DNA of 64,000 bases, from the NCBI GenBank assembly GCA_001606155.1, contig LODT01000041.1:310001-374000 (forward strand). The letters are read 5' to 3'. Source of the DNA: Tieghemostelium lacteum. Taxonomy: Eukaryota; Evosea; Eumycetozoa; Dictyosteliales; Raperosteliaceae. The notes below the pieces were generated by a model. The model had not been told where the DNA came from. It was given only the letters and a program-made list of their open reading frames with translations, and ran no database searches. The translations under genes and the position numbers were made by a program. Positions 1 through 64,000 of the stretch are shown here, in pieces; positions within the stretch are counted from its first letter, which is position 1, and the number at the start of each line of letters is the position of its first letter.

Positions 1-930
1 AAAAACTATTACCCCTCTTTAAGTCAAATTGGTGATGAGAAGATAAGTTCAGTGGGTTTCTCACCAGATTCAAAGATGGTTGCGACAACTAGTTGGGGTG
101 GAATGCTAAAGTTATGGGATGTAGATGGTAGGGAGAGACTTGAGAATCAATACTCAGGTCACAAAGAAAGAATTAATAATTTATCATTTCATCCTCAATC
201 TACACTATCTCAAGGTGCAGGATCAGTTAATATAGCCACGGCATCTTGTGATCAAACTTGTAAATTATGGTCACTGGAGAGTAGTACTCCATTAGCTGTT
301 CTCAGTGGACATTTAGGATATGTAAATCGTGTTTGTTTTCATCCTATGGGTAGATATATTGCAACTTCATCTTCCGACAGATCATGGAGATTATGGGATA
401 TTGAAAGTCAACAAGTATTACTAGACCAGGAAGGTCATTCAGAAGCTATTCTAGGTATATCTATTCAATGTGATGGTTCACTGATTGCCAGTGGTGGTCA
501 AGATAGTTTATGTAGAATCTGGGATCTAAGATCTGGAAAACCTGTACAACATCACCAAGGTCACAGTAAACAGATTATATCTATAGATTGGTCACCTAAT
601 GGATACCAACTAGCAACATCCTCTGAAGATAATACTGTAAGAATCTGGGATTTGAGAAATCCTCAGAGTAACTACTCCATCCTAGCCCACAATTCAGTGG
701 TATCCTGTATAAAATTTCAAAAATCATCAACATCTTCAACTACACCATTTGGTTATCTGTTATCATCATCCTTTGACAATACTCTAAAATTATGGTCTCC
801 AAATGATTGGAAACCTATATTCACTCTGGAATGCCATAGTTCCAAAGTTACATCTTGTGATATCTCCTCTGACAATACAAAAATACTTTCTGGTTCCTTT
901 GATAAAACCTGGAAGATATGGAGTGTTTAA
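1..930 (+). CDS. prpf4: U4/U6 snRNP protein PRPF4 (Prp4), 3' part
   Basis: Spliceosomal WD40 protein of the U4/U6 di-snRNP. The reading frame is open from base 1, so the N-terminal part (SFM/PRP4 domain) lies outside the window. About 309 residues are visible, forming a seven-blade WD40 propeller. The first visible residues (SLSQIGDE...ISSVGFSPDSKM) and the run of GH...WD units (for example SSDRSWRLWD and DNTVRIWDLR) match the PRPF4 family closely, including the terminal blade ending KIWSV. No intron is seen in this part. The family assignment is firm. What is inferred is only that the missing 5' end is normal. Confidence 0.93.
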   Translation, partial: KNYYPSLSQIGDEKISSVGFSPDSKMVATTSWGGMLKLWDVDGRERLENQYSGHKERINNLSFHPQSTLSQGAGSVNIATASCDQTCKLWSLESSTPLAVLSGHLGYVNRVCFHPMGRYIATSSSDRSWRLWDIESQQVLLDQEGHSEAILGISIQCDGSLIASGGQDSLCRIWDLRSGKPVQHHQGHSKQIISIDWSPNGYQLATSSEDNTVRIWDLRNPQSNYSILAHNSVVSCIKFQKSSTSSTTPFGYLLSSSFDNTLKLWSPNDWKPIFTLECHSSKVTSCDISSDNTKILSGSFDKTWKIWSV

Positions 931-1166
931 ATATAATATAAAATAAAAAAAATGAATTCTCCCTCAAAATCCGATACAATTCCTCTACCTTATCTTTGTA
1001 ATCTGTGTATTATTTATACAATAAATTTTTCTATTTTTCTATATATATTGTTTTATTTCATTGCTGAATGAGACTCTATCTCTGCTCTGTTTACATTACA
1101 AATCAAAATAAAAAGGAAATTGGTTAATAAATGGTCGTGAAAGAGAGGATTTGAGAGGGGTTTTAA
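931..1166. other. short intergenic stretch, prpf4/sem1 3' ends
   Basis: AT-rich sequence between two convergent genes. AATAAA-like hexamers follow the prpf4 stop, as expected for 3' processing. No further gene is visible. Confidence 0.5.
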
Positions 1167-1455
1167 TTAAAAATCTAACCTTAATTGTTTTGAAAAGTCA
1201 TCGTCAATTTGTTCTGTATCCCAATCATCTTCCCATTGATTTTTATCAATTTCTTCACCTTCTACCATATCTATTTGATTGCAAAAAGAGTTAATATACT
1301 TTATGATCACAAGTGTTAATAGATTTGATCAAATACTTACTATCTTCAAATTCTTCAAATTCATCATCTTCTATAACTTCAATTTCTTCCTTTACAGGAT
1401 TTGGTAGTGGTGTAGTTGCTTTCTTGTCTGTTTTATCAGTACCTTTGGAGGCCAT
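1167..1455 (-). CDS. sem1: 26S proteasome / TREX-2 subunit SEM1 (DSS1)
   Basis: Tiny acidic protein of 72 residues shared by the proteasome lid, the TREX-2 mRNA export complex and the BRCA2-type recombination machinery. Exon 1 is 1341..1455 and exon 2 is 1167..1270, split by a 70-nt intron with a GTAAGT donor. Exon 1 carries the first acidic block DDEFEEFED. Exon 2 carries the second, with the conserved Trp pair (QWEDDWD), followed by DDDFSKQLR, the family's C-terminal helix. The start at 1455 is the first ATG after a stop-rich leader. A longer unspliced frame reading into the intron is not the product. It diverges from adpgk with 137 bp between the two starts. Confidence 0.92.
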
Positions 1456-1592
1456 ATTTATATATTTACAAAAAAAAAATAAATTAGTTGATGTTGTGAA
1501 TTTCAAATTATAAAAAATGAAAAAAAAAAAAATAAAATGTTACTTTAGTTTTATTTGAGTCAATATCACACAATATCACAAATTTATCGAAA

Positions 1593-3281
1593 ATGAACAA
1601 TAGTGGAAGTGAAGTTACAAACAGAACAAAACCTAAAAAGAATGAGGTTGATAAACAATCTAAAAAAGAAGCAAAAAAAGCAGCAAAAGAAGAACAAAAA
1701 CCATTGAGAGAAGAACCCAGTAAATCCCCAATGGGACTACTAAAGACAATCTTGGTATTATTGATTGCATTATGGGTGGGTATTTACTATTTCCGTCCAC
1801 AACTTTTTCATAATATCCCTACAGCCATCCCCACAGCCAGATCAAAGGTCAATCCATACTATAATGAAATTGTATTGAGTACAAAGTATTTACAATTATT
1901 GAAACAAAAGGCACATTACACTGATCAAGAAATAGATGCATTTGCAGATGTAACTTTATTAGTAGGCTATAATACCAATATAGATTTGATTGTTGATGCT
2001 ATTGCTTTTCTTAACCGATTAGAACTACCTAATACCAGAGAGATGGTTCTAGATTTCTTAGAAATTCGATCTCTACGTCATCTCGAATCTACATTTAGTT
2101 TCTATTTTGCATTGGGGGCTGCTGCAGAGAGACATATCTCTGACCAAGAGTTATTTGCTGAAACTCAAAGAATAGCTTTAGAAAACAGTAAAGAAAATTA
2201 TGGGGGTAATGCAGCTATTATAGCACAGATTGCAGCAGGATTGGGAGCTGATGTATATTTGGCTGGTGCAGTCGGAGAGAAACTTAAACCAAAGTTACAT
2301 AAAAATGTTAAAGTTGTTCCCTCTGATTTTAATGATGATGAAGCACATATCATTATGGAATACAACCAAAATAGTAAATGGTATGGTGTATCCCCCCCAA
2401 GAGCCAATAGATTTATTATCTCTAGAGATATCTCAAATTCTCAATTGGCACATATGGATGTGTTACATGATTTCTTGCCAAAAATGGAAAAACGTCCTGA
2501 TAGTATACTTTTGTCAGGATTGCATTTACTGACGAAAGAGTATCAGGCTACAAGGGTTGATGAAATGGTAAGGAGGATAGGTGAGGTACCTCACTCTTCA
2601 GTACCTTCACAATTCCTAGACAGTAAATACAACATTCCAATTCATTTAGAATTAGCTTCGGTTGCTGATGTTGACTATATGCGTGTACTTGCAAATAAAA
2701 TCATTCCCAATGTAGATTCCTTGGGATTGAATGAACAAGAACTAGGGTTTTTGTATGTCTCTACAGGAGGTTCAAAATACACTTTAGAAGACTTTGTAAA
2801 ACCAGATATCAACACTGCAGTAGAGGCCATTAAACACATTTTCACTGAGATTATTCTCAAGGATATTCAAGGTTTCGATGAGAATGTCCTACCTGAACGT
2901 CGTTTGACATCACGTATCCACTTCCATTACCTTACATACCATATCATTGCTATAAAATCAGGGTATTCAGAGCAATGGAGATCACCTAAAGCCTCCATAG
3001 CAGCTGTTGCAGCTTCAGTTTTAGAGGCTACTCATCAAGCTTGTAATTTCTCAAATATCTCTTTCCACATTCCAGAAAACTTCCAAGTAGATTACCATTA
3101 CACACCAGGTGCTAAAATTACAATTAAATTTGACGAATCTCCAGTCTCTTCTTGGGAGGATTTAGGTATTGAATTCTTTATTGCACCAGTGCCAGTATGT
3201 AAAAATCCAACTAGAACCGTTGGTCTTGGTGACGCTATATCAACTGTTAGTTACCTATATCAAACTTTTAAACCATTATAA
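1593..3281 (+). CDS. adpgk: ADP-dependent glucokinase, membrane-anchored
   Basis: Phosphorylates glucose using ADP as donor (ADPGK family, ribokinase-like fold). The intronless protein has 562 residues. After a Lys/Glu-rich head, a single hydrophobic segment at about 49-67 looks like a signal anchor, as in animal ADPGK, which sits at the ER. Family landmarks are VGYNTNIDLIVDA near the start of the fold, NYGGNAA with the GAVGEK element, LSGLHLL, and the catalytic C-terminal TVGLGDAIS with Asp near residue 547. The sequence looks complete. Localisation is inferred from the anchor and the family. It shares a short divergent promoter region with sem1. Confidence 0.93.
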   Translation: MNNSGSEVTNRTKPKKNEVDKQSKKEAKKAAKEEQKPLREEPSKSPMGLLKTILVLLIALWVGIYYFRPQLFHNIPTAIPTARSKVNPYYNEIVLSTKYLQLLKQKAHYTDQEIDAFADVTLLVGYNTNIDLIVDAIAFLNRLELPNTREMVLDFLEIRSLRHLESTFSFYFALGAAAERHISDQELFAETQRIALENSKENYGGNAAIIAQIAAGLGADVYLAGAVGEKLKPKLHKNVKVVPSDFNDDEAHIIMEYNQNSKWYGVSPPRANRFIISRDISNSQLAHMDVLHDFLPKMEKRPDSILLSGLHLLTKEYQATRVDEMVRRIGEVPHSSVPSQFLDSKYNIPIHLELASVADVDYMRVLANKIIPNVDSLGLNEQELGFLYVSTGGSKYTLEDFVKPDINTAVEAIKHIFTEIILKDIQGFDENVLPERRLTSRIHFHYLTYHIIAIKSGYSEQWRSPKASIAAVAASVLEATHQACNFSNISFHIPENFQVDYHYTPGAKITIKFDESPVSSWEDLGIEFFIAPVPVCKNPTRTVGLGDAISTVSYLYQTFKPL

Positions 3282-3486
3282 AATAATTAATAATAAACTT
3301 GATCCTTGTGGTTATCTGAATGGTTTTTTTCTTGATTTAGAATTTAGATGAAAGAATTAAGAATGATATGAATTTGTGTGGTGAGTGGTAAAAACTTAAA
3401 ACCTTAGGTTTATTGTAAATACTGCCTATAATAACAAACTATATTTTTTAATTTTTTTTTCCTATTTTTGTTTATTGAAGTTGAGA

Positions 3487-5268
3487 ATGTCAGGACAAAA
3501 GAAATTTCTATTTAAAAATGAATTTCCAATTGGAAATCAAAGTCTAATCTCAGGATCAGATGTTAAGAAACTAAAAACTAAACTAATGAATCTATACAAG
3601 AATCTAACAGTAAACGATTTAGATGTAGTGTTCAATAAGAAAAAGGATGTAGGTCAAGTTAAATTATTAAATAAGATTAATATATATACACACCAAGGTG
3701 ATCCTATATTATTTGAATATTTAGATAAATTGTATCCTTCAAGTATGTACATATTCAATCTAATGAGTTAGTATCAATAAATATCTAACACAAGTATTTA
3801 ATTTCTAGTTTATATGCTATGGAAAATACCTAATATGTTACCTAGAATTCAGGTTCATGCTGGTGTTTTTCAATATATAAGCGGTGGTGCAGATTTAATG
3901 TTGGCAGGTTGTGTTGATGCAAATGAGATACCAAAAGAGAAAAATCAAATTGTTAGTGTTGTAATAAGAGATCAATTATACCCAATTTCAATAGGTTACA
4001 CACTACAGGATCAAAGTAATCCTGATCCATCATTGGGTGGAAAAATAGCTTCATTTCTACATCTTATTGATGATAAATTATATAATTATGGTTCTAAAAA
4101 GTTACCAGACGATTTCATTACAAAAATAGATCAATCCTATCAAGTCGAAAAACAATCTGAACCCTCAGATACCACAACAACCACTACTACTACAAATACA
4201 TCAACAGATAATCAACCAAATATAGAATCATCAGTAGATGAAAATAATAATAATACAAATAATACAAATAATGAACAACAAGAAATATCAATAGAAGATA
4301 TGGATAAGATTTTAATGTTTAGTTTTTTAGGAGCAATTAAAAAGGGTATAAAAGATAATGATTTACCAATGGTTTTAAAAACAGTATTTAATAAGTATAT
4401 AGTATATTATACACCAATTGGTATGGGTGTAGATGAAGTAAATCTAAAGAAATCTTCATATAAAAAGGTTTCGGTATTTTTAAAAGAAATGGAGAGTAAA
4501 GGTCTTATTCAACTAGTTGAAGAGTCACCTGGTAACATTGAATTATCTAGAATTTATAGAAATCATCCTGAATATATTAAATTTAAACCTTTTGAGATGA
4601 CAAGAGGTTTACAATTAGAACAACAATTACATGAAATGGAGAATTTAAAAATACAAGAACAAGATCAAAGTCAGACTTTTGGAAATACCTCTGGGGATTT
4701 TATACCTATAAAATCAATTACCGAGGTTTATTCAGTTCCAAAACCATTGATACCTTGGTCTGATAACCAAAACTATTTATCATTTTCAAAGATTCAAGCC
4801 ATTATCCAAAAATACATTCAAGAGAATAACTTAGATAAACAAGCAAATATGGAACTAGATCCATTATTGTTTGGTTTGGTTTCTAATGAGAAATTTAGTA
4901 CTCCTGTTCAGTGGTCCAAATCAGTTTATTATCAAAAATTAAAAGAAATATTAAAAATCCATTTGGAACTTACAAGAGAGTTAACTGTTGGTGAAGATAT
5001 TCAAGTTAGACCATACGAATTAATTGAGGTTTCATGTAAGAAATCTAGCAATAAATTTGTAATTGAAGTTAAAAATCTGGAAAACTTTTTCATTCCAATT
5101 AAAGAGATGGCACAAGAGGGAATGAAACATTTTTCAGCCAGTACCACAATCAAAGAAATGAAAAACAATAAGAATATACTGAAAATTCAAGGCAGAAGTA
5201 CTGATCGTGTCATTGGTTATATTATAGGCAAATATAAAATTCCTAAAAAGTATATAATAAACAGATAG
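3487..5268 (+). CDS. eif2d: Translation factor eIF2D (ligatin)
   Basis: Non-canonical initiation and recycling factor that delivers tRNA to the ribosomal P site. There are two exons, 3487..3742 and 3809..5268, with a GTATGT donor. The spliced junction reads YPSIYMLWKIPNMLP, matching the family at this point. The product is 571 residues: an N-terminal ligatin domain, then a PUA domain with GGADLMLAGC, a SWIB/MDM2-like middle, and a C-terminal SUI1 domain (LKIQGRSTDRVIGYI). A low-complexity Thr/Asn insertion near residues 210-245 is a typical dictyostelid addition. The ATG at 3487 is preferred because the frame upstream offers only TTG. Its stop lies 39 bp from the stop of convergent dhx37. Confidence 0.93.
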
Positions 5269-5307
5269 TAGATATCATCTCTTCCAATATAGTTAAGTTT
5301 TTATTAT

Positions 5308-8300
5308 CTAAAGTAATTGTTTTGGTATTTTTACACTATCAACTGGTGGCCATATACTTTTTAAGAGATTGTTATTAACCATTGATGATTTATCAAACCA
5401 AAGTTGATATTCTTCTAATAGGAATGATGGTGATTCTTTCCATTTTGCCAATAGTTGTTGCTTATTGAATACTTTTTTTAATTTTAGAGCTTGAATTAGT
5501 TTGTAAACTTTTAATTGGGTATTGGGTTTAGTGACTATTGATGGATTGGTGTTTAGGTATGGTAAAAGGTACTGGAATAGCTTAAATACCTGACCTTCAA
5601 GTAAAGCTTTTGCAAAATATCTTAGAGAATCCAAAGGTGTTGGGTGATCAATTTTAACAATAGGTAACTCCCATGAATGATTTCCAAAGTTTGGTCGAAT
5701 GTAGCATTTAACAGTATCATGTTTCTGTGAGTAATGTGGTTCTGGTGAATCTATAGCTTTAAATTCTGAGCATAGAGGTTTACCAAGTAGAGGTAACCAT
5801 GTGGGATTAATTTCAGTACAGAGTTTCATAAATGGTCTGGAGGTTTCAATAATATCACAGTAGACTATGTACTCTGGGTAAGATTCACGAAGTGTAGAAG
5901 ATGGATGAACAAATACCAAATCATTACTCTGGCAATTCTGATATTCGATAAATTTAGGGTCTCTTGAAGTTGGTTGTAATTTTGCAATTTGGTCAATGAG
6001 TCCACCTGTGACCACCTGTTTAATGAATATCTCCTGGGTGTCGGTTGGAGGTTTAAAGTTTTCATCCTGTTCATCTGAATAGCTAGTAATGGATCTTACA
6101 ATTGTAATCAACTGGTTTCTAAGTTGGTGTATTTCAGACATTGATTTACAATTCAAGAAATTATCAGAACAGAATTTATCGATTGTTTTAAAAGACTTTC
6201 TATACTGATAATCATAGGCACCAACAACTTTTAGAATAGTCAATAGATCAGAATCTTTATGTACCCATCTCTTGTGAGCTTGTCTCATTTGGTTTCTGAT
6301 TTTTCTCTTTTCCTGTTCTTTTTGTTTTTTAATCTCTTCAGCTTCTTGTTGAGTTAGTTTATCGTCATCCTCCTCTATTGGGTTATCTTCCACATCATCC
6401 TTTTCATAGTACTCTTTAATAAATGGATCTTTTACAGTCAATATAGAAACAATGGCAATTATATATTTCAGACACTGATGTTGTTGACCTAGTAATAACA
6501 TTTTTGAGAATCTTGGGGTCACAGGAAACTGTGACATTTTTTCACCAAGTGGGGTAATGTCAAATTTCTGAGTGAGTGCACCGAGATGATAGAGGGTCTT
6601 CAATGCCAATTTCAAGTCAGTCTCACTTGGTGGTGTTGGAAATGGAAAACCAGTAATCTTTTGTATACCCATAGATTTCATTTGAAGTACCATACCATCG
6701 ATTGGAATTAACAGAATCTCAGGTTTAGAGAACTGTTCAAAATGGTCATTGTAAACTGCTGATGAATATATACGATAACAATGTCCAGGACCAGTTCTAC
6801 CAGCTCTACCAGCTCTCTGATCTGCGGATGCTTTAGAAGTCCAACTAACTTGGAAACTTGAAATACCAGCACTATTTTCCTTATTATATTGACGTGATTT
6901 GACACGACCTGTATCAACAACATAACTAATATTAGGAATAGTAAGTGAAGTCTCTGCCAAATTGGTAGCAACTACAACTAATCTTGATCCAAGTGGTGGT
7001 TTTTGAAAAACTCTCATTTGTTTTGATGTTGGTAATGTCGAATATAATGGTAATATATATAATGGACCAAGGGGTTTTTTTTCTTCTTTTGCTTTTTCAC
7101 CTTCTTTGTCTTCATCTTCAGGGTTTTTCTCTGATTGGTCAGAATTTTCAACTGGTTGTAATGGAGTTACTAAATCTTTATAAATCTTATCAGTATCCTC
7201 AAGAATTTCAATTTCATCATCATCGATAATATCAAATTCTTGGTTATCGATATCATCTTGATCGTCAATTTCATTGTCGTCGCTGTTACCATAAACTGTA
7301 TTCTTGTTGTTGGATTCTGGTTTTTCTTGATCATCTGAAGTATCCATTTTATCATCTTCTGCATCTTCATCTTTAAACTGAGAATTTAAAACCTCCAATT
7401 CCTCTTTAAATGACTTGTTTATATTCTTTAATGGGTAGGATCTTCGTAGTTTTGAACAGAGTTGTTCAATTTCTTGTTTACCAGTTACAAACACCAGAAT
7501 ACCACCTTCAGGAAGTCTCTTGTGAATCTTTACAACTTTCTTGTAAGCTTCATCAATATAGCTCACAAGTTCAGTCTTCTTATTGAAATGAATGGTAACT
7601 GGGAACTGTCTAGTTGGTATATTAATTACAGGTGGTGGTATACTAAATAAATTGGAATTATTGGTAAAATCCTCAACCCTAAGAGTAGCAGACATAATTA
7701 TTAATTTCAATGGTTTATATTGAATTGGATCTTGAAGGAACAGTTTCTTTCTCTGGGGTACAATTCTAGAGAGTAGACCAATGAGAATATCAGTATTAAG
7801 ATTTCTTTCATGAGCTTCATCAATAATGATACAACTGTATTGACTGAGAATGAAATCAGTTTGAACCTCTCTCATTAGAATACCATCGGTCATAAACTTA
7901 ACCTTATTCACACTGGTATCCAAATTCTTATCATAACGAATCTGGTAACCTACTTCCCTTCCAAATTCAACATTTAATTCATGAGCAACTCTCTTGGCAG
8001 TACTAACAGCTGCAACTCTTCTAGGTTGAGTTACACCAATGATACCTGGAAAATCACCTCCTTCTTTATACCCAAACCCAGATTCATAGAGAAACTGAGG
8101 AACCTGAGTTGTCTTACCAGACCCAGTTTCACCACATATAATTATAATATCATTTTCCTTAACTTTTTCAATTATATTATGCTCTTCCATCATAATTGGT
8201 AATCTATTTCTAGTCTCATCAACTTCTTTTAATCTATCAACTTTAATATTTATGACATTATACTTTATCTTTTTCTTTAATAAAGTTTTTCTAGCCAATT

Positions 8301-9333
8301 CTTCCTCAACTTGTTCTAAACCAGTTTGATCCTTTAATATATATTCTCTATTTTCATCTTCTTCCTTTTCGAAACTCTCCATTGTCAAATTATATCTCTC
8401 CAATTCATCTTTCGTCATTTCTTCTTGATTTTCTTTTACCTCCTCTTTCTTTACCATTTCATCAACTTTTACTTTCTTTTCTGATTTATCTTCAATTATA
8501 TTATCTAACTTTCTCTTATTACTATTATTATTACTATCAGTTTTCATTTGAAGACTAACTTCTTCTTCCTCTTCATCAGATGAATCCTCTACATCTTCTG
8601 GTTTGACTTTAGATGTAGTGGTTGTAGTTGTAGTTGTTAAATTTTTAGAATTTTTCTGTTCTTTAATAGATTTATCATCTTCAGTTGCCTTTGTTATATA
8701 GGAACCAGAAGTTTGATCTATATCATCATATGCTGCAAAATCTATATCCTTATTCTCTTTTGACCAAAAGAAATACTTTTTCTTTGCATTTTCCTGTCTT
8801 CTCTTATCAATAGTTTGATTCTTTGATTTTAAATCCAATTTATCTTGGTTATTGATAATCTCTTGTTCCAGAGCAGTTGTATCAATTAAATTTGTTGGTT
8901 CCAATATCATTGGTTCATCTAGATCATCCCATTGATCTGGTATATTGTCAGGTCGAATAACCTTTTTATTAATGTCAATATCTCTCTGAAACCTATCTTT
9001 AGGTACAACTCCTTTGACATTTAATTCAATTTCTTTTTTCTGTCTAGCTATAGATTCTTTATTTGACTCTTTAGTACCTAATTTAGATGAAGATTTTAAA
9101 AGATTTCTTTTATTTTCATCTAATGAATTTGTACTATTTCAATAGTAACCATCAATCAAATTAATATTCAATAAATGTAACTTCCTTGTTATAAATAATT
9201 ACATTAAATTATCAATGAGATTCTTTCTTTCAGCAGATTTATCAATCTTTTTCCTTATAGTTGAATTTAATCTCTCTTGCCTAGTTTGTTTTTTGGATTG
9301 CGCCAATTTATTCTTTAATGGTTTAGTTGACAT
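5308..9333 (-). CDS. dhx37: DEAH-box RNA helicase DHX37/Dhr1 (Ecm16)
   Basis: Nucleolar helicase that releases U3 snoRNA during small-subunit assembly. Exon 1 is 9203..9333 and exon 2 is 5308..9133, giving 1318 residues. Splicing reads NLMIDNLI-TNSLDEN across the junction and restores a continuous frame. Visible motifs are Walker A GETGSGKTT (about 376), DEAH (about 481), MSATL, VATNLAETS and QRAGRAGR (about 815), followed by winged-helix/ratchet and OB-fold regions. The N-terminal 300 residues are charged and contain Thr and Asp/Glu runs. A large acidic Asp/Glu-rich insertion sits between the two RecA lobes, where the family also has one. The ortholog choice rests on NLAETSLTIP and the C-terminal part typical of DHX37. 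Confidence 0.92.
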
Positions 9334-9835
9334 TATATAAATATATACAATATGTGAGATTCTTCTCAAATTTTAAAAATGTAAATTACTCGTTCGTTTT
9401 TTTTATTAAATATTTTTTCAAAATGTAACTAAATAACAGTGTTTTAATTATATTCTTTTATATTCAAACTATAATGTTATGTAGATTAGTTGAAATTTCA
9501 AATTATAACTCTTAAAATTTAAATCTATTTGGGTTTTAAGCTTTTTATTAATAAAAATCTAACTTAATGATCAACACTTCTTTAAAAAATATTTTAAAAT
9601 TTTGATCATTTAAAAAAGTATGTTATTAAATATCTTTGAAAATAGTTAATTTAAATTTTCACTGGTAAATTAATAGAGATAGTTTAATAAATAATGAAAA
9701 TGTTTTTTAAATGAAAAAAGAGTGAGGTCTCGTTTTTTTTTAAATTTGATATTTTTTAATGAAAATTTCAGTCGATCAAAACTTTGCTCTTTTTTTTTTC
9801 GAAATAGTTTTTTGTCTCTCACACAATACAGAAAA
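9334..9835. other. divergent intergenic region dhx37/rpl15
   Basis: About 500 bp of very AT-rich DNA between divergent genes, presumably holding both promoters and the rpl15 leader. Long A and T tracts are present. No convincing ORF, RNA gene or repeat is seen. Confidence 0.5.
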
Positions 9836-10605
9836 ATGGGTATGAAATCATACAACTATATCTAATCATACTATACCAAGACTAGATTATATTAATATGA
9901 ATTATCTTAACATCATCTAGGTGCCTACAAGTATTTACAGGAGTTAAGCAATAAAAAACAATCAGATGTTTCAAGATTCCTCCTCAGAATCAGATGTTGG
10001 GAATACAGGTAATTATTGGATAATTAGGATGATAGGATATAGGATGATAAATATTTATACCAAAATAATTAAAATATAGAAATTTACCAGTTTGTCATCG
10101 TGCCTCAAGACCAACTCGTATTGACAAAGCCAGACGTTTAGGTTACAAAGCTACCCAAGGTTTTGTTGTATATCGTATTCGTGTCAGAAGAGGTGGTAGA
10201 AAAAGACAAGTTCCAGGTGGTAGAACTGGTGGTAAACCAAAGACTCATGGTGTCAACGAATTGAAACCATCAAGAAACTTAAGATCTGTTGCCGAAGAAC
10301 GTGTCGGTAGAAGATGTCCAAATCTCAGAGTTTTGAACTCCTATTGGGTAAATCAAGATTCTACCTACAAATACTATGAAGTCATTTTAGTAGATTACTC
10401 CCACCCAGCCATCCGTAACGACCCACGTTACAACTGGATCGTCGACCCAGTCCACAAACATCGTGAACTCCGTGGTCTCACTTCAGCTGGTGTTAAAGCT
10501 AGAGGTCTTAGAAAGAAGGGTGCCAGACACGCCTCTAAAGCCAGACCATCAAGACGTGCCAACTACAAACGTAGAAACACTGTCGTTTTCAAGAGATACA
10601 GATAA
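9836..10605 (+). CDS. rpl15: 60S ribosomal protein L15 (eL15)
   Basis: Large-subunit ribosomal protein, 205 residues after splicing, against about 204 in animals. Exons are 9836..9839 (only ATG plus one base), 9921..10008 and 10080..10605. The junctions give [17 protein letters not shown], then [18 protein letters not shown], both matching eL15. Other family landmarks are [38 protein letters not shown] and [13 protein letters not shown]. Codon use is markedly richer in C-ending codons than its neighbours, as expected of a very highly expressed gene. An AATAAA hexamer lies at 10628-10633. Putting an intron directly after the start codon is a known habit of ribosomal protein genes. Confidence 0.96.
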
Positions 10606-10893
10606 GCAATTTAGACCCCCATTTGACAATAAACACTTTCTACAATACTTTTAAACAAATCACTCATTTGATTTATTATTATTTATAATCTTATAATATA
10701 CATTTTTCACACCCGCTCACTATTTTCAAAATTATAATTCATTAATAAATTATTAAAAAAGAAATAAGAATATCTATCAAATCTTTTTTTTTTAGTATTA
10801 ACACTAATTTCTGTGTTTTTTAAAGAAACTATCTAAAATGTTAGATTAAACTATTTAACAACTAAAATTCAGCTTGACTTTTAATATTAAAAT

Positions 10894-11835
10894 ATGGAGG
10901 TCAATATTCAAAGTATTAGAGAATTATTACCTCATTTAAAGGATAAAGATATTATTGATGCTCTTGTGAGTTTTAATAATGATTTAGAGGCATCATTAAA
11001 CTTCTTAATGTCACAGCCGATGATCTCTAGTGAATTGGTAGATGAAAATGATAGATTATTTAAAGAATTTATGAAATCAGAACAACAACAATTGGAGAAA
11101 CAACATAACAAAAAGACTTATGAATGCTCAATTTGTTATGATGAATTGACAATTAAAGATTTTTATATAATGGATGAATGTAATCATAAATTTTGTATTG
11201 ATTGTTTACATGGTCATTATAGATCACAGGTTAGATCTAGATTCCCTGATATCAAATGTCCACAAAACTTATGTAAATATAAAGTATCCTATCAAGAGGT
11301 TAAACATATTCTCAAAGGTGAGGATTTTGAACTTTACGATAAGATCCTATTTGAAAATACAATGGCAAAGAATAAAAATGTAAGATACTGTCCGTCATGT
11401 GGTACTATGGCTATTGCAAATGAAGATAACTGTTATTGTCCAGATCCAAATTGTGGATATGAATATTGTTTTCAATGTAGAAATGCTCAACACCATGGTT
11501 TAACATGTCAAGAAAATGATGAGTTGGAAAGAGAGTTGGCTAATGAACTTGAAGATATAGAACCAACAATCATCCCCCAAAATCCAAGAGTAGCTACACT
11601 GGCTATGTTTAGACCAATTTTCAAAAATAGAAGATGGAAAAAAAATGCAGAAATCTCACCAAAAACTCGTGATTGGATTCTAGCAAATACAACAGAGTGC
11701 CCTTATTGCTTTTCAGTCATTGAAAAGAGTATGGGTTGCAATAGAATGGTATGCCACTGTGGTATGGTTTTTTGTTTTTTATGTGGTGTAAAAAGTGAAG
11801 AACACAACAAACGTAAATTCCCATGTACCAAATAA
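10894..11835 (+). CDS. RBR-type E3 ubiquitin ligase with N-terminal CUE/UBA-like helix bundle
   Basis: RING-between-RING ubiquitin ligase, 313 residues, no intron. RING1 begins at YECSICYDEL (about 75) and ends around KCPQNLCKY. The IBR zinc site follows (RYCPSCGTMAI...CPDPNCGYEYCFQC). RING2 contains TECPYCFSVIEKSMGCNRMVCHCG, in which Cys282 (the GC of SMGC) sits at the RBR catalytic cysteine position, so the ligase is expected to work through a thioester. The first about 45 residues (IRELLPHLKDKDIIDAL...LEASLNFL) look like a CUE or UBA ubiquitin-binding motif. The C-terminus stops soon after RING2, with no Ariadne domain. Which animal RBR it corresponds to is not clear. Confidence 0.88.
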   Translation: MEVNIQSIRELLPHLKDKDIIDALVSFNNDLEASLNFLMSQPMISSELVDENDRLFKEFMKSEQQQLEKQHNKKTYECSICYDELTIKDFYIMDECNHKFCIDCLHGHYRSQVRSRFPDIKCPQNLCKYKVSYQEVKHILKGEDFELYDKILFENTMAKNKNVRYCPSCGTMAIANEDNCYCPDPNCGYEYCFQCRNAQHHGLTCQENDELERELANELEDIEPTIIPQNPRVATLAMFRPIFKNRRWKKNAEISPKTRDWILANTTECPYCFSVIEKSMGCNRMVCHCGMVFCFLCGVKSEEHNKRKFPCTK

Positions 11836-11998
11836 TAATAGATGAAATAGATTTCACTAAACTATTTTATAATATAAATATTTTAATTTTTATTTTAATA
11901 TTTGGAGAGATGTATATATGCATATGTAATAATGATAATGATATATAAATGATGGTTATATATAGCGTGGGATATTGTGGGGGTTTTTTGATGAAATT

Positions 11999-13309
11999 TT
12001 AATTTTCAGCACCACTCATTTCATTTTTTTGTTCATGTAATTGAACTGCTTTATCATTTGAACTATTGTCAGTATTGATAATTTGAAGGTATGGATTGGA
12101 TTTGTATGGGAAGAATACGACAATGAGGGCCAAGTACCAGAGGGCATCAATAACTAGATTGAGACATGCAATGACTTTGTATCTGTACCATGAATCCATG
12201 AAATGAGCAACTACAACAACAATTGGAAGAGAAATGAACCAACAGGTAAAGATAATACCAAAGAGGATAAAGAATCTCTTTTTCAAATCATCATTGTTCT
12301 TGTTATAGGATCTATGTAGACAAGCTAAAAAGTAAACCATAATGGTGATAAAGAATGCCAATAAGATGTATCCTGGAATGGTATCCCAGAAATAGACATA
12401 CAACATGTAAGATCGAGAATAGTAAGCAAACATTGTATAAATTGCCCAACTACCAGCAGTAAGAGCCAAAACTACAACTGCAGTTATAGCCTTATTAATT
12501 ACTGATCCATAGTATACAGAAATGGTCCAACCTTGTGAGATCAATAACAGCAACATTATCCATAATGATACGGAAACTAAATTAACAAACTGACCACCAA
12601 ATTCCAAACCTCTTACTGAGAAACCATGAACAATAACAGCATTCCAATTTGCCAAATATAAAAACAAGGATATTAATTTTACAGCTAAAACAATGGATAG
12701 TACTGCAAAGACCTTGGATTCCAAACCATCTCTCTTCAATTTAATAACACTGATGACACAACCAACTAATAGAACGAAGAAATAAAGAACAAAGAAAATG
12801 TGAGCCTGTGGAATGGACTGTTGATCAGCTGAAATTACACTATCAAATCTATCACCATCATTGGTAATCTCAATTTCATAATACAAGTTAATTCCCTGAC
12901 CATTACAATTTCCAAATGAAATATACCAATATCTATCTCTATTTTGAGTGAATGGAAGTATTTTAAAATCACCATTTTCTAAACCACCATGATCGATTCT
13001 GTAAGATGCAAAAGCTCTCTTATCAAAACATGTCAAATCGTTATTCTTTCCAGACAAACTGTTGTATAATTGACCCCAATTGGAATCTTTATCGGAATAC
13101 AACCAAAGAGATTCACCACCAGCAGTCTTATTGGAGTCACCCCAGTTTACCATAATTTTCATGGATGCACCATTTTCATTGACACAAAATTTGTCGACAA
13201 AAACCCAATCTTTGGCTGTGTCAATGCTGCCTTTAAACTTCATTCCCATACTGAGACTGATCAGTACTGATAGGAAAATCAGTAATATAATTTTATTATT
13301 TCTAAACAT
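11999..13309 (-). CDS. GOST-family seven-transmembrane protein (GPR180/TMEM145-like)
   Basis: A 436-residue membrane protein. A signal peptide (about 1-22) is followed by a luminal beta-rich domain of about 150 residues beginning GSIDTAKDWVFVDKFC. This is the opening of GPR180/TMEM145-type GOLD-domain seven-helix (GOST) proteins. Seven hydrophobic segments follow at roughly 176-195, 203-222, 238-258, 272-293, 307-331, 347-369 and 379-400. The LLISQGWTIS element in the third helix region is also a family mark. The short C-terminal tail is cytosolic. GOST proteins act in secretory-pathway trafficking and possibly signalling, but the ligand or cargo is unknown here. It is single-exon, with the start at the only suitable ATG. 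Confidence 0.85.
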   Translation of the reverse strand: MFRNNKIILLIFLSVLISLSMGMKFKGSIDTAKDWVFVDKFCVNENGASMKIMVNWGDSNKTAGGESLWLYSDKDSNWGQLYNSLSGKNNDLTCFDKRAFASYRIDHGGLENGDFKILPFTQNRDRYWYISFGNCNGQGINLYYEIEITNDGDRFDSVISADQQSIPQAHIFFVLYFFVLLVGCVISVIKLKRDGLESKVFAVLSIVLAVKLISLFLYLANWNAVIVHGFSVRGLEFGGQFVNLVSVSLWIMLLLLISQGWTISVYYGSVINKAITAVVVLALTAGSWAIYTMFAYYSRSYMLYVYFWDTIPGYILLAFFITIMVYFLACLHRSYNKNNDDLKKRFFILFGIIFTCWFISLPIVVVVAHFMDSWYRYKVIACLNLVIDALWYLALIVVFFPYKSNPYLQIINTDNSSNDKAVQLHEQKNEMSGAEN

Positions 13310-13916
13310 CCTCTCTCTCTCTATTTATATTATTATATCAACCCTTTTTTTTTAGTATTTATTTATAAATAATACTTGTTTAAATAATAATAATAATAAA
13401 TAAAAATAAAAATATATTGAAATGTATATACAATTTTAATTTAAAGTGAATAAACAAAAAATTTGTAAATTGGTAGAGATTAATCTACTATTTACACTGA
13501 TTGATATATTTAGAAGTGATATATAATTAAATGTGATGTTAAAATTGAAAACAAAAGTTAAATCTTTTGTATCTGTTTACTATTTTTATATTGATAATGA
13601 GAGCTGAATAATGTTAAATGTATTTAAATGTACTATTGTGAAATTAGGATATTGAATATGCATACATTTTTTTAATTGTTTATAGCTAAAATCACCACAT
13701 AAAGTGTTACCCAAAAATAAATCAAAATCACCCAAATATCACACATATTTATATATATACTGAATAGAGAGAATGAATTTTAGGGGTGTGGTGAATTTAG
13801 AAAAAAAAGAATTTGGGAGAATGACATATATTACGATAATGAGGGGGTGTGGTGGATAATGTATTTAAAATTTTATAATCAACCTTGATGTAAATTTATA
13901 GCATTATTATTATTCA
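13310..13916. other. intergenic region with two GGGGTGTGG-type boxes
   Basis: About 600 bp between two minus-strand genes. Two G/T-rich boxes, around 13792-13802 and 13842-13855 (GGGGTGTGGTG cores), stand out in the AT-rich DNA 3' of alg12 and upstream of the GOST gene. They could be G-box-like regulatory elements. No ORF is supported. Confidence 0.4.
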
Positions 13917-15479
13917 TTATAATAATTTATTTTCAAATATGAATAATAAATCCTTTTTTATCACCTTGACATTTAGAAAAGGAAATTGATTTGATCTAGT
14001 AAATTTTATACTCTCGAGACCTCTAATCCTATCGAGTAGTTCAAAACCCATATAGTTATATGGTTGGATTTGAGGGGTTATCAAATGAGTGTAGTCCTTA
14101 TAGGATACATTATATTCGAGTTTATCGTATATATTGAGATGGTTAATCTCCAAGAATCTAGATACTCCACTGATAGCTGCTAAATTGTCAATGTGAATTC
14201 GCATCTTGTCAAAAGGTGGTGGGCGATGGTTTACATAGCTACTGTTTAGTAATAGACCATCATGTGTGGTCTGTTGTCTAAGTTGGTGTATTCTCAACAT
14301 TGAATAACCTCCAAAGTAATTCATTGATGAAATGTATAGATAGTAATTCGATAGTACAAGATTTGCAAGTACAATAGCAATTGGAATGCATTTAATGACC
14401 TTGTTACTGTATTTTGAATAGAAGTGACTGAAACCTACTGCTATTGCCATATTGATTAATGGTACACTATAGATTATAAATCTAAATTCTTTATGCGGTA
14501 GTAGGGAGTAGACGGAAATGAATGCTATAACAGGTAGGATAAATCTCCAGAGTCTACGTATGTCTACTACCAGTCCATAAAAGAGTACAACGGTGAGGAA
14601 TATAAGTGACTTTGGTAGTGCAATTAAGAAGTACCAGTACCATGGTGATGTACCCCAATTTGATGATTTATTCTGTACGGTATTGTAATGCAATACCTCA
14701 GCTTCTGGGTATATAGGTCGACCCCAGAAATAACTATCTACAACAACACTTGACAATATACTAAATATTGCAACACACATACCAACTAATACAAATCTAC
14801 TAAAGGATATATATCTACATAGTAGTTGTACTAGTACTATTGGTCCTGCAAGTAACAATATCTCTGATCGAAATACAAATATAGCAACAGTCAAGAACCC
14901 AATCATTCTCTGTTGATTACCTCTAATCCAATTAGCATAAGCTAACAATATCAAATCTAAAGCAAATATATTAGGTAGTGGTCTAGATATATAGAAAAAC
15001 AAATGAAATTGGCAACAACTGACTATATTCAACCATATACCTGTGGAGATGCTAAAGTGCTCTGAAACTGCTTTTCTAAATTCTCTAAAACATAACCAAC
15101 CTGTTATACCAATAACCAATCTAACAATATACAAAGATAGCATTTTACTAGGTACTACACTAAAAAGATTTGGTAGTACCCATTCCATACCTTTAACTAT
15201 TGGGCTACTTGCAGTAGATATTAATAATGGTCCTAAAAATGTTCTAGGTACAACACCAGGAAATTCAAAATGATCATATTTCGACAGATCATCTCTAAAA
15301 TATAAGATATCGTGAATTGCTTGTAAATTAAAACTTTCTTCTACTTTGGTAAATGGACAAACATATATCTGTACTATTATAACTATAAGACTAAATATAT
15401 CACTGATAATACTATATTTACTATTACCACTCTGATTTGACTTTACATTCCTACTTGTAGATTTTCTAGTTTGTTTCAT
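13917..15479 (-). CDS. alg12: ALG12 alpha-1,6-mannosyltransferase (GT22)
   Basis: ER enzyme that adds the eighth mannose to the lipid-linked N-glycan precursor from dolichyl-P-mannose. It is a single-exon protein of 520 residues with about ten or more hydrophobic segments. The first luminal loop carries the GT22 signature CPFTKVEESFNLQAIHD with the acidic catalytic pair, followed by HFEFPGVVPRTFLGPLL, which points to ALG12 among GT22 enzymes. HKEFRFIIYSVPLI, another GT22 mark, lies near the middle. N-glycan building and trimming appear twice in this window (see the GH38 mannosidase), but the genes are not adjacent and linkage is probably chance. Confidence 0.93.
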   Translation of the reverse strand: MKQTRKSTSRNVKSNQSGNSKYSIISDIFSLIVIIVQIYVCPFTKVEESFNLQAIHDILYFRDDLSKYDHFEFPGVVPRTFLGPLLISTASSPIVKGMEWVLPNLFSVVPSKMLSLYIVRLVIGITGWLCFREFRKAVSEHFSISTGIWLNIVSCCQFHLFFYISRPLPNIFALDLILLAYANWIRGNQQRMIGFLTVAIFVFRSEILLLAGPIVLVQLLCRYISFSRFVLVGMCVAIFSILSSVVVDSYFWGRPIYPEAEVLHYNTVQNKSSNWGTSPWYWYFLIALPKSLIFLTVVLFYGLVVDIRRLWRFILPVIAFISVYSLLPHKEFRFIIYSVPLINMAIAVGFSHFYSKYSNKVIKCIPIAIVLANLVLSNYYLYISSMNYFGGYSMLRIHQLRQQTTHDGLLLNSSYVNHRPPPFDKMRIHIDNLAAISGVSRFLEINHLNIYDKLEYNVSYKDYTHLITPQIQPYNYMGFELLDRIRGLESIKFTRSNQFPFLNVKVIKKDLLFIFENKLL

Positions 15480-15673
15480 TCTCCATATATGAATGTGTGT
15501 GTGGGGAAAAAAAAAAGATAAAAATAAAAATAGATAGATTGTTCATTTTACAATTCCATTCCAATGAATTAATTCACGTAATTGTCCTGTATTTCAAATG
15601 ATTCAATTTTTAACGTAATAAGTTATACTTTACATGAATATTTGATTATTAGAATTTTAATTTATTTGGGAAT

Positions 15674-16885
15674 TTATCTAATTGAAATATATCTATAAGA
15701 TTTTCTCTTTATCCAAAGTAAATTTGAAATAAAATCAGTAATCAATTTAATTAGCAAATAGTAGTTCATTTTACAGTAATAAGTAATACCAATGAAAAAT
15801 AGGAGGTTTTGAATGAGCAGTGCAGGATTAAGACAATCTGAAAATATGAATGATATAGATGTATGTTTTATCGCCAAATAAAGTACTGGTAAAGAGAATA
15901 AAAATATGTATACAAACACCCAAAAAATTATGTCTAGTGAAAGTTTGAATGCAAATGCCATTGTAGAAGCCAATATGATTGAGAATATAAATGGTCTCCA
16001 TCGAATGCTTTTTAGCCTTGTAGCTCTAAATCTTATTATACAATAGCACTCTAGTAAAACTTTTAACAAATTGAATGACATTAATAGGATGACTGACATG
16101 AGGTATATAGCTAAATAGGCATTGGATTTTAGACCATTGTTATTGCAGCATATGAAATTACCAAATGTGTAATTTAGTAAAGGCTCTGATGTATCATAAC
16201 AGTTTTTATAGATTGGTAGTTGATTATCATAGACATCGAATATATTTACAATAGATGATGGTGAGTAATTTTCAACTGAACTACTATCAGAACTGCTGCT
16301 GCCACGACTATGACTGCTATCGGAAGTCTGATTGGGAAATGACATATAATAACCAACAGAATTCTTTATAAAAGTCTGATTCATACAGTTTTCAACAGTT
16401 AGAGAGCTTTGAAAAAATTGATCATAAGTATCAACAAAGTATTGGTTTCCTTTGTAATCTAAATTAAATGGACCTATACCATGTTTGAATATTGGCAATA
16501 GAAACAAAATCAGAGCAACTGTATTAATGAGATAATTTAATACTCTCAATAGCAGTAACGTAAATTTTGAAGTGATACCTGATAACATATATTTACTAAA
16601 TTTCATTTGACTATTATATCGTCCACAAGTTAATGCTTTTTTAAAGAATCTCTGTACACGATTTCCCATTGGATAATATGGTCTTGCACCCATTAAATTG
16701 TGTGCATAATCATCATCATCTCGATATAGTAGATCATCTAATCGAGGAAGAAGAAGATCTTCGTCAAACAAGATTCTAGGTCTAATATTTGGTTGTATTG
16801 GAATTCTAGGAATTATTTGTGGTGGTTGCTGTAGATTAAGTTGAGCTTGTTGTGCTCTTAAATCACCTGGATCATTTTCCGCCAT
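15674..16885 (-). CDS. uncharacterised multi-pass membrane protein
   Basis: Not recognised. The 403-residue intronless protein starts at the ATG at 16885; a GTG just upstream is not needed. A soluble Gln/Pro/Arg-rich head of about 90 residues contains an acidic patch (LYRDDDDYAH). One hydrophobic segment follows at about 108-132. Then comes a loop of about 120 residues with several N-glycosylation sequons, a Ser-rich run and paired cysteines (FICCNN), so it is probably luminal or extracellular. Four further hydrophobic segments lie between about 255 and 390. The topology suggests five or six passes. No catalytic motif is seen. It lies between alg12 and an ammonium transporter on the same strand. 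Confidence 0.7.
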   Translation of the reverse strand: MAENDPGDLRAQQAQLNLQQPPQIIPRIPIQPNIRPRILFDEDLLLPRLDDLLYRDDDDYAHNLMGARPYYPMGNRVQRFFKKALTCGRYNSQMKFSKYMLSGITSKFTLLLLRVLNYLINTVALILFLLPIFKHGIGPFNLDYKGNQYFVDTYDQFFQSSLTVENCMNQTFIKNSVGYYMSFPNQTSDSSHSRGSSSSDSSSVENYSPSSIVNIFDVYDNQLPIYKNCYDTSEPLLNYTFGNFICCNNNGLKSNAYLAIYLMSVILLMSFNLLKVLLECYCIIRFRATRLKSIRWRPFIFSIILASTMAFAFKLSLDIIFWVFVYIFLFSLPVLYLAIKHTSISFIFSDCLNPALLIQNLLFFIGITYYCKMNYYLLIKLITDFISNLLWIKRKSYRYISIR

Positions 16886-17025
16886 CACAATACTATTTTG
16901 AAATATATCTAAACCACAAACTAAAAAAAAAAGTTATAAGCAATTTGGAAATGGGGAGGAAAAATATCCAGATTCTTTAAAATTTTATGTACATAAAATG
17001 GAAGAAAGTTTTATTAATACAAAGG

Positions 17026-18327
17026 TTAATCCAAGAAATAAGCAGAACCACCATGATTGGAATTATCTAGACCGGCTAATTCAGTATCTACATCGACACG
17101 CAGTTTTCTAAAGTATTTCATAATGAGGAAGAATACAAAAGATAATGAACCTGCCCATAAGATGGCAAGTGTCATTCCAACTAGTTGAACCCAAAGTAAT
17201 CTTATACCACCGCCATAAAATAAACCACCAGGTAGAATAATTTCAGGGTTTCTTACACGACCATGAGTTGTAAAGAAACCTACTGATATGACACTCCAAC
17301 ATCCTCCAAAGAAATGCACAGCAGTTGCATCTACAGGATCATCAAGTTTAACCCAGTTCAATAGGATCCAAGATCCAGTATAATATACAATTCCACCAAC
17401 AAATCCAATGATTATACCAGCCCATGGCTCAACATAGGCACATGAGGAGGTACTTGAAACTAAACCTACAATTAGACCATTTATACCTTTAACTAGGTCA
17501 TAATGACCTTGAACAATCTTTGCAATCAACAGAGCTGTAAGTAACCCTGTTGACCCAGACAGAGTTGTAACAACAGAGACTCTACTTACTGGTAGAATCT
17601 TGTTATTAGTCAACCCCATACTCGCACCTGCTGTATATCCAAACCAACTATACCACAATATCATCGCACCTAAACTCGTCAATACCACTGAATGTCCTGG
17701 TAGAGATTTAGGTTTTCCGTCCGATTGGTTATATCTCCCTATTCTAGGTCCCAAAAGAAAACTACCTACAGCACCTGTGACCCCAGCTACAATATGAACC
17801 ACAATCCCACCTGAAAAATCTACAATTCCTAAATCATAAAGCCACCCAGACCTCGACCATACCCAATGTCCAACAACTGGAAATATAATAGTAGTCTGAA
17901 AAGCTGAAAACATTAAATAACATGCTAATTGTAATCGTTCTGCCATTGCACCAGTTGCAATTGTAGTAGCAGTTGCTGAATAAGCCCACTGAATGAGCCA
18001 ATAATGGTAGTTATTGTATCCTCCTAGAAAGAAATTACCATTTCCTATGAAACCATTAGGACTTTTATTAGGGTCTCTTCCATAAGCTAAAGCATGTCCA
18101 ACACAGAAATAACATATCGCACATATAGCTGTGTTAATTAAGTTCTTTAGTAGAATACTTTTGGTATTCTTTACTCTAACCATACCAGCTTCCATCATTC
18201 CAAAACCTGCTTGCATAAAAAACACTAAGTTTGCTGCACTCAATATCCATGATGCATCAAAATAGTATTCCAATGAATACTCTGATGAATCTGAACTTGA
18301 ACTACTAGTATCTAGTGTATTTAGCAT
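17026..18327 (-). CDS. Ammonium transporter (Amt family)
   Basis: Amt/Mep/Rh ammonium channel-transporter, 433 residues, about eleven membrane helices. The pore signature is intact. D170 in VDFSGG corresponds to the conserved Asp near the pore entrance, and the twin histidines are H178 (VVHIVAG) and H338 (AVHFFGG). The C-terminal tail (DTELAGLDNSNHGGSAYF) resembles plant AMT1-type tails that control neighbouring subunits. In D. discoideum, ammonia sensed or moved by AmtA-C controls the slug-to-fruiting choice. Which of the three this gene matches cannot be settled by eye. A short Ser-rich N-terminal tail precedes the first helix. No intron. Confidence 0.93.
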   Translation of the reverse strand: MLNTLDTSSSSSDSSEYSLEYYFDASWILSAANLVFFMQAGFGMMEAGMVRVKNTKSILLKNLINTAICAICYFCVGHALAYGRDPNKSPNGFIGNGNFFLGGYNNYHYWLIQWAYSATATTIATGAMAERLQLACYLMFSAFQTTIIFPVVGHWVWSRSGWLYDLGIVDFSGGIVVHIVAGVTGAVGSFLLGPRIGRYNQSDGKPKSLPGHSVVLTSLGAMILWYSWFGYTAGASMGLTNNKILPVSRVSVVTTLSGSTGLLTALLIAKIVQGHYDLVKGINGLIVGLVSSTSSCAYVEPWAGIIIGFVGGIVYYTGSWILLNWVKLDDPVDATAVHFFGGCWSVISVGFFTTHGRVRNPEIILPGGLFYGGGIRLLWVQLVGMTLAILWAGSLSFVFFLIMKYFRKLRVDVDTELAGLDNSNHGGSAYFLD

Positions 18328-18583
18328 TATATAAATAATTTAACATCTATTTAATACAAATATTTAATAAATTTCTAGAAAATGGTGTGGAGGTGGGTGA
18401 GATCTCAATACTAAAACTAAAAAAAAATTAAAAAAATATAATTAAAAAAAAAAATAATAATAGAGTTTCTATTTGTTTTTTATTATAATTATTATTATTA
18501 TTTATAATAATATAGTTTTGAAATTGTGTTGTTGTAGTTTAAACTGTTTTTGTAATTTTTGATTTTTTGGAGTGTGTACATAT

Positions 18584-20532
18584 CTATGAATAATTTTGAT
18601 ATATTAAAGTGAATATAACAATTAAAACTAACATATTTATAATGATAATATGTTCTTGTAAAAATAATAAAATCACATCTTGAATTTTACTTGGTTTTCT
18701 ATTGACAATAACTTTTGATTTGTTGTTACTAGTTACTGAATGACTGTGTTTTTTACTAGTACTATTGTTGTTCTTATTAACATTGTGTAACTGAGATACT
18801 GGTTGCTGTTTACTTGAATTACTAGATTTAGAATTTCCATTCTTTTTCTTATTTTGAGTGTTCTTTTTAGATTTTGATGGAGTATCTAATATCTTATTAC
18901 TTGGTTTATAGTTAATACTACCAGTACTAATCTTTGCGGCTGTTGAACTTGCATCAGTTGGTATATCTGAACAATCATCCAATTCAGATTGTTGAGATAC
19001 TAATTCATCTTCAACAAACTCTTCTTCTTCCTCCTCTCTTTCAACTTCGTCATTCTTTGTTGCAACCTTTGAGTTTTCCTCTGAAGATTCAACAGCTTGA
19101 GGTGGTGTTGAAATTAGCATTTCATCCTCTTTTACAACTTGTTGCAGCTGTTGTTGTTGTTGTTGTTGTTGTTCTACATTTGGTACTGATACTTGTTGTT
19201 CAAGTACCTTTTCAAGAACTGGTTCTTCACATTCAATTGCATTCACAATTGAAATTGCTATAGGTACTGGTTGTGATAAAGGTGATGTTTCAATATTATT
19301 ACATGTAGTTGATGATGTTGGTGATTGTTTTAATTCTACACTTTTACTAACTATAATATCCTCTGGTGGTGGTGGGGGTGGTGATGGGGTTGAAGATTGT
19401 TGTTCTTCATTTGATAATGATGTAGAAGATGATGATTTTGAGAGTGGGGTTGAAGAGGATTTTTTTCTATCAACTTTATCTTTTTTACTGGTATTCAAAG
19501 AGAATGGAATTGTAATAGAAGGTGAAGAGATATGTTTATCAATAGTTCTACGATTGTGATGTTGAGGTGTTCCATTGGTATTAGGTGTCTTTGCTAAATT
19601 ATCTGAACTACCATTCTGACTATTTGTCAGAGTAAATCTATTATTACCATTATTGGTATTTCTCTGATTATAATACTGATTGGAAGGAGATGAAAACCCA
19701 TTGCTACTATTTTTAAAATTGATACCAATTGGTAAAGATGACGTCGACTGGCTCTTTTTATGACGATAATTGTTGCTATTACTGTGTTGAGGTTGTTGAA
19801 CTTGTGGTGAATCTGGTAGAAATCCATTCAATGATGAATGAAGTGAAGGATGAGGAGATGTAGGAGTTACAGGTTTATTATGCAGGGAATATTTAAAATT
19901 ACAAATATTCAATTTCTCTGTAAAATCCTGTATTGTCTGATCGATAATCTCTTGATTTTCACCAGACTTATTCCAAACACTGATAATGTGTCTATTGGCT
20001 CTGACAGAGACAACAAAACCACAAATATCATAAGAGTGTTGTAACTGTTCACCTATAATAAATAATATAATTTTTAAAACCACCTGAGAGGTGTCTCTGC
20101 CGCTGCTAGAATGGAGAACCCATTTACCACCTTTACTATTCTCAGGGTCTTCCCACATTGGCTCTATACCCTGTTTGAATAGTCTCAGGTTGGCACCTTC
20201 AGGTAATCTACCAATATCAATAAAATTATCCCAATATCTCCAAAATCCCTGCAATTTTCAAAATTTCTATTAATATTTTTTCATTCCATAATTTTAAAGA
20301 TATTTGAATGCATTAAGATCTTACCTGAGCAGTATTAAAGTTTCCTAAATTCTTTATAAATAATTTATAACTATCTGAAGATTGTCCTTTAGGTACACCT
20401 TCATCATAAAAAAATGTCCATTCATATTCTAAATAGAGTAATTCCTCTTCTTTTGTTTCTGTTGATACTTGATTTTCCTCTTTTTCCGGTTTTGTTATAG
20501 TTGAACAACTTAATGTACTATCATTTATTTCC

Positions 20533-20564
<32 letters not shown>

Positions 20565-21029
20565 CTCTTCTTCTTCTTCCTCCTCTTCTTCTTCTAGATC
20601 TTCAAGTTCAAGTTCCCCAATTTCTTCCTCTTCTTCTTCCTCCTCCAAATCATCTTGGTCATAGAGTTCATCATCATCAATGTACTCATCTTCTTCATCC
20701 TCATAATCGTTAAAATCCTCTTGGGTATCCTCTTCTGAAGAATCTTTTAAATGAATTTCTTGGATATCTGCAGTATTGTCATTTTCAAATACTTGTACTT
20801 TTAAAGATGCCAAATTTGGAGATAACATTTTACCTTTGGTAATTGGAGTAGTGTTGTTGTTACCATGGTTACTATTGTTACTGCCATTACTGCTGTACAT
20901 TTGCTGTTCCATCTTACAAGATTGGTAATTACCATTACTGATATTACTATATATTTCCTTGTCCATTCTGTCGTGACAATGTATTGTATTATGGTTTAGG
21001 TACAATGCATCTGACACATTTTCATGCAT
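18584..21029 (-). CDS. eIF4E-family cap-binding protein (4EHP-like) with C-terminal membrane tail
   Basis: Two exons, 20325..21029 and 18584..20248, GTAAG donor, 789 residues. The cap-binding core runs from about residue 195 to 370: YEWTFFYDEGVPKG, SSDSY, GFWRYWDNF, LFKQGIEPMWEDPENSKGGKW, IGEQL, ICGFVVSVR, IISVWNK. The Trp-Glu pair that binds the cap base (PMWED) is present. The position of human eIF4E Trp56 is Tyr, as in 4EHP (eIF4E2), while the Trp43 position is kept. Before the core lies an acidic Glu run of about 18 residues. After it come some 380 low-complexity Ser/Asn/Gln/Thr residues, including poly-Pro and poly-Gln. The last about 30 residues are strongly hydrophobic (LLFLQEHIIIINMLVLIVIF), which looks like a tail anchor. 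The function is inferred to be membrane-linked translational control. Confidence 0.85.
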
Positions 21030-21766
21030 TATTGTCCCAAATTTAACTTCTAAATATAAAAAAAAAAAAAAAATTCCAAATTTTTAAAAAATGAAAAAGT
21101 TAAGTTATATTCTGACTATGTATAAAAATAGATAAACAGACAAACAAATAATGATTAAGTGGTTGAATATATACAAATATACAAAACAATGAGAAATTTA
21201 TAGAGAAAGGTCTACTTTTTAAACAAGTTGGCACACAAAAATGAATAAAAATCTAAATAAAATTTTTCTGTAATATCTTTTTTGGTTTTTTTTAATTTTT
21301 TTTTCCAAAGACTTTTCAATTGGTCTTTGAAAAGAAAGATTTGAACAATGAACTAAAAATACAAAAACAGAGTTATACAATTGTTGTGTCTTTAGTTAAC
21401 TGTAGTCTATGTTTTGAGTAATTGTTTTGTATGTGTTGTTGCTATTTTAACCCGCTGTATTAAAAATATTAAAACACAAACAAAATTAAATCAATAAAAT
21501 GGTGAAAACAGATGAAAAAACAAAAAAAAAAATAAAGAGGTTAACACATCACAATGGAGGTGCTTGCATATATTATTTAAAAAAAAAAATATATTAAAAA
21601 TGTAACCCACACCCCACACTGCACCTACAATACTATATTATGAAAGTTTTACATTTAATCCTAAAGAACAATCTGTGTGATTGTTTAATAATCTTTTTAG
21701 TAGTGCGACTATTTGAAATGGTAATATTAAATTATTTATTTTCATATCATTACAATTTCAATTGCA
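21030..21766. other. divergent intergenic region, eIF4E-like / alpha-mannosidase
   Basis: About 740 bp of AT-rich DNA that must hold both promoters. It contains a C-rich box CCCACACCCCACAC at about 21606-21619 and an imperfect inverted repeat around 21306-21329 (CAAAGAC...GTCTTTG). No gene is supported. Confidence 0.45.
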
Positions 21767-24704
21767 ATGAAATCTCATAGATTTAAAATAATCATTATTC
21801 TGTTCATTACTTTTAGTAGTTTTCTATCAATTTTTAAATGTTCTGAACCTATCAATGTCCACTTGATTTGGTATGTTACAATATAAGATCCAATACATTA
21901 CTTTTCAATTATATTAATATTTTTATAATTTTAGTCATTCCCATGATGATAGTGGTTGGTTGAGAACTATTGATGTACGTATTTCCAAATTTGGAAATAT
22001 CCAAAAAAAAAAAACAAAATAATTAATTGAATTGTTTTTGAAAATATAGGAATATTACGAACATAGTGTTGATACCATAATTAATGGTGTTATTAATGCT
22101 CTATTGGATAAAAATAGTTTAAATACAAGAAAGTTCTCATGGTCGGAGATTGGATTTTTAGAAATGTGGTGGAATAGAGTGGATGATAATCGTCGTGATT
22201 CTTTGAGAAAACTAGTGAATGAAGGTAAATTTGAATTTATAAATGGTGGTTGGGTAATGAATGATGAAGCATGTCCAACACCAGATGCAGTTATTAGACA
22301 ATTATCAATTGGTCATAAATTCATTAGAGATAACTTTGGAAGTCAATATCTACCTGAATCAGGCTGGCAGATTGATCCATTTGGACACAGTAACCTAACT
22401 CCTTATGTACAAGCTCAAATGGGCCATAAACAAATCATTCTAAACCGTCTTCATTATGATAAAAAAGAAGAATTTAAAAAGGATAAATCTTTGATATTCA
22501 AGTGGAAGAGTAACTATGGTCCTGTTGGCGATATTCTAGCTTATGTACTTGACGATTTTTATACATGGCCCACAGATTTAAATTTTGATGGTGGATATGT
22601 CAATGCCAACCAAACAGCACATCAAATGGTTAGAACTGCAGTGTATAAATCTGGATTCTACAAGGCACCTCATATAGTGTTCCCAATGGGCGGGGACTTT
22701 GCCTACGCAATCAATGCTCAAAATAGTTTTGAAGCTATGAGTCAAGTCATAGATGTTGTTAATTTTTGGACATCACAAGGAAAGGCTAATGTAAATGTAA
22801 AGTTTAGTACTTTGAAAGAGTTCTTCCAAGAGACCATTCAATGGCATATTAATAATAATGTTGAATTCCCTTCTAAGCAAGGCGACTTCTTCCCTGATGC
22901 TGAACCTTATACATACTGGACTGGTTATTTCACTTCAAGACCTATTCTAAAAGTTCGTGATAGAAATATAGAAGATCTTCTTAGAGCTACTGAGATTTTC
23001 CATTCAATGCAAAATCATGACCATCAGAGCACAATTAATAATGCCGCAAAGAATTCATCTTTTATCCAACATCATGATGCTATAACTGGTACTGCTAGAG
23101 AAGAAGTCTACCAAGACTACTTAGATAGGCTTGATTATGCTGAAGATGAGTTGGATTCAGTCATGAAAAAGGTACTTGAATCTCTAATGAATCTCAAACC
23201 AAATTATATTCTAAACCCTATCAAAGCATCATCACAATTGGTAGTACCACCATTTGACTTTGCAGTACCTATAACTTTGGTAAATTCTCTTAATGTAAAG
23301 AGATATGAAGTTTATAATATATCAGTTCGCTATTATGACCCATTTTTTATGGATCCTAATAGATGTCCATTTGATATCCTAGATAAAAATGGTCTACCAA
23401 TTCAATTTGATTGTTCATTTAGAAATTATGGAAATGATCAATGGTATAAATTGGATTTCTATGTGGAGATTGATCCATTGAATATTGAGTTATTTGTATT
23501 GGTACCTGGTGAACACAAGATTATAGAACCAACTGATATTGTACCTCAAGAATTAACTAACAATGCATTAAGAGTGAATTTGAAACCCAATGGTTTAGTA
23601 GATAGTGTAGTTGCAAATAATCAATTTATTACTCTATCTCAAGAAATACTAGAGTATCAGGATTATGGTGGTGCTTACATCTTTAGATCTGGTTCTGTTA
23701 AAAATTTTACAGACTCCCTATACGTTTACAAATCATTTATTGGTCAACTAAGTCAGGAACTATTGCTAACTGATGCTACTGAATCCATTCAAGTTTCAAT
23801 TAGAATTTTCAATTGTCCATCTGATGAATTAAATAATAAAATTCAATTCCGTTATCAATTGGCAAGTCATGAGGCTACTCAAACTATTGTCAGATTCAAT
23901 ACCGATATAGGACCATTAACTGAATTCTATTCGGATAATGGTCTAGAGATGATATCACGTCAACCTCAAACTGTAAATGATATTCCAGAAACCAAGTACT
24001 TCCCGTCCATTCAATCACTAATGATAAGAAACTCAAATGGAAAGAGTTTATATTGTAATAATGATAGAAGCAAAGGTGCTAGTGCTTCCATAAACGGGTC
24101 TATGGAATTTGCAATTCAGAGAAATTTGTTATACGATGATCAAAAAGGTCTTGATATCCCACCACGTGACCATTCAGTTGTAAACGTTGTTTCAGAATGC
24201 TACGCAAACAAGGAATATTCTAGACATGATGCCAATCAACTTGAACATCCAATACTGGGATACTATATCACATTTCTCAGTTACCAGATACTCTATGAAG
24301 CTGACAAGAACTATTTTACAATTGACCACAGCTTGAAGACTTCATTGGAATTTTTATCTACCGACTATCATTTACCCCAATACATTCACATCATGTCACT
24401 GGAATATGATTTCAAAGCTCTATGCTATAGAATGAGAATAATGAACACTAACCAGTTCCACCCAGATGAAGAATATCATGTTGACATTTCAAGACTTTTC
24501 AATAACAAATTAAGAATTTCAAAACAATTGGATATATCATTACTAAATGATTATAAACTAAATGATATTTCCAATATCAAATCTAGTAATATTCCATTTG
24601 GACCAACATTCAATATTCCAAGATTTTCAAATAACAAATTTACCTCAAATTCAATAACCATCAAACCAATGGAAATTCTTTCATTTGAATTATTAAAAAA
24701 TTAA
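21767..24704 (+). CDS. Lysosomal-type alpha-mannosidase (GH38)
   Basis: Retaining alpha-mannosidase of family GH38, 932 residues. Exons are 21767..21870, 21935..21974 (40 nt) and 22050..24704. A signal peptide occupies about 1-27, followed at once by the zinc-site opening [23 protein letters not shown]. Conserved blocks follow: ESGWQIDPFGHS with the nucleophile Asp at about residue 157, then HHDAITGTAREEV, then the C-terminal beta domains. Multiple N-glycosylation sequons fit a lumenal enzyme. D. discoideum has several such enzymes (manA and relatives) used in lysosomal glycan breakdown and development. Which one this matches is not decided. Note Cys before HSHDD where most relatives have Pro. 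Confidence 0.92.
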
Positions 24705-24863
24705 AATTTAAAATAATAAAATCAATCAATAGTTTTTAAAAATATGAAATTTCATTATTTTTTCCCTGTTTCCCACCCGCTTTAACTTGGTTTGTTGGAT
24801 ATTTTTGATAAGTTTTTATTTTTTTTTTTTATTTTTAGGAACTGATCGATATTTAGCGAAAGA

Positions 24864-25883
24864 ATGGTTAAAGATGTATTAATTATTGGGTGTGGTTGTA
24901 TAGGTCTTAGTACTGGTATACTTTTATTAAAAACCAAACAATATAATAGTGTAAAGATATGGGCAAAAGATTTACCACCAAATGTCACATCAAATAAGGC
25001 TGCAGCACTTTGGTATCCATTTCTAAGTAATCCACCTGACAAGGTTGGAAAATGGTCTGCAGAGACTATGGAATATTTTCAAAAACATATATTAAACGAT
25101 CCCAAATCAGGAACACTTTTGAAGAAAGTTAACGAACTCTTTAGAAAACCAAAGAAAGAGGATCCAGATTGGAAACCTTTTATTAAATCATTTAGAAGAG
25201 CTAGAAAAGATGAGTTACCTGAAGGTTACGCAGACGGATATGCCATTGATGATGGGTTTGTAATGGATACTGATATGTATATGAATTGGTTAGTTGACAC
25301 TTTTAAAGCTCTCGGAGGTCAGATTGAACAGAGAGAGGTTGTAGATATTCGTGAACCTTTTATCTACAGTGACATTGTAATTAATTGCACTGGGTTAGGT
25401 GCAAAAGAGCTGGTGAAAGATGGTCACATGTATCCAACTCGTGGACAGATTGTAGTTGTTAAAAACACTTCAGATAGATCCATTATGGATGAAGAAGACT
25501 ATATCTGTTATGTTATACCTAGAATCTCAAATACAGTTCTAGGAGGAACAGCACAAGATCATGATTATAATATGAATCCAACTAAACAAGATACTGATGA
25601 GATCTTAAAGAGAGTAGCTGCAATCTCTCCAAAATTCTCTAGAAGAAAACTTGAAATTCTAGGTGTTAAAGTTGGACTTCGTCCCTCTCGTTATGAAATT
25701 CGTTTGGAACCTGAACTCCTACAAGATAATTCAAAATTACTTATTCATAACTATGGTCATGGTGGCAGTGGTTTCACTGTCTCTTGGGGTTGTGCTCAAG
25801 AAGTTCTAAATCTAATTCAACAAAATATTCCAAATTTAAAACAATCAAAATCCAAAGCGCCAATTCTTCAAAGTAAACTATAA
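24864..25883 (+). CDS. ddo: D-amino-acid / D-aspartate oxidase, peroxisomal
   Basis: FAD flavoenzyme that oxidatively deaminates D-amino acids to 2-oxo acids, ammonia and hydrogen peroxide. The 339-residue, intronless protein opens with the FAD-binding turn VLIIGCGCIGLSTG. TSNKAAALWYPF follows, then the family C-terminal half NCTGLGAKEL, PTRGQIVVV, GGTAQDHDYN and GLRPSRYEIRLE, whose Arg binds the substrate carboxylate, and NYGHGGSGFTVSWGCA. The last three residues are SKL, a standard type 1 peroxisomal targeting signal. GLRPSR leans towards D-aspartate oxidase, but the DAO/DDO split cannot be decided by eye. The start is the first ATG after an AT-rich leader. Confidence 0.92.
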   Translation: MVKDVLIIGCGCIGLSTGILLLKTKQYNSVKIWAKDLPPNVTSNKAAALWYPFLSNPPDKVGKWSAETMEYFQKHILNDPKSGTLLKKVNELFRKPKKEDPDWKPFIKSFRRARKDELPEGYADGYAIDDGFVMDTDMYMNWLVDTFKALGGQIEQREVVDIREPFIYSDIVINCTGLGAKELVKDGHMYPTRGQIVVVKNTSDRSIMDEEDYICYVIPRISNTVLGGTAQDHDYNMNPTKQDTDEILKRVAAISPKFSRRKLEILGVKVGLRPSRYEIRLEPELLQDNSKLLIHNYGHGGSGFTVSWGCAQEVLNLIQQNIPNLKQSKSKAPILQSKL

Positions 25884-26095
25884 AACTATAAAACCCCCAC
25901 TTCTCTAATTATATACAAAAAAAAATATAATTTATATTTATTTACAAGTGAAATATATTTGTTTGTCTTAACTCAAACTATTGGTTGCCACCTCCAATTT
26001 CTTGCTTTTTCCTAATATTGGTATTCAAAATTATTAAAAATTAGATAAAATAGAAATGAGAATAGAATTAGTGTTAATTTGTTTGTGTTAATAGT

Positions 26096-26458
26096 TTATG
26101 AAAATGAGATATCATTTATCACATACATTAATAATTCATCATCGTATTTATTTCTTTCAAAAGATGGGTATTTCCACTCAGGATAGAAAGAAGATGTTAC
26201 AGGGTGAGTATCACCAGATGGTGAAACTTTAGAACCATGAACTCCAATTGAAATATCAGAATCTAAACTGTGTGACTTTTTTAGTGGCATTCCAGGTTTG
26301 GGTTTACCTGTAATTTGTTCTCTATCTTTTAAACCTCCTTTCTTTAGTTGTTCACTTCCTAACACCCCACCCCACCAACTTTTCCAATCAGCTTTCCACA
26401 GTCCCCATGTATCTTTATTATATCCCCAACTTTCTTCTTTAGTTTTTTGATCATTCAT
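26096..26458 (-). CDS. small Trp-rich protein of unknown function
   Basis: Not recognised. A 120-residue intronless ORF with a clean ATG and stop. The first 35 residues are rich in tryptophan (six Trp: SWGYNKDTWGLWKADWKSWWGG), followed by a basic Lys/Gly/Pro region, a Ser/Asp patch (KKSHSLDSDIS) that looks like a phosphosite cluster, and an aromatic C-terminal stretch (SSFYPEWKYPSFERNKYDDE). There is no signal peptide or membrane segment. Codon use is like its neighbours, and the AT-rich flanks end sharply at the ORF borders, which argues it is real. It converges on ddo with about 210 bp between stops. Confidence 0.6.
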   Translation of the reverse strand: MNDQKTKEESWGYNKDTWGLWKADWKSWWGGVLGSEQLKKGGLKDREQITGKPKPGMPLKKSHSLDSDISIGVHGSKVSPSGDTHPVTSSFYPEWKYPSFERNKYDDELLMYVINDISFS

Positions 26459-26993
26459 TTTTTTAAATATTTATAGTTAAAAGTTTACTATTATTATATT
26501 ATTACTATTAAAGTATTGTTTTATAGTAATTTCAATTACTATAATTAAGAAAAAAGTAAAATTTAATTTAATCTAAAAATTTAATTTAATTTAAATAAAA
26601 TTTGTTTTTTTTTTAAAATTCTAGAATTGCCTTTTATATATATATATAATCTAGAACTAATTCTTACAACAATTGTATTTATAGGAGGGGATGAATTGAT
26701 TAATAAAAAAACATTTCCACTCAAAACAAAATACTAAAAATTAAAATACAGTGTGAACGGTGAGGGGGTAGTAAATTTGTGATTTAAATATACATTTGGT
26801 TTTTATTCATTGTGATTGTGTGTTGTGAAGATGTGGTGGTAATTAATATATTTGGGTTTTTTTTATAGTGATAGTTGTGAGTTATTCCATTTTGAATGTT
26901 TGTACATTATAGTCATAAAATATATTGTCAATACTATAAAGTTGGTGAAGTGGTTGTATTATATATGCTATTGAGTTATACTATTTTGTTTGT
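26459..26993. other. intergenic region upstream of the Trp-rich gene
   Basis: About 535 bp. AT-rich near the ORF, with a (TA)n run near 26638-26650, then becoming G/T-rich (GGTGAGGGGGTAG near 26759, GATGTGGTGGT near 26829), probably regulatory. No ORF is supported. A plus-strand frame at 26896-27081 is antisense to mbf1. Confidence 0.45.
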
Positions 26994-27451
26994 TTATTTT
27001 AAAGGAGCACCAATATCTTTACCACGCTATAATAAAGAAGAGAAGTTATTAGTTAGACTCAGAATTAGTTGGGATAATTAAAGCTTGCTTGTACTTACTA
27101 ATTTAACATTGAGAGCTTTTTCTAATTTAACTAAAACTGCTTGTGCTGGAATACCATTTCCACTTTCATAATCATTAATAACTTGTTGTCTCTCATTGAT
27201 TTTAACAGCTAATTCTTTTTGTGTGAGTTTTGCAGCAACTCTTCCTTTTTGAATAGCTTGTGGTACTGTATCTTTGAATTCTGGTACTATATTAGTTAAA
27301 AAACAATGATTAATATAAGTCTTATCATTCACTTAACGAAATGAGCATTTTACATACATTTAACATCTTCATCTTCTTCAACTTTCTTTGAATTCATGGT
27401 AGTGGAAACTTTATTAGTACCAGCATTATATTTCTTTACGGCGTCTGACAT
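26994..27451 (-). CDS. mbf1: Multiprotein bridging factor 1 (MBF1/EDF1)
   Basis: Transcriptional co-activator linking bZIP factors to TBP, also known to act on stalled ribosomes. Three exons: 27358..27451, 27099..27286 and 26994..27026 (33 nt including stop). The splices give 104 residues. The HTH domain is clear (VPQAIQKGRVAAKLTQKELAVKI, INDYESGNGIPAQAVLVKLEKAL), and the spliced end reads NVKLRGKDIGAPLK, which matches the conserved MBF1 tail. Reading on past the GTAAGT donor after VKL would give a wrong end, VSTSKL. The N-terminus is about 40 residues shorter than in animals. It diverges from tsen34. Confidence 0.93.
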
Positions 27452-27658
27452 TGTGATATTAATGTGAAATGTTTAGTGTAGTTTGTGTGTTCAAAATAAA
27501 AAATCTTTATAAAAAAAAAAAAAAAACAAATGATTTTGAATTGTTTTGTTTGTCTCTTCCCTGATTTTTTTCTATAATTTTTCTTTGAAAAGATTCTCAG
27601 AACTCATAATTTGAAATTTCAGAACAATCAATTTAAAGTTTTAGAGAACATTGGTAGA

Positions 27659-28711
27659 ATGATTGACATTTACCTTTGTGGGGACAATTTCTTAGTGTGG
27701 GATGCAGATGATATACATCAATTACGTGTAAAATACAGGATCATTGGTGGACTTATTGGAGCATATGTGCTAAATAAACACCATACTCATATAAATTCAA
27801 TACCATTATTGTTATCACCTTATGAGGTTTCATTGGGTATTGAAAAATGTTGGTTTAGAGTACTCAATGAATCACAAGAATTTCCAATACCACTTGAAAA
27901 AGATCTTATTGCATTTCAAGATAACAGAACCCAAAGAGCTATTGAACACACTGAAAAACTATTAATTGAAAAGAAAAAAAGAGAATTAGAATATAGAAAT
28001 CTTAATAATAATAGTAATGATAATAATAATAATGATGATAATAGTATAAAACAACAATATCAACTACAAAATCAGCAACAGCAGCAATCAAATGATCATA
28101 TGAATGTAGATAAAAATGAATTAGATATATCAACCGATATATCATTGAAATCAGATTTATCAACCGATATATCTAAACAAAATTATACAAACACAGAAAA
28201 CATAAAAATTAATACCCCCACAACTACAACTTCAACAGTTTCTGCAAAAATAAATCAATACGCTGGAAATGCAGAAGTTACAATATATACATCTGTTAAA
28301 GAATCAGTAGAAAAGGAACCCATTTCAAAGGAATGGAAAGAAAAAAGAGTGGTTATGGAGATGACTAGAGATGAGTTAGTTTATCCAAAAACAATGTTAA
28401 AGATACCTGATGAGAAACCAAATGATTTATTAAAATATCAGGTCTATTGCGATTTGTGGGAGAAGGGATACTATATATCAGGTGGTTCCAAATTCGGTGG
28501 AACATTTCTTGCCTATAAAGGTGACCCCTTTTTGTATCATTCTACATTTATAGTGTTGGTAAAAGATCACAATGATACATTTACCTCTCTGGATTTAATA
28601 ACTTCAACTAGATTGTCTGTTAATGTAAATAAAACATTTGTATTGGCATCACTGGATCCACTGTCAAAGAAGATTCAGTATATCAGCGTGACTTGGAAAG
28701 GTGTTACCTAA
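27659..28711 (+). CDS. tsen34: tRNA-splicing endonuclease catalytic subunit TSEN34 (Sen34)
   Basis: Catalytic subunit that cuts the 3' splice site of pre-tRNA. 350 residues from the ATG at 27659. The start MIDIYLCGDNFLVWDADDIHQLR aligns with the family N-terminus. In-frame codons upstream lack an ATG, and a TTTCAG there could be the 3' end of a leader intron. A variable middle (about 100-230) holds poly-Asn and Gln runs. The C-terminal nuclease domain has LWEKGYYISGGSKFGGTFL, GDPFLYHSTFIV and VNKTFVLAS, supplying the Tyr, His and Lys of the active site. No intron is seen in the coding part. Confidence 0.92.
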   Translation: MIDIYLCGDNFLVWDADDIHQLRVKYRIIGGLIGAYVLNKHHTHINSIPLLLSPYEVSLGIEKCWFRVLNESQEFPIPLEKDLIAFQDNRTQRAIEHTEKLLIEKKKRELEYRNLNNNSNDNNNNDDNSIKQQYQLQNQQQQQSNDHMNVDKNELDISTDISLKSDLSTDISKQNYTNTENIKINTPTTTTSTVSAKINQYAGNAEVTIYTSVKESVEKEPISKEWKEKRVVMEMTRDELVYPKTMLKIPDEKPNDLLKYQVYCDLWEKGYYISGGSKFGGTFLAYKGDPFLYHSTFIVLVKDHNDTFTSLDLITSTRLSVNVNKTFVLASLDPLSKKIQYISVTWKGVT

Positions 28712-29237
28712 ATCACCATTTTCAAACTATAAATAGAATATAAAATACTCAATTTTCAACTGTACATTTTCTTGAACAAACAAACAAACAAAAAAACAAA
28801 AGTAAATGAACTTGACGATATGATATCACAGTATAAATTTAGTACATTAATGAAAATTAATTATAAAATACACCCCATCACACCCAAAAAAAAACAAATT
28901 TTCTAGAATTGGAAAATCACAAAAACACATGACAAATTTATATCACCACCAAAAATAACACACTATTGTTAACAATCTAATTAAAATCACATCTATCGTC
29001 ATTCAATAGTTTAAGAAAACTTGGAATTTTATCGAGGACGAAAGGTAAAAGTCGATTGTTAATTTTAAATATATCTGCCAACAGACCAACACAAATTAAA
29101 AATTTTTTTTAATTAAATTTATTAAAATTTCCAAAACAAACACGCATATTTATTTATTTTTGTTAATAATAATTAATATTAAATATTTTATTTTTTATAT
29201 ATACAAACACATTTATTTATTAATCTTAAAGTCTAAA
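28712..29237. other. intergenic region tsen34/thioesterase
   Basis: About 525 bp of AT-rich DNA with A tracts and CACCCC/CACACCC boxes near 28871-28887. It presumably carries the thioesterase promoter. No ORF, RNA gene or repeat is supported. Confidence 0.45.
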
Positions 29238-30332
29238 ATGACCTTTTTTAAAGCATTAAAAGGATCATTTCTAAGAGCATCCTCAAAACAGCAACAAAAC
29301 AGTGCTGTTGATGGCAGTAATGGACATGCAGTGACAGAACAACATGTAGCCTCAAGTAGTGAGACTGCAGTTGAAGACTACAATAGCTTTAAAACTATAG
29401 AATCAGATGATGACTTAATACAATGGCCAATGTGGTTTGAGTCTATTATCAATGGAAACCAACAAATGGTAGACCAATATACTCTCATTTCAAGAAATGG
29501 GTTAGACAAAGATCAAGAGAGACAACAAAAGGGATTTAAAGGTAGAAATTTTGTCTATCAAGACAGAAAGTTTATATCAAAGTATTATTGGAAAGGAGAG
29601 AGTTCTCTAATTCCAAAAAAGAGAAGCAGTCAAATTGGTTCAGTTGTAGAACCTATGCAATTGGATACTGTAAATGGTGCATCATCGTTAAACACCTCTG
29701 TGAGTGTACCAAAACTTTTTGTAAATGATAATCCATATGACCAGAGAATGTTAGTTGGTGTTGTATATTGGAAAAATAATTGTGAAGGTCCACCTGGTTG
29801 TGTTCATGGAGGTGCTCTAGCAAGTTTATTTGATGATAGTATGGCATGCTGTATAAGATACTTTTATAATAATAATTATGATGAAAAACAAACTCAACCA
29901 CAACAACAACAACAATTACAATTAGAGAGTAATATTATTCAAGATGATAACAGTAGTAATAGTGATGGTAGTAGTATACCAAATAGTTTAAATATAAATA
30001 ATAAGTTTTTAAATCGTTTAAAGAACCATGAGTCTATACCAAATTCACCTAGAGAACAATTAGATACAACAAATGGAAATGTAAATAGTAAAGAAGCTGA
30101 CACCAGTAGTTGTAGTAGCAGTAGTAGTTCATCATCTAATTATGCAGTAACAGTAAATCTTTCTGTAGATTATAAAAAGTTTGTGCGGTTGGAAAGCTTT
30201 ACTCACATTGAAACAAAAATTGAAAAGAGAGAAGGAAAAAAGATATTTGTGTCCTCTGTTATGAAGGATCAAGATGGTATAATAAGAGCTAAAGCTACTG
30301 CCATTTGGATAGTAGTTAAAATGGATAATTAA
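29238..30332 (+). CDS. THEM4-like acyl-CoA thioesterase (hotdog fold)
   Basis: Probable acyl-CoA thioesterase, 364 residues from the ATG at 29238. An N-terminal Gln/Ser-rich region precedes a conserved block. The hotdog signature CEGPPGCVHGGALASLFDDSM starts near residue 184 and matches THEM4/THEM5 enzymes, in which the HGG loop and the acidic residue on the central helix form the active site. The second hotdog strand block is YAVTVNLSVDYKKFVRLES followed by FVSSVMKDQDGIIRAKATAIWI. Between the two lies about 90 residues of Gln/Asn/Ser-rich filler, so the fold is split by a low-complexity insertion. It is probably cytosolic or mitochondrial; no clear transit peptide is seen. Confidence 0.85.
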   Translation: MTFFKALKGSFLRASSKQQQNSAVDGSNGHAVTEQHVASSSETAVEDYNSFKTIESDDDLIQWPMWFESIINGNQQMVDQYTLISRNGLDKDQERQQKGFKGRNFVYQDRKFISKYYWKGESSLIPKKRSSQIGSVVEPMQLDTVNGASSLNTSVSVPKLFVNDNPYDQRMLVGVVYWKNNCEGPPGCVHGGALASLFDDSMACCIRYFYNNNYDEKQTQPQQQQQLQLESNIIQDDNSSNSDGSSIPNSLNINNKFLNRLKNHESIPNSPREQLDTTNGNVNSKEADTSSCSSSSSSSSNYAVTVNLSVDYKKFVRLESFTHIETKIEKREGKKIFVSSVMKDQDGIIRAKATAIWIVVKMDN

Positions 30333-30530
30333 TTAGTTAATTACAATAATAATATATACAAATTCCTACGCACTATTTAAATATAACACAAATATTTTAT
30401 ATATTTGTGAATCGAAATAAATTAAAGATATTTTCTTTTTTGTTTTAAACCTATTAAAATGAAGATCCTTCTCTCTCTTTTTGAACAGATTTGAATTATT
30501 GTAGAAAAATAAATAAGTGTTTGAAGTAGT

Positions 30531-32738
30531 TTATTCATATTCAAGATCATTGTCAATTGAGAAACTTAGCTCATCTAAATTTTCAAGTGGGGTGAATCCT
30601 TTGAGAAATGGCATAGAACCATCACTAGAAATGGAAAGAATTCTTCTCTTTCTATAGAGAATAATTGAACCGACAGTGAGACCAACAATACCAACTACAC
30701 CTACAGCAGCACCAATTATAATTCCTAATTTTGATTTGGTTTCAGGTTGTTCAACAATGATGGCTTTACAAATACCATCTCCACCACATACACCACAGCT
30801 ATCAACAACTTTTCCAGAGTAAGGTACATCATCACATCCAATACAAGCTGTTGAATTACCTCCACAAACTCCACAACGATCAAATGAAGAATCACAAGCT
30901 CCACAAACAGCCTTAGGATCATAACTATCCATTTGTGTGTTTGTAACTGGAACACAATTAAAAGCGTATCCAAATTTATCTAATTGACAATGACCACCAC
31001 GATTAGCACATTCAACTGAACATTCAACTCTACTGTACTGACAATAAGGTCCATATCTATTAGGTGCACAGTAACATTGTCCTGAACAACAACCTCCATG
31101 ACCAGAACACAAATTCTGATCACAAGTAGATCCAACAGGATACTGATGTTTATAAGCAGTTGCCAAATCAGTATTCAACACACCATACCCAATTTTTATA
31201 TTTGGAGATTGTCCAATAGAAGATGTTGCCAAAACTGCTTGATAGATTTGAGATTGGGTCCAAGTGGGTTGAGCTTGCATTAAAAGTGCAATTCCACCAG
31301 CTGCCAACGGACATGCAAATGATGTACCATCCATATGAGTATAATTTGTTGGACCTACATGATAAGCTACAAAATTCTTCTGACCCAATGCTGAGATATC
31401 AGGTTTAACACGACCGTCTGATGAAGGACCTATAGATGAGAAATATGTATTCTTTCCATCCAATTGCAATGCACCAACTGCTAAAACATTTTTACCATCT
31501 GCAGGTGCACCTATACCCCTATTACCACTGTTTCCAGCAGATACTACAACAACCATACCCTTTGCAACTGCTGCATCTGCAGCCTTTGTAATTGGTGCAT
31601 TAAGACTATTTAAATCACTATAATTGTACCATTCTGTATAACCAAGTGACGAAGATACCAAATCAGCACCTAAAGATTCACCCCACTCCAAAGCATGAAT
31701 CCAATAATCCTCTTCAATTACATTTTCACTGGTTACATCTTCAGTTTTTGCTAGTAGGAAACTTGCGTTATAAGCTGGTCCTATAAGTACACCAGGTACA
31801 TAACCACCAATAGTTGAAAGTGTAGCTGTACCATGCTTATTTTGTTCATTACCCAAAGGTGCTTGAGTATTATTTTGGTTATTTATAAAATCATATTCAT
31901 TAATGATTTTCATGTGTTTAAATGCTTCATGATCTTTATAATAGCCTGAATCAATCATGAGAATTGTTACACCACTACCATCGTATCCCTGACTTTGAAG
32001 CTCAGGTACATTGATTTGAGAAACAGCTCCAAAAGTTCCACCATAAAATGTCTGGTCATAGGCATTCTGTTTGGTTTCTGTAAGTTTTCTAGAGTTTGTA
32101 GAATGCATTGGTTTCTCAATTAGAATGTCTTCGTGTAGAGTTTCATCAACTCTTAGATGATCTGCTAATGGATTCTCTTTAGACACTACATCTTTAACAA
32201 ATCTATTGACGACATCTACTCTCTCTACATAGGGTTTAGATGTAATACAATCTATAGTCTCTCTAATTAACTTGTCATTGTCACGACTGGTTATCGATTG
32301 AATTGATTTCAAAGTGACACTTACTGAATTCAACCATTTTGAAGTACGATGATGTGAAATTATAATCTTATTACTACCACATTCTTGTAGTAAATGTTGA
32401 ATAAATTCTTCATTTACAGGTAGATCATCATAGTCATAGAGTGAACCTGAAGCCAATCCTCCTCTTATTCTTCTTCTCTCCATTGCCTCCTTATTCAACT
32501 GAATATGGTTACTATTAAGATACTGTTCATGGTCATCCATTGTCTTTCTATTAAAGAATACCCACAGTTTAGTCTTATCATGACTATTGGTTTTGTAGTG
32601 TTCTTTCAAATAGTTTTCCTTTACTAAATGTCCAACTTTTTGGTGGTTTTTAAGTGCAGCACCAGTAGTAACATTTATAAAAACTAAACAAAACAATAAC
32701 AACAGTGTCAGTGTTGCTGTTGACTTTGTTTTTTTCAT
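30531..32738 (-). CDS. Membrane-anchored subtilisin-like serine protease
   Basis: Secretory-pathway subtilase of 735 residues, no intron. Signal peptide about 1-27; prodomain-like region to about 225. The peptidase S8 domain has Asp in ILMIDSGYY (about 261), His in NKHGTATLST (about 301), the oxyanion Asn in VVSAGNSGN, and Ser in MDGTSFACP (about 471). A Cys-rich region then carries an EGF-like unit (CSGHGGCCSGQCYCAPNRYGPYC) and CGVCGG repeats like those of dictyostelid spore-coat and PA14-type proteins. A single membrane helix (about 680-703) is followed by a basic stop-transfer RKRR and a short acidic tail. It should be an integral surface or endosomal protease. Confidence 0.9.
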   Translation of the reverse strand: MKKTKSTATLTLLLLFCLVFINVTTGAALKNHQKVGHLVKENYLKEHYKTNSHDKTKLWVFFNRKTMDDHEQYLNSNHIQLNKEAMERRRIRGGLASGSLYDYDDLPVNEEFIQHLLQECGSNKIIISHHRTSKWLNSVSVTLKSIQSITSRDNDKLIRETIDCITSKPYVERVDVVNRFVKDVVSKENPLADHLRVDETLHEDILIEKPMHSTNSRKLTETKQNAYDQTFYGGTFGAVSQINVPELQSQGYDGSGVTILMIDSGYYKDHEAFKHMKIINEYDFINNQNNTQAPLGNEQNKHGTATLSTIGGYVPGVLIGPAYNASFLLAKTEDVTSENVIEEDYWIHALEWGESLGADLVSSSLGYTEWYNYSDLNSLNAPITKAADAAVAKGMVVVVSAGNSGNRGIGAPADGKNVLAVGALQLDGKNTYFSSIGPSSDGRVKPDISALGQKNFVAYHVGPTNYTHMDGTSFACPLAAGGIALLMQAQPTWTQSQIYQAVLATSSIGQSPNIKIGYGVLNTDLATAYKHQYPVGSTCDQNLCSGHGGCCSGQCYCAPNRYGPYCQYSRVECSVECANRGGHCQLDKFGYAFNCVPVTNTQMDSYDPKAVCGACDSSFDRCGVCGGNSTACIGCDDVPYSGKVVDSCGVCGGDGICKAIIVEQPETKSKLGIIIGAAVGVVGIVGLTVGSIILYRKRRILSISSDGSMPFLKGFTPLENLDELSFSIDNDLEYE

Positions 32739-33331
32739 TCTATACTATACTATAAATGTATTGATATTTTCCTACTTTCTCAAAGATTTATAATACATAT
32801 ATGAAAATATCTATCTCTATAAACTATAAACTATAAAAATACAAATTCTAATTAAACAAACTTTAACCTTAAGAGTTAGTTGTTTGTGTAAAAATACTAT
32901 CGTTGGTGAAAAGATATCTAAGAATTATAAAAAAAAATTAATTTTTTTAATTTATTTTAAAACTTGTTATATTGAATTTGAAAAAGTGTCGTGTGGGTGT
33001 ACATATATATAAATACATTTCCCACCCCAATAACCACATATTCCAAAAGATTTATTTTTCTAATTATTTGAAATTTCATTGCTTATTTATAAATAATAAT
33101 TATTTTCTTAGTACTTTTAATTAATTATTTAATATGAGATAACTTGAAATTAAATGTAGATCTTTACTTAAAATATGACCACATATGCAAATGACTCAAC
33201 ATTAACTTCAAAACAATAATTTTCAAAAAAAAAATTAAACAGTCATATGAATTGTTCAAATTTAAATTTTTTAATGTTTTTTACCAGATAAAACCCTCTC
33301 CATCATCACATAACACATTACAACTTTTAAA
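32739..33331. other. divergent intergenic region, subtilase/zfpl1
   Basis: About 590 bp between divergent starts. AT-rich with a GTGTCGTGTGGGTGTAC box near 32987 and CCCACCCC near 33022, likely parts of the two promoters. No gene seen. Confidence 0.45.
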
Positions 33332-34503
33332 ATGGGTATATGTAAATGTAAAAAGAGATCCGAGGATTTTTGTTATCAGCATAAAAAATTTGTTTGTGAT
33401 GATTGTGTTATTCCAGATCATCCAGTTGTAGGTATTTGATCCCTGCATTATTAAGAATCAAATTTTAAGCCAACAACTAATCTAATTTGATACTATATAC
33501 AGTGTTATATAAATTCATATGTAAATTGGCTAACAGATAGTGAACCTGAAGAACCAGTATGCGAAATTTGTAAAGATGAATTAAACAGTGAAAACTCAGT
33601 TAGATTATGTTGTTATCATATATTTCATCCAGAGTGTATTGATGTGTATGCAAATTCATTACCACCAAATACAACATCTGCTGGATATGTTTGTCCTAAA
33701 TGTTCAGTATGTATTTCAAATTTTTAGAAATATATGTACATTAGGTACTAATTAATATTATGAATAGAAACCTATAATACCAAATAATGAATCTAATAGT
33801 CCTTTAGCCCAGAATATTAAAAAGATATTTTCTATATCACCATGGGCAGAGATTATATTACACAGTTTTAATTCATCAAAAAAGATGAATACAGGTGGCA
33901 GTGTAGATTTATATAATATACAAGGTCAACCAATATATAATAATAATAACAATACAGGAAATGGAAATTCACCAAATTTAGATCACGATATTAATAGTAA
34001 TGGTAGTAATAGTCATGCATTGAAACTACCAATAAGTCCGTCACTGCTTGAAGAAACACCACCACTAAATCATTTGAATTCTAATCCCTATGGTTTGGCA
34101 ATTAGAAAGCAACAACAATTACAACAACATTTAGGATCACCAACCATTTCACATCAGTCTTCTCAATACCCAGGTAACAACAGTGACACTATAATTCAAT
34201 TTGAAAACAACAGTCAATTAGATTTCGAAGAGGACAAATACAACAAAAAGATTACATTATCAAATTATTTTTCAAATCATTTAATGTTTGTATTATACAG
34301 AATACTTTTAAATAGTATTACATTTCAATTATTAATATCATCTTTTTATATATAGTCCATTTTTTAAAGAAAAACCAATTAGGTTAGTTATTCCAGTTCT
34401 TGTATTACTATTCTTTATATTTATTATTTTTAGAGGTGGAGGTGAAGATGAAATATCCTCAACTTCAAATATACCATTAAGAAAAGAAACAACTCCCAAT
34501 TAA
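33332..34503 (+). CDS. zfpl1: Zinc finger protein-like 1 (ZFPL1), Golgi membrane protein
   Basis: Cis-Golgi integral membrane protein with B-box-like and RING-like fingers. Four exons: 33332..33427, 33503..33706, 33768..34285 and 34356..34503, giving 321 residues. Starts MGICKCKKRSEDFCYQH, as in ZFPL1. The first junction gives DHPVCYINSYVNWLTDS, followed by the RING-like CEICKDELNS...CCYHIFHPECI...GYVCPKCSKPIIP. A long Asn/Ser/Gln-rich linker follows. The last exon supplies the hydrophobic segment LVIPVLVLLFFIFIIF and a short acidic tail, placing the fingers in the cytosol. Without the last splice the protein would lack its membrane anchor. Confidence 0.92.
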
Positions 34504-34525
34504 TTAGTTAAATATATATATAAAT

Positions 34526-36112
34526 TTATATAAAAATTAATTTATAAATAAAAATGAATATTAAAAGTAAAAAGAATAGTGTTTGGAAATGAGGTTGCAT
34601 CCTAGTCCATACGCTATGACCACCAGTAGAATGACCAAGTTTCAAGACTTTAAGTGATTTTGGTAGTTTTGCAATTGGGAATTCATTTAGAGTGTAGACA
34701 GTCTCTTTGATGATTAGTGTCTCTAAATTTGGTGGTAACCCATTTTGAACTAGATTCAAAACACCATGAAGTTGTTTGACACTAAGTGACTTTAAAGATG
34801 ATGGAAATATACATATTGGTGTACTGAGTATTATAGGACCATTCAATTTCATCTTTTCTAAATTACTAGGCCATATATTGGCAACCATCGAAGGGAAGTT
34901 TAAACCATAGGAGAAGTCAATAGTAAGAGATTGAACGGAATTTGGAATTTGACCAGGAACCAAATCAACATAGCTACTATACCTAATTTTTAACCTTTTA
35001 ATGCTGTTTGGGAACTCTAGAGGATAGGTTTTCTGGCATATGATTTCACAGTGTTTTACAGAAGGTGGGATGATGTTACTGTCAATGTCTCTGTCAATAG
35101 TAAATGAAGAGAGATCTAAATAAAGTTTTTGAACTCCCATTGGAATAGATCCTTTTTCTAAATTATTAGAAGGTACCGCCACTAGTTGAAGATGTTTTAC
35201 TGAAGAAGGAATGATATGAGGTTTTAGTGATCTAGTGAATTTTGTAGTTTGTTTAGGTTTTAAAAATGACAGATATTCAACAGATGTTGGTATAGAACCA
35301 ATTGTAAATTCAACATTACAATGGTCAGTATTAATATCTAGAGTGGTAATTGAATTTGGTAATATTCCTTTTTCAATTCTCTCTATTGATCCATTTAAAA
35401 TTAAATGCTTTACACTTGTTGGGATATCACCTTTTCTTAACACTGATTTTCCTAATCCTAATATTTCAATATGATTTGGTATTTCCAATTCCAAATCATA
35501 AGATTTTCCAAATATTAACTTTTTTAGGGATGATGGAAAATGAATTGCACTATTAAAACTGTCACCTAGATAAAGTTCCACTAGATTACATGGTAATCTA
35601 TTATAATTAAAATTATCTATTATTTGGTTATATACATTTCCAAAATTAATTTTAATTAATGATTCTGGATAACTATTATTATCTATATTATTGTTGTTTA
35701 AATTAAATGGACATTCAAAGATTAAAGATCGAATGGTATTTGGTAATATTGATTTCCAATGATCTATTGTCTGATTAAAATAATGAAAAATTAAATCTAA
35801 AATATCCAATGAGGATAGAGATGGTCGAATATATTCAAAGTGTTCTTCATTGTTGATTATAAGAGTTGTGAATTTTGGTGGTAATTTAAATGAACTATTT
35901 AATGGTGATAATTTTGAAAATTCCTGACAATAGTTGATTGGATAGTTATAATATCTAATTGAATTTCTAAATGAATAGGTAGATTTACAAATACTGATAA
36001 ATTGTATTATATCTCTATTGGTTTTTAAATGTTTAATAATTTCAATCATTGTAAAGAAATGACTTATATACTTTCTATTGTCAATTCTATTCCATATGTA
36101 AATACTAAACAT
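34526..36112 (-). CDS. FNIP-repeat protein
   Basis: Dictyostelid-type FNIP (leucine-rich-like) repeat protein, 528 residues from the ATG at 36112. A TTG four codons upstream is not a plausible start. The head (FSIYIWNRIDNRKYISHFF) resembles the opening of other FNIP proteins. From about residue 90 on there are repeated units with IPxSVKxL or LPxSLKxL cores (for example IPTSVKHLIL, IPNSVQSLTI, FPSSLKSLSV, LPKSLKVLKLG), about 22 residues apart in pairs. The C-terminus (LFFLLLIFIFIYKLIF) is hydrophobic, which is unusual for the family and may be a membrane tail. FNIP proteins often pair with F-box-like heads, but their targets are unknown. Confidence 0.85.
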   Translation of the reverse strand: MFSIYIWNRIDNRKYISHFFTMIEIIKHLKTNRDIIQFISICKSTYSFRNSIRYYNYPINYCQEFSKLSPLNSSFKLPPKFTTLIINNEEHFEYIRPSLSSLDILDLIFHYFNQTIDHWKSILPNTIRSLIFECPFNLNNNNIDNNSYPESLIKINFGNVYNQIIDNFNYNRLPCNLVELYLGDSFNSAIHFPSSLKKLIFGKSYDLELEIPNHIEILGLGKSVLRKGDIPTSVKHLILNGSIERIEKGILPNSITTLDINTDHCNVEFTIGSIPTSVEYLSFLKPKQTTKFTRSLKPHIIPSSVKHLQLVAVPSNNLEKGSIPMGVQKLYLDLSSFTIDRDIDSNIIPPSVKHCEIICQKTYPLEFPNSIKRLKIRYSSYVDLVPGQIPNSVQSLTIDFSYGLNFPSMVANIWPSNLEKMKLNGPIILSTPICIFPSSLKSLSVKQLHGVLNLVQNGLPPNLETLIIKETVYTLNEFPIAKLPKSLKVLKLGHSTGGHSVWTRMQPHFQTLFFLLLIFIFIYKLIFI

Positions 36113-36397
36113 TGCATAATACAATTATTTTGTAAATATAAAACATAATTGATACCCTATACATTTTTAATGTTGTCAACATTCTAAATTGGTGTGTTTT
36201 ATTTGAAATGGGGTGTGGTTTTTTAAAACTTTAAAAATAGATTGATGATATTTGACTTTATCTTCATTAGATATAAATTTATCCGTTCCAAAATGCAATA
36301 ATCTAATCAAAAAAAAAACAGATTACTTTATAGGTGATGGATAAAATCAAATTTACAAAAATTCTTACAAATTTATTTGATAAAAAACGAACGAAAG

Positions 36398-38484
36398 ATG
36401 TGTGATTTTTATATTTACGCATCCAATGTAATTGATAAATTAATACTCAAAAAAGGTAGTATTAAAGGTTTAACATACAGAGATGATAATAAAACATCAA
36501 AGACATCCTATGCATTAGTTTGTGAAACATTAAAATGTAACTATAAATAAATACCTTAAATTTGAAGCTTTAAATAACTAAAACCTTTATCAGATAAAGA
36601 TATAATTGATGAATTAATAGCTGCTACTAAAGGTATTGAAAAAGAGAAGAATATAAAATACAGTTTATTGTTGGTTATGATTTATGAATTGTTATTCTCA
36701 GCGAACAAGTCAATTAAAGGTGGTGGAATAGCTAAAAAGGTATTGATGAATTATAAAACACAACTTTCATCTGCATTGGCTAGAATGAAAGTTAAAAATA
36801 AGGTTGTAGAGGACAAAGATCTCCTACCAGAACACATTAAGAATCCAGTCATTCTTCCAAGATATGTTAGAATTAATACACTAAAGAGTAAAGATCAATC
36901 AAAGTTACCACAATTTATACAATCTACTATTGAAACATTTAAATCTGAAGGTTATGAGTTCTTGGATAAGTTACCAGTACCCTCTATTGCCGACCTAAAA
37001 CTTAGTGAAAAACAGTTTTGTCAAGATCCAGATTTTAAAGAAATATTGATATTTCATTCTCAAATTGATCTACATGATCATAAACTTCTATTATCAGGTG
37101 ACATTATCCTACAAGATAAAGCAAGTTGTTTACCATCCTATGTTTTAAATCCACCAGAGAATGCAACATGTATTGATTCATGTTCAGCACCAGGTAACAA
37201 AACCAGTTTACTATCAGCCATCATGAAGAACACTGGTAAAATATTTGCTATTGAAAAAGATAAAACTAGATTAAATACTCTTATTAAACTAACAACAAGA
37301 TCTAATTGTAAAAGTATGTATAAAACTAACAATTTAAAATGTATTTTTGGTCAAATATTAATTTATATTACAAAATAGATATTGAAACAATTAATGATAG
37401 TTTTTTAAATTTAAAATGGGATGATCCAAAATTTGAAAATGTTGAATACATTCTTTGTGATCCATCATGTTCTGGTTCTGGTATTGTTAATAGATTAGAT
37501 TATTTGTTACCAACAAAAGGTTCTGATAACTTAGAGAATATTGAAGAACCTATGGAAATTGAATCTACAACAAACCCAACTAAACCAACTAATAATAATA
37601 ATAACAATAAAAATACCAATAATATTGATAATATCAATAGTAAAAAAAGAAAGAAACCAATGAAATCTAGTAAAAAAGAACAACAAGTATCAGCACAAGA
37701 ATTAGAACAAAAAGAAAAACAGTTAAAAGAAGAACAAGAAATTCAAGCTGAAAAGAAAAGAAATCAACAATTGGCTGATTTTCAATTGTCAATTATAAGA
37801 CATGCATTTGGTTTTCCAAATGTTAAAAAAGTTGCATATTCAACATGTTCAATTCACCAAGTGGAGAATGAAGATGTTGTAAAAAGAGCACTGGAAGAAT
37901 TGAATCCACCTGGGTCTCCACCTACATGGGAACTTGTAAATATTTTACCAAATTGGAAAGATAGTAGAGGTTTTTCTGATGTTTGTCCAAATTCATCATT
38001 CACTGTTAGAATGTCACCACAAAAAGATAAAACTATAGGTTTCTATGTTGCACTCTTCCAAAAATTACCACAATCTAACTCTACACTAAAACCTGTTTCT
38101 AAAGTAGAAACAAAATTACAACCAAAGTCATCAGAAACTGATAAAGTAAAGGAAACTAATATGAATACAAATATCGAGAAACCAAAATCAATTTTAAAAC
38201 CAACTAAACAATCTAAAAAAAGGGAATTGGAAGAAGATAATAATAATAATGATGATGATGAAAAAATTGAAAGTGAAAATGTAAAGGAATCTACTAAGGA
38301 CTATGTTCCAGAATTTGATATTGAAGGCAAACAAAAACCAGTAGATCTATTCTCTCAATTCAAAGGTGTTAAAATTGGGTCCAGTTCAAATAATGTTGGT
38401 GCTAATACAACTGCAACAACACCTTTACAAAAAGAACAGAAGAATAAAAGTAAAACACCACTGAAAAAATTAAAAACTCAATAA
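36398..38484 (+). CDS. nsun5: rRNA cytosine-5 methyltransferase NSUN5 (Rcm1)
   Basis: Methylates a cytosine of the large-subunit rRNA. Three exons, 36398..36536, 36594..37313 and 37379..38484, giving 654 residues. The first exon reads MCDFYIYASNVIDKLILKKG and GSIKGLTYRDD, matching NSUN5. The junctions give LVCETLKYKDIIDELI and SNCKNIETINDSF. Key motifs are LILQ-type DIILQDKASCLP, the SAM site DSCSAPGNKTS, motif IV DPSCSGSGI with one catalytic Cys, and motif VI VAYSTCSIHQ with the second. Lys/Glu-rich filler of about 80 residues sits between motifs IV and VI, and a basic low-complexity tail of about 150 residues follows the catalytic domain. Confidence 0.93.
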
Positions 38485-38801
38485 AATAGGGGTATTATAT
38501 TACCTGCAAACAACTAAATTATTGTAATTACACCAAAAATATTAATCTTTCACAGAAAATTTAAAAAAATTATAAGTTATAACCGTAAAAAAAAACAAAA
38601 ATAACCTTGGATTCAATGGAGTTTCAGAACTGAATTTACATCACTAGTTACATCATTTCAATGGGATGGATTCCAAAATTTTACTATTTAATTGAATGAC
38701 AATTGTACGAATTCAATATATCAAATTAACAAATACAAAAAAAAACAAATTAAAAAGAATAATAATTCAATTAAATACCTATATAAATATATAAAAAAAA
38801 A
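38485..38801. other. intergenic region nsun5/GPI protein
   Basis: About 315 bp of AT-rich DNA with A tracts. It presumably contains the promoter of the next gene. Nothing else is seen. Confidence 0.45.
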
Positions 38802-39350
38802 ATGTTTAAATCATCTTCCATTATTAAGATTTTAGTTGCCTTGATTTTAGTAGTCCAATGTTGTCAATCCTTTGAATTTGAACAAATGAATGGTTTTAAC
38901 AATTGGAACACTTTGGGTAACAGTAATAGTCAAATCACAACCTCTGTTGTATTGGGTAGATCTCAAAATGCTTATTTCAGATTCAATACTGATGACAATG
39001 ATAACCAAGATACAGTCAATTTACAAGTAGTTATTGATTCTGATGGTGAAGCTGAAAAAGCTAATGTTTACATCTCCTATGAAGGTAAAGCCGATGATGA
39101 TGATATTGAAGTCTCAGGTAGCTCAACTCCATTCAATTTCACAGTTTGTTTTAATGAAACTTTTTACATGACTATCGATATGGATAACTCACTTTTCAGT
39201 GGTGACATTAATTTCAAAATTACCTCACAAAACAATACCAATTGTCAGATTAAAGACGATGGTACTCGTAATGGTTCTGCTCAGATTACAATCAACTCTG
39301 TTGCCATTCTATTAGTCGCACTTGTCTCCATGTTATTTTTCCAATTTTAA
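38802..39350 (+). CDS. small secreted, probably GPI-anchored surface protein
   Basis: Not recognised as a named family. 182 residues, no intron. An N-terminal signal peptide (KILVALILVVQCCQS, cut near residue 23) and a hydrophobic C-terminus (VAILLVALVSMLFFQF) preceded by small residues (NGSAQ) are the layout of a GPI-anchored protein. The middle is Asn/Asp-rich, beta-like, with several N-glycosylation sequons (FNFTVCFNETF, QNNTNC) and one likely disulphide. Codon use is biased towards C-ending codons in places, suggesting good expression. No domain is identifiable by eye. Surface adhesion or coat function is only a guess. Confidence 0.72.
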   Translation: MFKSSSIIKILVALILVVQCCQSFEFEQMNGFNNWNTLGNSNSQITTSVVLGRSQNAYFRFNTDDNDNQDTVNLQVVIDSDGEAEKANVYISYEGKADDDDIEVSGSSTPFNFTVCFNETFYMTIDMDNSLFSGDINFKITSQNNTNCQIKDDGTRNGSAQITINSVAILLVALVSMLFFQF

Positions 39351-39781
39351 ATAAATGAAACCTTCTGACGCTATATAATATTTTGTTGTTACCAATAACA
39401 CTAACTTCTAAAGATTTTAAAATTAACTGTATTTTATATTTTTTTTGAAAAACACACACAGATATTGTTAGATACAAAAAATGTAAAATACAAAATTAAA
39501 ATTAAAAAAATAAAAATTGGTGTGTGATGGATTTGGTGTCAATATTAAAATTTTGAAGTTATCTAACGTAAATCTTCAAAAGAGTTAAAGATTGTCCTTG
39601 AAAATAAAAAACTTTTTTTTTTTTTTTTTTTTTGATTAGTTTCAATATTCCATTTATTCTATCTTTTTAATTTTTATAAACCCCAACACACTAAAAAGAA
39701 TTAATATTTATTTTTTTGATTAGTAATTTTTAATATTACCAAATATAGTTTAATTATTTTATTTATTTAAATATTTAATTT
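39351..39781. other. intergenic region with a 21-T homopolymer
   Basis: About 430 bp, very AT-rich, with an uninterrupted T run of about 21 at 39613-39633. It presumably holds the DHHC gene promoter. No gene seen. Confidence 0.5.
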
Positions 39782-40855
39782 ATGTCTTTAATATCGACAA
39801 ATTTTTGTTTTAAGAATAATCATGGTTATGGTCTAGGCAGTAAATTTATAAATACCAATATTAAGAAACATAATAGTAATAACTCTATAGGCATATCAGG
39901 ATTAGACAGTAGTAACAGTAGTAGTAGTAGTAATAATAGTATGAAAACCAATACAACTATAATTGCTAGGTTTGGCTATCAAACCATTGTAATATTATTA
40001 ATTATAGTTTGTTATGTATATATTTTAAATTTTGCAATTTTCCCACAAATAGAAACGACAGAATACAAAGGTAGAATCAATGGAATTCTATCTTCTATTC
40101 TCACAGTTTTAATTCTATCCAATTATTATTTAGCTTCCACTACCAATCCTGGATCATATAAAGACACACTTTCACCTTCCTATTATCTTGTTCATCCTCC
40201 TTCAGAAGATGTTGAAAAAAGGTAATAAATACCCTATCTATCTCCCCCTCTTTCACCATTTCAGTTAAAAACTAACAATTATACCTTAAATTTACAACTT
40301 TTTTTTAGATTTTGTAATAAATGTAACGAACAAAAAGTAGAGAGAGCACATCATTGCAGGTATTGTAATAGATGTGTTTTGAGAATGGATCACCATTGTC
40401 TGTGGTTACAGAATTGTGTTGGTCTATTTAATCAAAAATATTTTGTACTATTCCTATGGTATTCATCGATATCTATTATATACTTTTTCTATCTACTCAT
40501 AGATAGATCATTAGAGATTGTATCAACACATGCATTAGAACATACTTTACCTGAAATTGATATATTTCAACTGATACTTTTAGGTATGTTAATTATTGTT
40601 TTAGTAGTAGCAGTAATTACCCTGGTATCACTACTATTCAATCAATTGTGGATGATTACAAAGAATGTAACAACCATTGAAATTGAAGACGCAAAAAGAA
40701 AAGGTTCAGTACTACATTATAAGAAATACGATAGATCAATATTAAATAACTACATTCAAATCTTTGGTGACCCATCTATATTTTGGTTATTACCAACATC
40801 TCCAAAGAATAACAAACAATTTAATTCAAAGAAAGGTGATATATTTATTGTATAA
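39782..40855 (+). CDS. DHHC palmitoyltransferase
   Basis: Protein S-acyltransferase, 328 residues. Exons 39782..40221 and 40309..40855 join as VEKRFCNKCNEQK. The Cys-rich DHHC domain is complete: FCNKCNEQKVERAHHCRYCNRCVLRMDHHC-LWLQNCVG, followed by NQKYF. Two hydrophobic segments precede it (about 65-85 and 98-118) and two follow (about 170-190 and 218-242), giving the usual four-pass topology with the catalytic loop in the cytosol. An Asn/Ser-rich N-terminal tail is a dictyostelid addition. A TTxE-like motif (TTIEIEDAKR) sits after the fourth helix, as in many family members. The substrate and compartment are unknown. Confidence 0.92.
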
Positions 40856-40880
40856 AAATTTAATATTTAGATATATATAA

Positions 40881-40957
40881 GACATGGTATTGTGGATATT
40901 GTCTAAATGAAATATATATATTATAAATCCTTCTTTAACAGTTTATAATACCATGTT
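40881..40957. repeat. inverted repeat able to form a long hairpin in the DHHC gene 3' region
   Basis: ACATGGTATT at 40882-40891 is mirrored exactly by AATACCATGT at 40947-40956. Allowing G-U pairs, the RNA stem extends to about 16 pairs around a loop of about 45 nt. It lies between the stops of two convergent genes, so it could act as a 3' UTR structure. It may also be chance in AT-rich DNA. Confidence 0.4.
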
Positions 40958-41020
40958 TAATAATAAAACCAAACCGATTATATATACAAATTACTTAATA
41001 GTGTGGAGAGATCTCTTTTT

Positions 41021-41228
41021 TTATTCATCATCACTTAGATCCATTTTGAGATTCTTTATAGTTAAATATTCATTGTAATGTGATTTTCTAAGTTTATCAA
41101 AATTCTCTTTACTAGTTCTCTTTTCATCATCCATATCTTTATCAGAATCATCATCATCTGAATTACCTAAATTTACCATTTTAGTTTTCTGTTTAGCTTT
41201 ACCATCGGATTTCTTTTTTCTTTTGTTT

Positions 41229-41259
<31 letters not shown>

Positions 41260-41982
41260 TGCTAGTTGTAGTTGTACTAGTATTCTTTATATTACTCATA
41301 TTTTTATCACCATCTTCATCCTCATTGTCATCGTCAGAATCCCATTCACTTTTAGGATTATGTTTAAAGGCTCTTTCTAATTCCAAAAACTTCATTTCTA
41401 AATATTTTTTTGATTTATCTAATATACACAAACAAAATAAGTTAAAAATATATTTAAGGATATTGAAGATACTTCTAGAAGATATTTACCATTTTCTTCA
41501 GATTCAGATTCATAATAGTGATATGGTGTTTTAGGTTCATCAATTTTCATATTTCCAGTTTTTTGACTATCATGCATTGTGATATTCTCTTCATCCCATA
41601 TTATCCTTTTCTTTATTGGTGGTTGTTGTTCTTTATTCTTTAGTATACTTTTACTTGGTGTCAATTTCTTTAGTGATTCATAGGGAATAATTTTAAATTC
41701 TCCCAATTCGTTACTTTTACTATTATTATTACTATTACTACTGATACTACTACTTTTACTTTTTAACATTGAAGTTGCAGATGTTGTCTTTTTATTTTTA
41801 GGTGGTAATGGTTCATCTTCTTCATCATCACTATCATCACTATTATCTATACTGTACATATTTTCATCATCACCATCAATATTATAAATATCTTCATCAA
41901 TTTCGTCATCACTATTCTCATCATCACTGTTTTCTTGATCATTATTAAACCTTTTATCATCTACATCTTTTCTCTTTGACAT
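41021..41982 (-). CDS. ppp1r2: Protein phosphatase 1 inhibitor-2
   Basis: Intrinsically disordered inhibitor and chaperone of protein phosphatase 1. Exons 41490..41982 and 41021..41418 give 296 residues. All three contact motifs of the family are visible: KSILKNK (about 112), the WDEENI/MKIDEPKTPYHYY segment with the Thr of the PxTPYH phosphosite, and the C-terminal KSHYNEYLTIKN, whose HYNE contacts the PP1 active site. Long Asp/Ser acidic runs at the N-terminus and a poly-Asn/basic insertion between the last two motifs make it longer than the animal protein (about 205). It is predicted to be nuclear/cytosolic. Confidence 0.93.
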
Positions 41983-42080
41983 TTTTGTAAAAATGAAAAA
42001 ATTAAAAAAAAATAAATATTTAGATATTAAAAAGTGGAGTAGTGGACTTTAGGAGGAAGATTATAATTATTATATTGAAT

Positions 42081-42806
42081 TTATTCGCAACATTTTTTCT
42101 TTCCCGTTCCACTGCCTTTATCTGATTTTGATTTTAAAGTTAAACTATTACTATTGGTTGATGTCAATCCATTGGGATACTTTTTAATTAAATTTAAAGA
42201 AATGGTTTCAAAGAGAGGTTCAATATTCTCTCCAGTTTTTGCAGAGGTTTCATACACACTTGCATGAGTCTTTTCAGCGAATTCCTGTACTTTTTCTTGT
42301 GAGACTGCCCTTTTTGCACCCTCTTTAATGAGATCTAATTTATTTCCTACAATATATATATCAATATCTGGTTCATTTTGATTCAGTTCATCAACCCAAA
42401 ATCTAACTTTATCCCAAGACTCTTCATTAGTTAGATCATAACAAACTACTGCAGCATTTGCTCTTCTATAATTGTTTATAAATTAACGATATATATATCA
42501 ATATTTTTGTTTACTACTAATATCAAAAACTATATATAGTTCATATTCATACCTATAATAACTTCTATTTACAGATTGGTATCTTTCAGTACCAGCGGTA
42601 TCCCATAACATAAGAGTTACAGTTATATTCTTTTGGTTACCATCTATATTATTAAATGTACTTCGTTTCAGTGAAAATGCTCCACCTACTGTTGGAATTG
42701 TGTCATCAAACGCATTGTCTATCAGTCTTTTAACTATACATGTCTTTCCTGAGAAAGTATATCCTAACAAAACAATCTTTGCGTCTAATTTTAATGGACT
42801 CGACAT
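42081..42806 (-). CDS. rab24: Rab24-like small GTPase
   Basis: Ras-superfamily GTPase, 212 residues, exons 42553..42806 and 42081..42465. The G boxes are GYTFSGKTC (P-loop), WDTAGTERY, GNKLDLI and TSAK. The switch I region TIPTVGGAFSLK and the sequence RANAAVVCYDLTNEESWDKVRFWVDELN most resemble Rab24, a Rab tied to late autophagy. The C-terminus is GKKKCCE: a twin-Cys prenylation site followed by one Glu, where animal Rab24 has CCHH. Prenylation is therefore plausible but the ending is unusual. The ATG at 42806 is preferred over a TTG four codons upstream. Confidence 0.88.
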
Positions 42807-43184
42807 TGTTTTAAACAATTCTAATACTATATTCTTATATTGTAGATGTCTTGGTTTTTTCTATTTACAAATAAATTTACTATTTAAATTTATATATCTA
42901 AGTATATAAATATAGTTATTGTAGTATCCTTTTTTGATCAAAATGTTTAAAACAACAGTAAATTTCACAAAAAATATGATGGGTTAGGTGAGGTGGTGGA
43001 AAAATTAAAAAAAAAAAAATTGAGATTACTCGAAATTTGGAATTAGAGAAACTTGTATTTTTACTCTATGATTGAAATTATTTAATTTTTGATATATTTA
43101 TATTTATTTATTAATTTGTTATTTTTTAATTTTTTTTATCAAATATGTTTTTATTTGATTAACACCAGTTTTTACGATGAGCGA
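42807..43184. other. intergenic region rab24 / P-type ATPase
   Basis: About 380 bp, AT-rich, with a GGGTTAGGTGAGGTGG box near 42980, upstream of rab24 and 3' of the ATPase. No gene seen. Confidence 0.45.
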
Positions 43185-46100
43185 TTACCAGGATAACCAT
43201 CTTTTGAAAATACTTTTTGGATAAGTTCTTGCCATGTAGAGTCTCCATTCATTTACAGATACCAAAAACACAGAGAATGGAATTGGTAATAACCAGTATT
43301 TATAAGAGATAATAGTACAACCAAAGAATATTCTGATACCTGGTACGTGAACAATGATTAATGCAAGTGAGATCATAGAGATTAAACCAATATTGAATAC
43401 GTGGTTTTTGAAACCTTGTTGAAAGATTGAGATCTTTCTGGTTTTACATGATAGAGCAGCACCAATTCTGGTGATTACAACAGCCACAAAATATGCAGTT
43501 TGAGCCTCTCTTAGAATATCCATTTGTTGTTCACGATTGTAACCCAAGAAATCACCAGGCGATTCGTTCATAAAGTAATTGACGTTAATGTTGAAAATAT
43601 CAGATGCAGAGATACCATAGTCTCTGAAGGTTAAAAAGAAATTCAAGAAACCAGCGGCACATTGAACGGTACCTAACCATGCATAAGAGAATAAGGCCAA
43701 TTTCAGGGAGAACAGTTTATCAGTTTTGGTATTTCTAGGTTTTCGTTTCATCATATCGGTTTCGGATTCTTCGTAACCATAGCTAATGAGTGGTAGCAAA
43801 TCAGTACCCAAATCAATACAAAGAATGAGAATACCACTGAGTGCTACTGGCATATGGAGTACAAAGTAACATAGGAAAGGAAGGACTTCAGGAATATTAG
43901 ATGACAGACAATAGGCTAGAGATTTCTTTAGTTTATCAAAGATAATTCTACCTTCTTCAATACCATTGACAATGGATGCAAAGTTATCATCTAAAAGAAC
44001 AATAGATGCAGCTTCTTTAGCTACATCACTACCTGTAATACCCATTGCACATCCCAAATCTGCTTTCTTTAATGCTGGTGAATCATTAACACCATCACCA
44101 GTCATTGCAATAATTTCACCACGTTTCTGACATTTCTCTACGATAATCAATTTCTGTTCTGGACTGGTACGAGCAAAGACAATTTGTCTGAGACTTAGAA
44201 TCTTATCCCACTGTTCATGGGTAAGATCATCTAAACGGGATCCTGGAACTACAATAGATTGACTACCTGGATATAAACTAAAATCTAAATCCAAAACATC
44301 GATATTCTGTTTCTTTGCACAATCATTGAGAGTCTCTTCAGTCTCAATGATACCAACTTGTTTGGCAATAGATGCAGCTGTAAGTGGATGATCACCAGTA
44401 ACCATCATTACACGAACTCTAGCTTCCTTACATACTTGAATAGCTTCCTTCACACCGGGTCTTGGTGGATCCATTAAAGCAGTCATACCAATGAATACTA
44501 ATCCATCAGTTGGATAATTCTTTTCTTCGATATCAAATGGGAAATCCATATTGTAAATTTCAGGATTCAATCTTAACATTGCCATACCAAGAGCTCTCTC
44601 ACCTTTTCCAGCAATGTATTCATAAGAAGCCTGTAGATTATTTAGATAGGTATCATCTAAAGTCATTTCCTGACCGTCAATCATTATTCTATTGCAAATT
44701 TTGATGATTCTCTCTGGAGCTCCTTTCATTACCATAAACAATGGACCATCATCACCATCACTGTGAATTGATAATTGCCATTTATTTACACTGTTAAATG
44801 GAATCTCAAAGATCTTTGGATATCTCTCTCTGTAGGCTTCAACTGATTGAATCTGTTCACAGAACTTTAAGAGTGCAGATTCGGATGCATCACCAAGTGT
44901 CTTTCTCTGTTGGATTGGTAGATCCATAGAAGCTTTGTCAAAGACAGTTCTGGAACACAATGCAGAGACCATAAATATATTTTTAAAAGTTTCAGAATTT
45001 CTATTGTAGTAGTTACTAGCAGTTAGGGAATTGCAACTATAGATGGTACCGTCATACCATAAATGTACAACAGTCATGATATTCTGGGTTAGAGTACCAG
45101 TTTTATCAGAGGCGATGGTAGTAGCACTTCCAAAGGTTTCGACTTTCATTAGACTCTTAATCATTACATTTTTCTTTGCCATTCTTTTGGCGGTGATATT
45201 CAATGTTACGGTTAGAGTTGGTAACAAACCTTCAGGAACTTGAGATACAACAGTTGAGATACAATAGATAATTACATATATCCATTTAATGTCTCTTGAG
45301 AAACCAAGTACAATAAACAAAGCACCCAAAGTCAAAGCTACAATTGTAATAATCTTAATGAACTGGTTAATTTCAACTTTCATTGGTGTTGGTTGTGGTT
45401 TGGATTTTCTAGCTAAAAGTGCAATATTACCAATAGTAGTGTTATCACCACATGCAACTACAACACCCACACACTCTCCAATGACTGCCAATGTACCATA
45501 AAATGCCAAGTTTTGAGTCTCTAATGGATTTTCATCTGTACATTCAGTGGTTCTTGTTACAGGTTCAGTTTCACCAGTCAAAGAGGAATTGTCAACTTTG
45601 AAATGGTGTGAGTGTATAATTCTAATATCTGCAGGAACTTTATCACCAGCTCTAATATGAACTACATCACCCACAACCAAATCAGTTGACTCAATTTCAA
45701 ATAGATTACCATCTCTACAAACTCTTGCAGTACTATTGGTTAACAATTTAAATCCATCCATAACACTTGATGATTTACTTTCTTGTAAATATGAAAATGT
45801 ACATGTAGTAACAACTACAAATACCAAAATTATACCTAAATATAACTGTCATATTAAATTTCATAAGTATTTATATCAGAAAATTAGTTAGTGAAGTATA
45901 CTTACATTATCTTGACCAGCTTGTCTATCTAAACCATATGCCATAAATGATAAAATGGCACCAATTTCTAACATTAATGGAAATAGACCAACATATTCTT
46001 TTAGGTATTTAAGCCAATTTGGGATTGGTTTTGCTGGAGTTAATGCATTTGGACCATCACGTTCCAATCTAAATTTTGCCTCTTGTTGTGATAAACCATT

Positions 46101-46824
46101 ACTATTTTTTGGATTTAAAGTATTTATAAATGTATTATATTTAGAAGCTAAATCTTCAATTGAAATTGAATGATCAGTCTAAAATTGGTAAAAAAAAAAC
46201 AAAAATAAATGAAAATTCATTTTAGTAAAGTGTCAAAATTTTTTGAAAGATATTTCAGATTTTCAGACTTACTGTTAGGGTTGGTTGTAAATCTAAATCT
46301 TTGATTACAACATCATTTTCTTTGGGTGAGGTTGGAGTTTCAATAGGTTCGACTGTAGCTGTTGGAGAGGTAACGGATTTATCTTTTTTAGCTTTCTTAC
46401 CAAATCTATTTTTAATACGCTTTCGAATTTTAAGTTCTCTTCTTCTTTCATTTTCTTTTACCATAGAGTAATAGAGAGGAATTTGGGGCTCAGAGATTAG
46501 TGAATGTACACTTTCTACAGACTGACTCTTTTTTAAGGAGGAACCCCCAATTGGTTCCAATTCAATCTCTTGAAGAGGTTCATTGGCATTATAACCAATT
46601 CCACTGCTAATGTTGACACCTGAATGACTCTTTTTAATATCAGAGTTTCCAGAATGGTTGATGACATTATTATTGTTGTTTGATGACAATGAAGGTGAAT
46701 GACTACTCGTTGTTTGAGGAATTTCCAAACCCGATGGTTCTTCCCCTTGACTTTGTGTTAAACTATTTCTTCTACTACCACTGTTAAATAATGATGATGA
46801 GCTTTTTTTAAATATATTTGACAT
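43185..46824 (-). CDS. Na+/K+-ATPase-type P-type ATPase alpha subunit (P2C)
   Basis: Ion-pumping P-type ATPase of the Na/K and H/K group, 1161 residues. Exons 46273..46824, 45906..46178 and 45845 down to 43185; junctions give LQPTLTTDHSIS and GQAGQDNLYLGI. Family marks are LTGETEP, the phosphorylated Asp in SDKTGTLTQN (about 522), KGAPER, MVTGDHP and TGDGVNDSPALKKAD. Transport-site residues are those of the Na/K type: VPEGLLP in M4, SSNIPEV in M5 and CIDLGTDLLP in M6 with both Asp. The N-terminus is about 150 residues longer than in animals, Ser/Asn-rich and ending in a basic block (RKRIKNRFGKKAKK). No beta subunit gene is seen nearby. The terminal residues end early (RWLSW). Confidence 0.92.
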
Positions 46825-47676
46825 AATATTATAGAACTATGAATCTATAAATTTTTAATTAATAATTATTACTATGTCTCTCTCTATTTTTGATATTATT
46901 ATTTTTAAATTTAAATATTTAATTTGTCTCTTTTTATATTTTTCTTATCTAAAAGACTAAGATAAAAAAAGGTTTTCAATTAATTTTTTTAATACAATAG
47001 GCTACAAATAATTAAATTGATGTTGAAACTAAATGGTAAACAATGAATAATAAATTAAAATAAAAAAATTTTAAAATAAAGTAACACAGAATCAATCACG
47101 AAATTACTCTTTCAGACCTAAAAGATTTTATCATTTTTCTCTAAAATAACAACAAATATTCCCTTTTTTCCCACTAATTCATTGAAATGTGTCAAAAAAT
47201 CTGTCAATCTGTCAAAATAAATAACGAAGTGACAAGGGGTTCCAAAAAAATTTCAAAAAATAAACACCCAAAACCACACAATAACCAACTTTTTTTATAA
47301 AACTGAAAAAACATTGAGGAGATATTTAATTTCCCCTATTGCACCACACATAACAACTTTTTCACGCTTTTAAATACTCACCCCAATATTAGTGAATTCC
47401 TTGAATTGTTTTGATTCTATGGATTGTTATGATATTTATAAATTTTTAAAAATTATTATAATATTACCCCTATTGCACACAATGTTCAATTTAAATTAAA
47501 TAATCCATTTTTTAAACTTTTAGATATTTAGTTTTATCAAATTTGCACCAACATTGACTTAATAGATCTAAAAAGACTTGTAGATTTGCAACACCAAAAA
47601 AATTTGAACTTTCATAAAAAAAAAAAAAAAAAAAAAATAAGATTAATATTTAAAGTTGAATAAATTTGTACATAGT
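46825..47676. other. intergenic region upstream of the ATPase, with a 22-A run
   Basis: About 850 bp of AT-rich DNA between the ATPase start and the gle1 stop, mainly expected to be ATPase promoter. It holds several CCAC/CACCCC boxes (near 47270-47285 and 47340-47390) and an A homopolymer of about 22 at 47616-47637, just 3' of gle1. No ORF or RNA gene supported. Confidence 0.5.
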
Positions 47677-49800
47677 TTAGTTATATGAAATTCTTGAACC
47701 TTCATATTCATCAATTCTCCTTGATTCCATTGCTAATTTAAGTAGTGAAGTGAGTCTTTGATTGGTAGCTTCTAACCCACCATCTTTTGGTAGAGTAGAA
47801 AGGAAAGCTGGGTTTATAAGTGATAGTAAATCAAGAAATGATTTTCCATATTTCATTAGAAGGAAGTTTCCAATACTTGATATAAAGGTCTCCAAGAGTG
47901 TAGATGTAATTCTACCTGTTGGCGAGGAGGTTATAAATCTCAGCCAATTTATGGCAACATCACTGCTTACAATGGATCTGAGGTTTATTTGAGCATCTAC
48001 TTTTGGGTTTTGTGCTACAGCCCAATAAAGAAGCATAGTTGCTGACATTCTTTTGAAATATTCTAATTCGGATTCATTTGCTTTTCCACTGTGATATTTC
48101 TTATCCATTGGTGATTTTATCTCATTTTGAGTGTACATAGGTACTATATAAATACACTGGTGTCTCATACAACCTACTAGTAGACTTAGTAGTTGGGAAT
48201 GGCCATTTGTAGCTATATTGCAAATAACCATTGCATAGGCAAATGCAGAAGGCATTAAAGCAGTAATTTGAGCATCAATTTGATCTATAATCTTTGAAAC
48301 CAGTGTAACCAATGCCATTTTATATAGATCTGGAATAGGTTTACATTGGTTGAGATAGTCAATCAACTGTTTTGACTTGGATTCAACACTCTCCAATGTC
48401 ATTGTAATCTGATTGACAATCTTATTGATTGTAGGCTCCATTCTATGTGCTCTCTCTTGTGGTAAATTCCCACTATTTTCACCCAAATATTTTTTTAAAT
48501 TTTTCCATTCTTCCTTATCTTGAAGATACTGTATAAACTGAGGTCTTTCAACGATATAACGTTTCATTTTACTCTCAACTTCATTCTCTTTCTTCTGTTG
48601 TTGATTTTGTAATCTCCTTTGTTCCAGTTCCTTCTCTTCTCTTCCTAATCTCTGAATTTCCATTTGACGTCTCAAACTCTCTTGTTCTTGATCATGTAAT
48701 CTCTTTCTTTCCAATTCCTTTTGTTCCTGTTCTTGTATTCTCTTTTGCTTCAATTCCTTCTGTTCCTGTTCTTGTTTTCTCTTTCTCTCTTCCTCTAGTT
48801 TTTTCAATTGTCTCAATCTCTCCTGTTCATCCCGTATCTTCTTCTCCCTCATTTTCTTTTCCTCCATTTCCTTCTTAGTTTTTGCCAGTCTGTCAGCCAA
48901 CGACAATCTAGACTTTTCAATCTCTATAGCAAATATTCTAAGCTCATCTTTAGAATCTTCAGACATTTTTTTACGAGAATTTGTCTCCTCAACTTGTAAA
49001 CTACTATAAAACTGTGATTTCTCTTTAATATATTCATTGATTCTCTCACGTAATGCAAGCTTTGAATCGTGTTTAATCTTTTGAATTTCTAATTCAAATT
49101 GATCAATCTTTCTCTGATAGTCTCTTTGAATATCATTTTCAATAGTGAATGATATATGATTGTTAACTTCTATACTACAATCACGTTCAACCAGATATTC
49201 AATATTCAAATCTTTATAATTCACTTTACCAAATATATCATTTTTATCAACTAAAGACTTTTCTTTATCACCACTTGATATTCCTTCAATCTCCTTAACG
49301 AAATTTAATTGAGGTACTACTTGTGCATTTTCATTTACATTATGCTCTTTTGTATATTCTTCATTTTCATCTTCACTTTCAGAGTCAACCAAACCATATG
49401 TTCCAGATGATCTCTTAGGTTTTAGTTCTTGTTCTATTTGTAACTCTACTTTAACTTCTTGTTTTTGAATTTCATTTTCATTTTCATTTACATCTTGTTT
49501 AACCTCAACTTCATCTTCACTATCAGAATCAATTAAACCATATGTACCTGAAGATCTAATTGGATTTGTTTGTTGGTATTTTTGTTGTTGTGGTACTGAA
49601 TTATTTTGTATTTCAATATCCTTTTCCTCTTCACTATCTTCCTCGTCTGAAGAATCAAATAAACCATATGTGCCGGAGGATCTTTGTTTTGGTTTTGATG
49701 GTTGTGGATGTGGAATAACAGGTACTACTCTATTTGTTTCTGTAGAGGTATTATTTAAAGATTTAAATGGTGAGAATTGAAATGCAAGAAGCGATTTCAT
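47677..49800 (-). CDS. gle1: mRNA export factor GLE1
   Basis: Nuclear-pore mRNA export factor that activates the DEAD-box ATPase Dbp5/DDX19 with IP6. Single exon, 707 residues. The N-terminal half is disordered and holds three copies of RSSGTYGL(F/I/V)DS followed by acidic runs (residues 40-50, 82-92, 130-140). The middle (about 220-410) is a long coiled coil rich in Glu/Lys/Arg/Gln. The C-terminal HEAT-like domain runs from about 420 (YKMALVTLVSKIIDQID, SAFAYAMVICNIA, LLSLLVGCMRHQCIYIVPMY, INWLRFITS...LLETFISSIGNFLLMKYGKSF), typical of GLE1. The Lys residues that bind IP6 cannot be judged by eye. Confidence 0.9.
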   Translation of the reverse strand: MKSLLAFQFSPFKSLNNTSTETNRVVPVIPHPQPSKPKQRSSGTYGLFDSSDEEDSEEEKDIEIQNNSVPQQQKYQQTNPIRSSGTYGLIDSDSEDEVEVKQDVNENENEIQKQEVKVELQIEQELKPKRSSGTYGLVDSESEDENEEYTKEHNVNENAQVVPQLNFVKEIEGISSGDKEKSLVDKNDIFGKVNYKDLNIEYLVERDCSIEVNNHISFTIENDIQRDYQRKIDQFELEIQKIKHDSKLALRERINEYIKEKSQFYSSLQVEETNSRKKMSEDSKDELRIFAIEIEKSRLSLADRLAKTKKEMEEKKMREKKIRDEQERLRQLKKLEEERKRKQEQEQKELKQKRIQEQEQKELERKRLHDQEQESLRRQMEIQRLGREEKELEQRRLQNQQQKKENEVESKMKRYIVERPQFIQYLQDKEEWKNLKKYLGENSGNLPQERAHRMEPTINKIVNQITMTLESVESKSKQLIDYLNQCKPIPDLYKMALVTLVSKIIDQIDAQITALMPSAFAYAMVICNIATNGHSQLLSLLVGCMRHQCIYIVPMYTQNEIKSPMDKKYHSGKANESELEYFKRMSATMLLYWAVAQNPKVDAQINLRSIVSSDVAINWLRFITSSPTGRITSTLLETFISSIGNFLLMKYGKSFLDLLSLINPAFLSTLPKDGGLEATNQRLTSLLKLAMESRRIDEYEGSRISYN

Positions 49801-50022
49801 TTCTGAAAACTGAAAATGAAATTAAAAAAAAATAATTAATAACACCACTTTAAGTGAAATAAAAAGGGGGTAAATATTTATATATACTTTGATTAATATA
49901 ATAGACCAATCCTTATTTAAATGGTTATGTATAGAGTTCATATAAAATAATTTATATTTTAATTTAAATTATTTAAAATTTATTTTAGTATTTTAGGAGA
50001 TTATGATACTACTTTTGATAAT

Positions 50023-51906
50023 TTAATATACACCGGATTGTTTTTGAATGTAGTCCTCAAATGATAAAACACTTTTATATCGAGAAGGATCCTGACTTTT
50101 ATAATATTGTGAATTATCAGTTAGATTCATATTGACTTTTTTCTTTTTAATCAATGGAATACATTTTAGAATCTGAGTGGAATCCGATGGTATATTGATA
50201 TTTAAGTGAATGGAAGAGTGTACTTCCGATAAAGATTTATCAATGGTTTCTGAAATCTTATAATCCATGGGTTGAACTGAATCTGACTGTTCATTGGTAG
50301 TAGCACTCTGAGTTGATGGCTCTGTCAGAGTCTGACTAGTAGGAGGTGGTTGATCAATAACACCTGCAACACCAATAGTTCTAGTCTTTCTACGTGCAAA
50401 TGGGTCAACTTCCTTCTTATCATTTGCATGATCATCCTTTTGAGAATGTTGAGCCTTATTAAGAGTCTTATTTCTCTTGTTAATTTGAGCAATTGGATCG
50501 TCAATCTGAACTGATTCTATAAACTTTGTGTATTTTTCAATTTTTTCAGTGTACTTCTTGTACTCTTCGGTATCGGGTAAATAGGTTTCTCTCATTGCGA
50601 TTGCAGAGGCTTTCTTGAATGCATAGTTGACTGGATTCTTGTTGAGTTTCTTTCTCTCTTTGGCACGTTTTTCAATGTCTTCAGTGGTGTAGACATAGTC
50701 ATTAGCACGTTTAATGTCATTGAGTTTGGTTTGAATGTCTTTTTGTTCGGGTAGAGGTTCATTGGCACGAATCATATCGTTAATCCATTTCTCATGCTCA
50801 GCTTGAGTAATAGGGTTATTGGAAACCAATTCAATTCCAAAATCCTTTGAAACACCTGCATAGGAGAGTTTCAAAAGCTTATCAGTTTCCTTGTTCTCTA
50901 ATTTATAGGTTTTATGTCCTGGAACTACAGAGACAATCTTTCCAATTCTATAAACTGGATTATTTGAGAATTTACCAATGGCAACCTTTACAAAGAATCC
51001 AGGTGCATATTTCTCAAAGTATGGTTGATCCACCCACTTTATCAGTATATTTCTACTGAGTCTAATTTGATTGAGTTTATCTATATCTAAACTCTGAATT
51101 TGTCTTTGTATCTCTGCTTGAGTTTCTCTTTCTCTTTCTCTTTCTCTTTCCCTCTCTCTCTCTATTTCTCTCTCAACTTCTCTTTCTCTCTCTCTATTTC
51201 TCTCTCTTATCTGTTCGTCAGTCAACTTTCCAGAGACCTCTTGCTTCTTTTTCTCTTTTTCTTTTTCTTTTTCTCTAGTTTTTTGTTTAATCTCTTTTAA
51301 TGCTTTACCTTTACTCGACTCAACTTCTGCAGTTGATGAACCCCTTCTACTTCTAGAAGCCTGTGATTGTGATTGACTTATACTACTATCATTTCCTATT
51401 TTAATTCAAATATATTTATATTAGTGTCAACTTTCAAAACATACCAAAAAGTAACCAGTAGAAAACATACTCATTTGTCTATTCTTTTCTTCCCAAATAT
51501 CTTTTGCTTCTTTTCTCTTTTCCCATCTTGCAGCTAAAATCTCTTCTCTTTCAATTTCAGGTAAATGAGAGAGTTTAATTCTATCTTCTTCATCTTCATA
51601 AAGATTTTCACCATATGCATATTTGAATGTATCTTCATCATCTTCAACTGTTTTACCTCTACCACCTCTACCAGTTGAGGTACTAGTTCTTCTATTTACA
51701 GCTGGTTTCTTTTTCTTTCTATCATCATCTGATTCATCTGAATCTTTATTCTATTAAAAAATATTAGATTTACATATAAAATGAGTATTGTTATAACTAT
51801 ATACTCTACTCTTTTATTTGATTTCTTTGGTGCAGTAACTTGAAGTAGTTTTTCATCTAAATCCAAATCATCATCTGAATCTTTTTTTATTTTTACCACC
51901 TGCCAT
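50023..51906 (-). CDS. rtf1: Paf1-complex subunit RTF1 (Plus3 domain)
   Basis: Elongation factor that supports H2B ubiquitination. Exons 51810..51906, 51471..51750 and 50023..51395, about 582 residues. The second exon has the conserved LYEDEEDRIKLSHLPEIEREEI. The Plus3 domain runs from IRLSRNILIKWVDQPYF to VSNNPITQAEHEKW. The tail SVLSFEDYIQKQSGVY matches the conserved RTF1 end. An Arg-Glu dipeptide run of about 30 residues precedes Plus3. In exon 1 the ATG at 51906 (MAGGKNKK) is one base out of frame with the rest; the shift falls at a seven-A run at 51882-51888 (given on the + strand as T). A sequencing slip there is the simplest explanation. It diverges from fan1 with 72 bp between starts. 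Confidence 0.88.
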
Positions 51907-51978
51907 AACTCACTATCAAATAATAAACAAAATTAAAAAATTAATTTTTTTTATTTATTTTAAACATTTTGTGGGGAT

Positions 51979-54891
51979 ATGAAACGAAGGTTGGGAAATC
52001 CATCAACAAGTAATAACAATGGAAATCCATATGTTTCCAATAAAGAATTTCAATCATTTAATGGAAAACAAAAATCTATTTTAGATTATTTCTCACCAAT
52101 CACCCAACAAGAGACCATTTATCACTTGGAAGAAGAAGAATATAAAAACGGTACAGCTGCCATTAGCGATGATGAAATTGAGGTTGTTAATCTTCTAAAT
52201 AACGATAACAAAGAAAATGAGCAACCAATAAAGTTTTTTAAACCCAGTAACAATAGTCAAGATGACAATGTAAATAACATTGTAAAAACAACAACTACCA
52301 CCACAACTATTGAAAGTGGTGATAAGAAGCTAATAACTAAAACCACAACTACAAAAACATTCTATGAAGGTGGCTGTAGTAATAGTCAATCATCTAAAAT
52401 ACCAATTCCATCATCACCACTTTCCCAGTCCTCACAAAACTCCTCAACACCATTATCACAACAATCATCATCATCACCATATAGATTAAATCACATCAAA
52501 AGGTCATTTTCAACACCAACATTTTCACAACCAACTTCTAATACACCATCACCTGTAGATAACATTAGAAAAAACATTTCACAATCTCAACCAAATTCAC
52601 CATCACCCAATGCATCTCAATCACCATCCCCATATAAAAAAACCATAAAAACCATTACCATCATTGAAGAAGAAGAAAAAGAACAATTCATAGTAAATCT
52701 TGAAAATGATCAAACCGCATCCCCTAATTCCTCACAAAAACAACATGTAAATAACACCAAAAAACCAGCAATTATTTTAGACTTAACAAATGAGGCAATA
52801 GACATAACTGATGATCTCATAGAAATACCTCCAACCACACCAGCAATTATAAAACCTATAAATCACAATACCCCACCAAAATCACCAAATTCAAGTCAAA
52901 CTCAAAATAATAATAATATTTCAATTTCACTAAATAAGAAAATTGATGAAGAAAATAGGTATTATTTAAAGAATTTTTTATTGGTTACAGAAGTGGTCTA
53001 TAAGAGGGATATTCATCTGTTTAAGGAAGTTGAAATTCAGTTTTTGGAGAAATTAAAGAATTTGTCAAGTAATAGTCAACATTTATTTGTTAGAGTTTAT
53101 AATAGAAAAGGTCCATGGTTTCCATTGAGTATGTTAAAGGAATCTTATGATAAAGAGTCATTATGTGTTGATAAGTCTACAATGGAGTTACTGGAATGTA
53201 GTTTCTTTCAAGAATATAAATCAGAGACTGATGACTATATGCAATTGGCTGAACTTTTGAAAGTTCAACAGTTGAGGTCTATAGTAGGTCATATGGCATT
53301 CTCAGGAAATATAGCTACAAAAGATATTTTATTAAAATATCTCACTGGAAAACATTATAAAGGACAATCGACACTGATTCAAAATCCAGCAATGGTATTC
53401 AAGAAGAAAGTAGAGGTTATGATAGGTCGTTGCTTTTGTGTGAATCCTGTGGTTTTACAGTTATTTAGAATCATTAATCATTTGTTTTTCTTTTCATGGA
53501 CACAACATAATGCTCAACAAATGATTGTGAATTATATAATGGATATTCAGTATCCTAAATATCAGATCTCAAAAGAACCTTCTAGTGGCAATAATAAGAT
53601 ATTTCCAAATAGAGAGGCTTTGGATAGGTATGAGGAGGTTAAACAGTTTGAAGAATCATTTCAGTTGGTTTATGAATCTAATCAAGATACTAATGTTCAA
53701 ACTATTCTGGAGAGATGTACAAGTGAATTGGTGCAATACCAGAACCAGACTATTCCGTATAGGTTTGCATTGAGGTTTACACCGGGATGGGTTTACACGA
53801 GAACTTTGAGTCAATGTGTATCAGTTTTAGAGAAACTAAAGAACTACTCTGATGCCACACAATATCTCATGATGCTCTTAGATTTACCTTTTTGTTTAGG
53901 TAAAAGGGGTCACTGGTACCAACGTTTGGTTATTAATTTGAAACATTTGAATAAACTGGAAGAGGCATTATTGGTATGTGAAAGAGCTCTTGGAGATGTT
54001 CATGTACGATCAGGTGATAGATTGGCACTGGAGAAACATATAGGGCAACTAGCTAAACCACCTCTTCGTTGGAAACCTAAGACTCAGTTATTACAATTTA
54101 CAAACAAACTAAGAGATGCTAAAAAGGTGACTTTGTATAGAGAAAAGTTACCATTTGGTAGATCAGGTCAGAAAGCTAGATATAATCTACTGAAACCTAT
54201 TAATGTACAGGAAGAAGACACCAACAAGGACGGAAAATCTCAGAGTGTTCAAAGAAGTGAACTAATACCAACAGTTAGAGATACAACAACTACATCAGTT
54301 GAAGGTTCTGCATTGGAACATTACAAAGAATCAGAAGATTGGAGTGGAGTTCATTGTGAAACATCTCTATTTATAACTCTATTTGTTTTGTACTTTTGGG
54401 ATATAATATTCTCTGATGAGATTCCAAATGTATTAATGTCACCATACCAAGATGCACCTTTGGATTTTGGAAGTGCTGAGTTTTATGTCAGCAGAAAATC
54501 AATGATTGATGCTAAAGTAGAACAATTGAAAAATTCAAATTATAAGGATTTGACAGCGTTACTATTAAAAGTTTGGGACCAAAACCAAGGTTGTATAGCC
54601 AGAGGTGTTAGATGGGACAATTTTACAAAAGAGGAACTATGTCATATCTCAAAGTGTCTAGGAGGACCACTAATTGCATTCATATCCAAACTCTTTATTG
54701 AAGACTTTAAGAGCTTTGGTCATGGTATGCCTGATTTATTTCTATGGAAATCAGATGAAAATGGTGGTTTTATTAAATTTGTAGAGGTAAAAGGTCAAGG
54801 TGATTCACTCAGAGATCAACAAAAGATTTGGATAGACTTATTAATATCATTCGGTTGTGATGTTGAGATTTGCCATATTAAAAATCTGTAA
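51979..54891 (+). CDS. fan1: Fanconi-associated nuclease FAN1
   Basis: Structure-specific nuclease for interstrand cross-link repair, 970 residues, no intron. The C-terminal VRR-NUC (PD-(D/E)XK) domain is intact: GHGMPDLFLW supplies the Asp, and KFVEVKGQGDSLRDQQKIW the Glu and Lys. The central region (NRYYLKNFLLVTEVVY, FVRVYNRKGPWFPLSML) matches the SAP-containing part, followed by the TPR-like helices. The N-terminal 320 residues are low complexity (Ser/Thr/Asn/Gln) without a visible CxxC...HxxC UBZ finger. Instead residues 31-38, QKSILDYF, fit the PCNA-binding PIP box. Stretches such as PAIILDLTNEAIDITDD look like SUMO-interaction motifs. Confidence 0.93.
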   Translation: MKRRLGNPSTSNNNGNPYVSNKEFQSFNGKQKSILDYFSPITQQETIYHLEEEEYKNGTAAISDDEIEVVNLLNNDNKENEQPIKFFKPSNNSQDDNVNNIVKTTTTTTTIESGDKKLITKTTTTKTFYEGGCSNSQSSKIPIPSSPLSQSSQNSSTPLSQQSSSSPYRLNHIKRSFSTPTFSQPTSNTPSPVDNIRKNISQSQPNSPSPNASQSPSPYKKTIKTITIIEEEEKEQFIVNLENDQTASPNSSQKQHVNNTKKPAIILDLTNEAIDITDDLIEIPPTTPAIIKPINHNTPPKSPNSSQTQNNNNISISLNKKIDEENRYYLKNFLLVTEVVYKRDIHLFKEVEIQFLEKLKNLSSNSQHLFVRVYNRKGPWFPLSMLKESYDKESLCVDKSTMELLECSFFQEYKSETDDYMQLAELLKVQQLRSIVGHMAFSGNIATKDILLKYLTGKHYKGQSTLIQNPAMVFKKKVEVMIGRCFCVNPVVLQLFRIINHLFFFSWTQHNAQQMIVNYIMDIQYPKYQISKEPSSGNNKIFPNREALDRYEEVKQFEESFQLVYESNQDTNVQTILERCTSELVQYQNQTIPYRFALRFTPGWVYTRTLSQCVSVLEKLKNYSDATQYLMMLLDLPFCLGKRGHWYQRLVINLKHLNKLEEALLVCERALGDVHVRSGDRLALEKHIGQLAKPPLRWKPKTQLLQFTNKLRDAKKVTLYREKLPFGRSGQKARYNLLKPINVQEEDTNKDGKSQSVQRSELIPTVRDTTTTSVEGSALEHYKESEDWSGVHCETSLFITLFVLYFWDIIFSDEIPNVLMSPYQDAPLDFGSAEFYVSRKSMIDAKVEQLKNSNYKDLTALLLKVWDQNQGCIARGVRWDNFTKEELCHISKCLGGPLIAFISKLFIEDFKSFGHGMPDLFLWKSDENGGFIKFVEVKGQGDSLRDQQKIWIDLLISFGCDVEICHIKNL

Positions 54892-55391
54892 ATAAATTAG
54901 CATCTGTAAATCAATGGGAATATTTATTATAAATCACTTTTGATTGAACTGATTTTTTTTTTTTGTTTTGCCAAAAAGTTTAATTCAGATATTTTTATGG
55001 ATTAGTCCAAAGCTCTGATTGGTCATTTAATTAACATCAAAATGAAAAAACGAAAGTGTGAACTATTTTTATAATGAGATTTTTATCTATTTCAAATAAT
55101 CTATATGTACACTCCAACAAGGTTTGATAGAAATTTTGACAGAATCACGAGATACAAACAAGATTTTCCAATCATATTGGATTGTTTTGATTGATGTCTA
55201 ATTGCACTTTTGTGTTGAGGAGGTTTTTAAATTTTGAATCTATTCTTCTTCTGTATTTTTTTTTTTTAATTCTCTTCTATTTATTAATTATTTGAAATAT
55301 TTGATTTTTATATTTATCTAGTAATACTACAATTTTATAATAATACAATACCATCATTCCACTCTTATTTAAATAATTTCTCAGGACTACA
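54892..55391. other. intergenic region fan1/GPI repeat protein
   Basis: About 500 bp of AT-rich DNA with T tracts at 54952-54964 and 55257-55267, presumably the promoter of the next gene. No gene seen. Confidence 0.45.
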
Positions 55392-56540
55392 ATGTTATAT
55401 AAAATTATTTTAATTTTATTATTTTTATGCATCAGTACTGGTCAAAGTCAAGTTACAATCAATAATATTCAACCTCTAAGTGACACCACTGTCGATGCAA
55501 CTAATGGATATTGTACATATGCTTTTGAAATTTACTTTGATCTCAACGGTGTAGCATTTGAAGATCTTCCACCAGTTAGCAATATAACATTTACTGGTGT
55601 ACCTCAAGGTGTAGATTTGGAAGTACTCATACTACAATTTGTAAATATTGGAGGTGGACAAGCTTTAATTGATCCACAGACATTTAAATCAACTACAGGT
55701 GACATGTCAGCATTGGTAATGAACTTTTTCAACACTCCAGTTGGATACACAGCTGGTAGTGGTACTGATAAATTCATTCATTTGATTTGTAATGGACAAT
55801 TACCACCCACAATCGCTAATATTTCAATTGAAAATACCAGAGAAACTATTGTTGGAAATAGTTGTACTTTTACTGGAAATCTTACATTGGATATTCCAAC
55901 TGGCACTGAAACACCTTTGAGTGCTGATCTAAAAGTTGCTGGTATTCCATCAGGATTGTCATTTACATATGTATTCTCAGATGCTGTTGAAAATGCTAAT
56001 CAAGCTAGTTATACATTTACATTAACTAGCGCAGTTGCAGAATATCTTGAACTTGGTCTGTCAAATGAAAACTTTGAAATGTCATTCACCAATACCAATG
56101 ACCAATTTCCAGATCTCTATTGTATGGATCCCATCACATGCCAAGGTGTCTCTGTAGACTCTGCTACTTTAAATTCCGATGAAACCAATAAATGTACATT
56201 CACATACACTGTAAAAATTAATGTACCTACAGGTCAAGATATTCCAGAATCTACAGATTTGAAATTAGTAACCACCAATGGTGATTCTATCACTAATTTC
56301 ACAAAAGAAGGTACTTCACCATCATTCACCTACACCACTAAAGTATCCACTGAAATTGGTAATGTAAACTCTGATGCCTCTTTTGAAATCTATCTTAAAG
56401 GTAAAATATTTGCAGGTAAAGGCACTCAAGTTACAGTACCATCTGCAGTATGTAATGATGATAGAGTATCATCTTCATCTACCGTTTCAATTTCATTTTA
56501 CTTTTTAATTTCTATTGCTACCTTATTATTTTTCTTCTAG
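55392..56540 (+). CDS. secreted GPI-anchored-type protein with three internal repeats
   Basis: Not recognised as a named family. 382 residues, no intron. A signal peptide (about 1-19) and a C-terminal hydrophobic segment (ISFYFLISIATLLFFF) after a Ser run (VSSSSTVS) are the layout of a GPI-anchored surface protein. The mature part consists of three tandem copies of about 110-120 residues. Each starts with a Cys followed by Thr and an aromatic residue (GYCTYAFEIYF, NSCTFTGNLTL, NKCTFTYTVKI), then a PPVS/PLSADLK/PESTDLK turn, and each ends with a second Cys (IHLICNG, DLYCMDP, SAVCNDD). Each repeat thus probably forms a disulphide-closed beta sandwich. Several N-glycosylation sequons. Adhesion is a guess. 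Confidence 0.75.
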   Translation: MLYKIILILLFLCISTGQSQVTINNIQPLSDTTVDATNGYCTYAFEIYFDLNGVAFEDLPPVSNITFTGVPQGVDLEVLILQFVNIGGGQALIDPQTFKSTTGDMSALVMNFFNTPVGYTAGSGTDKFIHLICNGQLPPTIANISIENTRETIVGNSCTFTGNLTLDIPTGTETPLSADLKVAGIPSGLSFTYVFSDAVENANQASYTFTLTSAVAEYLELGLSNENFEMSFTNTNDQFPDLYCMDPITCQGVSVDSATLNSDETNKCTFTYTVKINVPTGQDIPESTDLKLVTTNGDSITNFTKEGTSPSFTYTTKVSTEIGNVNSDASFEIYLKGKIFAGKGTQVTVPSAVCNDDRVSSSSTVSISFYFLISIATLLFFF

Positions 56541-56629
56541 AAACTCCTATAAAATAAAAGTTATTTACTTTTACATTCGAATTTTACTACAATAATATTT
56601 ACAATTTAGTTGTTATCTTTTTTTATTTT

Positions 56630-57277
56630 CTATGAATCTAAAGTTCTAGAAGTCTCTATAATAGATGAAACAGATTTGATCTTATTATTTACATTATCTA
56701 TAACCTCAGTCTTTTGTCTCTCTAGTTCTTTAATTTCTTTTTGAAGTTTATTATGATCAGCTAGTAACTATAATCAAATTTGTTAGTATCATTAGAAATA
56801 TAGAAAACTATAAACTATAAATCTTACATTTTGATATATAGATGACAATCTTTCTTTTTCTTGTAACTTTAATTCTATAACTTGAGATAAAGTTTGTTCA
56901 TTTGGGGGTATAGATGCTTGTGGTGGACATCTATTTGTAGATTGTGGTAGTATAGGTTGTTCACGTATTAGTTGGTCTAATTCTGATAACCTTTCTGATA
57001 TACATCTTTCTTTACAAATCTGTTGAAAATCAGACTTTATTCTTTCATTTAGAGTCTGGAATACATTTATATACAGATAAGAAAGAAAGGCACGACTATT
57101 GTTTACATGTGATAATTTAGAATAACATTCATAAAACTTTTCAAATGGGAATTCAGATAATGATTTCTCTAAAACTAAATCATGAAACATTTGAAGTTTA
57201 GTCATTTTAATACCATCAATTTCTCCCGTCAGCATTTTGTTTATATTTTTCTGTATATCTTGTTGTTGTTGGGTCAT
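56630..57277 (-). CDS. pmf1: Kinetochore MIS12-complex subunit NNF1/PMF1
   Basis: Candidate inner-kinetochore linker subunit. Exons 56828..57277 and 56630..56767 (both phase 0) give 195 residues. TKLQMFHDLVLEKSLSEFPFEKFYECY, then a helix ending INVFQTLNERIKSDFQQICKE and LSELDQLIREQ, follow the Nnf1 domain pattern (length, aromatic FxxCY element and spacing). The second exon is a coiled coil (LLADHNKLQKEIKELERQKTEV) as expected at the C-terminus of the family. Sequence conservation in this family is low, so the call rests on the overall pattern. Start chosen at the first ATG, with a Gln run behind it. Confidence 0.75.
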
Positions 57278-57558
57278 ATTGTTTTATAAAAATAAAAAAA
57301 AAAGGCGCATTTATTAAAATACTAAAGTAATCATTTAAAACAGGAAACAAAATTCCATTTACAATCTATATTCTGTAAAAAATGATTTTAAAAATTTAAT
57401 TGTAGATGCAATCACTGAGTTGAAATAAGACCAAGAAAACTAGCTCATGCTAAAAAATAACATGTTATAAATATTATCAATTTCAAATTTATTTATTTTA
57501 AAATTTAAAAATTTAATTTTGTTTATTCAACTTAATATTACTGTATTTTTGTATAATG

Positions 57559-58500
57559 TTAAAATCTTTTACAAGTTGGGAATAAAGGACATTTTCTATC
57601 ATTATTTTTAACATATTCACATCTTTCTAGACAATTTATATGATCACATGTCAAACAATAATGTTTAATGTGATGTTTACCTGTTCTGCATGTATCAGGG
57701 GGAAGTGTAGGAGGCATTGTTGATAATGTTGAAGAAGTTGTTGATGTTGTTGGGGATGCTGTTGATGAAGTAGTTGAAGAAGTAGTTGATGTTGTTGGTG
57801 ATGTTGTAGATGATGTTGTTGGTGATGTTGTAGTTGGTGATGTTGTAGTTGATGATGTTGTAGTTGGTGATGTTGTTGATGTTGTTGATGTTGTTGATGA
57901 AGTAGTTGGTGATGTTGTTGATGTTGTTGTTGTTGTAGTTGGTGATGTTGTTGATGTTGTAGTTGTAGTTGTAGTTGTAGTTGTAGTTGTAGTTGTAGTT
58001 GTAGAATTTGATGTAGATACAGGAGGTACAGGTACAGCTTGAGAAGGATCACAAGCACCATAAGCAAAATGTTGTGTCCAATATGGTTCACCATCAGTAT
58101 CCAATGCATACCCAAACCCGATTCTTGTAGTATTACTAAGAATATTATCTCTATGACCAGTATCGCTCATCCAAGTAGCCATTACTTGATCATCATTTTG
58201 TTGCCCCTTAGCGATATTTTCAGCGACCCTTGTAGCATTTACAAGACCAAATTTAGTCATTCTATCAAACAAGCCACCAAGATCACTATCATGTGTCATA
58301 TTTTTATGATATGCCATGTATTCTGATTGTCTTTGAGCACTTTTTTGTAAACAATCATCTAGAATCAATGGTGGTAATTGAACATTTGCTCTTTCTGCAT
58401 TCACTAACCCTAATTGATATTGAGGATCATGTTGACCTTCTATAGTAATTATAAATATTGTAAAATATAAAACTAAAATTAATTTATATATATTAACCAT
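57559..58500 (-). CDS. secreted CAP/SCP (PR-1-like) protein with Thr/Ser/Pro stalk and Cys-rich tail
   Basis: Secreted CAP-superfamily protein, 313 residues from the ATG at 58500; the frame upstream offers only a TTG. Signal peptide about 1-21. The CAP domain follows (about 25-150): NAERANVQLPPLILDDCLQKSAQRQSEYMA, MTHDSDLGG, AENIAKG, VMATWMSDTGHRDNIL and IGFGYALD..YWTQHFAYG, with the His, Glu and second His positions of the CAP cavity. Then about 115 residues of TTT/SPTT repeats, a likely heavily O-glycosylated stalk encoded by (GTTGTA)n/(GTTGAT)n-like repeats. The last 45 residues hold seven cysteines (CRTGKHHIKHYCLTCDHINC), perhaps a small binding knot. No intron. Confidence 0.88.
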   Translation of the reverse strand: MVNIYKLILVLYFTIFIITIEGQHDPQYQLGLVNAERANVQLPPLILDDCLQKSAQRQSEYMAYHKNMTHDSDLGGLFDRMTKFGLVNATRVAENIAKGQQNDDQVMATWMSDTGHRDNILSNTTRIGFGYALDTDGEPYWTQHFAYGACDPSQAVPVPPVSTSNSTTTTTTTTTTTTTTTTSTTSPTTTTTTSTTSPTTSSTTSTTSTTSPTTTSSTTTSPTTTSPTTSSTTSPTTSTTSSTTSSTASPTTSTTSSTLSTMPPTLPPDTCRTGKHHIKHYCLTCDHINCLERCEYVKNNDRKCPLFPTCKRF

Positions 58501-58875
58501 GGTTATTGATTTTAATTCTAAGGTAACAAAATTATTTTTTAACAATTTCCCATTGGGTTATAGAGTGTGGGGTTTTATCATATTAATCACTTCTAGCAGA
58601 AAAATTGTAGAGCAACAGTACGATACTAGGTGTGGGAATATTTTTAAAAACATTTAACTGGGTGTAAAAAGTAATTTTAAAATTTAAAATATTAATTCAA
58701 ATAAATTTACTAAAAATTGTTAATTAAGAAATGAAGGATTAATAGTGATAAAGGTGTCAATTTTTGAAATATTCTATAAAACCAATAAGAATCATACATA
58801 TATAACATAATAAAGATTGAAAATTTGAAATTTAACATTAAACTATCATTTTGAATTGAAATTTCTATCAAAGAA

Positions 58876-59003
58876 ATGAGCGAAAATAATATAGATTCAT
58901 TTAAAAGAAAGGTATTTGAAATGATTCAACCCAAAAAACTCTGATTTGTTGATATTCAGTACATACTGAACCAATATCCTACAGTGAATTTATTTGAGTT
59001 GAG
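58876..59003 (+). pseudogene. possible relic of a small coding region
   Basis: From the ATG at 58876 the frame reads MSENNIDSFKRKVFEMIQPKKL, then a TGA, then continues FVDIQYILNQYPTVNLFELR before another stop. Alternatively GTATTTG...TATTCAG could be a 54-nt intron joining FKRK to YILNQYPTVNLFELR, with a GTAATC donor after it but no convincing next exon. It looks like the 5' end of a lost gene. No family is recognised. Confidence 0.25.
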
Positions 59004-59217
59004 GTAATCCAATTTTATAATCTTTTAATCATTATTATTAGTTGTTATTTATAAATATTCTAATTTTATTTTTTAAATTCTGTGTAATATGTGAATATTT
59101 TTTTAATGATTTCAAATCTAATAGTTATTTTTTAGAAATTATCTATATATTTGTATGATTAAAAATATATAATGGTGATACAAATAAAGATCTGAAACTC
59201 CTAAAGAGTTCTTCCCC

Positions 59218-59277
59218 ATTGTGATCACAACTGGTGATCTAAATACATTGTGATCACAACTAGAGGGTGATCTAAAT
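59218..59277. repeat. tandem duplicate of a ~29-bp unit containing the palindrome TTGTGATCACAA
   Basis: ATTGTGATCACAACT...GGTGATCTAAATA occurs twice in a row (starting 59218 and 59247). The second copy has five extra bases (AGAGG) in the middle. Each copy carries the perfect 12-bp palindrome TTGTGATCACAA (59219-59230 and 59248-59259). It may be a small local duplication or a paired binding site. Confidence 0.75.
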
Positions 59278-59349
59278 AGGATGTAATACACTATTTGTTA
59301 TTGAATTTAAAATGATTGGAAAATAAAATGTAAATAAAAAAAAAATTAT

Positions 59350-59372
59350 TAATTTTGGAGGCTCCAAAATTA
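59350..59372. repeat. perfect short hairpin
   Basis: AATTTTGGA, three bases, then TCCAAAATT forms a stem of nine to ten pairs with a three-base loop. It lies in the gene-free region. It could be a transcription or RNA structure element or a relic of an element end. Confidence 0.5.
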
Positions 59373-59684
59373 GATCTATGAAAATCATTGATATTTCTCC
59401 TAAAAATACTTCAAAAATGCCATTAGTCTTCAAGTGGAGGTGGAACAACAAACCCCTTTTTTGCTGGAGGTGTTTATCTAAATTTAATTTTTAAAATTTA
59501 AATGATGATATTAAGTTAATATATCTAAAAATAGATCTATTTGTAGATATGTAAAAAATTAGTAAAATTTCAAAAATCCCAAAAACTGATATTTTTTTTA
59601 GTAATTTTGATTTTTGTCAATTATTGGAAATCAAAGTCGCAAAAATAAAATCCTTTTTTTTTTCTCAACTCGAAACCAAACAAC

Positions 59685-60546
59685 ATGAAATCTATTATCA
59701 CTTTAACTATCCTCTTAATTTCTCTTTCAACTATCTTTGCTCAATCATACAAAGTAAATTATAATTATAAATAGATTAAATTAAAAATTAAATTACATCA
59801 TCCTAATTCTAATATTTAATTTCCAAATACCCAAATACAATAGTTATGTACCACCACAGCAGATGTAAATATTTCTTTTAAATTCTTTCATTTTTAATTT
59901 TACTAATTCTTTAAAATAATATTATTTCTTAAAATTAGTGTTATGAAACCAACTCCTATTGTAGACTAGTCCCTGGAACCAACAACAGCGTTTGTGCTGA
60001 ATGTAGATCTAACAATGATTGCGCAATGGATGAATACTGTAGTAAGAACAATGCCGTAGGATTTTATGGTACTTGCACTAAATTTTCAAAAATTGGTGAT
60101 TCTTGTATTGCATTCACTGATAGTGATTTAGAGATGAATAACATCACTTCAACTTTGAAATGTGCTGATACCTATGTTGATAATACCAATAACTTTACAT
60201 TGACTATTGATTACTTAGGTTTCTGTACCAAGGGTAAATGCCGTATGTGTAATTACAAAAGTACTAGTACCAATTCTCAAACAACACCTGGTAAAGTAAG
60301 TTATAAATATCATCAATTGAAATATCTTAAAATTTTATGTTAATTCAATTATTAAAAATATTTTTTATAAATTAGGGTGATATCCGTACTTGCATTTATC
60401 CAGGTACCTATGTATCTCCACATTCATCCCAATGGTCATCTAAATTATACTATGAAAACCCAACAAATGTTTGGTTAGCCATCTTCTTCTGTTTAATTAT
60501 GATCCAAATTGGTTTAACCGTTGTTATGTTCTTCTTCAAAAAATAA
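59685..60546 (+). CDS. Cys-rich single-pass membrane protein, paralogue A
   Basis: Not a recognised family. Four exons, 59685..59753, 59844..59864 (21 nt), 59939..60295 and 60376..60546, all in phase 0, giving 205 residues. Signal peptide about 1-19. The ectodomain has regularly spaced cysteines (CYETNSYC, VCAECRSNNDCAMDEYCS, GTCTKF, SCIAF, LKCADTY, GFCTKGKCRMCNY, RTCIYPG) and sequons. A single membrane helix near the C-terminus (VWLAIFFCLIMIQIGLTVVMFF) ends in KK, a possible ER-retrieval-like tail. The protein encoded on the opposite strand at 60753-61446 is a clear paralogue over its whole length. Confidence 0.82.
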
Positions 60547-60752
60547 ATTCAATTAAATAAATATTTCATAGAGTCAGAACTGATGACATGATTAACTTAT
60601 TCTCATAATCATATTAGACAAATATACTATACCTAATATCGCCATCAATTTTCAAGTTTTTATGAAAGATATTTTTAATTTTTTTCAATTTTTTTAAAAA
60701 AGGTAGAGGTGTTGATGTGAATAGATAATCAATTATTAGTGGTAGTGAATTT

Positions 60753-61446
60753 TTATTTCTTGAATAAGAATGAAGCAATGTTAACACCCAATTGGATAAC
60801 GATTAAACAGAAGAAGATTGCTAACCATACTCTAATTGGTTCTTGATAATATTCACCACTTGACCAATACTGTGAGTGTGGGGTCTCGTATTTACCTGGG
60901 AATACACAGGTACGCATTTGACCTTTACCTGGGGTGTTATTGATACCATTATTACTGTAATCACACATTCTGCATTTACCATCAGTGCAAAAACCTTCCA
61001 CGTCAATAACAAGAGTGTTGTTACTCAAAGTGTTGGTATAGAACATGGCACATTTCAATGATGATGATACATTTTCATCAGTGAGTTCTGCACCTTCATA
61101 ATCAATACAGTCGTCACCAGCTTTAGTGAATTTCTTACAGGTACCTTGGGCATCTAAATCGATGTCATCACTACAGAATTCATTTAATTTACAGTCATTT
61201 GCGGATTTACATTCAACACAGATACTCATAGTACCATTACTGTTAGCAGGAACACAATAGTATTTGCTTGGACACTGTAAAGAAATGAAATTTTAAATTA
61301 TTAGTATTTGTTTGAAATAGGCATGGTAAGTGACGTCATTTCATATAAAGTATACAAACATCAGCAACAGTTTGACAGGTGGTATAAGCTTGAACAGCAC
61401 AAAGAGAGGCTAAAATTACAGCAATTAATAGTATGGATTTATTCAT
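60753..61446 (-). CDS. Cys-rich single-pass membrane protein, paralogue B
   Basis: Paralogue of the gene at 59685-60546, in inverted, convergent orientation about 205 bp away. Two exons, 61360..61446 and 60753..61274, GTTTGT donor, 202 residues. Signal peptide about 1-20 (ILLIAVILASLCAVQA). Shared pattern: CPSKYYC, ICVECKSANDCKLNEFCS, GTCKKFTKAGDDCIDYE, SSLKCAMFY, VEGFCTDGKCRMCDYS, MRTCVFPGKY and the C-terminal helix VWLAIFFCLIVIQLGVNIASFLF, also ending KK. It keeps one intron at the place of copy A's second intron but has lost, or never had, the other two. Codon use is more C-ending than its neighbours, which suggests higher expression than copy A. The function is unknown; a surface or endomembrane role is inferred. 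Confidence 0.83.
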
Positions 61447-61910
61447 TTTATGATTTGAAATAATTTAAATCTTAAGAATGGTTAAATATGATTGATGGAT
61501 AAAAAAAATTTTTAATTTTTAAATTTAAAAAATCTTGGCATCTAACGTTTTACAAAATGGTTCAAATAATGATTGTCAAACTGCCACTCGAAATTTGTGT
61601 ATATATTTGAAAATTAAATATGAAATAAACCACAAAGAAATCAAAAATCACACACTGTCACTGATATCCCCCCCCAACAAACAAAATTTTAAGGTGATTT
61701 AAATTTCATACCCAAATCCATTTTTTTTTCATATATTTTAATAAATCAAGAGATAATTTATTATAATATCAATATCAATAAATAATAAAATTAAATGAGA
61801 TATAGACCAATAGTTTCTTTATATAATATGATAAATAATATCATTTTATTTTTTTTTTTTATTTTTTTTGTATTTTTTTTGAATTCTTCTTAAAGAGATA
61901 CAAATCAATC
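61447..61910. other. divergent intergenic region, paralogue B / ndufa13
   Basis: About 465 bp of AT-rich DNA with T tracts near 61850-61880 immediately before ndufa13, as is common upstream of dictyostelid genes, and a C8 run at 61668-61675. No gene seen. Confidence 0.45.
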
Positions 61911-62430
61911 ATGTCAGGATTAAATTATAAACAAAGATGGGTACAAGATTTACCACCACCAGGTGGATATCCTAAATTAGAATATGGTAGAAAAATCCCA
62001 CCACCAATTTCAGGTTATTGGGTATTTGGAATTACATTTGCTATTATGGGTGTTGGTACAGTTATATTCTTTAACGATAAGATTGAGAGAATGTAAGATC
62101 ATGAGAGTAATCTACAACCACCTATACCAATAGTAGTAATAGTAGTAGTGGTAGTATATGTTACTAACAGATGTTTATGAAAATTTAGGAATCAAGAAAA
62201 AGAAGAAAAAAAGAGATTATCAATGATCTTACCAATTTTACAAGCAGAAAACGATATTAAGTATGTGACATAGAACAGAATTAGATTTTATCAATAATGA
62301 TATTAATACAATTTGAAATTATAGCTTTTTAGCATCATCACATCAAAATGTTTATACAACTAGATGGATGCCACCTCAAATCCAAAAGAGACAATTAACT
62401 CTATTACCAAAAGAATGGGGAAAAAATTAA
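61911..62430 (+). CDS. ndufa13: Complex I subunit NDUFA13 (GRIM-19)
   Basis: Accessory subunit of mitochondrial NADH:ubiquinone oxidoreductase. Three exons, 61911..62092, 62189..62260 and 62325..62430, give 119 residues. The start QDLPPPGGYPKLEYGRKIPP matches the conserved PPPGGY head. A single membrane helix (about 38-56, GYWVFGITFAIMGVGTVIFF) follows. The second exon gives MILPILQAENDI, matching the family's ALLPLLQAE. The tail VYTTRWMPPQIQKRQLTLLP matches the conserved TTRWVPP. Shorter than the animal protein (144), with a trimmed middle. Nuclear gene; no cleavable presequence expected in this family. Confidence 0.93.
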
Positions 62431-62623
62431 ATTTAATCATCGAATCATTTTATATATAGGTTAGAAATTGTAAGAAAGTATTAGGTTAATCAAAATAAAT
62501 AGTATTAATAGAAATATAAACAAAACATATTGAATATTCATGTAATGACAGGGAGAGAGAAGTAGAGGAGAAATAGAGAGATTTTGGAAAGGTAGGGGGA
62601 GAGGGGATATTAACTAAGAATTT

Positions 62624-64000
62624 TTATTTTACAAGAGGCATAATTTGATCAGAATCAACCAATTCAGCCTTTAACCGATTCAGATGAGGAATAACATCAT
62701 GATAGTCTGTAAACAAACCAAAAGAGACCAAAGAGAAAACTTGAAACTCAGTTTGTATCAATTCTTTTTTGGTGATGGAGAATTTCTTCTCAATGGCATC
62801 AAAGAGAGAGGCTAGAGATTCCAGTGCTTTAGAATCATTAAATTTGGCAGCCAACAATAGACAACAGACAGAGTACAATTTAAAATGTGGTTTAAAGATT
62901 TGGTTACGAATGATCATCTTCTCCAACAATACAAAAGCCAGTGCCAATGTGGATATATCCAAATCAGCAAGTAATGCAATCTTTTTGAGTTTTCTTTTGA
63001 TTTTTCTAATCTTGTACAGAGTGATACCAGTTTGTGGATTGATCCAAGTGTGTTTTTGTCTAAATTGTTCATTTAACTCCTCTTTAATGGCACCCTTTTT
63101 AATGAATGGAAATATAGAGACTTTGTAGGAGGGTAGGTTCATTACAGTACGATGTTTACCAGTTTTCAATTCGGCATTATCCAAAAACTTTGGATTGTAC
63201 TTTAACGGTACACCATTGATATCCACTTCATCGCCAATCAATGAACTATTAACAAAATTACTACCTAATAGATTGGCATATGATGTCTCTTTGATTAATG
63301 ATGATATTTGAGTTTTCAAATGACTGATATTGTCACCTGCATGATGGTGATGATGGTGACCTTCCATATGTGGACCACTTATTGTTAAAAGACTATCCTT
63401 TTCTCTTTTAGACATTGATTTCTTTGAGATTATTTTTCTACTTTCACCTTTGATCATTGAGAATACTGAAATTGGGTGACCACTTCCAGGTGTCACAAAA
63501 AATATTCTCTGATTTAATGATAGATTATAAGTATTATTATATTCTTCAATCGTTGAATTATTTCTTTTAGACGTCAGAGCATATACATTATCACTATGTG
63601 TATTAGTACCAGCTATATTAAGTGGTGGTATAGTTTGTATATTTGTTGCTGTTGTTGTTGTGGTAGTGACTGTTGTAGGATTTTGTAAACTATCTATATT
63701 AAGTAGAGGGTTTTGGTTCGGTGGAGGTATTTGGTGTTGAATATGATGTATCAGGTGTGGCTTATCTGTGTTAACATGTTGTGGTTGTTGTGGTTGCTGT
63801 TGAATTGGTTGTTGTGGTTGTGGATACTGTTTATCTATAACAGTTTGTTGTTGTTGAATTGGTTGTTGTGTAGGTGGTAGTGTATTTAATGACAATAGTG
63901 GTATTTGAGTATTTACATTGGTAGGATGATCTAATGGTTGCTGTTGTGGTGGTTGTTGCTGTTGTGAAATATTTCTAGGTGTGTTGGTAGGTAGTGATGG
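62624..64000 (-). CDS. CABLES-type cyclin-fold protein, 5' end outside the window
   Basis: Homologue of animal CABLES (CDK5/ABL1 enzyme substrate). About 458 residues are visible and the frame is still open at base 64000, so the start lies beyond the window. Gln/Pro-rich low complexity fills the first 130 visible residues. NQRIFFVTPGSGHPISVFSMIKGE matches the small CABLES block upstream of the cyclin fold. The C-terminal cyclin box is clear (LALAFVLLEKMII, VCCLLLAAKFND, LFDAIEKKFSITKKELIQTEFQVFSLVSFGL, HDVIPHLNRL). A His run (HHHHHH) occurs in the middle. Likely a CDK-linked adaptor; the partner is unknown. Confidence 0.85.
   Translation of the reverse strand, partial: PSLPTNTPRNISQQQQPPQQQPLDHPTNVNTQIPLLSLNTLPPTQQPIQQQQTVIDKQYPQPQQPIQQQPQQPQHVNTDKPHLIHHIQHQIPPPNQNPLLNIDSLQNPTTVTTTTTTATNIQTIPPLNIAGTNTHSDNVYALTSKRNNSTIEEYNNTYNLSLNQRIFFVTPGSGHPISVFSMIKGESRKIISKKSMSKREKDSLLTISGPHMEGHHHHHHAGDNISHLKTQISSLIKETSYANLLGSNFVNSSLIGDEVDINGVPLKYNPKFLDNAELKTGKHRTVMNLPSYKVSIFPFIKKGAIKEELNEQFRQKHTWINPQTGITLYKIRKIKRKLKKIALLADLDISTLALAFVLLEKMIIRNQIFKPHFKLYSVCCLLLAAKFNDSKALESLASLFDAIEKKFSITKKELIQTEFQVFSLVSFGLFTDYHDVIPHLNRLKAELVDSDQIMPLVK

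Follow-up and report, generated by a model that had tools for sequence, protein, structure and literature searches.

Proteins of the eIF4E family that have been described so far are, to our knowledge, soluble, and the gene considered here raises the question of whether a cap-binding protein could be built into a membrane through its own C-terminus. The gene lies on the minus strand (18584-21029) of a window of 64,000 nucleotides of Tieghemostelium lacteum DNA (contig LODT01000041.1, positions 310,001 to 374,000). It has two exons, encodes 789 amino acids and runs from the ATG at 21029 through the stop codon, the same extent that an earlier note on this DNA had given. From its sequence, we put the probability that its product is a tail-anchored cap-binding protein, with the anchor in any membrane, at roughly 0.7.

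Parts of the cap-binding-protein gene, with positions in the window
Feature	Position	Strand	Evidence
Exon 1: N-terminal acidic, low-complexity region plus first eIF4E-core strands (W43 and Y56 equivalents)	20325-21029	minus	
Intron 1 (76 nt, phase 0; GTAAGA...TTGCAG), immediately preceding the GFW(73) motif	20249-20324	minus	
Exon 2 (20248-18587), first part: remaining eIF4E core (W73, W102, E103, K112, R157, I162, W166)	19874-20248	minus	PF01652, 4EHP score, residues
Exon 2, polar linker rich in S, N, P, Q, K, T and E	18662-19873	minus	
Exon 2, final 25 codons: proposed tail anchor (hydrophobic helix at the C-terminus)	18587-18661	minus	
Stop codon	18584-18586	minus	

In the encoded protein, an acidic N-terminal part containing a long run of Glu precedes the eIF4E core (residues 194-360), and the core is followed by a polar linker of about 400 residues, the counted part of which contains no tryptophan. 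The stretch separating the core from the last 45 residues has 384, in agreement with the roughly 380 low-complexity residues first noted there. No GTRDG donor occurs in 19000-18341, and hence none across the last 416 bases of the gene, nor is there a strong splice donor within exon 2. An obvious intron removing the tail was set aside, as no donor of the searched patterns is present, although a weak donor is possible. We also considered and rejected a second intron near 20070, because reading through in frame yields the expected core helix and an alignment to 4EHP with one gapped residue. The only AATAAA on the minus strand within 19000-18341 is at 18484, 100 bases past the stop. By eye, the upstream neighbor on the plus strand is alpha-mannosidase-like and the downstream neighbor on the minus strand is ammonium transporter-like.

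Exon 2 alone matches the eIF4E profile (PF01652) at 109.6 bits (cut-off 28.7, E = 1.7e-31), and in the alignment the cap-contacting residues W102, E103 and W166, along with K112 and R157, are present, which places the protein in the eIF4E superfamily. The aligned core residues are W43, F46, Y56, A69, W73, W102, E103, K112, R157, N159, I162 and W166. Among PDB sequences, the spliced core scores best with eIF4E type 2 (4EHP), at 111 bits, followed by 92 bits for the best other eIF4E (2wmc), about 82 bits for 1ipb and similar chains, which we take to be human eIF4E, and 58 bits for eIF4E type 3, the lowest of the three types. Judged by score and by pocket residues, the core is nearest to 4EHP.

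The retention of Trp43 together with Tyr at position 56 had been thought to fit neither 4EHP nor eIF4E3 cleanly. We abandoned this suggestion of a new mix or class, because published members have the combination and the core fits the more recent definition of Class II. In the relevant part of the survey by Joshi et al. (2005), both the small set of fungal Class II proteins and every Class III protein identified retain Trp43. The survey describes Trp43 alongside a substituted Trp56 in fungal Class II, in Class III and in certain protist proteins, and one protist subgroup has Trp43 with either Trp or Tyr at 56 (PMC1260017). The survey's definition of Class II by replacement of W43 with Tyr, Phe or Leu leaves out our core, which has Trp at this position in the alignment, but the W43 substitution is also absent from the small set of fungal Class II members (PMC1260017). 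The 2024 reclassification, in the section giving the class definitions, describes Class II by W56Y/F together with replacement of R/K162 by I, V or L and does not use W43 (PMC11791286); with Y at 56 and I at 162, the aligned core falls within this definition.

We built a maximum-likelihood tree from 13 cores, in which several reference pieces are partial and one 4EHP-like paralog (L011, discussed below) was entered only up to an in-frame stop. In the best tree the window core adjoins eIF4E3 and an eIF4E3-like paralog (L010) with a support of 43, and the constrained version of this tree has the same likelihood. Of six constrained placements, the AU test rejects none (0.144-0.605). The grouping of the window core with 4EHP and L011 has the value 0.144 and is also retained by KH and SH, whereas it is excluded according to bp-RELL (0.024) and c-ELW (0.0345); when the second tailed gene, L009, is added to the 4EHP grouping, no measure excludes it. 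A tree pairing the window protein with L009 lies 0.29 log units below the best. The tree leaves the window protein and L009 unplaced. The 4EHP-like character originally proposed for the core is supported by the scores and by Y56 and I162.

The hydrophobic tail following the eIF4E core is a real feature of the sequence. The tail consists almost entirely of I, L, V, F, M and T and stands at the very C-terminus; the predicted helix ends four residues before the stop, these four residues are uncharged, and a basic stretch precedes the helix. On the Kyte-Doolittle scale, the last 45 residues contain a 17-mer with a mean of 2.97, while the rest of the protein does not exceed 1.1 over a 19-residue window, so that there is one C-terminal hydrophobic helix and no other. 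On the biological hydrophobicity (insertion) scale, the 17-mer is favorable at -3.64, but the best 19-, 21- and 23-mers are slightly unfavorable (+0.77 to +0.84), which leaves the tail borderline at 19-23 residues. AlphaFold2, given exon 2 only and four alignment rows, produced a poor overall model (mean pLDDT 45.0, pTM 0.26) in which the core is poorly formed and the tail helix alone is confident, spanning residues 521-553 of 554 at a block pLDDT of 79-94. The claim of the earlier note that the last 25 or so residues have the layout of a tail-anchored protein is therefore upheld by the Kyte-Doolittle values, by the AlphaFold2 helix and by a second gene of like design, with the insertion scores in its favor for the 17-mer and slightly against it for the longer segments.

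This second gene emerged from a search of the organism's own genome (23.3 Mb, 43 contigs), which returned at least eight exon-level eIF4E matches, read as at least six genes including the window gene. Among the five other eIF4E genes found, L009 (minus strand, 1527-4124) ends in a predicted hydrophobic helix. In its 808-aa model the parts follow one another as they do in the window protein, with a linker of about 520 residues (500 if counted from the core up to the last 45) and the C-terminus LIAVLLVLFLGFLLKYFFA, which carries one Lys near its end and scores -2.0 over 19 residues on the biological hydrophobicity scale. L009 is divergent (26.5% identity; 59 and 54 bits) and has Lys in place of W73, both of which count against the tail-anchored reading, and it may be without the usual partners. 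Its linker contains repeated NAWS and tryptophan motifs (GVNAWSTG twice, ENAWSS, ATWGN). By eye, the first introns of L009 and the window gene fall at the same aligned codon, in phase 0 and before G-F, which hints weakly that the two genes with tails may be sisters; L011 and L012 have a common intron two codons upstream of this position.

The remaining four genes can be described more briefly. L013 is a Class I member (156 bits with 5t46), L011 is closest to 4EHP (117 bits) and groups with it at a tree support of 89, L010 is closest to eIF4E3 (78 bits, tree support 92), and L012 scores 97 bits with 4ue8 and 93 bits with 4EHP. The hydrophobicity scan found no hydrophobic C-terminal end in L012 or L013, and no hydrophobic stretch ends the last listed frames of L010 and L011, which are partial models with possible later exons. 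The eIF4E3-like gene (L010:2544-3968) carries Phe at the Trp56 place; Class III was recognized only in Metazoa in the part of the 2005 survey dealing with its distribution (PMC1260017). In L011 (minus strand, approximately 1870-2850) there is an in-frame TAG near the end of the core, after which coding-like sequence continues in frame; a tiny intron, a sequence error or gene decay are all possible.

If the tail arose by accident in AT-rich DNA, through loss of an older stop, the frame would now read A/T-rich sequence as Ile, Leu and Val, giving a cytosolic protein or a tail that marks it for degradation. We consider this unlikely. For comparison we used 95 stop-to-stop reference frames of at least 200 aa from the window and 20 stretches of 10 kb (200 kb), with the target excluded; these are open frames and not confirmed genes. 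A hydrophobic segment ends within 12 residues of the stop in two of the 95, and is the only such segment of its frame in just one, which argues against an accident; the chance that five further eIF4E genes would include one or more tails of this kind is about 5% at the rate of 1/95 and about 10% at 2/95. The single lone tail in the sample belongs to a FNIP-repeat ORF (window 34529-36124, minus strand; PF05725, E = 2e-38), whose last 16 residues are strongly hydrophobic. Noncoding open stretches, which are AT-rich, reach the Kyte-Doolittle value of 2.97 in 15 of 1399 cases (about 1%), as the accident would allow; 30 of the 1399 attain the value of the L009 tail and 154 attain 1.9.

In keeping with an accident, the GC content of the last 25 codons and stop (0.154) resembles that of the 3' flank (0.173), and the codon score that includes residue choice favors noncoding sequence (-4.4, -5.6 and -5.2 nats over 25, 40 and 60 codons), though synonymous choice taken by itself is indecisive (null P 0.34, 0.50 and 0.26). 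The GC of the tail is also low for its residues (P = 0.005), but only 26 of 1285 noncoding stretches are equally low, so this measure does not favor noncoding; the same is true of 4 of 95 ORF ends and 16 of 1841 inner blocks. The codon and GC tests do not decide the matter for the window tail. Against an accident, L009 has the same layout, and its last 25 codons lean toward coding (null P = 0.013; 0.11 for 40 codons and 0.09 for 60).

A hydrophobic helix need not be an anchor. Such C-terminal helices can be buried in complexes, and it may be that this one packs on a partner or self-associates in a soluble or granule-bound 4EHP relative, for which the slightly unfavorable insertion of the 19-23-residue segments on the biological hydrophobicity scale could be cited. 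A polar linker leading into an almost purely hydrophobic C-terminal end is, however, how tail-anchored proteins are usually laid out, and two genes show it; we regard a non-anchoring helix as very improbable. A real anchor could also sit in the mitochondrial outer membrane or another organelle, with the protein acting on mRNAs for organelle proteins, a location that overlaps with the preferred reading of an anchor in any membrane. The basic stretch before the helix might be taken in its favor, but mitochondrial tails as a rule have a basic C-terminal flank, and here no basic residue follows the helix; L009, for its part, carries the one Lys near its end. Given an anchor, we would assign mitochondria or another organelle a minor share of the probability and consider the ER the probable location, because the helix is preceded by the basic stretch and followed by uncharged residues.

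Returning to the tail-anchored reading, to which a second eIF4E-family gene of matching layout lends strength, we propose that the C-terminal helix would be inserted post-translationally into a membrane, more likely the ER, and that the linker would allow the core to range over the cytosolic face of the membrane and retain capped mRNAs. The match to 4EHP at Tyr56 and Ile162 suggests weaker cap binding and a function in repressing or holding mRNAs, with a GIGYF-like protein as a possible partner. More tentatively, and at somewhat less than even odds, this amoeba lineage may have evolved a small tail-anchored cap-binding family, here of two diverged paralogs, that would keep capped mRNAs on the surface of the ER or silence them there. 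The mRNA would then owe its place at the membrane to the cap-binding protein itself and not to a signal peptide or RNA-binding adaptor.

Candidates for the accompanying machinery can be found in the genome. The ArsA/Get3 family is represented by three adjacent pieces on C24 and three short matches elsewhere, although this profile is not specific, because it also matches in 14 of 14 prokaryote controls. There are two GYF-domain matches, among them an ORF (L017, 1-2472, minus strand; 62.3 bits) beside which lies an ORF containing KTKYSKDELLNLYDP, which fits Y-x4-L-Phi with Thr at the first Tyr place; the motif given for GIGYF1/2 is YXYXXXXL-Phi (PMC466957, in the passage describing it). If they are exons of one gene, these two ORFs plausibly look like a relative of GIGYF, and a GIGYF-like partner for the window protein is likewise plausible. 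According to a review, mammalian GIGYF2, a 4EHP partner, is at the ER/Golgi at steady state, and 15 of its 21 protein-coding targets encode membrane, GPI-anchored or secreted proteins (PMC12249416). The link to the window protein is loose, because repression of the ER-linked targets is said in the same review to be independent of 4EHP binding (PMC12249416). Searches for relatives in viral contigs and in bacterial and archaeal genome contigs, where stray amoeba DNA might occur, found none; these searches were weak, because some of the patterns had low complexity and each search covered 593-600 stretches.

If the protein is built into a membrane, it would offer a direct and simple genetic test of whether mRNAs can be localized to an organelle, or silenced there, just by tethering a cap-binding protein. 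Translation might be controlled directly on an internal membrane, a possibility that touches the reported presence of GIGYF2 at the ER/Golgi with many ER-linked targets (PMC12249416), and the existence of a second gene of this design makes the feature more than a curiosity.

We found no report of a membrane-anchored eIF4E-family protein in the open-access PMC literature searched. Among known systems, 4EHP/eIF4E2 (Class II; plant nCBP) is 38.7% identical to the core over 142 columns and has Y56, W73, W102, E103, K112, R157, I162 and W166 in common with it, while the core departs from the 4EHP row at 43, 46, 69 and 159 among the listed positions and the window protein has long N- and C-terminal additions and the hydrophobic C-terminal helix. 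Class I eIF4E shares the family profile, W102, E103, W166 and the dorsal W73, but the window core has Tyr at 56 and Ile at 162 and scores lower, with a best of 92 bits. The fungal F-Class VI eIF4E proteins, in the part of the paper describing them, have comparable carboxy-end extensions of 160-850 aa but differ in having insertions of 18-25 aa as well (PMC11791286), and the word "transmembrane" is absent from the main text of that paper. Tail-anchored proteins, the clients of Get3/TRC40, have no eIF4E-family member in the open-access literature searched, yet they share with the window protein a single C-terminal hydrophobic helix, in a genome that contains Get3-family pieces.
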